NCBI GenBank assembly: GCA_002718585.1
Contig: PBFG01000003.1
Coordinates: 4,192 to 41,923 of the forward strand
Source of the DNA: Fidelibacterota bacterium
Lineage (GTDB): Bacteria; Fidelibacterota; Marinisomatia; SCGC-AAA003-L08; D37C17
Length of the DNA: 37,732 nucleotides
Direction of reading: 5' to 3'
In this document: positions 1 through 37,732 of the stretch, piece after piece
Layout of the letters: the number at the start of each line of letters is the position of its first letter
How positions within the stretch are numbered: position 1 is the stretch's first letter
Notes under the pieces: generated by a model
Seen by the model: only the letters and a program-made list of their open reading frames with translations
Databases searched by the model: none
Told to the model about the DNA's origin: nothing
Program-made: the position numbers and the translations under genes

Positions 1-867
1 TATGAAGAATTACCATCAAATGAGAATATTATTAAAACTTGGTATATGTCTGATTGGATAATAAAAAAAATTGATAGTGATAAAAATTTAGTTACATTGG
101 TAAAAAAAGAATTTAAGGGTATTTTACAAGGATATTTAGGATATTCCGAAAAGAAGGGTAAAAACGTAAGTACACTTATAGGTGAGAGGCTACATATTTC
201 ATTGTTTTTTGGCTTAACAGGTCTAATATTAGGTTATTCTATTTGTATACCTTTGGGTATATGGAAAGCAATTAAAAATGGAAGTCGATTCGATGTTTCA
301 ACAAGTATTGCAGTTTTTGCCGGTTATTCAATTCCAGGGTATATTTTAGGCATTGTACTTTTGGTTTATTTTGGAGGTGATTATTTTCCTCTGCATGGAT
401 GGAGATCTTCAAACTTTAATGAACTTACATTCTTCGGAAAAGTAAAAGATCAGCTGCACCATGCATTTTTACCAATGCTTTGTTATATGATAGGCTCATT
501 TGCTACATTAACAGTTTTAATGAAAAATTCTTTATTAGAAAATTTAAGTCAAGATTATGTTAGAACTGCATTTGCTAAAGGATTGTCAGAAAGAAGGGTG
601 ATTTTTAAACATGCTGTAAGAAATTCATTGATTCCGCTTGCAACTGGGATAGGTGGTATAATAAGCGTATTTCTTGCAGGTTCATATCTGATTGAAAAAA
701 CTTTTGGTATTGATGGATTGGGACTACTTGGATACAGTGCCTTAATTGATAGAGATTATGATATTATCATGGGAACACTTGTCATAAGTGTTTTTATGAC
801 GTTAGTAGGTAATTTAATTTCGGATTTAACTTATGCTCTTGTTGATCCTAGAATAAGGTTTAAATAA
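1..867 (+). CDS. Peptide ABC transporter permease, YejB/DppB type (5' partial)
   Basis: Inner-membrane permease subunit of an oligopeptide importer. The frame is open from base 1, so the start codon and first membrane helix lie outside the window; the ATG at 46 is an internal Met. About 288 residues are visible, against about 310-360 for the family. Several hydrophobic helices are seen, and the cytoplasmic EAA loop that docks on the ATPase is clear near 550-640 (DYVRTAFAKGLSERRVIFKH). The C-terminus ends in the family-typical DPRIRFK. The stop overlaps the ATG of the next permease by one base (TAATG), so the two are translationally coupled. The partner permease resembles YejE, so this is probably YejB-like, but DppB/OppB is possible. 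The substrate-binding protein is not in the window. Confidence 0.9.
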   Translation, partial: YEELPSNENIIKTWYMSDWIIKKIDSDKNLVTLVKKEFKGILQGYLGYSEKKGKNVSTLIGERLHISLFFGLTGLILGYSICIPLGIWKAIKNGSRFDVSTSIAVFAGYSIPGYILGIVLLVYFGGDYFPLHGWRSSNFNELTFFGKVKDQLHHAFLPMLCYMIGSFATLTVLMKNSLLENLSQDYVRTAFAKGLSERRVIFKHAVRNSLIPLATGIGGIISVFLAGSYLIEKTFGIDGLGLLGYSALIDRDYDIIMGTLVISVFMTLVGNLISDLTYALVDPRIRFK

Positions 868-2126
868 TGAATCAAAATATTAATAAATCGGATTCCATAC
901 TCAAGAAAAGATTAAGAAAATTTAAGACAATTAAGAGAGCTTATTATTCTTTGATAATTCTATTTTCTACGTATATTTTTTCCTTATCAGCTACATTTTT
1001 TGTGAATAGTACAGCTTTAATGGTTAAGTACACTAACAACGTATATGACTTAGGTGAAGAATTTGTTGATTTGAATAATAATAAAGTTTGGGATGAAGGA
1101 GAAAGTCATGTTGATGAACCCCAATATTATTATCCATTATTTAAAAAAATATATAAAAACTTAGACTATGAGGCTTCATTTTTTGGTCAAGAATTTATTA
1201 AAGGTAAAAAAAGATTTGGTAAGCCTCACTATAGAATTTTAAAACAACAATTAAAAAACAAAAATAATGGTGATTATGTTATTATGCCTCTATATCCATT
1301 CGATCCATATGAGGAAGTTTTAACAGAATTAGATGAAGATTATACTGATAGTAATAATAATGGAATTTGGGATATTGGAGAACCATTAATCGATAATAAT
1401 AATAATGGTTTGAGAGATGAATATAGGCCGCCAACCGTTCCTGATAGATATCATATAATGGGAACAGATAGTCAAGGAAGAGATGTTTTAGCTAGAGCAA
1501 TATATGGATTTAGAATTTCCATTTCTTTTGCTCTAATAGTTGCAACATTTTCTTATTTGATTGGAATTTCTGTTGGTGCGACTTTAGGATATTTTGGAGG
1601 TAGATTGGATTTATATGGATTGAGATTAATTGAAATATATGCTTCTATTCCATTTTTATTTACAATTATGATTTTATCTACATTTATTAGACCATCATTA
1701 ATGTTATTATCTCTTTTATTAATAATTTTTGGATGGGTGGGAATTACATATTACGTCAGGGGAGAGTTTTATAGAGAAAAGTCAAAAGATTACGTTTCAG
1801 CTGCTGTTGCTATGGGACAGAGTCATTGGAATGTAATGTTTAAGCATATTTTACCAAATGCATTAACACCGGTTGTAACTTATGCTCCTTTTGCATTAAT
1901 TGGGAATATATCTGCATTAGTTTCACTTGATTATTTAGGTTTTGGTTTACAGCCACCTACTCCAAGTTGGGGAGAGTTGATTAATCAAGCTGCTGGCAAT
2001 TTACAGAATTGGCACTTGGTTGTTTTCCCTTTGATTTTTCTTGCAGTCACATTATTCCTTATAACACTAATTAGTGAAGGAGTTAGGGCTGCCTTTGATC
2101 CTAAAATTCACTCAAGACTTAGATAA
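867..2126 (+). CDS. Peptide ABC transporter permease, YejE-like, with EF-hand-like insertions
   Basis: Second permease of the peptide importer, 419 residues against about 340 for E. coli YejE. Helix 1 is near residues 24-47, followed by a long periplasmic loop, then the core entered at HIMGTDSQGRDVLAR (about 196-210), which is shared by YejE/DppC proteins. The EAA loop is DYVSAAVAMGQSHWNVMFKH and the end is EGVRAAFDP. The extra length lies mostly in two insertions in the periplasmic loop. One is at residues 62-83 with a loop at 68-79 (DLNNNKVWDEGE). The other is at 157-185 with a loop at 161-172 (DSNNNGIWDIGE) followed by a half repeat at 176-184. Both full loops carry D, N, N, D and E at EF-hand positions 1, 3, 5, 9 and 12. 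Family assignment is firm; calcium binding is inference. Confidence 0.92.
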   Translation: MNQNINKSDSILKKRLRKFKTIKRAYYSLIILFSTYIFSLSATFFVNSTALMVKYTNNVYDLGEEFVDLNNNKVWDEGESHVDEPQYYYPLFKKIYKNLDYEASFFGQEFIKGKKRFGKPHYRILKQQLKNKNNGDYVIMPLYPFDPYEEVLTELDEDYTDSNNNGIWDIGEPLIDNNNNGLRDEYRPPTVPDRYHIMGTDSQGRDVLARAIYGFRISISFALIVATFSYLIGISVGATLGYFGGRLDLYGLRLIEIYASIPFLFTIMILSTFIRPSLMLLSLLLIIFGWVGITYYVRGEFYREKSKDYVSAAVAMGQSHWNVMFKHILPNALTPVVTYAPFALIGNISALVSLDYLGFGLQPPTPSWGELINQAAGNLQNWHLVVFPLIFLAVTLFLITLISEGVRAAFDPKIHSRLR

Positions 2127-2127
2127 A

Positions 2128-3132
2128 ATGAAAAAAGAAAAACTAATAGAAATACAAGACTTAAAAACATATTTTCATACTGAAGCTGGTACAGCCAAAG
2201 CGGTTGATGGCATTTCTTTTGATATTTATAAAGGGGAAGTTTTAGGAATTGTAGGAGAGTCTGGTTCTGGTAAATCTGTAACTTCACTTTCTATAAATAG
2301 ATTGATTCCGTCCCCTCCAGGAGAAATAGTTAGCGGCAAGGTTATGTATAAGGGAATTAACTTGTTAGATTTGTCATATCGTGAAATGAGAAATTATAGA
2401 GGTAAAGATATTGCAATGATTTTTCAAGAACCAATGACATCATTGAATCCAGTTTTAACAATCAAAACTCAAATGAATGAAATATTAATAAGACATTATA
2501 ATATGACTGATGAAGAAGCTACCACAAAGAGTATTGAATTATTAGATGCTGTTGGAATTCCAAATCCAGAAGATAGAATGAATGAATATCCGCATCAATT
2601 TTCAGGAGGTATGAGACAGAGAGTAATGATTGCAATGGCCTTACAATGTAATCCATCTCTTTTAATTGCTGATGAACCAACTACTGCATTAGATGTAACA
2701 ATTCAAGCTCAAATTCTAGATTTGATGATGGACCTAAAAGACAAAAGAGATGATTCTGCAATTTTATTAATTACTCATGATTTAGCCGTTGTTGCGGAAA
2801 CCTGTGACAGAGTTATAGTAATGTATGGTGGTAAAATTCAAGAGATAGCTGAAATTAATGAATTATTCAATAATCCCTTACATCCTTACACTAAGGCATT
2901 GATGGATTCAATGCCAAAAATGGAATCTAAACAAAAACGTCTCAAAGCACTAAAAGGAATGGTTCCATCATTATTAGAAATGGGTGATGGATGTAAATTT
3001 TGGGGTAGATTTGAACCTTCTAAGTGTGCTTGTGGAGGTACAAATGTAGAACCTGAATTATACGAGGCAAAACCAGGTCATTTTGTTAGATGTAATCCTA
3101 AAATTTTAAAAAATAAAAATGCCAAAAAATAA
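2128..3132 (+). CDS. Peptide ABC transporter ATP-binding protein, OppD/DppD type
   Basis: Cytoplasmic ATPase of the importer, 334 residues. It has Walker A GESGSGKS, ABC signature SGGMRQR, Walker B LLIADEPTTALD and the switch His in ITHDLAVV. The C-terminal tail holds four cysteines (GC, KCAC, VRC), like the tail that binds a 4Fe-4S cluster in some DppD proteins; a cluster here is inference. An upstream in-frame ATG at 2074 lies inside the permease gene. I prefer the ATG at 2128, one base after the permease stop, because the homologous region begins just after it (MKKEKLIEIQDLKTYF). There is no clear Shine-Dalgarno. E. coli YejF is one fused double ATPase; here the two ATPases are separate genes, as in Opp/Dpp systems. 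Confidence 0.93.
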   Translation: MKKEKLIEIQDLKTYFHTEAGTAKAVDGISFDIYKGEVLGIVGESGSGKSVTSLSINRLIPSPPGEIVSGKVMYKGINLLDLSYREMRNYRGKDIAMIFQEPMTSLNPVLTIKTQMNEILIRHYNMTDEEATTKSIELLDAVGIPNPEDRMNEYPHQFSGGMRQRVMIAMALQCNPSLLIADEPTTALDVTIQAQILDLMMDLKDKRDDSAILLITHDLAVVAETCDRVIVMYGGKIQEIAEINELFNNPLHPYTKALMDSMPKMESKQKRLKALKGMVPSLLEMGDGCKFWGRFEPSKCACGGTNVEPELYEAKPGHFVRCNPKILKNKNAKK

Positions 3133-3991
3133 AATTTTAAAAATTAAAAATTTAAACGTTGAGTTCCCAATTTTTGGAGGTATTTTCCAGAAAGAAGTAT
3201 CTGCAGTTCATGCTGTTAAAAATTTTGATTTAGAAATTGAGAAAGGTAAAACCATTGGAATTGTTGGGGAATCAGGTTCTGGTAAATCTACTTTGGGTAA
3301 AGCAATTTTAAATGTTTTAAAACTAACTGCCCCAGATGTAAGAGTTAATGGTGAAATCATGTTCAAATATAAAAATAAGTATTTAAATATATTAAATCAA
3401 GATGCAGAGAAAACTTTGGAGATAAGGCCTTATATTCAAATGATTTTTCAAGATCCTTTTTCATCCTTAAATCCAAGAATGTTGGTAAAAAATATAATTC
3501 AGGAGCCATTAGATATACATACAAATTTGACTATGAAAGAAAAAGATGAAAAAATATTTTGGCTTTTGGATAAAGTAGGTTTATCAAAAGAACAAGCATT
3601 TAGATATCCTCATGAGTTTTCTGGAGGCCAAAGACAAAGGATTGGTATTGCAAGGTCTTTAGCAACAGAGCCTAAAATTATTATTGCAGATGAACCGGTT
3701 TCTGCTCTTGATGTATCCATTCAAGCTCAAGTGATAAACTTAATGATGGATTTACAAGAGGAATTTGATTTAACAATTTTATTTATAGCACATGATTTAT
3801 CTGTGGTAAAACATATTTCTAAAGAAGTTGCTGTTATGTATCATGGTAATTTGGTTGAATTTAATAACATTAATGAGATTTTTAAGAACCCGCAACATGA
3901 TTATACTAAAAGTCTTTTAAATGCAATACCTATACCAAACCCTAAAGGTAGAGAAGAAAGAAAGAAAAAAAGAAAACTAAATACAGACTGA
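3119..3991 (+). CDS. Peptide ABC transporter ATP-binding protein, OppF/DppF type
   Basis: Second ATPase of the importer, 290 residues, overlapping the 3' end of the OppD-like gene by 14 bases. It has Walker A GESGSGKS, signature SGGQRQR, Walker B IIIADEPVSALD and switch IAHDLSVV. It is somewhat shorter than the usual 310-330 residues: the Cys-containing OppF tail is missing and the protein ends in a basic Lys/Arg stretch. It should form the heterodimeric motor with the preceding OppD-like protein. Confidence 0.92.
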   Translation: MPKNKILKIKNLNVEFPIFGGIFQKEVSAVHAVKNFDLEIEKGKTIGIVGESGSGKSTLGKAILNVLKLTAPDVRVNGEIMFKYKNKYLNILNQDAEKTLEIRPYIQMIFQDPFSSLNPRMLVKNIIQEPLDIHTNLTMKEKDEKIFWLLDKVGLSKEQAFRYPHEFSGGQRQRIGIARSLATEPKIIIADEPVSALDVSIQAQVINLMMDLQEEFDLTILFIAHDLSVVKHISKEVAVMYHGNLVEFNNINEIFKNPQHDYTKSLLNAIPIPNPKGREERKKKRKLNTD

Positions 3992-3997
3992 TTTAAA

Positions 3998-5530
3998 ATG
4001 AATAAAAGACTATATTTTATTTTATTTTCTATTATATCTATATTTATTTTTTCTACATGTGCTTCAATTTCTGCTCCTGGTGGAGGTCCAAAAGATTTAT
4101 CTCCTCCAATTCTTTTAAGTAATAAAATTTATCCAAAATCAACTTTAAATATTGAACCTTATCAAAAAATAATTTTGCCGTTTAATGAAAGGCTATATCC
4201 ATCAACTGCTATAAGTGCCATAAGTATTGAGCCTGAAATAAATATATTAATTAAGATTAAAAATAATACTGTAGAAATCAGACCCAAAAAAGAATGGCCA
4301 AAACAATTTAAAATATCTATAAACAGAACTTTAACTGATTATAGTAGAAATAGTTTAAAAAACCCTATTCAAATTCCTTTTTCAAGAGAAAATTCAATTG
4401 CTTTTAATGATATAAAAGGTTCACTATTTAATTTTGATACATTAAATTTTTACCATATTTATTTATTAGATGAAAATTTATCAATAATTTCAAAAACAGA
4501 ATCCAATATAAATGGAAAATTTAATTTTTTAATACAAGATGATGACTATTCTAATAATATAATTCTTGCAATAGAAAAACAATCTTCTGAAAATTTCAAT
4601 GAAGAAATTAGATTTAAAAATTATGGTTTATCTAATCAGCCAATTAATTTTGATAATAATCCCATTTATATTTCAGAACCTTTAAGATTTTTTGATATAA
4701 ATAATATTACTTTAATAAATAAAAATTATGGAGAGATAATTTTAACTAATGGTGAAAAATATTTTTTAATCTTAAATGAACCATTTTTTAAAAAGTTATG
4801 TTTTGATAAAGATAATTATATTTTTAAAAATTATGATTTTAAAGATTCATTAGAAATTAATTTAAAATTATCAAATCAAGTAGAGGAATATGATATTTCT
4901 AACTCTTTTAAATTATTAGAATCAGTAATTGATACTTTACCTCCTTCAATAATTGATAAAAAAAATATTAATAATAATTTTTTTCTACAATTTAGTGAAC
5001 CTATTTATATAGATTCTTTATCTAATCCATTCTATACAATGAACGAAGATTCATTAAAGTTTAATTTAAATTATAATTATGAAAATCCGAGTTTAATTTC
5101 CTTAAGAACATTAGTTAATAATTCTATATATATTGAATGTGATAAAATTAAGGACTTAAATGATAATTTTTTATGCAAAGATATTATCCTATTAAAAACT
5201 GAAGATAAACAAAATAACTTAGAAAATCAGAATTTTGGAAAATTATCTGGTACTATAGATTATAATGGTAAATATGATTTAATCGTAAAAGCAATAAACA
5301 TAAATAATAAAAAAACTTACACTGATTTAATTTCTAATAATAATTTTGTATTTAGTAAATTAGAACCTGGATATTATAAAGTTTGGGTATATGAAAAGAT
5401 AAATTTAGTTAGCGAAGATTATTTTTCAGGAACTTTAGATCCTTTAAAAAAAGCAGCAAAATTTTCTGAATATAAAGAAATTGTTTACATCAGATCAAAT
5501 TGGTCTAACTCAATTTTAATAAATTTTTAA
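3998..5530 (+). CDS. Putative lipoprotein with N-terminal Ig-like (SbsA/Big_5 type) domain
   Basis: A 510-residue exported protein. The N-terminus has a Lys/Arg start and hydrophobic stretch ending in FSTC, so Cys21 is a likely lipidation site. After it comes APGGGPKDLSPPIL and an Ig-like domain with the pattern of Big_5 domains in FCB-group lipoproteins (about residues 35-130, IILPFNERLYP). The rest is Asn/Ile/Lys-rich beta-type sequence with a second similar segment near residue 315 (DTLPPSIIDKK). The C-terminal part (about 415-490) resembles a beta-sandwich module. It follows the ATPase genes by 6 bases and precedes the cytidylyltransferase by 8, so it is probably in the same operon. Function is unknown; a surface or periplasmic role is inferred from the signal. 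Confidence 0.75.
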   Translation: MNKRLYFILFSIISIFIFSTCASISAPGGGPKDLSPPILLSNKIYPKSTLNIEPYQKIILPFNERLYPSTAISAISIEPEINILIKIKNNTVEIRPKKEWPKQFKISINRTLTDYSRNSLKNPIQIPFSRENSIAFNDIKGSLFNFDTLNFYHIYLLDENLSIISKTESNINGKFNFLIQDDDYSNNIILAIEKQSSENFNEEIRFKNYGLSNQPINFDNNPIYISEPLRFFDINNITLINKNYGEIILTNGEKYFLILNEPFFKKLCFDKDNYIFKNYDFKDSLEINLKLSNQVEEYDISNSFKLLESVIDTLPPSIIDKKNINNNFFLQFSEPIYIDSLSNPFYTMNEDSLKFNLNYNYENPSLISLRTLVNNSIYIECDKIKDLNDNFLCKDIILLKTEDKQNNLENQNFGKLSGTIDYNGKYDLIVKAININNKKTYTDLISNNNFVFSKLEPGYYKVWVYEKINLVSEDYFSGTLDPLKKAAKFSEYKEIVYIRSNWSNSILINF

Positions 5531-5538
5531 GTAGAATT

Positions 5539-5976
5539 ATGAATGCAAAAAAAAATATGATTATTTTGTCAGGTGGTTTTGATCCTATTCATAAAGGTCA
5601 TATTAGAATGTTTAAGGAAGCAAGTTTGAATGGGATGGTAGTAGCAGGGTTAAACTCAGATGAATGGTTGATTCGTAAAAAAGGTAAATTTTTTATGCCT
5701 TTTGTTGAAAGAAAAGAAATTTTAGAGTCTATTAAATATATTGATTTAGTAAAAAGTTTTGATGATAGTGACGATACTGCATGTAATTTGATTCATAAAA
5801 TTGATATTGAGTTTTCTGATAAATATAATATTTTTTTTGGTAATGGTGGTGATAGGACAAACCAGACTACCCCTGAGATAAAATTTTGTAATGATAACAA
5901 TATAGATTTAATTTGGGGACTAGGTGGAGGAAAAATCCAATCATCATCTGATTTACTGAAAAATTGGTATAAATAA
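5539..5976 (+). CDS. Adenylyl/cytidylyltransferase-like protein (RfaE2/TagD superfamily)
   Basis: A small cytoplasmic nucleotidyltransferase, 145 residues. GGFDPIHKGH near the N-terminus contains the HxGH nucleotide-binding motif (residues 18-21), and the C-terminus has the SSS motif (GGGKIQSSSDLL) typical of the CTP/ATP transferase fold. A mid-protein GNGGDR...TTPE segment recalls family members of unknown substrate. Members make activated sugars or alcohols such as ADP-heptose or CDP-glycerol; the substrate here cannot be told from sequence. It is the last gene of the importer run, followed by the tRNA gene. Confidence 0.8.
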   Translation: MNAKKNMIILSGGFDPIHKGHIRMFKEASLNGMVVAGLNSDEWLIRKKGKFFMPFVERKEILESIKYIDLVKSFDDSDDTACNLIHKIDIEFSDKYNIFFGNGGDRTNQTTPEIKFCNDNNIDLIWGLGGGKIQSSSDLLKNWYK

Positions 5977-6033
5977 ATTTATTGATATTTTATAAAATCG
6001 TGTAAATTACTTGGTCGTTTTTAAAAAGTATAT

Positions 6034-6107
6034 TCCGGCATAGCTCAGTTGGTTAGAGCAGTGGACTGTTAATCCACGTGTCCCTGGTTCGAGTCCAGGT
6101 GCCGGAG
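6034..6107 (+). tRNA. tRNA-Asn (anticodon GTT)
   Basis: Complete cloverleaf. The acceptor stem TCCGGCA pairs with TGCCGGA, D stem GCTC with GAGC, anticodon stem GTGGA with TCCAC around loop CTGTTAA (anticodon GTT at 6068-6070), and T stem CCTGG with CCAGG around TTCGAGT. The discriminator is G at 6107. CCA is not encoded (GCAA follows). The GTT anticodon makes this a substrate class for queuosine at position 34. Confidence 0.98.
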
Positions 6108-6114
6108 CAAATAT

Positions 6115-6143
6115 AAAACCCCTTGAATAAGAGGGGTTTTTTT
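6115..6143 (+). terminator. Rho-independent terminator after tRNA-Asn
   Basis: AAAACCCCT at 6115-6123 pairs with AGGGGTTTT at 6132-6140 around an 8-base loop, followed by a T run to 6143. It lies 7 bases after the tRNA. Confidence 0.9.
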
Positions 6144-6252
6144 ATGTTATAATTACTTATAAAATATTTGAATACTAAAAGCCTCTTTCTCAAACCTTAT
6201 ATGTTTTGTATATTAAAACGCTATTATAAATAAAATAATTAAAATTTATCTG

Positions 6253-7332
6253 ATGGAAAAAGTAGTATCATACCTTACATTATTTGAATTTATAAAACAA
6301 AATCAAATTGTTTTATTTTTAATTCTAATTTTTTTATCATATCTATTAGCATCAATAATTGATAGAGTTTTCATTTATATTTTAAAAAAAATAGCTTTAA
6401 AAACTAAAAATGATACTGATGATCAACTAATTGAAACCATTCATCCTGCTGTATATAAAACCATACTTTATTTAGGTTTTTATTTTGCGTTTAAAGCAAT
6501 AAATCTTCCACAAGATTTAGATTTTATTGTAAAAAGCTTGATTAAGTCTATAATTGTAATTAACTGGTCTTTAGCAATTTTTAGATCTTTTTTAGTTATT
6601 ATAAATTGGGCTTCAAAAAAAGATGATGATAGCAAGTTTATTAAAAAGAAAACAATACCCTTATTTGATAATCTAGGTAAAATAATAATTTTTCTATTTT
6701 CAGTTTATTTTCTTATGCTTTGTTGGGGAATTAATGTTACAGCATGGATTGCATCAGCAGGTATTATAAGTGTTGTACTTGGATTCGCGGCAAAAGATAC
6801 ATTGGGTAATTTATTTGCAGGTATTTTCATAATGGCAGATAGTCCATATAAGGAAGGTGATTATATAAATTTAGATTCAGGTGAGAGAGGCTATGTTAGA
6901 GATATTGGAATTAGAAGTACACGTATACAAACCAGAGATGATATAGAAATAACGATACCTAACTCAGTTATAGCAAATTCTAAAATTATTAATGAAAGTG
7001 GAGGTACTCATGAAAAAGAAAGAATTAGAATTACTGTTGAAGTTGCTTATGGTACTGAAGTTGATAAAGTAAAAAATATAATGAACGAAATTGCTATATC
7101 ATCAGAAAATGTATGTAAAAAACCACATCCCAGAGTAAGATTCAGAGAATTTGCTGCATCAGGTCTAAAATTCCAATTGCTAGCATGGATAGAAAAGCCT
7201 GAATTTAGAGGCAGAGTAATAGATGAACTTTCAACTTTAATTTATAATGCGTTTAATGATAATGGAATTGAAATACCGTTCCCACAACGGACCATTCACA
7301 TAAAAAAAACTGATTTATTATCTGATAAATAA
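6253..7332 (+). CDS. Small-conductance mechanosensitive channel, MscS family
   Basis: Inner-membrane osmotic release channel, 359 residues. Three or four N-terminal hydrophobic helices are followed by a Gly/Ala-rich pore helix (ASAGIISVVLGFAAKDTLGN) and the MscS beta domain (YKEGDYINLDSGERGYV, then IPNSVIANSKI). The cytoplasmic alpha-beta domain ends in PFPQRTIHI. The stop TAA abuts the ATG of the Rieske gene in the same frame with no gap, suggesting cotranscription. The 109 bases upstream are AT-rich and follow the tRNA terminator; I cannot place a convincing promoter in them. Confidence 0.93.
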   Translation: MEKVVSYLTLFEFIKQNQIVLFLILIFLSYLLASIIDRVFIYILKKIALKTKNDTDDQLIETIHPAVYKTILYLGFYFAFKAINLPQDLDFIVKSLIKSIIVINWSLAIFRSFLVIINWASKKDDDSKFIKKKTIPLFDNLGKIIIFLFSVYFLMLCWGINVTAWIASAGIISVVLGFAAKDTLGNLFAGIFIMADSPYKEGDYINLDSGERGYVRDIGIRSTRIQTRDDIEITIPNSVIANSKIINESGGTHEKERIRITVEVAYGTEVDKVKNIMNEIAISSENVCKKPHPRVRFREFAASGLKFQLLAWIEKPEFRGRVIDELSTLIYNAFNDNGIEIPFPQRTIHIKKTDLLSDK

Positions 7333-8409
7333 ATGTTAGAAAAAATATTTATTGATAAAGATATTAGTTTAGCTCAAACAATGCCATCTTATTTTTATTT
7401 GAAATCAGAATATTATGATTTATCAATAGAAAAAATATTTAAAAATAGCTGGCAATTCATTACAGATATTAATTCATTAAAATCAAAAATTCATCCATTT
7501 ACTTTACTCAATCACTCATTAAACGAACCTTTAATTTTAACTAAGAAAGATAATGAGTTTATTTGTTTAAGTAATGTTTGTCCTCACAGAGGAAGTTTGT
7601 TATGTCAGAACGAAACTAATGCTAGAAATATAAGATGTCAATATCATGGTAGAGTGTTTGACTTAGAAGGTCGAATGTTATCTGCTCCTGGATTCAATAA
7701 GGTTAAAAATTTTCCTTTGGAGTCTGATCATTTGACTCAATTATCATTAAAAAAATGGAAGAATTTTATTTTTATATCATTAAATCCAAAAATAGATATA
7801 TCAGAGATAACTAAAGATATAAATGAAAGATTAGGTTGGTATCCATTTGAACAATTGAATTTTGATAACTCTGCTTCAAATGAATATATCATTGATGTAC
7901 ATTGGTCATTATATTGTGAAAATTATTTAGAAGGTTTTCATGTTTCTTTTGTACACAAAGGACTTAATGATGATATTGAGCTAGATTCTTATAAAACGAA
8001 AACTCTAGAAAATGGAGTTCTCCAATATACTCTTTCAAAAACAAAAAAAAATGCCCTTAAGATTCCTAATGGCTTTTTAGATAGTAATGAATATATTTAT
8101 GCATACTATTATTGGATTTTTCCAAATGTAATGTTGAATTTTTATAATTGGGGTATTTCAATCAATATAATTGAACCAATAAATAAAGAAAAAACAAAAA
8201 TTAGATTTTTATCTTATCCAATAAACGGTAAAAAACAACCCTCAAACTCCGGTGCTAGTTTGGACAAGGTTGAAAAAGAAGATCAAGATATTGTCTTAAG
8301 TGTTCAAAAAGGTATTAAATCAAAATTTTATGATAGAGGAAGATATTCGTCACAACATGAGATAGGTGTACATCATTTTCATAGATTGATATGCAAGGCA
8401 ATAAATTAA
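7333..8409 (+). CDS. Rieske non-heme iron oxygenase, alpha-subunit type
   Basis: Aromatic-ring-hydroxylating/choline-monooxygenase-type oxygenase, 358 residues. The Rieske 2Fe-2S motif is C83-P-H85-R with C102-Q-Y-H105-G. The catalytic iron site is ENYLEGFHVSFVH (H203, H208), and the third carboxylate ligand is probably in KEDQDIV near residue 315. No reductase or ferredoxin gene is nearby, so the electron donor must be elsewhere. It starts directly after the mscS stop, and its last 19 bases overlap the glycosyltransferase gene, implying coupling to tRNA glycosylation or a shared operon. Substrate unknown. The overall pattern resembles the choline/carnitine oxygenase branch, a weak guess. Confidence 0.9.
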   Translation: MLEKIFIDKDISLAQTMPSYFYLKSEYYDLSIEKIFKNSWQFITDINSLKSKIHPFTLLNHSLNEPLILTKKDNEFICLSNVCPHRGSLLCQNETNARNIRCQYHGRVFDLEGRMLSAPGFNKVKNFPLESDHLTQLSLKKWKNFIFISLNPKIDISEITKDINERLGWYPFEQLNFDNSASNEYIIDVHWSLYCENYLEGFHVSFVHKGLNDDIELDSYKTKTLENGVLQYTLSKTKKNALKIPNGFLDSNEYIYAYYYWIFPNVMLNFYNWGISINIIEPINKEKTKIRFLSYPINGKKQPSNSGASLDKVEKEDQDIVLSVQKGIKSKFYDRGRYSSQHEIGVHHFHRLICKAIN

Positions 8410-9506
8410 ATATTTTATATGTTGAACCATTTTATTCAGGTTCACACAAAAAATGGATTGATGATTATTCAAAATTTTCAAATCATAATATAGAAATTCT
8501 CTCCTTGCCTGGTAAAAAATGGAAATGGCGCATGCATGGAGGCGCAATTTCTTTAGCTAAAGAATATAACAATATGAACATTGTATTTGATATTATACTA
8601 TGTTCTGATATGTTAAATCTGCCTGTTTTCAAATCTCTTTGTAATGATAATTTATCTCGATCTAAAGTATTAATATATTTTCATGAAAATCAGTTATCAT
8701 ATCCATGGTCGCCAAATGACAAAGATTTAAAATTAGATAGAGATTTAAATTATTATTATATCAATTATACTTCATCTTTAATAAGTGATTATAATTATTT
8801 TAACTCTCAGTACCATCTAGATAGTTATATTAATGGATTAAGAAAATATTTAAAAAAAATGCCAGATTTTAGAAATTTAGAATCTATAGATCTAATTAAA
8901 AAAAAATCATCAGTTTTACCTATAGGTTGCAATTTATCTGAAAATAATTTGAAGAAAATTGAACATCCTATAATTCTTTGGAACCATAGATGGGAGTATG
9001 ATAAAAATCCTAAATTATTTTTTGAAACACTATTTGAATTAAATGATTTAAAAATAGATTTTAGTTTAATTATCCTTGGAGAAAATTATAGTGAGTACCC
9101 AAAAATATTTGATACTGCTAAAGATAAACTAAATAATAAAATTATTCATTTTGGATATTGTGAAAATTATACTCAATACTTAAGATATTTAAAAATGTCA
9201 AATATTCTTCCAGTTACTTCACATCAAGATTTTTTTGGAATAAGTGTTGTTGAGGCAGTTTCATATGGATGCTATCCAATATTACCTAAAAGACTGACCT
9301 ATCCAGATTTATTTAATTACAAAAAAAATAATTTTTTATTTTATAATTCTGATTTAGAGTTAAAAGATAAATTAGTATCAGTGATAAAAAATATTAAAGA
9401 TTATTCTTCTACAATTAAAGAAATAAGTCAAGAAATATTTTACAAATTTAATTGGAAAAATATCTCAAAAAAATATGACTCTGCATTTGAAAAACAAATG
9501 GGTTAA
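8391..9506 (+). CDS. DUF3524 / GT4 glycosyltransferase, tRNA-queuosine alpha-mannosyltransferase family
   Basis: A 371-residue GT-B glycosyltransferase. The N-terminal DUF3524 hallmarks are all present: ILYVEPFYSGSHKKW, then LPGKKWKWRMHGGA, FHENQLSYP, and a Tyr/Asn-rich NYYYINYTSSL stretch. The C-terminal donor domain shows LWNHRWEYDKNP and the E-containing FFGISVVEAVSYGCYPILP. This matches the QTMAN/GTDC1 family, which in animals attaches mannose to queuosine in tRNA-Asp. Bacterial members share the domain order, but acceptor and sugar here are inferred. The ATG at 8391 is used because ILYVEPFY begins nine residues later; it overlaps the Rieske gene by 19 bases. It is the last gene of the mscS-Rieske run. 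Confidence 0.85.
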   Translation: MQGNKLNILYVEPFYSGSHKKWIDDYSKFSNHNIEILSLPGKKWKWRMHGGAISLAKEYNNMNIVFDIILCSDMLNLPVFKSLCNDNLSRSKVLIYFHENQLSYPWSPNDKDLKLDRDLNYYYINYTSSLISDYNYFNSQYHLDSYINGLRKYLKKMPDFRNLESIDLIKKKSSVLPIGCNLSENNLKKIEHPIILWNHRWEYDKNPKLFFETLFELNDLKIDFSLIILGENYSEYPKIFDTAKDKLNNKIIHFGYCENYTQYLRYLKMSNILPVTSHQDFFGISVVEAVSYGCYPILPKRLTYPDLFNYKKNNFLFYNSDLELKDKLVSVIKNIKDYSSTIKEISQEIFYKFNWKNISKKYDSAFEKQMG

Positions 9507-9520
9507 TTATTATTAATTAA
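9503..9520. terminator. Possible AT-only hairpin between convergent genes
   Basis: TTAATTA and TAATTAA form a perfect 7-bp stem around TTAT, spanning both stop codons of the convergent glycosyltransferase and HtrA genes. The stem is all A/T, so it would be a weak terminator at best. Confidence 0.25.
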
Positions 9521-10865
9521 TTTCAAATGCTTCATATCTAGCGTTACCATTACTTATAATTCTGAGCATGATTGCATCGCCTGAATTATATTTTTCAATA
9601 ATTGAATTATAGTCATCAACAGAATTTATGATTGTACTACCTATTTCTGTTATAATATCACCAGTCCTTATATTTTTTTCATATGCATTAGATGATTTGT
9701 CAATTGATGTAATAACTATTCCATCACCTTTATCATTAGATTTGACTTTTAAACCAAGTAGGTCAAAACTATTTGATCTTGAACCTGAAAAAATATTTAC
9801 TACTTCTTTTTGGTCTGGTCTTAGGCCTAAGGTAACTGTAATATTTTTTATATATCCATCTCGTATTATACCAAAATTTATTACATCTCCTGGTTTTGCG
9901 TTTGAAACGTTATTTCTAAGTTCATTTACATTTTGAACTTCTATTCCGTTCATTGATTTAATAATATCTTTTTCTTTTAAACCCGACAAATCAGCAGGGC
10001 TATCTTTTGATACAAAAGATATAAGCACACCTTTTTTAGAATCTAGATTAAGAGCTTTCATCATATCTTCATCAATTGCACCAATAGTTACGCCTAAAAA
10101 TCCTCTTCTAACTTTTCCACCATCAATTAAATCTTCTACTACTCTCATCACTTGATTAATTGGTACTGCAAAGCCTACACCTGCATTTGATCTTGAAAAT
10201 CCATCAGTCGCTATAGCTGTATTGATTCCAATTAACTCTCCATACAAATTAAATAGGCCACCTCCTGAATTCCCTGGATTAATTGCTGCATCATGTTGGA
10301 TGAAATTTTCAAAATTTAATCTTGAGATTACATCACTTCTGCCTGTCGCACTTACAATACCTGCAGTTACTGTATGATTTAAGTGAAGACCAAATGGACT
10401 TCCGATTGCGATTATCCACTCACCAATTTCTAAATTTGTCGAGTTCCCAGGGTTGGCTTCTTGAAGATTATCAGTATTTATTTGAATAACAGCAATATCA
10501 GATAACGGATCAGTAGCAACAATTGTCGCATCAATTTCTCTTCTATCAAATAATACAACCCTTACTTCTTCAGCACCTTCAATAACATGATTATTAGTAA
10601 TTATATAACCTTCATTTTCATCAATAATTACTCCCGAACCTAATGATTGTGCTTTTCTTTCTGGTTGTCTAGAATCATCTTCAAATCCAAAATCATCAAA
10701 TGGATTGAAAAAAAACATATTATTCATCTTTTCAGTTTTTTCAGAAACTATTGAAACAATAGTTGGACTTTGATTTTTAGAAACATCTATAAAAGCTTGG
10801 TTAAATTGATTGTAGTTTGAAAAAATAAAAGATAATGATATTAAAAGCGTTATAATTTTATTCAT
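9513..10865 (-). CDS. Periplasmic serine protease, HtrA/DegP (Do) family
   Basis: Envelope quality-control protease, 450 residues with an N-terminal signal peptide (hydrophobic residues 4-16). The trypsin-like domain holds the triad H93 (NNHVIEG), D123 (PLSDIAV) and S200 (NPGNSGGGLF). Two PDZ domains follow, about 245-345 (GFLGVTIG...GVLISFV) and 370-450. A LoopA-like insertion near 45-70 is rich in Phe/Asp. Length and domain order are normal for Deg proteases. It stands alone, divergent from the SDR gene and separated from it by 98 bases. Confidence 0.95.
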   Translation of the reverse strand: MNKIITLLISLSFIFSNYNQFNQAFIDVSKNQSPTIVSIVSEKTEKMNNMFFFNPFDDFGFEDDSRQPERKAQSLGSGVIIDENEGYIITNNHVIEGAEEVRVVLFDRREIDATIVATDPLSDIAVIQINTDNLQEANPGNSTNLEIGEWIIAIGSPFGLHLNHTVTAGIVSATGRSDVISRLNFENFIQHDAAINPGNSGGGLFNLYGELIGINTAIATDGFSRSNAGVGFAVPINQVMRVVEDLIDGGKVRRGFLGVTIGAIDEDMMKALNLDSKKGVLISFVSKDSPADLSGLKEKDIIKSMNGIEVQNVNELRNNVSNAKPGDVINFGIIRDGYIKNITVTLGLRPDQKEVVNIFSGSRSNSFDLLGLKVKSNDKGDGIVITSIDKSSNAYEKNIRTGDIITEIGSTIINSVDDYNSIIEKYNSGDAIMLRIISNGNARYEAFEIN

Positions 10866-10963
10866 GTATTTAAATAATCCTATAGTTATGTATTTTTTTA
10901 ATGCAAAAAATTTAAATATGTTCCAATTTTAGCAATAATAATTTAATAAAAAAGAGGTTATAT

Positions 10964-11815
10964 ATGAGAACAGTTTTAGTTACAGGTATAAGTACTGGTA
11001 TAGGAAAAGCAATAGCAGAGGAATTATTGAATAATGATTTTTTTGTTATAGGAAGTGTTCGGAAAAAAGAAGATGCTGATTATTTTACAAATAATTTTAA
11101 AGGGAAGTTTGAACATGTAGTTTTTGATTTGACAAAAAAAGAAGAAATTTTAAATGCCAAAGAAGAAGTAAAAACAATATTAAAAAATAATAACAGTTAT
11201 CTATCATGTATAATTAACAATGCAGGAATTGCACTTGGTGGTCCTGTAAGATATTTAGATGTAGAAGTATTTAGGAAACAATTTGAAGTTAATCTTTTTG
11301 GATTAATAGAAGTTACTAAATCATTTTTGGGGATGTTAATCGATAAAAATGATTATAAAATGAAAAATAAAATAATAAATATTGGTTCTATAAGTGGTAA
11401 AAGATCTTATCCGTTTGTGGGCCCTTATACTGCATCCAAGCATGCACTTGAAGGATTTACTGATTCTTTAAGAAGAGAGTTGCTTATTCATAACGTTGAT
11501 GTTGTATTAATTCAACCAGGACCAATTAAAACTGCAATATGGGATAAAGTACCTAAAATAGATGATAATCCATTTTTGAAAACTGAATATGAGAACTCAT
11601 TAAGACAGTTTAATAAAGCATACATAAAATCCGGTTCTAAAGGTTTAAATCCTAAAATCATTGGGGATAAAGTAGTTAAAATTTTGATGATAAATAAGCC
11701 TAGAACGCGTTATGTTATTACTCCAAATTACTTCATGAATTATTTTCTTACTCAAATTTTACCTGATAGATGGATGGATAAGTTGTTTGCTAAAGTTTTA
11801 AAACTTAAAGATTAA
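10964..11815 (+). CDS. Short-chain dehydrogenase/reductase
   Basis: A 283-residue classical SDR. It has the cofactor motif TGISTGIG (residues 7-14), NNAG (85-88), catalytic Ser in GSISG (142/144) and Y155-T-A-S-K159. The sequence after the catalytic motif (LEGFTDSLRREL, IQPGPIKT) resembles the retinol/steroid dehydrogenase-like branch. Substrate unknown. A purine-rich AAAGAGG at 10950-10956 serves as Shine-Dalgarno for the ATG at 10964. Three bases separate it from the downstream DMT exporter, so the two probably form an operon. Confidence 0.9.
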   Translation: MRTVLVTGISTGIGKAIAEELLNNDFFVIGSVRKKEDADYFTNNFKGKFEHVVFDLTKKEEILNAKEEVKTILKNNNSYLSCIINNAGIALGGPVRYLDVEVFRKQFEVNLFGLIEVTKSFLGMLIDKNDYKMKNKIINIGSISGKRSYPFVGPYTASKHALEGFTDSLRRELLIHNVDVVLIQPGPIKTAIWDKVPKIDDNPFLKTEYENSLRQFNKAYIKSGSKGLNPKIIGDKVVKILMINKPRTRYVITPNYFMNYFLTQILPDRWMDKLFAKVLKLKD

Positions 11816-11818
11816 AAT

Positions 11819-12679
11819 ATGTCGAAATTTTCAATGAATTTTTTCATGGCTTTAGCAATGTTCAGTTGGGGGGTTGCATGGACAAATGCTAAAATTGTAA
11901 ATGAATATCTATCATTTAATAATTTAATTTTTTTTAGGTTTCTAATTGGTTTTATATCAATATATCCATTAATAATTAAAAATGATATTAAAAAATATTT
12001 TAAGTTTAAAAATTTAAAATTCATAATACCATGTAGCATACTTTTTTATATATATAATTTATTTTTTTTTATGGGTACACATTACTCTTATGCTGGAAAA
12101 GGTGCAGTTTTAGTAACCTCACTGAACCCTATTTTTACTTTTTTTATTATGACAGTAATCGTTAAAAAAATTAATCTTAAAGAAATTTTTGGTATTACTA
12201 TTGGTTTATTAGGCGGTTTAATCATAATGAATGTATTTAATGAAGGTTTTTCAACTATTTTTGATATAAATAATATTTTTTTCCTTTTGTGTGCAATAAC
12301 ATGGGGTATTAATACAGTAATTACAAACTTTGGACAAAAAGATACTCCGCCATTTCATTTCATATTTTTATGTTATTTTTTTACAACAATAATTTCATTC
12401 CCTTTTACAGAGTTTCAATTGATTAATCTTAAAGATTTAGATTTAAAATTTTATTTTAATTTTATGATTGTTTCTCTTGGTGCCATGTCTTTTGGTACAT
12501 CTATGTACTTATATGCAACTCCAAAGCTTGGACCAATAAAAGCAAGTGCTTACATTTTTTCTGTACCTTTTATAGCACTTGTTACTGCAAATATATTTTT
12601 AAATGAACCGATTACTTTAAATATAATTATAGGAGGATTAATCAGTCTTTCGGCAGTTTACCTAATAAATAAAAAATAA
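11819..12679 (+). CDS. DMT-superfamily exporter, EamA family
   Basis: A 286-residue integral membrane protein with about ten hydrophobic helices in two EamA repeats. The first repeat starts MALAMFSWGVAWTNAKI with FFRFLIGF. The second starts at about residue 150 (FFLLCAITWGINTVI) and ends IIIGGLISLSAVYLINKK. Such proteins export amino acids or other small metabolites; the substrate cannot be predicted. The stop TAA abuts the reverse-strand stop of the DUF2779 gene with no spacer. Confidence 0.88.
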   Translation: MSKFSMNFFMALAMFSWGVAWTNAKIVNEYLSFNNLIFFRFLIGFISIYPLIIKNDIKKYFKFKNLKFIIPCSILFYIYNLFFFMGTHYSYAGKGAVLVTSLNPIFTFFIMTVIVKKINLKEIFGITIGLLGGLIIMNVFNEGFSTIFDINNIFFLLCAITWGINTVITNFGQKDTPPFHFIFLCYFFTTIISFPFTEFQLINLKDLDLKFYFNFMIVSLGAMSFGTSMYLYATPKLGPIKASAYIFSVPFIALVTANIFLNEPITLNIIIGGLISLSAVYLINKK

Positions 12680-14587
12680 TTATTTTAAAGAGTTCCAGTG
12701 TTCATAAATCATAACCATTGCCAGAGTATCTAGTTCACAGTATTGCAATAATGCTTTTGTTAAAATATTTCTTTCCTCTTTAGTCATGTCTGTAAATTGA
12801 AGTTTAGAATAAGCTAACATCGCTGCCGCTCCATCTTCTATTTTTTCATCTAAAAAATATAATTGGTCTTTATCAATATTTAAATTTTCATATTTATTTT
12901 CAAGCAATTGGTAAGGATTACAAATTTCATTGGTTTGATCATTAATTTTCCAAAGAGTTTTGTTTTTAAGATGTGTACCAAAGTCTATTTTTTGACTATA
13001 TTTATTTTTTATGTATTTACTATCTGAAAATATTGCTGGAAGAACATATTTAAGAGAATTTGAACCTTTCATTTTAGGATGATAATAGTATTTTTTCACA
13101 TAATCAAGCAGATCAATCATATTTCTATCTCCTACGATTTTATTTTTTGGATTGATAGAACATTTTCTATACGTAATTGTATCAATCCAATCTATTAATT
13201 CTTTGTATTTAGATTCATCTTCTTGAATCATTTGATTTCTTATTTGTTGTAAAACAGTATTTTCATGAGCTGAATAACGAAAAATATTACCATTATCTTT
13301 ATCTAATATCTTTTTCAGTTCTTTCACAAATTGATAATTGGGAAAGTTATTTGCATCATTCTCAATCCATTCATAATGTTTTATTGTTCCATTTTTGAAA
13401 AGTGTATGACATGAAAATTGAAAGGCTATTTGCTCATATGGAGATCTGTTTTTATGGAATGGAACTGCTATCATACATGTTTCAAAATCTATAAAGTGAA
13501 GAGGAAATTTCCATTTTTGTATTTCATTAAATAAATCTGGTTTGATATCTTCGATTAAGGATTTGTTAACTGTCTTTTGAACCTGTAAATATTGTCTTTC
13601 ATTTAAAGTTTCTACAAAACTACTTGCGTAAATATCTTTCATTTTATAAAGGTTAGAATTTATAATTTTTTGTGATTGTCTATAATTCCATATTTCAAAA
13701 ATATTTGGTTCATCTATGTCAAAATTTTCAAAAACTTTGCTCCAACATTGAAAATAACCACTTTTGTCATTATTCATTTTGTCTTTAAACTCACAAGATT
13801 TACACTTCAATCCTAAGTTAGTTTTATAAAATTTATCATCATTATAATATTCGCCATATTCCTTTATTTTATTAATGAAACTTTCATCATTTACCTTTTT
13901 TTTATAGCTACCATCGTAAATCATTTCAACGAAATGACTTACATCAATTTTAATTAAAATCTCATTACCTAAATCATCGTAGTTAATTGTTTTGTTGACA
14001 ATAATTTTTTTTCTATTACCAGTTTTTGTTATTTTGAAAAATTGATTTAAACCATTAATTGAAGTTTTTTTATTTTTATCAGCTAACATTAAATAAGGTT
14101 TAATATTATAATTTGGTAGGGCTCTTTCCATTACCCATAATTGAAATGCTACATCATAAAAGTATGGTATCCAATTTGGTTTAACATAATTTGATTTATT
14201 AAAAAAATTATTTTCTGACTTGTAAGATTTTGCCTTAACTTCAATTAGATCTATATTGTTACCATCCTTAACTAAAATATCTACTCTTATTAAAAAATAG
14301 TTAAACTTGATGGCTGCCTCGTAAATTATAACCTTATCATTATGTAACAATTTGTTAGTTTGTTCTATTGCCTCATCAATATCTAAAGTATCAATGTTGT
14401 AACCATTAGGATGATAGTATTTTGCTAATTCACCTACCTGAAATCCACCTTCTGCTAGAGCTAGTAGGAATTCATCATCATTTTTAGAGTTCGTAAATTG
14501 CTTTTTATTTGTATAGAATAGTTTTGTGGGGCAAGTCAAAGCTAAATTAAATCTACTTTTAGTTAAGTATCGTTTTTTTGCAATCAT
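12680..14587 (-). CDS. DUF2779 protein: Fe-S PD-(D/E)XK nuclease fused to DEDD-type exonuclease domain
   Basis: A 635-residue predicted nuclease. The N-terminal half has a RecB/Cas4-like core: E90, D103 (RVDIL) and E116-V-K118 (IEVKAK). It is bracketed by C19 and the cluster C262-x-x-C265...C281, the four-Cys layout that holds a 4Fe-4S cluster in Cas4 and AddB. The C-terminal half is the DUF2779 domain with RNase-H-fold exonuclease marks: D367-x-E369 (FIDFET), D492 (MIDLLDYV), GSNSLKYVLPAIF, and YCELD (D620) followed by TLAM. No helicase, cas or obvious defence gene is adjacent. A role in DNA repair or defence is inference. It heads the reverse-strand run only by position; the hydrolase upstream ends 11 bases before its ATG. 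Confidence 0.85.
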   Translation of the reverse strand: MIAKKRYLTKSRFNLALTCPTKLFYTNKKQFTNSKNDDEFLLALAEGGFQVGELAKYYHPNGYNIDTLDIDEAIEQTNKLLHNDKVIIYEAAIKFNYFLIRVDILVKDGNNIDLIEVKAKSYKSENNFFNKSNYVKPNWIPYFYDVAFQLWVMERALPNYNIKPYLMLADKNKKTSINGLNQFFKITKTGNRKKIIVNKTINYDDLGNEILIKIDVSHFVEMIYDGSYKKKVNDESFINKIKEYGEYYNDDKFYKTNLGLKCKSCEFKDKMNNDKSGYFQCWSKVFENFDIDEPNIFEIWNYRQSQKIINSNLYKMKDIYASSFVETLNERQYLQVQKTVNKSLIEDIKPDLFNEIQKWKFPLHFIDFETCMIAVPFHKNRSPYEQIAFQFSCHTLFKNGTIKHYEWIENDANNFPNYQFVKELKKILDKDNGNIFRYSAHENTVLQQIRNQMIQEDESKYKELIDWIDTITYRKCSINPKNKIVGDRNMIDLLDYVKKYYYHPKMKGSNSLKYVLPAIFSDSKYIKNKYSQKIDFGTHLKNKTLWKINDQTNEICNPYQLLENKYENLNIDKDQLYFLDEKIEDGAAAMLAYSKLQFTDMTKEERNILTKALLQYCELDTLAMVMIYEHWNSLK

Positions 14588-14598
14588 GTATGATATTT

Positions 14599-15570
14599 TT
14601 ATATTAAATACTTTTTGAAAAATTTTAGATAAATTGGGAATAATTTTTTATAAATATCTGGATAATATGTATTGGATTCATGCTCATACTTATTTTTATC
14701 AATTTCATATTGTTTTTTATTAACTAAAGGAAGTGCTGATATATGTTCACCTTGATATCTATAAATTTCAACGTTTACATTTTTATTATTATTGAATATT
14801 CTGTCTATTGATTTATATGAAGATCCTAAAAATCTATCAAGTGAACCTTGGGAGATTAAAATTGGAGTTTTAATTCTTTTCAAATTTCTTTTTATTTTAC
14901 CTGATAAAACTAAAACTGCTATATTAAATATACTTCTTGCAGGAATTTTATTATTCCAATCACCTAACTTATTTTCGGGTATTATAGGCCAAAAGCAAAA
15001 ACTATCTGGCAAATAACATTCTACATCTTTTGGCGATGTTTGATATATTTTTATAAATTTATTTTTAAATAATAAATCTAAAAAAATGCTTTTGTATATT
15101 AATTTTTTAAAAACAAACGGCCATTTAGGAAATTCAAAACATGCAGGATTTTGTGAGTACACTGCTTGGATGGGTTGCTTTTTATTTTCTAAATTCTTAG
15201 CCGCCATCATTGCTAGAGCTGCAGACATTGATTCACCGAAAAGACCAATTTTTTTAATTTTTTTGTCACGTCTCATAAAATTTACTGCAGATAAAATATC
15301 TTCAATTTGGTGTTTAGCAGATAGATATCTTTTTGGATAACCTTTAATATTTTCAGAATCACCAAATCCTCTATAATCAAAAACTAATGATGATATTCCT
15401 TGATTTGAAAAGTCTTCAGCAATGATATTTAATCCAAAATCTTTTTGTGATCCTGTACCATGAAATAATATAATTACTGATTCGTAATTTTTTTTAGATT
15501 TAAAAAACCACCCACTAATTTTAGATTTATCAGAAAGAAAGTAGACTTGTTCATAATTATTTTCAGTCAC
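14599..15570 (-). CDS. Alpha/beta hydrolase (serine esterase-like)
   Basis: A 323-residue alpha/beta-hydrolase. It has the oxyanion segment LFHGTGSQKDFG, a DYRGFGDSE turn, the nucleophile elbow GESMS, an acid in ISQGSLDRFLG and the histidine in YQGEHISALP. There is no signal peptide, so it is probably cytoplasmic. The start is GTG at 15570; no ATG lies upstream before the strongly conserved region, and no Shine-Dalgarno is seen. It lies 12 bases after the small Lys-rich gene and 11 before the DUF2779 gene. Substrate unknown. Confidence 0.85.
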   Translation of the reverse strand: MTENNYEQVYFLSDKSKISGWFFKSKKNYESVIILFHGTGSQKDFGLNIIAEDFSNQGISSLVFDYRGFGDSENIKGYPKRYLSAKHQIEDILSAVNFMRRDKKIKKIGLFGESMSAALAMMAAKNLENKKQPIQAVYSQNPACFEFPKWPFVFKKLIYKSIFLDLLFKNKFIKIYQTSPKDVECYLPDSFCFWPIIPENKLGDWNNKIPARSIFNIAVLVLSGKIKRNLKRIKTPILISQGSLDRFLGSSYKSIDRIFNNNKNVNVEIYRYQGEHISALPLVNKKQYEIDKNKYEHESNTYYPDIYKKLFPIYLKFFKKYLI

Positions 15571-15582
15571 TTTAATTATAAT

Positions 15583-15951
15583 TTAATTATCTAATTTTTT
15601 TTTAGTTTTTTTCATACTATTCAATTTTTTATTTTTTTTTATTTTTTGAGGTTTTTTTTCAGGATTCTCTTTGTAATACTTCTTTTTAATTTTTTTTCTC
15701 TTATCTTTGTAGTCTTGCTTCAATAATTCAATATTTTTTTTGAATTCTTCTTTCAAAATTTCTCGATCATTTTTAAAATTATTTCTAAGTTCTTCTAAAA
15801 GTTTTTGAAGTTTAGGGTCTTGAATTTTTTTATCTTCTTTTTCCCAGTTTTGAATTTGATTTACGTCAACTTTTTCTAATTCTTTTTCACTACTTATTAT
15901 AAGATTAAATATTACAATTGTAAAAATTATAGAATTAAATATTCTACTCAT
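15583..15951 (-). CDS. Small exported Lys/Glu-rich coiled-coil protein, unknown function
   Basis: A 122-residue protein. Residues 5-19 are hydrophobic (IIFTIVIFNLIIS) and look like a signal peptide or anchor. The rest is highly charged, with heptad-like LLEELRNNFKNDREIL and a long Lys-rich tail. It has no recognisable domain. It lies between the MATE and hydrolase genes on the same strand with 12-15 base gaps, which supports it being a real gene in the run. It could be a periplasmic structural or nucleic-acid/polyanion-binding peptide, but that is only a guess from charge. Confidence 0.6.
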   Translation of the reverse strand: MSRIFNSIIFTIVIFNLIISSEKELEKVDVNQIQNWEKEDKKIQDPKLQKLLEELRNNFKNDREILKEEFKKNIELLKQDYKDKRKKIKKKYYKENPEKKPQKIKKNKKLNSMKKTKKKLDN

Positions 15952-15966
15952 AAGATTATTCCTTGA

Positions 15967-17316
15967 TTAAATTATTTTTTTTATTTTTTTTAATTCGAAT
16001 GCCAGCCACATAATACTAATTATAGAAGCACATATGCAAGAAATGAGTATTGAAAGCCAGGCAAATTCTACTGGTTTTTCCTTTATTACAATAAAGTACC
16101 ATCCAAATGAACAGCTTATAATAATGACTCTTAGGCATGTAATTATAAACATAGGATAAGATTTACCAAGACCTTGAATTGTTCTACTGCATATCATTGA
16201 TAGAGTTACGAAAGGTACCGCAAATGAAAAAATATTAAAATAGCTAACACCAAGCTTTACAACTTCAGTATCATTTATGAAGATTGGTAGAATAATATTT
16301 GAACAGTAAAAAAAGAATAAACCAAATGAAATTGAAATAATTAGGGCATATTTGATACAATGTTTTAAAATAATTTTAATTAAATTATATTTTTTTGCAC
16401 CGTAAAACATTCCAACAATAGTAATCATACTTGTAGATAGTGATAATAAGGGAATAAAAAATAAATGCTCTATTCTATGAACTGTCGCGTATGCTGCCAA
16501 GGCACCTTCCGGATTTGAGGTTTTACTAAGTATAATATTGTATGTATAAATACCCATAGACATTATTAGCATAGACAATGCTGATGGTATCCCAATCTTA
16601 AAGATTGGCCATAAATATTTGTTTTGTAATTTAAAATTTTTAAAGTTTAAAGATAAGTAAGCTCTATCTTTAAAAATTATTATATATACAAAAGAAATAA
16701 ATACAATAAATTGACTAATAACAGTTGCAGCTGCAGCACCTTTAACGTTAAAGTAAGGTATGAGTAATGGATCTAAAATAATATTTAAAATTGTACCAAA
16801 GCCTAATATTTTCATTGGTAATATTGTATCACCTTCACCAGATAAAATGGATCTAAAAAAAATTCCTAAAATCATAAAAGGTGTTCCAATAATTAGTGTA
16901 AAGAAATAATCATAGGCATAAATAAAAGATTTTTCTTTAGCACCCTGAGATGATAAAATATTTTCTCCAAAAAAAAATCCAATTATTATAAAAATAGCAG
17001 AAAGAAAAATTCCTAAAATAATTGTGTGTTGTGCAAAAAAATCAGCTTTTTCTTTATTCTTCTGACCAATACTTTGTGCAATAACAGTGGTAGCTCCAGA
17101 GCCTAATCCAAATGTTATTCCCATGATTATGAATAAAGCAGGAAATACAACACCCAGACCTGCAAGAGCTTCCCATCCGACCCACCTACCAATAAAAGCA
17201 GTATCTATTAAGGTATAAATAGCTTGAACACTCATACCAAGCATCATTGGGATTGATAATTTCCAAATGGATTTTTTTGGATTTTTTATAAAATCCTCTA
17301 ATCTATTTTTTTTCAA
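15967..17316 (-). CDS. MATE-family multidrug/metabolite exporter
   Basis: A 449-residue inner-membrane antiporter with about twelve helices in two bundles. It opens with SIPMMLGMSVQAIYTLIDTAFIGRWVG-type family sequence, and the second half begins near IFKIGIPSALSMLIMSMG. The start codon is TTG, directly after the TAA of the LolA-like gene and in the same frame; the next Met is inside helix 1, so a non-ATG start is needed. It is likely cotranscribed with the LolA-like and MMPL genes. The substrate is not predictable. Confidence 0.92.
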   Translation of the reverse strand: MKKNRLEDFIKNPKKSIWKLSIPMMLGMSVQAIYTLIDTAFIGRWVGWEALAGLGVVFPALFIIMGITFGLGSGATTVIAQSIGQKNKEKADFFAQHTIILGIFLSAIFIIIGFFFGENILSSQGAKEKSFIYAYDYFFTLIIGTPFMILGIFFRSILSGEGDTILPMKILGFGTILNIILDPLLIPYFNVKGAAAATVISQFIVFISFVYIIIFKDRAYLSLNFKNFKLQNKYLWPIFKIGIPSALSMLIMSMGIYTYNIILSKTSNPEGALAAYATVHRIEHLFFIPLLSLSTSMITIVGMFYGAKKYNLIKIILKHCIKYALIISISFGLFFFYCSNIILPIFINDTEVVKLGVSYFNIFSFAVPFVTLSMICSRTIQGLGKSYPMFIITCLRVIIISCSFGWYFIVIKEKPVEFAWLSILISCICASIISIMWLAFELKKIKKII

Positions 17317-18057
17317 TTATTTGGGAATTAATTTGAGACTTCGTTGAATAAATTTTTTATCCTCAAATTCATTATTTAATTTTATTTCATTTAATGTAAG
17401 TAATGTAGATGATTGTTTTTGTACATTTTTTACCATTAGTTCATTCATTACATAATAAGATTCTATTTTTTTAAAATTAAAAATTTTATTTTTTAATAAA
17501 TTATTTTCTTTATCAAAAGAATCTTCTTCATAAACTATAAATATTCCATCTTCAACTTCTTTGATTTTTGTAATATGTTTTGAATATTCACTTTCAATTT
17601 CTTTTGGAGTACTTTCGAGAAAATAAAATCCATTTTCATCAGTTTTGATTATTTTGTAGTTGTAATCTTCAATTATTCTATTTGTTAAATCCTCAAAACT
17701 AAGATCAGAGCCCATAAAAGAATCACTTTTTTGGCTTGCTTTTATTCTTCTAAATCTAGAAAAACCTGGGAGCCACATTGTCATAAAATCATCTTCATCT
17801 TCTTTTTCAATTTTCAAAAAAGATATCCCCTTATCTTTTCTAGGTTTTAAAAACCATATCATTTGCTTTTTACTATCATCTTTAGACATTGAGATTAATT
17901 CAAGGGTTTTCTTTTTTTTATCTTTATTAATTAATACCATAGTATTGATTGATTTTACATCGTTAGGTTTTGGTCTTTCATCTAATAAATTAGCAAGCTC
18001 AATTCCAGTCATTGCAAATAAATTTTTAAATAGAATAAATATTATTAATAATTTCAT
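17317..18057 (-). CDS. LolA-like periplasmic protein (outer-membrane lipoprotein-sorting-protein family)
   Basis: A 246-residue protein with a short signal peptide (about residues 1-15). It matches the family annotated as outer-membrane lipoprotein-sorting protein: an early MVLINKDKKKKTLEL strand, a KQMIWFLKPRKDKGISFL stretch, then MTMWLPGFSRFRRI and MGSDLSFEDL. Relatives are commonly paired with MMPL/RND exporters and are thought to carry a lipid or lipoprotein across the periplasm. It has a strong Shine-Dalgarno (GAGGAG, 4 bases before the ATG), overlapping no gene but only 10 bases from the MMPL stop. Confidence 0.85.
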   Translation of the reverse strand: MKLLIIFILFKNLFAMTGIELANLLDERPKPNDVKSINTMVLINKDKKKKTLELISMSKDDSKKQMIWFLKPRKDKGISFLKIEKEDEDDFMTMWLPGFSRFRRIKASQKSDSFMGSDLSFEDLTNRIIEDYNYKIIKTDENGFYFLESTPKEIESEYSKHITKIKEVEDGIFIVYEEDSFDKENNLLKNKIFNFKKIESYYVMNELMVKNVQKQSSTLLTLNEIKLNNEFEDKKFIQRSLKLIPK

Positions 18058-18067
18058 TTTCTCCTCA

Positions 18068-20374
18068 TTATTTCATTTTAGTTTTAAAAATTTCTAAAGC
18101 AGATGCTAATAATGTTAGTGCTCCAATTGATGTTGATAGCATGGCGAAAACCATTAATCCTCCTACGTGAGCTAGCGGGATTATTGTAGATAGAAGTAAT
18201 GAACCAAAAGCCATGTTTGATGTTGCATCTAAAATTATAGGATATCCAACATTATCAATAGTTTCAGTAGATATATTATTTTTATTATCATCTTTAATTC
18301 GTTTGAATTCTGTAATATAATGAATTGTAAAATCAACGCCTACGCCAAGTATAATAGAGCTTAATATAGCAGTTAAATGAGTTAGCTCAATTCCAAACCA
18401 GCCCATTAGTCCAAAGTTTAAAATTATAGCGCTAAACAAAGGTATGATTGACATTAAACCATATCTCCATGATCTAAAAAATAGTGAAGAAATTGTTAAA
18501 ATTACTAAGAGCGAAAGAATTATACTTGAAATTGATGATTTAATAACAAGCCACATAAAGTCTTCAATAAATATCATCATTCCAGTAATTTCAAATTTCA
18601 AATCATTATTAATTGAAGATATATTTCTATCAATAAAATCATTCATATTTTGAATTAATATTGGCACTTCAACTGTTGAAAAGGTTTTCATTAACCCCGT
18701 AAGGATTCCTTGGTCACCATCATAGTTAACTAATGAACTTAAATCAGATTCTTCATTCATCTCATATAAAAATAATAAATTATTTATCTGTTGAGCTGAA
18801 TCTGGAATAGTATAAAAGTCTTGATTGTCATCCATAATTGTTTTATGAAGCTGTTTAATAACATCATTTATTGAAATTGTTGATGTGACATTTTTTGTTG
18901 TATCTAAATAGTTTTGAATTTTTTGGATATCTTTCAAATTTTTTGGATTTTTCAAACCATCATATCCTGATTCGCTTGTTACTCTCAAAATCACATTAAC
19001 ATTTCCCATTAAATATTTATCGAGAAACTCAGCTGAATCTCTTATTATATTTCCTTCGCGAAACATTTTATTATATTGAACCTCAACATTAATTAGAAAA
19101 ATTCCACCAATAGCAAATAAGGTAATAAAAATACCTGAAAAGAGTACTTTTTTGGGACTTTTTGTTACTAAAGTACCAAATACTTTCATTGTTTTTTCAA
19201 CAAGACTTGGTTTAGATATTGCTTTTGAATTTGGATTCCAATTTAGAAGCATAATTAAAGAAGGCAACATGGTATTTGATAGTAGCCATGCCCACATAAT
19301 TCCAAATGCAATAGTTATTCCATATCCTGTTAATGATACAATGGGAGAAAATAATAGCATTAGGAAAGCTGCAGATGTAGTTATAGATGTCAGAAAAATT
19401 GGTAAAAATAGATTATTCATTGCATTCTCAATAGCTTCTTTTTTATTCTTACATTTTCTAAATTCTTTAAAAAATCTGCTCAAAACGTGAACCCCATCAG
19501 AATTAGCAATTGTTAGCATTACTATTGGCATTGATGTATTCATCATGGTAAAGTAGAATTGTTTAGTTTCGGTAAAATAATAAATCCAGCCCATGAACCC
19601 AAACATAGCACCTAGTGATGTAAAAATAGTGAATAAAATTAATGCGACTGCTTTAATATTTCTAAGATTAACGAAAAGTATAAATCCCATCAAGATAAGA
19701 CCAAAAAATAAAAGGATTTGAACTTCTTTTTGTACCATTTCTGGAACTGCTCCAGTAACGTATGCCTGACCTCCATAAAATAGATCGTAATTTTTTTCAT
19801 ATTTATCAGTGATTCTATGAATTTCTTTTGATAAATCAACATAAACACCCTCAATATTTTCTGGAATGATTATTATATTTGCAAATTCATTTGAATTACT
19901 TACGACTCTAGATTTAATAATTTTATTTTCATTTAAATAATTAATTGCAGAAAATATTTTAGAATCATTAATTGGAGAAGTAATCAAGCTATCTATTACT
20001 ATTGAGCTATCAGCTGGGTCAAGTGAAATTTTGTCAAGTGTGGTTAATGAAATTACTTCATCAACAGTATTTAGCTCACTTAATTGATTTGATAAATCTG
20101 AAATTACATTTAAGTCTTTAATATTGAAGATATTTTTATGCTTATTACCAATCGCAACATACATATATTCTGTAATTCCATAATCGTTCTGTATTTCTTC
20201 AAAAATTTGTTTTGAACCAATATCATCTGGTAATAAGTTTGTCATATCATCATCTTGTGTCACATAAACTGAACCAGATGCGATGAAGAAAGTAAACAAT
20301 AATGATGTAATTAAAACTGATAAGGGATTATTTACAGACCTAGTTATTAATAATTTATTTAAATAGTTTATCAT
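18068..20374 (-). CDS. MMPL/RND-superfamily exporter (HAE3-like)
   Basis: A 768-residue inner-membrane exporter with about twelve helices in two repeats. Each repeat has a helix, a large periplasmic domain and a bundle of five more helices. Marker sequence includes DDMTNLLPDD after helix 1 and, in the second bundle, GVGVDFTIHYITEFKR. The gene heads the run MMPL, LolA-like, MATE on the reverse strand. HAE3 members with a LolA-like partner move hydrophobic cargo such as lipids or hopanoids to the outer membrane; this is a family-based inference. Its start faces the gdh gene across a 145-base divergent spacer. Confidence 0.9.
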   Translation of the reverse strand: MINYLNKLLITRSVNNPLSVLITSLLFTFFIASGSVYVTQDDDMTNLLPDDIGSKQIFEEIQNDYGITEYMYVAIGNKHKNIFNIKDLNVISDLSNQLSELNTVDEVISLTTLDKISLDPADSSIVIDSLITSPINDSKIFSAINYLNENKIIKSRVVSNSNEFANIIIIPENIEGVYVDLSKEIHRITDKYEKNYDLFYGGQAYVTGAVPEMVQKEVQILLFFGLILMGFILFVNLRNIKAVALILFTIFTSLGAMFGFMGWIYYFTETKQFYFTMMNTSMPIVMLTIANSDGVHVLSRFFKEFRKCKNKKEAIENAMNNLFLPIFLTSITTSAAFLMLLFSPIVSLTGYGITIAFGIMWAWLLSNTMLPSLIMLLNWNPNSKAISKPSLVEKTMKVFGTLVTKSPKKVLFSGIFITLFAIGGIFLINVEVQYNKMFREGNIIRDSAEFLDKYLMGNVNVILRVTSESGYDGLKNPKNLKDIQKIQNYLDTTKNVTSTISINDVIKQLHKTIMDDNQDFYTIPDSAQQINNLLFLYEMNEESDLSSLVNYDGDQGILTGLMKTFSTVEVPILIQNMNDFIDRNISSINNDLKFEITGMMIFIEDFMWLVIKSSISSIILSLLVILTISSLFFRSWRYGLMSIIPLFSAIILNFGLMGWFGIELTHLTAILSSIILGVGVDFTIHYITEFKRIKDDNKNNISTETIDNVGYPIILDATSNMAFGSLLLSTIIPLAHVGGLMVFAMLSTSIGALTLLASALEIFKTKMK

Positions 20375-20519
20375 TTATAAATGAAATATTAGTAAAAATA
20401 CATAATAAAATTAAGATTTAAGATTACACTAAACAAAGAACATTAATGCTATACTTTGTAACAAACATTTTAGTAAATTTAAAAGTATGTAAAATAATTA
20501 TATTGAAAGGATTTAATAA

Positions 20520-21857
<1,338 letters not shown>

Positions 21858-21860
21858 TTT

Positions 21861-23285
21861 TTGAAATATTTATGTCAATCATTTATATTAATTTTAATTT
21901 CATCAATTTTTCCTAAAGGAATAAACACTCATATCTTTGATGATAGTATTCTAAGGTCTAGACCTTCCTTGGATACCTTTATGGTGTCACAAAGTGGAAA
22001 GTTTTATGTACATTATGATTTATCAGGCCTTGATTCACCAATTTTAGATGATGATAACTTAAATGGTTTACCAGATTACATTGAAGAGGTAGGCATTGCT
22101 GCTGATTACGTTGATAGTATTATTGTTGATATAATGAATTTTTTACCAGTTAATCCAGATGATGATGGTGTTTATGATATTTATGTTGAAGATTTAGGAG
22201 TAGGTTATTACGGAGTAAATAATTTAGACTTTAATTCTTTAGGTGAGCATACAGGTAGCTCTTATATTAAAATTGATAATAAATATGAAGAAAGTGATTA
22301 TTATACAAGTGGTTTAGATGCAATGAAAGTTACTGTAGCTCATGAGTATTTTCATGCAATTCAGAGGTCATATCAACTTCAATTTACTACAGAATCATTA
22401 TTTTTCTTTGAAATGTCATCAACTTGGATTGAGGACATAATTTATCCTAACGTAAACGATTATATTGATTCAGGATGGTTATCTACTTTTTATACTGACC
22501 CAGATAAAGATATAAGAGACACCGATGGATATAGTATTGCGTTATACGCACATTTTTTATCTTCCATTATTGATCAAGATAATAATTATGAAAATTCAAT
22601 TATAAAAAAAGTTTGGGAAGATTTTAGTATTACAAATAATGCATTTTTATCATTGAATAATATTTTATCTAGCCCGGATTATTCAACGACATTTATTGAA
22701 ACATGGTTAGTATTTTTAACGAGAAATTTTTTCAATGGTAAGTATGATGATATGGAAAATGACTTTTATTACTACGAAGATCAAATTTATGCTATGCCCA
22801 TCATCATAAATAATTCTCAAAATTTAGATGATTCAATTTCAGATATTATTTTTTTAAATAATGAATCTATTTCTTTGAGTACATTTGAACCATTCTCAAA
22901 TTTTTTTATTAATATATCGGATTTAAATGAGAATTTTGTTCAAAGTATTATATTAGAGAATAATCAAGGATATCCATCATTATTTAGTTATTCTATTGAA
23001 AGCTCAGACTATTATCATATAGGTGATGATATAAGCAAAATTTATTTAAATATAGGAAGTGAAACAGAAGATGAATTTGAATTATTTTTAGATGTTCTTA
23101 AATATGATTATGGTGATATAAATCAAAATAATTTTATTAATGTTGTAGATATTATTTGTATAGTAAATTATATTTTTAATGATTTAGTTCTAAATGATTT
23201 TCAAATTATTTTGTCTGATTTAAATATTGATAATAATATAGATATTTTAGATGTGATTGAAATTGTAAATATAATTACAGAATAA
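21861..23285 (+). CDS. Secreted zinc metalloprotease (MXAN_6640-like) with C-terminal dockerin-like domain
   Basis: A 474-residue exported protein beginning with TTG three bases after gdhA. The nearby ATG at 21871 is out of frame, and an AGGAG lies about 11 bases upstream. Residues 1-20 form a signal peptide. A DDNLNGLPDYIEE calcium-like loop precedes the catalytic domain. The zinc motif is H161-E-Y-F-H165; a third ligand is probably E184 or E191 in FFFEMSSTWIED, as in the MXAN_6640 family. The last 60 residues have two dockerin-type repeats (GDINQNNFINVVDIICIVNY and SDLNIDNNIDILDVIEIVN). It probably degrades extracellular protein. No cohesin or sorting gene is in the window. Confidence 0.85.
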   Translation: MKYLCQSFILILISSIFPKGINTHIFDDSILRSRPSLDTFMVSQSGKFYVHYDLSGLDSPILDDDNLNGLPDYIEEVGIAADYVDSIIVDIMNFLPVNPDDDGVYDIYVEDLGVGYYGVNNLDFNSLGEHTGSSYIKIDNKYEESDYYTSGLDAMKVTVAHEYFHAIQRSYQLQFTTESLFFFEMSSTWIEDIIYPNVNDYIDSGWLSTFYTDPDKDIRDTDGYSIALYAHFLSSIIDQDNNYENSIIKKVWEDFSITNNAFLSLNNILSSPDYSTTFIETWLVFLTRNFFNGKYDDMENDFYYYEDQIYAMPIIINNSQNLDDSISDIIFLNNESISLSTFEPFSNFFINISDLNENFVQSIILENNQGYPSLFSYSIESSDYYHIGDDISKIYLNIGSETEDEFELFLDVLKYDYGDINQNNFINVVDIICIVNYIFNDLVLNDFQIILSDLNIDNNIDILDVIEIVNIITE

Positions 23286-23307
23286 GTTTTAATTTTTTAA
23301 GTATTTT

Positions 23308-26274
23308 TTATATTCCAGATGCTTCATCTTCATTCATTGTTTCACTTAATTTCTTATGCATAAATATCAATCCATTACCTTTTGTACCATCTACTTGAAT
23401 TATTAAGGGTTCATTTAAACTTACAATATTTACATATTTTGATTTTTTAATATGATTTTGTTTACTTAGCCAATTCCAATCAATATTTTTTTTATAATCT
23501 CGATAGCCTAAAGTAAAATAACTGATCATTAAGCTGGTTAAATTTTGGAAAAAGTGACTTCCAAAAGAAGGGTCTGGGTTTAATTTATCAATTCCAATTT
23601 CAATAATTGATTTTGCATTAGTTATTTGCTCCCAATTTACAGGAATACCTAGCCAAGGATCAGAACTACCCCATCTACCAGGTCCAATTAACAAATAAGG
23701 ATTTTCTGAGCCCAGAATATTATTATACTCGCCAATGACTTTAGCAATTTCTTGAGTTTTATCAATTTTAAAATTATCTAAATTAATATACATAATATTT
23801 TTTATATCTGAATAAGTACCGTTACCTAGAACTTGATTACTTGAACAAAAAATTTTAGATTTATTTTTATCAATGGCTTTTAAATTATTTTCAAAATTAC
23901 TAATTGGCATTGGTTTAATTTGCAATAAACAAAATTCGTCTTCTTTTTTTTCATTTATATTTACAGCAAATTCAATTTCAAATGGACAACCAATTAAATT
24001 TTCACCTTGTTGAATAAACGTATTGAGTAGTTCATTAAGGGGAAATGAATTATATTTAATAATTGATGAAAAAGTTAGAACTCTAACACCTTCATAACTG
24101 AGAGATTCTCTAATAATATTATCTTGATTACTTATTACGCTAGCTGAAACCTTGAGCTCTCCATGAGATTCTGCAAGACTGAGATTATATTTATGTAAGT
24201 TTTTTGATTCCCCTTTTTTTATTACATCAATATTTTTATTTAAATTTAAAGCAAAGAACTTATTTTGAGAATTATTGATAGTAGATTTTGTAGAGTAGTA
24301 TTGGGGTATTATATCAGGGAATTTCGGAGAATACCTTAATGACTTTTCTCCATCTGCAATTGTTTTTCCTAATCCTAAAGCTAAAAATGCAATTCCTTCT
24401 TCTCTTTTCATATGTGATACGGGATAATAATTATAACTTTGGCATACACCACTGAATGTTGGATAGAAAATTTCATCATGTTTTTTGCCAATTAATTCCA
24501 TAATTATTACTGCCATTTTTTCTTCTTCATACCTTTTAGAAACAGAATCCATTAAAGATTTGGGTTCTTTATAGAAAGTTGACGCATAAACTCTTTTAAT
24601 TGCTTCACATAATTGATTATATCTTTTGTCTAAACTTCTATCTGAATTTGGAATCATCAAAGTACTATACATACCTGCTAAAGGTTTATATTGTGAATCT
24701 TCCAATAATCCTGAAGATCTAATGGCTAAAGGATATTTAACTTTTTTCAAAAGAAGTTTTAATTTTTTTGAAAGTTCTTTTGGTAATTTCGATTTGATGA
24801 ATTCTTTTTCAATTATTTCATTATCTATATCTGATAGTGCTTTATCCCATAAATTGTTTTTATCCATGAATTCATCAAATTCTGATGTACTAATAACAAC
24901 TATATTAGGAATTCGAACATTAACATTCGGAAATTGATTTTTAAAATCATAATTTCTTAAAATAGAATTCGCAAAAGCTAGGCCTCTTGCTTTACCTCCC
25001 AATGAACCTGAGCCAATCCTAATAAATGAGTGAGTATATTCAAAATTATCAAAGGAATGGTCAACAATTATGGGATCTTTTTTTTCATCTATTGATTCAT
25101 TTAGTAATTTTAAATGGTAAATTCTTCTATCCTCTATGTTTTTGAAATCATCTAAATCTATAGCTCTAAATTTTGATGCAACATTAAATTCACCTCTAGC
25201 AGCAAGCCAATTGGATAAGTGATTATTTGAAACATGGTATGACAATGATTCTTTAGGGATGTTTCTAATATTATTTTTTAATTCTTTAATATTTTTAGCT
25301 AATCCTATAACATTGCCATTTTTTGTTCTAAATTTAAATTCTCCAAAACCAAAATTATCAATGACAAGTTTTTTTAAATTTTGAAAAAAGGCATTAGAAT
25401 TTTTATTTAAGTATTTTGCAGATAGCTCTTTTAGATCGTCATTTGAAATATTTTCGTTTGTCTGAAAAATAAATGGAATTGACTTATCAAATTTTCTAAC
25501 CTCTTTTATTAGATTTTTACCGGCAAATTTTTCTTTTTTATTATTTATAGGAAATCTCATATCAGAAATTACACCGAGCAAGTTAAGATGATATTTTTTT
25601 ATAAATTTAATTGCTTCTTCGTAATTAGTACATAAAATTATTTTAGGTCTTGCTCTCATATGTAAAAGTTTTTGGGTATCATTTAAACTTTGATTTATTA
25701 ATTCTTTAGTATGATATATAATCTCCCTGTACAGAAAAGGCAACAAGCTTGAATAGTGCTGCGGCGTATCTTCAACAACTAGAATAGACCGTACATCAGC
25801 TTTTCTTGTATCCCTGCTGATATTCTTTTTATCTTCGATTAATTTGATTAAGGCTGGGAAAACATTTGAGTCACCAAACCAAATAAAAACTTGATCAAAC
25901 ATATTTAATTTTTCACGAGGAATTCTTTTAATTTCAGATTCGTCAAATGCTAATAGAATAATTGGTTTTTTAGGGAATTGACTTTTAATTTTACTTCCTA
26001 GATATATTGAATTTATATCTACAATTCTCATCATTATTATAACCAAATCAAACTTACGTTTTGATAACATCTCTAAAGCTTGTTTTCCTGAAGAAACATT
26101 CCAAACTCTAGGAGCATAGCTCAAATTCATTCCAATATATTCTGTTAAAATTTGTTCAGTAAGTTTACCATCTTGTTCAAGAATGTATGCATCGTAAGGG
26201 CTAGAAATTAATAGAATTTCGTGAACCCTGTGAAGCATTAGATCTTGATAATTTATATTTTTTTCATTTACCAT
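23308..26274 (-). CDS. REC-REC-PPDK_N protein: receiver domains fused to PEP synthase-like ATP-grasp domain
   Basis: A 988-residue cytoplasmic protein. Residues 18-150 form a receiver-like fold that has lost its acidic pocket (SS in place of the acidic pair, M81 at the usual phospho-Asp place). Residues 162-305 form a second receiver that looks intact: E168-D169, D238 in VISDMRFP, T272, K291. Residues 420-790 are the PEP synthase/PPDK ATP-binding domain (SLGGKARGLAF, AIRSSGLLED, AGMYST, FEIEFAVN, LLQIKPM). The phospho-His swivelling domain and the PEP-binding barrel of PpsA/PpdK are absent. They are replaced by a region near 850-950 with LIGPGRWGSSDPWLG and PSFGSHFFQNL. Its first 11 bases overlap the upstream phosphatase gene. 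Function unknown; a phosphotransfer or signalling role is inference. Confidence 0.82.
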   Translation of the reverse strand: MVNEKNINYQDLMLHRVHEILLISSPYDAYILEQDGKLTEQILTEYIGMNLSYAPRVWNVSSGKQALEMLSKRKFDLVIIMMRIVDINSIYLGSKIKSQFPKKPIILLAFDESEIKRIPREKLNMFDQVFIWFGDSNVFPALIKLIEDKKNISRDTRKADVRSILVVEDTPQHYSSLLPFLYREIIYHTKELINQSLNDTQKLLHMRARPKIILCTNYEEAIKFIKKYHLNLLGVISDMRFPINNKKEKFAGKNLIKEVRKFDKSIPFIFQTNENISNDDLKELSAKYLNKNSNAFFQNLKKLVIDNFGFGEFKFRTKNGNVIGLAKNIKELKNNIRNIPKESLSYHVSNNHLSNWLAARGEFNVASKFRAIDLDDFKNIEDRRIYHLKLLNESIDEKKDPIIVDHSFDNFEYTHSFIRIGSGSLGGKARGLAFANSILRNYDFKNQFPNVNVRIPNIVVISTSEFDEFMDKNNLWDKALSDIDNEIIEKEFIKSKLPKELSKKLKLLLKKVKYPLAIRSSGLLEDSQYKPLAGMYSTLMIPNSDRSLDKRYNQLCEAIKRVYASTFYKEPKSLMDSVSKRYEEEKMAVIIMELIGKKHDEIFYPTFSGVCQSYNYYPVSHMKREEGIAFLALGLGKTIADGEKSLRYSPKFPDIIPQYYSTKSTINNSQNKFFALNLNKNIDVIKKGESKNLHKYNLSLAESHGELKVSASVISNQDNIIRESLSYEGVRVLTFSSIIKYNSFPLNELLNTFIQQGENLIGCPFEIEFAVNINEKKEDEFCLLQIKPMPISNFENNLKAIDKNKSKIFCSSNQVLGNGTYSDIKNIMYINLDNFKIDKTQEIAKVIGEYNNILGSENPYLLIGPGRWGSSDPWLGIPVNWEQITNAKSIIEIGIDKLNPDPSFGSHFFQNLTSLMISYFTLGYRDYKKNIDWNWLSKQNHIKKSKYVNIVSLNEPLIIQVDGTKGNGLIFMHKKLSETMNEDEASGI

Positions 26275-26956
26275 AATAATCTTCTAAAAATATTAAACTA
26301 TCGGTTAAACTATTTGAAATGAAATCTGCATTTTTGTTTAATCTTTTACGATTAATATTTTCCACATGTTGGATAAATAGTGAAGCTTCGCCATATTTTT
26401 TTAATTCATAATCTGTATATCCATCACCTATTATAATTTTTTCACCTTCAATTTGCTGAGCAACTTTTATTTTTCCTAAATCTTTTGATAATGGATTATC
26501 TTTATTAATTGAATAAATTTCTTTTTTTTCATTAAATAAAAAATTATTAGCAAAAATATTTTTTTTTGAAAAATTATATTTTGATAAAACTGGTTCTATA
26601 ATATCAGTAAAACCTCCAGAAATAATATAACAGTTTTCGCAATTTTTTTCAAAAAACCTCTTATTTTCGTAAAAACTTAAGGATATTTCTTTTTTTATTT
26701 TTTCTACAGATTTATTAATATGGTTTTTATTTGCTTTGATTAATTTTATTCTTTTTGATAACGCATCACCAAATGATATTTCCCCATTCATTGCTAAATC
26801 TGTTAATTTTTTTATTTTTGATATAACTTTATTTTTATTTTTATTTTGTGCTAAAGATATATCTGATATAATTTCTAGAGACTCAGATTTTATGAATGTG
26901 CTATCAAAATCTATAAGAAGTTTTATGTTATATTTTTTTAAATCTAAGTTTTCCAT
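26264..26956 (-). CDS. HAD-family phosphatase (phosphoserine phosphatase-like)
   Basis: A 230-residue cytoplasmic HAD hydrolase. Motif I is D16-F-D18-S-T20, motif II S113 (IISGGFTDII), motif III K162 (LGKIKVAQQI) and motif IV GDGYTD (D178, D182). An all-helical cap lies between motifs I and II, as in SerB. The TGA stop lies inside the start of the REC-REC-PPDK_N gene (11-base overlap), so the two are translationally coupled. Substrate could be phosphoserine or a phosphorylated partner product; the coupling makes a link to the downstream protein more likely than to serine synthesis, but this is inference. Confidence 0.87.
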   Translation of the reverse strand: MENLDLKKYNIKLLIDFDSTFIKSESLEIISDISLAQNKNKNKVISKIKKLTDLAMNGEISFGDALSKRIKLIKANKNHINKSVEKIKKEISLSFYENKRFFEKNCENCYIISGGFTDIIEPVLSKYNFSKKNIFANNFLFNEKKEIYSINKDNPLSKDLGKIKVAQQIEGEKIIIGDGYTDYELKKYGEASLFIQHVENINRKRLNKNADFISNSLTDSLIFLEDYYGK

Positions 26957-27011
26957 TTATTATAATATAATAATTAAAACATTTTAATGTTTTGGTAAAA
27001 TTCTTGTTACA

Positions 27012-27037
27012 TTTTGTTATTATCAATATTTTGTTAT
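27012..27037 (+). promoter_or_regulatory. Direct repeat TTTTGTTAT in upstream region of the C25 gene
   Basis: TTTTGTTAT occurs at 27012-27020 and 27029-27037, a 17-base period, with a further TTGTTA at 27004. TATAAA at 27035-27040 could be a -10 box, with TTGTTA at 27014 as -35 (15-base spacer, short). It may be a promoter or a two-site operator; support is weak. Confidence 0.3.
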
Positions 27038-27083
27038 AAAAGTTTATTAAAATTAAATTGATTGCGATAAATAGGAGCATTCG

Positions 27084-30000
27084 ATGCAATTAATATTTAA
27101 GATTTTTTTAATATGTTCAGTAGGATTAGCAGAAAAAACAAATTTTCAGCTTAAAAATAGTAACTCTCAAAATACAATGATTGAGTTTAATTTAGGTGAT
27201 ATTTCTTTTGAAAGAAAAGAAGGCTATCACGTTATTTCAGGTTCAGAGGGAAATACTAGAGATGTGGGACTACCAGAACTTCCTACATACACATTCAATT
27301 ATTCCATAGATTATAATTACGACTATGAAGTATCTTTGAATGAAAATGATTTTACCCTGTATGAAAATATTGATTTATATCCATCACAACCTATTTATAA
27401 TGTTAATCAAGAGAAGACTTTTATTAAAAATAACCTAATCTATAGCAAAGATGAAGTTTACCCAGAAACAAAAATAAGTTTTAAAAGATCATCAATTAGA
27501 GGTTATGATTTGCTAACGATAGAGTTAACTCCATATGAGTATAATCCTAAAACTAAGCAATTAAAAGTCTTTAATAATTTAGAAGTTGTTATATCAGAAT
27601 TAAATTTAAGAACTACTATTTCCAATAGAACTCCAAGATCTAGAGTATTTGAAAATATTTATCAAAATAGCGTTATTAATAGCAATGACTATCAAGATTC
27701 TAGAAGTTTCCAAAAACCTTCAGTTTTATATATATGTGGTGGAAATATTGCTTCATCACCTTACTTAAATCCACTTGTTGAATGGAGGCATAAACAGGGT
27801 TATGTAGTAAATGTAGTTTCGACTTCTCAAACAGGTAGCAATACTACGGATATTAAAAATTACATTACAAATGCATATAATAATTGGCAAAATCCACCTG
27901 AACATGTGTGTTTGATTGGTGATGCTAATGGCAGTATTAATGTTCCTACGTACACAGTTTATGGTGGTAACGGTTGGTCATCAGCTCAAGGTGAGGGTGA
28001 TCATCCCTATACTTTGGTTGAGGGTAATGATTTATTACCAGATTTATCTATAGGAAGAATTTCTATTAGAAGTACAACTGAATTAATTACAGCTATAAAC
28101 AAGATAATAGGTTATGAAAAAAATTATTCAGGTGAAACGGATTGGTTAAATAGAATGGCTTTAGTTGGAGATCCATCAGACTCAGGCATATCTACAATAA
28201 TTACTAATCAATACATTGAGCAAATTGCAGAAACTCATGGTGGCATAACTGATATTGAAACACAATATGGTGGTAGTAATTACGATGATTTTATGGTTAA
28301 TCAAATAAATCAAGGTGTTGCATATTTAAACTACAGAGGATTTTATGGTTTTAGTAATTTTACTAATAATGATGTTGCACAGTTAAATAATGGTTACAGA
28401 TTATCTTTTATTTCTACGATTACATGTGGAACCGGTTCTTTTGCAACTGAAACTACTTGCATGACAGAATCGTTATATAGAGCAGGTACGTCGGTTAGTC
28501 CTAAAGGTGCTGTTGCGGTAGTTGGTACAGCTCAATCTTATACTCATACTGCATTTAATAATATTGTAAATATGGGTATTTTTGATGGTATTTTTCTTCA
28601 TGAATCACTTACAGCTGGAGAAGCACATATTTATGGAAAATTAGCTATTGATGAAATTTATCCACAAAATCCAAATGATAACGTTTATTTATTTCAGACA
28701 TGGAATAACTTACTTGGTGATCCATCTTTGCAATTATGGACATCTTCACCTCAGAATATGGTTGTACAACATAATCAAATGGTGATAAATGGTTCTGATA
28801 ATTTTCAAGTATCAGTTACATCAGAATCAGGAAATCCTATTGAAGGTGCAATTGTAACCCTATCAACTGATTATCATTCCTTTGGAGGAATATTAGAATC
28901 TCAATATACTAATGTCAATGGAATCGCTGATTTCAATTTGCCATCTACAATGAACTCTGGCAATATAAATGTAACATCTAGAAAACAAAATTATATACCT
29001 GATGAATCTTTCTTTATATATTCTAACGATTTACCTCAGGTAAGCTTAAATCAATCAAGCGTAAGTATTAATGATTATGATGGTAATGGCAATGAAGTCT
29101 TAAATCCTGGAGAGACTGCAAGTTTATCTTTACAGATTGAAAATATATCTGGTTCTGCTATAGATGGAGCAATAGTCGCTAGTATAGTTTCAGAATCTAA
29201 TTATATTTCTCTATCGAATAATGAAAATATAAATTTAGGTAATTTTACAACTAATAGTAATAGTCTAACATTTGATAATATTACTATTACGGCATCAAAT
29301 AATATTACAGATTTAGATGACCCGATGCTGAGGTTGACAGTATTTTCTACTTCAGATGATTTACTATGGAATTACATTGTTCCCCTAAACTTTAGCTCAG
29401 CTATACTTGATTTTTCTTATAATTTAGATTCTCAATTAACTGTTGGTGGTAATAGTCAAGTTTCTCTTTCAATCAATAATACTGGTTCAATGTCACTAAA
29501 CAATGCTATTGCAGAAATAGGCTTAGGAAATGACTTACTAGAATTTGATTCAAATCAATTTTTATTTAATTATATTGGACAAAATCAATCTGCTTTATCA
29601 GATAATCAAATTGTATTTTCAGCTTCAACAGATTTAATTAATGGTTCAGTAATACCAGTATCAATTAATTTAACATCTGATAGTGGATTTGAAATGCAAT
29701 CTATTTTATCTGTGCAAGTTGGAAATGTTACACTAAATGACCCTGTAGGTCCAGATTTGCATGGATATTATATTTATGATATGGGAGATACTGGATATCA
29801 ACTTGCTCCTGAATATGATTGGATTGAAATAGATCCTGATTTTGGTGGAGAAGGTGAAGAACTAGACATAAATGATGGTGGAGATAATTTAGATGATGTC
29901 ACAACCATATCATTACCTTTTACATTTACTTTTTATGGTATTGACTATAATGAAGTTTCGGTTTGTTCAAATGGATGGATCTCATTTGGCGAAACAGATA

Positions 30001-31586
30001 TGACTTCTTTTAGAAATTACACTTTACCTGGCCCTGGAGGACCTTCTCCAATTGTAGCAGTTTTTTGGGATGATTTAAAGACTACCAATGGTGGAGAGAT
30101 ATATGCTTTTCATGATGAGCAAAATAATTCTTTTATCATAGAATGGTCAAATCTTAGAACATTTATTTCAAATACTACAGAAGCTTTTCAGATAATCCTA
30201 TATGATACTGGTAATGAAACACCAACGGGTGATGATGAAATGAAATTACAATACAAAGAATTTAATAATAATAGTATTGGAGATTATCCAGTTGGAAACT
30301 ATGATGGTGCTGTTATTCATGGACAATATTGTACTGTTGGTATTGAAAATCATTCTGGAGATGATGGGTTACAATACACCTTTAATAATTCTTATGCAAA
30401 TGGTGCTAGAACATTAACAGATCAATCAGCTCTTTTTATTACAACTAGAGGTTCTATACCTTATGCTTTACCACAAGTTTCATATAATCAGCAACAGTTT
30501 ACTTTTAACGTTCCTCTGAATGAATCTGATGCAGAAAATCTAATCATAACAAATTCAGGTGAGATAGGTTCAAATTTAGCTTATGAAGTTAGTTCAGCTC
30601 CTTATCCTGTTAGTTCAAATCAAATTGATTCATATGGATATGCATATGTAGATTCAGATACAGCACAAAATATTATAGATTATAATTGGATTGATATCAG
30701 TGATGAAAACACAGTTTTAGAATTTGAAAATAATGATACTGCTGTTCAAATTGATATGGGATTTGAATTTCCTTTTTATTCAGAAAGTTTTTCTCAATGT
30801 TTAATTAATCCTAATGGATGGATAGGTTTTGAGGAAGATAATAATGGATGGAATAATCAGTCATTATTTGATGAAGATACACCAAATGGTTCAATTTTTG
30901 GATTTTGGGATGACTTGAATCCAGCTAATAGCGGTAATGAAGTAGGTTCGGGTGAGGTTAAGTATCATACTAATAGTCAACGTCTGGTAGTATGGTTTGA
31001 TAATGTTATTCATTGGACAAATGTCGATAGAATATATAATTTCCAAATTGTTATAAATAATAATGGTTTAATTCAACTTAATTATTCCAATATGATTGGA
31101 GATACAGAATCTGCAACAGTTGGAATAAAATCACCTGATGGCTTGAATGGTTTGCAGATCGTTTATAATGACAGTTACATAAATGATAATTTATCAGTTG
31201 AATTTAATACTGCAAATTGGCTTTCTGTAGATTTTGTTTCAGGTAACGACCAACTTACAGATGGTACATCTGCAATATATGCTATAAATGTTAACACGAC
31301 TGGTATGGAAGAAGGCACATATAATGCTTATGTGATTAATAATACTAATGCATCAGTAAATTTTGATGCTATACCAGTAACATTAAATACTCAAGGCAGT
31401 TTTTTGATTGGAGATTTAAATCAGGATAGCGTTTTAGATATCATAGATGTCGTCAGTTTAGTATCAATAATCATGGGTAATGTAGATACAACAAGTTTAG
31501 ATCAATTAGTTGGAGATTTAAATGGTGATGCGTTCTTGAATGTTCAAGATATTATATTGTTAGTTGGAATTATTTTGAGTAACTAA
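27084..31586 (+). CDS. Secreted C25 (gingipain)-like protein, 1500 aa, with dockerin-like C-terminus
   Basis: Signal peptide (residues 1-16), a propeptide_C25-like region to about 200, then the C25 fold at about 211-560 (KPSVLYICGG, CLIGDANG, DLLPDLSIGRISI, LLGDPSLQLW). The catalytic Cys is probably C448 (STITCGTGSF), but the His of the gingipain GHG motif is replaced: NYRGFYG at 416-422 has F420 there. After it come an Ig-like domain (about 565-640), CARDB-like beta repeats to about 890, two related modules (about 893-1110 and 1172-1375, each with SNGW/PNGW and FWDD), and a dockerin pair at about 1440-1500 (GDLNQDSVLDIIDVVSLV, GDLNGDAFLNVQDIILLV). AGGAG precedes the ATG by 6 bases. Either an altered protease or a non-catalytic adhesin. 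Confidence 0.85.
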   Translation: MQLIFKIFLICSVGLAEKTNFQLKNSNSQNTMIEFNLGDISFERKEGYHVISGSEGNTRDVGLPELPTYTFNYSIDYNYDYEVSLNENDFTLYENIDLYPSQPIYNVNQEKTFIKNNLIYSKDEVYPETKISFKRSSIRGYDLLTIELTPYEYNPKTKQLKVFNNLEVVISELNLRTTISNRTPRSRVFENIYQNSVINSNDYQDSRSFQKPSVLYICGGNIASSPYLNPLVEWRHKQGYVVNVVSTSQTGSNTTDIKNYITNAYNNWQNPPEHVCLIGDANGSINVPTYTVYGGNGWSSAQGEGDHPYTLVEGNDLLPDLSIGRISIRSTTELITAINKIIGYEKNYSGETDWLNRMALVGDPSDSGISTIITNQYIEQIAETHGGITDIETQYGGSNYDDFMVNQINQGVAYLNYRGFYGFSNFTNNDVAQLNNGYRLSFISTITCGTGSFATETTCMTESLYRAGTSVSPKGAVAVVGTAQSYTHTAFNNIVNMGIFDGIFLHESLTAGEAHIYGKLAIDEIYPQNPNDNVYLFQTWNNLLGDPSLQLWTSSPQNMVVQHNQMVINGSDNFQVSVTSESGNPIEGAIVTLSTDYHSFGGILESQYTNVNGIADFNLPSTMNSGNINVTSRKQNYIPDESFFIYSNDLPQVSLNQSSVSINDYDGNGNEVLNPGETASLSLQIENISGSAIDGAIVASIVSESNYISLSNNENINLGNFTTNSNSLTFDNITITASNNITDLDDPMLRLTVFSTSDDLLWNYIVPLNFSSAILDFSYNLDSQLTVGGNSQVSLSINNTGSMSLNNAIAEIGLGNDLLEFDSNQFLFNYIGQNQSALSDNQIVFSASTDLINGSVIPVSINLTSDSGFEMQSILSVQVGNVTLNDPVGPDLHGYYIYDMGDTGYQLAPEYDWIEIDPDFGGEGEELDINDGGDNLDDVTTISLPFTFTFYGIDYNEVSVCSNGWISFGETDMTSFRNYTLPGPGGPSPIVAVFWDDLKTTNGGEIYAFHDEQNNSFIIEWSNLRTFISNTTEAFQIILYDTGNETPTGDDEMKLQYKEFNNNSIGDYPVGNYDGAVIHGQYCTVGIENHSGDDGLQYTFNNSYANGARTLTDQSALFITTRGSIPYALPQVSYNQQQFTFNVPLNESDAENLIITNSGEIGSNLAYEVSSAPYPVSSNQIDSYGYAYVDSDTAQNIIDYNWIDISDENTVLEFENNDTAVQIDMGFEFPFYSESFSQCLINPNGWIGFEEDNNGWNNQSLFDEDTPNGSIFGFWDDLNPANSGNEVGSGEVKYHTNSQRLVVWFDNVIHWTNVDRIYNFQIVINNNGLIQLNYSNMIGDTESATVGIKSPDGLNGLQIVYNDSYINDNLSVEFNTANWLSVDFVSGNDQLTDGTSAIYAINVNTTGMEEGTYNAYVINNTNASVNFDAIPVTLNTQGSFLIGDLNQDSVLDIIDVVSLVSIIMGNVDTTSLDQLVGDLNGDAFLNVQDIILLVGIILSN

Positions 31587-31593
31587 ATTTTTT

Positions 31594-32988
31594 TTAAAGT
31601 TCTTTTAGGTCTGATAATAATTTAATCAACATATCTTTTGCATCACCAAATACCATAATTGAATTATCATATCCAAACAATTCGTTTTGAACCCCAGCAA
31701 AACCAGTATTCATAGTACGTTTATTAATAATTACTGTTCTAGCTTTATCAACATTTAAAATAGGCATACCATAAATTGGACTTGATTTATCTGATCTTGC
31801 TGCTGGATTTACAACATCATTTGCACCCAAAACAATAGCAACGTCACAATCTTCAAATTCTGGGTTTATTTCATCTAAATCTTTAAGTTGCTCGTATGGG
31901 ATATTAGCTTCGGCTAGTAGAACATTCATATGGCCAGGCATTCTGCCAGCTACTGGATGAATTGCATATAATACATTTTTACCTTTATCTTCGAGGAACT
32001 CAGCAACTTCTCTAATTGCGTGCTGTGCCTGAGCTACAGCTAAACCATATCCAGGAACAACAATTATTTTTTCTGCAGCATCAAAAATCATAGCTGCTTC
32101 TTCTGTAGAATAACTCTTAATATTAACTTGTTTCCCATCGTTAGATCCACTTTCTATTTCACCACCAACAGCCCCAAAGATTACATTTGAAAGTGAGCGA
32201 TTCATACCTTTACACATTATTTGAGTAAGGATCATACCAGATGCTCCAACTAAACTACCACATATAATAAGAGCATTACCCGCTGATGGATTATTTGATA
32301 CCAAAACAAAACCCGTCATAGCAGCCGCAATACCTGAATATGAGTTAAGAAGTGAAATCACAACTGGCATATCAGCACCACCTATAGGAATAACTAAGAA
32401 TATACCTAGTAATCCAGCTAAGATAATAATAGTGTATAGTGAATTAATACCATAGTTTGGAATCATATAAGATGCGACAATTATAAATAAAGCTAAGACT
32501 CCATTAAAAAGCTGTTGTCCTGGAAAAGTTATAGGCTTTGTTGAAATTAGGCCTTGAAGCTTACCAAATGCAATGAAGCTTCCCGTTAATGTTAATGTAC
32601 CTATTAATACGCTAAGTGAAACTGAAATTATTAAAATTAGTGATGGATCAAATGAGGGGTTAACTAAGCTTTCACTACCTAAAAATTCCGATGATGCAAC
32701 TAAGGCTGAAGCACCTCCACCAAAACCATTAAATATTGCAACTAGTTGAGGCATTTGGGTCATCTCAACTTTAATTGCAAAGAATGCTCCAATGATTGAA
32801 CCTATTATCATTGCAATTGCTATCATTTTTAAATCTAAGTCAGTACCTGTGTATACAGTTGCTACTATAGCAATTAACATCCCAATGGAAGCAGTAATAT
32901 TTCCATTTCTTGCAGTTTTTGGATGACTTAGCATTTTAAGTCCGTAAATAAAACAAATCGCTGATATTAAATAAGATATATCCTTCAT
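31594..32988 (-). CDS. pntB: NAD(P) transhydrogenase subunit beta
   Basis: A 464-residue inner-membrane subunit carrying the proton channel and the NADP(H)-binding domain III. The N-terminal half holds about nine helices. Domain III shows VPGYGLAVAQAQHA, HPVAGRMPGHMNVLLAEA, GANDVVNPAA and NKRTMNTGFAGVQN. The ATG abuts the pntAB stop (TAG-ATG) in frame, with AAAGGAAA as Shine-Dalgarno. With PntAA and PntAB it couples proton entry to NADPH formation, which would supply the NADP-type glutamate dehydrogenase among others. Normal length. Confidence 0.96.
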   Translation of the reverse strand: MKDISYLISAICFIYGLKMLSHPKTARNGNITASIGMLIAIVATVYTGTDLDLKMIAIAMIIGSIIGAFFAIKVEMTQMPQLVAIFNGFGGGASALVASSEFLGSESLVNPSFDPSLILIISVSLSVLIGTLTLTGSFIAFGKLQGLISTKPITFPGQQLFNGVLALFIIVASYMIPNYGINSLYTIIILAGLLGIFLVIPIGGADMPVVISLLNSYSGIAAAMTGFVLVSNNPSAGNALIICGSLVGASGMILTQIMCKGMNRSLSNVIFGAVGGEIESGSNDGKQVNIKSYSTEEAAMIFDAAEKIIVVPGYGLAVAQAQHAIREVAEFLEDKGKNVLYAIHPVAGRMPGHMNVLLAEANIPYEQLKDLDEINPEFEDCDVAIVLGANDVVNPAARSDKSSPIYGMPILNVDKARTVIINKRTMNTGFAGVQNELFGYDNSIMVFGDAKDMLIKLLSDLKEL

Positions 32989-33258
32989 CTATTTCCTTTT
33001 AAACATTTTTAACATTCTATCCGTAACCATAAATCCTCCCACAACATTTATCATAGCAAAGATTACTGATGCAAAACCAAGCCACATGCCTAAATCACCT
33101 TTGAAATTTGTAGCTAAAACAGCCCCAATGATTGCAATTCCTGAAATTGCATTTGAACCAGACATAAGAGGTGTGTGTAGTGTCGGTGGAACTTTTGTTA
33201 TTATCTCAAAACCCACAAAAACAGCTAAAATAAAAATAGTTATAGTTGTAATATCCAT
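32989..33258 (-). CDS. pntAB: NAD(P) transhydrogenase subunit alpha part 2
   Basis: An 89-residue membrane subunit equal to the C-terminal membrane part of E. coli PntA. Three hydrophobic helices contain VPPTLHTPLMSGSNAISGI, the conserved stretch of this family. It is a separate gene, as in three-subunit transhydrogenases. The ATG abuts the pntAA stop (TAA-ATG); AAGGAG lies 9 bases upstream inside pntAA. Confidence 0.95.
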   Translation of the reverse strand: MDITTITIFILAVFVGFEIITKVPPTLHTPLMSGSNAISGIAIIGAVLATNFKGDLGMWLGFASVIFAMINVVGGFMVTDRMLKMFKRK

Positions 33259-34398
33259 TTATTTTTGCTCCTTTTCTAAAAATTTGCTTAGAATCTCATT
33301 GTTAACTTCTCCGTTATTAAGAATAAGAGAACCGTTTGTTATTTCATCTTCAAGATTTAGTGGATTTTCACCATTGTATATGTGATTGAAAAGATTGAAT
33401 AGATTTTTCGCATAAAGTTGGCTTGCATCTTGTGCCATTGTACTTGGCAAATATGATCTACCATCTATAATGACATCTTTATGACTGATTATATCATCAC
33501 ATTTTGTGAGTTCGCAATTTCCACCATTAACTGCGGCTAAATCAATTATGGCAGAACCAGGCTGCATACTTTCAACCATTTCTTTGCTAATTAAAATAGG
33601 AGCGGGTTTCTCAGGTATTAATGCAGTAGAAATTATAATATCCATACTTTTAATAGTTTCATTAATTAATTCAGCTTGTTTTTGTTTGTAATCATCAGAT
33701 ACTTCTTTAGCATATCCACCTTCTCCAACACCTTCATCAGAATCACTTTCTACTTCTATAAAATTTGCTCCTAAACTTTCAACTTGTTCTTTAACAATAG
33801 GCCTAACATCAAATGCATAAACTTGAGCACCCATTCTTTTAGCATTAGCAATTGCAGCTAAACCAGCAACTCCTGCACCTAATATTAAAACTTTTGAAGG
33901 CTTAATTGTACCAGCTGCAGTCATCAATAATGGCATATATTTAGAAATATGATCAGCACCTATAATAGTTGCCTTATAGCCTGCAATATTACTTTGTGAA
34001 CTTAATGCATCCATATTTTGTGCTAAAGTAGTTCTTGGAACGTGGCTCATAGATAGAATAGATAATTTACTATTAATGTAATAGGGAATGTTTTTAACTT
34101 CATCTTTTATTTGAAAAAATGAAACAACAGTTGAGTTGCTTTTAATTTGCTTAATTTCGTTTTCACTAGGAGGATTTACTTTAAAAAGAATATCACTTCC
34201 CTTTAAAACTTCTGCAGGGGATTCTACAATTTTTGCACCAGCATTTTTATATAATGAATCGCTATAAAAAGATTTATCTCCAGAACCTGATTCAATTATA
34301 ACTGAGTGTTCATATTTTAATAACTTTTTTACTATTTCTGGAGTTATTGGAACTCTAGATTCGTATTTTTGAACTTCTTTAATAATTCCGATTATCAT
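33259..34398 (-). CDS. pntAA: NAD(P) transhydrogenase subunit alpha part 1
   Basis: A 379-residue cytoplasmic NAD(H)-binding subunit (domain I). It begins MIIGIIKEVQKYESRVPITP, the family N-terminus; an upstream in-frame ATG at 34473 would add 25 unusual residues, so I use 34398. The Rossmann motif is GAGVAGLAAIANAKRMGA with D at AFDVRP. The gene leads a pntAA-pntAB-pntB operon with zero-gap junctions. No Shine-Dalgarno is seen; a 16-bp palindrome sits 4 bases before the start. Confidence 0.94.
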   Translation of the reverse strand: MIIGIIKEVQKYESRVPITPEIVKKLLKYEHSVIIESGSGDKSFYSDSLYKNAGAKIVESPAEVLKGSDILFKVNPPSENEIKQIKSNSTVVSFFQIKDEVKNIPYYINSKLSILSMSHVPRTTLAQNMDALSSQSNIAGYKATIIGADHISKYMPLLMTAAGTIKPSKVLILGAGVAGLAAIANAKRMGAQVYAFDVRPIVKEQVESLGANFIEVESDSDEGVGEGGYAKEVSDDYKQKQAELINETIKSMDIIISTALIPEKPAPILISKEMVESMQPGSAIIDLAAVNGGNCELTKCDDIISHKDVIIDGRSYLPSTMAQDASQLYAKNLFNLFNHIYNGENPLNLEDEITNGSLILNNGEVNNEILSKFLEKEQK

Positions 34399-34402
34399 TT
34401 TT

Positions 34403-34418
34403 AACAAATTAATTTGTT
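34403..34418. promoter_or_regulatory. 16-bp perfect palindrome upstream of pntAA
   Basis: AACAAATTAATTTGTT is a perfect inverted repeat lying 4 bases before the pntAA ATG and between divergent genes. A related, imperfect element occurs at 34441-34454 (ACAAATTGTTTTAA). It could be an operator; it is all A/T apart from one G and one C, so chance occurrence in this AT-rich DNA is possible. Confidence 0.35.
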
Positions 34419-34485
34419 TTAACAGACGTAAATTTACAATACAAATTGTTTTAAATAAAAAGTAATAATACATATAATATATAAA

Positions 34486-35100
34486 GTGTCTCTAAAATTT
34501 ACACAAGTTGATAGCGAAAACTTTGAAAAAATTATCATTTTCATTCATGGATGGAAAGGTAATAAAGATAGTTTTAAAAGTTTATCATCTATAATAAATA
34601 TTCCAAAAACTAAATGGTATTTTCCGCAAGCACCATATGAAATGGATATTTCTTTAAATCAATTTTCTTGGTCTTTTCAAAATCCTGATGGATCATATGA
34701 AGTAGAGGAAACAGTCCAAAAATTTAATATTTTCTTAAAAAATGAAATTTTATCTAAAATTGATTCAAAAAAAGTTTTCTTTATAGGCTTTTCCCAAGGT
34801 GCAACAATTTGCTATGAGTTAATATTGCAAATGAAATATCCATGGGGAGGAGTATTCCCAGTAGCAGGATTTAAAAGAGATAAAAATTCTTTTTTTACAA
34901 TCAATGAAAGTCAAATTAATACACCTATTATTATTGGCCATGGAATAAAAGACGATGTTATTCCAATCTCATCATCAGAAGTAATTTTCAAAGAGTTAAA
35001 ACAAAAACATAATAATGTTTTTTTAGAAAAATTTAACGGTGGTCATAAAATTAGCATTAATTATTTGAAGAAAATTCAAGAAATAATACATAAATATTAA
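34486..35100 (+). CDS. Alpha/beta hydrolase (carboxylesterase/phospholipase, YpfH-like)
   Basis: A 204-residue cytoplasmic esterase. It begins with GTG at 34486; there is no ATG before the first strand. It shows the oxyanion motif IFIHGWKGNKDSF, the nucleophile GFSQGA, the acid in GHGIKDDVIP and the His in FNGGHKI, in the order and spacing of the small carboxylesterase/phospholipase family. It is divergent from pntAA with an 87-base spacer. Substrate unknown. Confidence 0.85.
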   Translation: MSLKFTQVDSENFEKIIIFIHGWKGNKDSFKSLSSIINIPKTKWYFPQAPYEMDISLNQFSWSFQNPDGSYEVEETVQKFNIFLKNEILSKIDSKKVFFIGFSQGATICYELILQMKYPWGGVFPVAGFKRDKNSFFTINESQINTPIIIGHGIKDDVIPISSSEVIFKELKQKHNNVFLEKFNGGHKISINYLKKIQEIIHKY

Positions 35101-35227
35101 GAATACTTAAATATATTTTCCATATGACCAAGGATTACTTTAAGATATTATTTTAAACTAAAGTATTGAAAATCATATACTTATAAAAATTAAATTATTC
35201 AATAGTTAAAGTATTACATTAAATAGT

Positions 35228-35257
35228 TTGTTTCTTTGATTTAGTTTTTTGTAATAT
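35228..35257 (+). promoter_or_regulatory. Candidate promoter for the outer-membrane protein gene
   Basis: TTGTTT at 35228-35233 and TAATAT at 35252-35257 are separated by 18 bases, a sigma-70-like arrangement. Transcription would begin near 35264, giving a leader of about 185 bases before the ATG at 35450. Confidence 0.4.
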
Positions 35258-35340
35258 TAGCAAGGTATTGGGGCTCATCAAGGCTATTTTATGTTTAATC
35301 ATCGTCGGAAGTAAATATAAAATACACCCCCAAAAAAATA

Positions 35341-35365
35341 CTGTGGAACTTTTTAAGATTCACAG
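35341..35365 (+). promoter_or_regulatory. Leader hairpin 1
   Basis: CTGTGGA at 35341-35347 pairs with TTCACAG at 35359-35365 (one G-T pair) around an 11-base loop, inside the presumed 5' untranslated leader of the outer-membrane protein. Confidence 0.4.
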
Positions 35366-35390
35366 TCGTTTATAACCTGTAATTAAGTTT

Positions 35391-35410
35391 GTGCCTGTTT
35401 TTTTAGGTAC
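35391..35410 (+). promoter_or_regulatory. Leader hairpin 2 with T-rich loop
   Basis: GTGCCT at 35391-35396 pairs with AGGTAC at 35405-35410 (one G-T pair) around GTTTTTTT, 25 bases upstream of the Shine-Dalgarno GGAGA (35436-35440). Confidence 0.4.
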
Positions 35411-35449
35411 AGTTGGTAAAAGAAAAAAAACAAATGGAGAATAACAAAC

Positions 35450-36403
35450 ATGAAAAATGTTAAAGTAATTCTAATAAGTGTAGCTTTGTGTGCTACAATG
35501 TTCGCCAACGCAAGAATTGAAGCACTCGGTGGAGATGCTGGATTCTGGCCTGGTGATAGAGCAAACGTAGAACTATATCCAGGCGCTTTAAATGATGGTA
35601 ACTGGGTAGAGTTTGGTGGTGTCGAAGGAACTCCTTCTGGTTCAATTAACTATGGTGATGATGTTAAATGGGGTTTTAATTTTGATGCTGCAGGTAATAA
35701 TGACTGGATGAATATGTCATGGGCTAAAGACGGAATGGGTTTATCAGTTGCAATGCTTTCATCATCTACAGCTGGTGTTGATGTTTCTGGCTTCGATGTT
35801 GCATGGGGTCAAACTATGAGCTTCGGTGAGTTAGGTGTTTCATACTCAACAACTGATGATGGTGTTAATGATGCTGCAACAGATCTTACAGTCAACTGGA
35901 GAAACGCGTGCGATGCATGGTTGTTCGATATGGCAAAAGCAAGCCTTTCTATGACAGATGATGGTATGGGTACAACAGGTACAGTATTAACATACGACCT
36001 ATTTACACATGTTAAGCCGGTTGATGGCGTTACTGCTTTACTTGCAATGGGATTTGCATATGCTACATCTGAAGATGGAGCTGGTGCAGAGAATACTCAA
36101 ATGTGGTTACCAGATGCTTTACTTGCTGTTGAGGCCTCTATGACAGATTGGGCTACAGTTAGAGCATTTGTTGCACAAACACATGTTTTCTCAAATGATG
36201 TCGATGGTGTAGATGGTGATACTGGTAACACTACTGATGCTGGTTTTGGTGTTGGTTTTGGTTGGACAACTGCAAATGGTAGTTCTGTATCTTTAGATAT
36301 GGAAGTAAGCAATACATTATTTACAGATCCTATCTCAACTATGACTGGTTATGGTGCAGGTAACTTAGCTAATGGTGAAGTTACTATTTCATACGAATTT
36401 TAA
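35450..36403 (+). CDS. Outer-membrane beta-barrel protein (porin-like)
   Basis: A 317-residue exported protein with a typical signal peptide (cleavage probably after MFANA, residue 21). The mature part is rich in Gly, Asp and Ala with alternating strands such as WGFNFDAAGN and LGVSYSTTDDG. It ends in VTISYEF, with C-terminal Phe as in BAM-assembled barrels. It is very acidic with few Lys, as is common in marine surface proteins. Its base composition is clearly richer in G+C than the neighbours, and it has a good Shine-Dalgarno (GGAGA, 9-base spacing), a long leader and a strong terminator; together these suggest high expression. No porin family can be named with certainty; a general porin or structural barrel is inferred. 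Confidence 0.8.
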   Translation: MKNVKVILISVALCATMFANARIEALGGDAGFWPGDRANVELYPGALNDGNWVEFGGVEGTPSGSINYGDDVKWGFNFDAAGNNDWMNMSWAKDGMGLSVAMLSSSTAGVDVSGFDVAWGQTMSFGELGVSYSTTDDGVNDAATDLTVNWRNACDAWLFDMAKASLSMTDDGMGTTGTVLTYDLFTHVKPVDGVTALLAMGFAYATSEDGAGAENTQMWLPDALLAVEASMTDWATVRAFVAQTHVFSNDVDGVDGDTGNTTDAGFGVGFGWTTANGSSVSLDMEVSNTLFTDPISTMTGYGAGNLANGEVTISYEF

Positions 36404-36428
36404 TTTAAAATTATAATTTGTGTTTTAA

Positions 36429-36458
36429 AAAGGGCCTTTTCGAAGGCCCTTTTTTTTT
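36429..36458 (+). terminator. Strong Rho-independent terminator
   Basis: AAAGGGCCTT at 36429-36438 pairs perfectly with AAGGCCCTTT at 36443-36452 around TTCG, and the T run continues to 36458. It lies 25 bases after the outer-membrane protein stop. Confidence 0.97.
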
Positions 36459-36509
36459 GTATAAATTTTTTTTAATATTAATCAAATTAAATAAAAGAAT
36501 AAAACAATC

Positions 36510-37732
36510 ATGATTACAAAACTACAGCTTCATTGGCAGATTATTATATGTATGATTCTTGGAACTATCCTTGGGACATACTATAATCAAATTGATTTTA
36601 TAAATAATCAATCATATACATTAATAGTTTTACTTGGAGATATTTTTGTTAGATTATTAAAAATGGTCATTGTACCACTTATTTTTACATCGATTATAAT
36701 TGGTATTTCATCTATAAAAAATCAATCTAAAATAGGCAGGCTAGGACTTAAGACTTTTATATATTATATGTGTACAAGTTTATTTGCAATACTAATTGGA
36801 TTGACACTTGCTAACGTAATCCAACCTGGAGTTGGAGCAGTTACAATTGATCAAGTTGGAGCATATGACACCAGTAAGCTTAGTACATCAAATTCAATTT
36901 TAGATATTTTAAAGAGAATGATTCCAACCAACCCTATAGAAGCGCTTGCTAAAGGGGATATTTTGGGTGTTATATTCTTTGCATTATTTTTTGGTGTGAT
37001 GATGAATTTTTCACCATCTGATTCTCGTTCAACCATTAAGAAAATTATTAAATCAATTTACGATATAATTCTTAAAATGACACAAGCAATAATTAAATGT
37101 GCACCAATAGGAGTACTTGGTTTAATGACTAAAACAGTTTCAAATACAGGACTATCAATTTTTAAAGAACTCGGTATGTATGCTTTAACGATTGGATTAG
37201 GACTTTCAATTCACTTATTTATAGTGCTTCCATTGATTATATTTGTTTTTGTAAGAGTTAATCCTACTATTCATTTCAAAGCAATGGCAACTGCTATGGT
37301 AACAGCATTTTCAACAAGCTCATCTAGCGCTACATTACCTGTAACAATGAAATGTGTTAATGAAAATGTTAAAGCATCCAATGAAACAACTAGTTTTGTA
37401 CTACCCATGGGTGCAACAATAAATATGGATGGAACTGCTCTTTATGAATGTGCAGGAGTTTTATTTATTGCTCAAGCTTTAGGAATACAATTAGATGCTA
37501 GTCAGCAATTTATTGTTGTGATAACTGCGCTTTTGGCATCAGTTGGAGCAGCAGGTATACCTAGTGCTGGTCTTGTGATGTTATTTATAGTCACTGATGC
37601 TGTTGGTTTAAAAAGTGATGCTGTAGCTTTATGGGTTGGATCAATGCTTGCTATTGATAGACCACTTGATATGTTTAGAACAATGGTAAATATAACAAGC
37701 GATAGTGTTGGAGCTGCGGTAATTGCAAAATC
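36510..37732 (+). CDS. Dicarboxylate/amino acid:cation symporter, DAACS (SLC1) family (3' partial)
   Basis: Inner-membrane symporter for glutamate, aspartate or C4-dicarboxylates driven by Na+ or H+. The frame starts at ATG 36510 (MITKLQLHWQ) and is still open at the window end; 407 codons are visible of about 420-450. Family motifs are the Ser-rich FSTSSSSATLP hairpin, INMDGTALYE, the second hairpin GAAGIPSAGLVM and DRPLDMFRTMVNITSD. The last motif has Ser where Gly is more usual. It stands after the strong terminator, so it probably has its own promoter. Substrate specificity cannot be set from sequence alone. Confidence 0.92.
   Translation, partial: MITKLQLHWQIIICMILGTILGTYYNQIDFINNQSYTLIVLLGDIFVRLLKMVIVPLIFTSIIIGISSIKNQSKIGRLGLKTFIYYMCTSLFAILIGLTLANVIQPGVGAVTIDQVGAYDTSKLSTSNSILDILKRMIPTNPIEALAKGDILGVIFFALFFGVMMNFSPSDSRSTIKKIIKSIYDIILKMTQAIIKCAPIGVLGLMTKTVSNTGLSIFKELGMYALTIGLGLSIHLFIVLPLIIFVFVRVNPTIHFKAMATAMVTAFSTSSSSATLPVTMKCVNENVKASNETTSFVLPMGATINMDGTALYECAGVLFIAQALGIQLDASQQFIVVITALLASVGAAGIPSAGLVMLFIVTDAVGLKSDAVALWVGSMLAIDRPLDMFRTMVNITSDSVGAAVIAK

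Follow-up and report, generated by a model that had tools for sequence, protein, structure and literature searches.

What does a protein do that joins two receiver domains to the ATP-grasp half of a PEP synthase, and with which partner does it act? The question is raised by a 37,732-nt stretch of a Fidelibacterota genome (contig PBFG01000003.1; hereafter the window, to whose positions all coordinates refer), where a 988-aa protein of this kind is encoded on the minus strand (23308–26274). The original prediction had described it from the sequence as a REC-REC-PPDK_N protein without phospho-His and PEP domains, with a conserved-looking C-terminal region in their place, and had coupled it to an overlapping HAD phosphatase gene. 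The analysis presented here identifies it as a conserved, uncharacterised variant of the PEP-synthase ATP-grasp family that is linked to glutamate dehydrogenase (GDH), and as a candidate GDH regulator. A literature search on a link between PPDK_N and GDH, on DUF5752 and on receiver-PPDK fusions returned nothing relevant.

GDH joins ammonia to carbon, and Bacteroidota, dominant gut bacteria included, assimilate much of their ammonia by this route, one of the main ones open to them; to our knowledge, little has been established about how its activity is controlled in this phylum. The protein provides a named candidate for such control, namely a receiver and ATP-grasp protein that lies beside GDH through rearrangement and that has relatives with a second GDH class. 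Should this prove true, the PEP-synthase domain family would extend from metabolism to regulation, and the C-terminal GPGRWGS domain, which is without known family or fold, would gain a function.

Domain organisation of the 988-aa protein

The 988-aa gene is considered real because full-length orthologues occur in relatives, across the phylum and in Bacteroidales. They were found in 37 relatives at 43–95% identity (38 genomes counting its own), with identity falling to 36% across the phylum. The closest named record is MAG SAT24 184664 (95% identity over the protein), a single-protein search of genome contigs returned one near-identical locus, and the viral contigs searched held no relatives.

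Pfam places a Response_reg match (8e-9, aa 36–127) in the first receiver, REC1 (aa ~17–150; 25825–26226, minus strand), and a second receiver, REC2 (aa ~160–308; 25351–25797, minus strand), was delimited by residue counts, the structural model and fold search. The acidic pair, acceptor Asp and Lys of a response-regulator receiver are all present in REC2, with D169 in 32 of 33 orthologues and both the phospho-acceptor D238 and K291 in all 33, whereas REC1 is without the acceptor Asp in the 33 orthologues and reads M/L/T-x-R/H at positions 81–83. The prediction of one degenerate and one intact receiver is thus borne out across the orthologues; in that of Phocaeicola, the receiver matching REC2 falls below the Pfam cut-off. 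The linker that follows (aa ~309–418; 25021–25350, minus strand) has a weak, partial match to DUF5752 (PF19027; 25.4 bits, cut-off 23), which falls in the same region across the phylum and is weak throughout.

The PPDK_N ATP-grasp domain (PF01326; aa 424–803; 23866–25005, minus strand) was matched at 1.5e-34 (120 bits against a cut-off of 27). Its residues K428, R519, E768 and Q785 are identical in all 33 orthologues; position 787 varies between R and K. The protein stops ~185 aa past the ATP-grasp domain, with no match to a C-terminal PEP/pyruvate TIM barrel, and Pfam found no PEP-utilisers, PEP_synthase C, His or rifampin-binding domain anywhere in it, as the prediction had held for the phospho-His and PEP domains. 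The match to PRK06241, the curated full-length profile consulted for rifampin phosphotransferase, reaches 29.5 bits against a cut-off of 883.

When the full-length AlphaFold2 model (pLDDT 83) was searched with Foldseek, rifampin phosphotransferase (5hv3) ranked first (E 2e-12; the alignment spans 422 columns of 846 target residues), HpeI (9goj) came second, PPDK (1kbl) was among the best matches, and receivers of other proteins were matched as well. The likeness to PEP synthase/PPDK and to rifampin phosphotransferase lies in the PPDK_N ATP-grasp domain with its Lys, Arg, Glu and Gln (folds 5hv3 and 1kbl). The window protein differs from these enzymes in having no PEP-utiliser His domain and neither the PEP/pyruvate TIM barrel nor a rifampin-binding domain, and in having receivers and the GPGRWGS domain. 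HpeI and the phenylphosphate synthase subunits cooperate with subunits encoded separately, and their substrates are aromatic. Such split PEP-synthase-like kinases (HpeI, 9goj) likewise consist of the ATP-grasp half without a full PEP synthase, but in the window protein receivers are fused to that half and the partner gene is that of GDH.

A C-terminal domain restricted to the family

The region beyond the ATP-grasp domain (aa ~806–975; 23350–23859, minus strand) forms a genuine domain that occurs in this PPDK_N protein family alone. It contains the GPGRWGSSDPWLG motif (aa 864–876; 23647–23685, minus strand) and, within GSHFFQN, His907 (codon at 23554–23556, minus strand). All 33 orthologues have G866, W868, D872, G876 and F908, and 32 of them have R867 and H907 (one letter is unreadable). 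Among 60 sequences covering all four architectures described below, conservation is 97% or higher at G866, R867, W868, G869, E892, S903, G905, H907 and F908, as it is at K428, R519, E768 and Q785 of the ATP-grasp domain.

Modelled alone, the domain is well defined (pLDDT 84.6, pTM 0.82), and Foldseek matched it to no PDB fold at E <= 0.001; nor did it have a useful Pfam match or a convincing PDB sequence match, and no known PEP-utilising domain was recovered. When 100 genomes were searched with its profile, it turned up only in open reading frames of the four PPDK_N architectures or in short ones seemingly cut by contig ends. The idea that it is a divergent PEP-utiliser His domain was rejected, as hhalign, run against five canonical His domains of the PEP-synthase type, gave a probability below 1% and Foldseek gave no match. 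By eye, the order GPGRWG...DPWLGIPVxW...GSHFF...VDGxxG recalls that of the His domain, and a forced hhalign alignment pairs these elements.

Linkage to glutamate dehydrogenase

Two genes away from the REC-PPDK_N gene in the window lies gdhA, which encodes a family-I NADP-type GDH (20520–21857, plus strand; NCBIfam PRK09414, 771 bits), a neighbour that the original prediction overlooked. Between them is a gene for a putative metalloprotease of the MXAN_6640 type (21861–23285, plus strand; 137.3 bits against a cut-off of 140), which holds this position only in genera g1 and g7.

Searches of 20-kb neighbourhoods with the window genes (tblastn) showed gdhA beside the REC-PPDK_N gene in most lineages. 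Whole-phylum searches (with genome G007 added) yielded 117 genomes having both the REC-PPDK_N gene and a family-I gdhA, and in 91 of these the two share a contig at a distance of ~4.5 kb or less. Linkage extends to 40 of 56 genera. The arrangement is tail-to-tail in 89 of the 91 genomes, often with a gap below 100 bp; genus g51 has the genes head-to-head, and family f21 has a single gdhA flanked by two paralogues. The remaining 26 of the 117 genomes carry both genes on different contigs, among them all those sampled of g5, f3 and g48. Tail-to-tail genes are not co-transcribed, which counts against a regulator reading.

When all genes within 5 kb of 32 loci from 18 families were clustered, with no genes chosen beforehand, the GDH cluster was present at 20 loci and in 13 families, and the next best cluster in 4 families. 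Co-occurrence pointed the same way: 58 genera have both the full-length protein and family-I GDH, one the protein only, three GDH only and 14 neither (Fisher p = 1.4e-11, from genus counts tallied by hand and uncorrected for phylogeny). GDH without the protein was found in the small-genome family f6 (16 genomes) and in genome G005, and in the genus-level count in f6 and in genera g4 and g55; its occurrence in f6 and G005 means that the protein is not universally required by GDH. Presence of the protein thus nearly always implies GDH, and GDH does not need the protein. A comparison of GDH from carriers with GDH from non-carriers gave only a few differing sites, all of them bound up with a single lineage (position 391 is W in carriers and in G005, but Leu in f6), and these allowed no interpretation.

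Much of the family-I linkage could stem from one ancestral arrangement. On the genomic evidence as a whole, we are highly confident that the REC-PPDK_N protein and GDH are functionally connected.

Shorter homologues and a second GDH class

Four architectures share the ATP-grasp and C-terminal domains: the full-length REC type and proteins of the 773-aa, 585-aa and 1063-aa types. Both the full-length protein and family-I GDH are missing from family f4 and genus g39. In 10 of 10 of their genomes examined, a different class of GDH (~32% identical to the window GDH) has immediately downstream of it, and in the same orientation, a gene for a PPDK_N and GPGRWGS protein of the 773-aa type. This second class is also followed by a pair of genes for the 585-aa and 1063-aa types, which overlap or nearly so, in families f16 and f20, making a triplet on one strand; the pair follows that GDH in 7 of 9 cases, and in the other two it lies on contigs without that GDH. 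The same pair occurs at a contig end in f12. A FastTree phylogeny of the ATP-grasp and C-terminal part separated two groups, the REC and 585-aa types from the 773-aa and 1063-aa types, with poor support for the internal position of the 585-aa type. The pairing with GDH has recurred independently, with a different GDH class.

At its C-terminal end the 1063-aa protein carries a nucleotidyltransferase domain (NTP_transf_2), a type known from the nitrogen-control modifiers GlnD and GlnE. Regulators of the GlnE/GlnD and GarA/OdhI types exert post-translational control over ammonia-assimilation enzymes, those of the GarA/OdhI type over GDH; the 1063-aa homologue resembles GlnE/GlnD in this domain, whereas the window protein has neither a nucleotidyltransferase nor an FHA domain and is comparable to these regulators only in manner of working.

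Bacteroidales orthologues

Full-length orthologues with 37–40% identity are present in Prevotella, Parabacteroides and Phocaeicola. One Bacteroidales RefSeq orthologue, WP_041525632.1 (39% identity), adjoins gdhA and is annotated as a "PEP/pyruvate-binding domain-containing protein", the record giving no function and no GDH link. For Bacteroides thetaiotaomicron, the title of a 1996 paper tells of trans-acting gene(s) downstream of gdhA that affect GDH activity (Baggio and Morrison 1996, cited in PMC4539542), which, as far as the title goes, would likewise be gene(s) near gdhA acting on GDH activity. The REC-PPDK_N orthologue is a candidate for this factor. Its gene in Parabacteroides distasonis and Phocaeicola massiliensis lies head-to-head with one gdhA and has a second gdhA on its other side, so that it is upstream of the one and 3.5–4.1 kb beyond the other; because it is immediately downstream of neither, we consider the identification plausible but somewhat more likely wrong than right. 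The orthologue and gdhA of Prevotella oral taxon 299 are unlinked, ~0.8 Mb apart. In the 1996 work, a downstream segment of ~3 kb is reported to have restored GDH activity in E. coli, a length that would fit the ~2.95-kb gene size of the REC-PPDK_N protein.

A proposed receiver-gated regulator and its alternatives

We propose that the REC-PPDK_N protein is a dedicated, receiver-gated, ATP-dependent regulator of GDH, a reading on which we are evenly divided. REC2 would take phosphate from a histidine kinase; none was found within the window, so this kinase would be encoded elsewhere. The phosphorylation state of REC2 would then gate the ATP-grasp domain, which would use ATP, most likely making a phosphoryl intermediate, and this intermediate may be handled by the C-terminal domain through His907, Arg867 and Glu892. 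The outcome would be a switch in GDH activity, in either direction, for which covalent modification or a remodelling of the GDH hexamer driven by ATP is the most likely means. Three features speak for a regulator rather than a metabolic enzyme: the receivers, the nucleotidyltransferase domain found in one homologue, and a pairing that involves two classes of GDH. A broader form of the proposal, which we put forward tentatively and regard as doubtful, is a novel type of post-translational control over GDH, in which PEP-synthase-type ATP-grasp proteins with the GPGRWGS/His domain, either receiver-gated or paired with a nucleotidyltransferase, would covalently switch GDH in Bacteroidota and Marinisomatota and would include the Bacteroides trans-acting factor.

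The protein might instead be a receiver-regulated kinase or dikinase of metabolism, with a small-molecule substrate metabolically close to GDH (glutamate, 2-oxoglutarate or a derivative), the link to GDH then reflecting a shared pathway. Small molecules are what most relatives of PPDK_N phosphorylate, rifampin phosphotransferase leads the fold matches, which also include HpeI and PPDK, and the catalytic ATP-grasp residues are kept; but there is no PEP-utilising or His domain to finish the known chemistry, the receivers of one type and the nucleotidyltransferase of another resemble control proteins, and one GDH can be accompanied by a pair of homologues; we consider this reading unlikely. Quite unlikely, too, is that the protein activates or assembles GDH by binding ATP and performs no phosphoryl transfer, with ATP and the state of REC2 controlling its binding to the GDH hexamer. 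The persistence of the GDH pairing, the lack of a detectable His domain and the trans-acting control of GDH activity named in the 1996 title would suit such a factor, yet the conserved catalytic ATP-grasp residues and the charged C-terminal triad exceed what binding would need. Neutral hitch-hiking on an old adjacency is improbable: although the tail-to-tail layout could be ancestral to the phylum, other neighbours are not retained comparably, and the linkage persists where genes have been inverted or duplicated and where the GDH is of another class.

The overlapping HAD phosphatase gene

The HAD-IB phosphatase gene (SerB-like, 230 aa; 26264–26956, minus strand) overlaps the start of the 988-aa gene by 11 bp on the same strand, and the original prediction had taken the two products for a kinase/phosphatase pair with an unspecified acceptor. 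This coupling is highly improbable and was rejected, since the HAD gene adjoins the REC-PPDK_N gene in 8 of 38 full-length carriers, all from three genera of one family (g1, g6 and g7), and in 0 of 21 outside that family, being elsewhere or undetected in the other 30, and since the HAD is SerB-like and the sole such match in its genome. It scored 62.6 bits with the SerB profile TIGR00338, below the 144-bit cut-off, and 52.7 bits with the HAD-IB subfamily profile TIGR01488 (cut-off 45); its nearest PDB entry is a phosphoserine phosphohydrolase-like protein (3kd3, 1e-25). As the genome's only SerB-like HAD-IB protein, it may more simply serve serine biosynthesis. Genome G005, in which the REC-PPDK_N gene is absent, has its HAD gene directly tail-to-tail with gdhA, as if a REC-PPDK_N gene between them had been lost.

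Duplication and possible decay or loss of REC-PPDK_N genes at gdhA

In genome G005, from the same phylum, the REC-PPDK_N gene was missing and the HAD phosphatase gene and the glutamate dehydrogenase (GDH) gene, gdhA, lay directly tail-to-tail (locus L126, 6094-8165), which suggests that the REC-PPDK_N gene was deleted from between them. In G072, a single gdhA was flanked by two REC-PPDK_N paralogues, one convergent and one divergent (L127, 6681-14442), an arrangement also seen in G080 and G107. An apparent frameshift in G007 (L069, about 11821-13150) splits the gdhA that adjoins a REC-PPDK_N gene, the product of which was the most diverged of its family (43% identity); together, these features could reflect an assembly error or joint decay.

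Other dehydrogenase neighbours and related proteins

In families f16 and f21, the REC-PPDK_N gene was adjoined by an alanine dehydrogenase/PNT-like gene (L093, 11064-12158; L087, about 3.3 kb away), a second ammonia-linked amino-acid dehydrogenase besides GDH. At six loci, a second GDH class formed a same-strand triplet with genes for a 585-aa PPDK_N and GPGRWGS protein and a 1063-aa PPDK_N, GPGRWGS and NTP_transf_2 protein (L118, 571-6926; L119, 5440-11684; L120, 6489-12753; L121, 4022-10286; L122, 3898-10161; L125, 2975-9243). Residues 1-150 of the 1063-aa protein also matched segments within other large ORFs found in this phylum. DUF5752 proteins also stood alone in families f16 and f19 (L052, L053 and L054; 225-245 aa ORFs, strong matches of 218-260 bits), an architecture different from that of the window REC-PPDK_N protein.

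Other genes in the window

A 1500-aa protein (27084-31586) carries Peptidase_C25 (gingipain-type) and Propeptide_C25 domains and a C-terminal repeat that appeared dockerin-like by eye. The NAD(P) transhydrogenase (31594-34473) is split into PntB (464 aa) and PntA (404 aa), the PntA match being confined to model positions 1-366 of 510.
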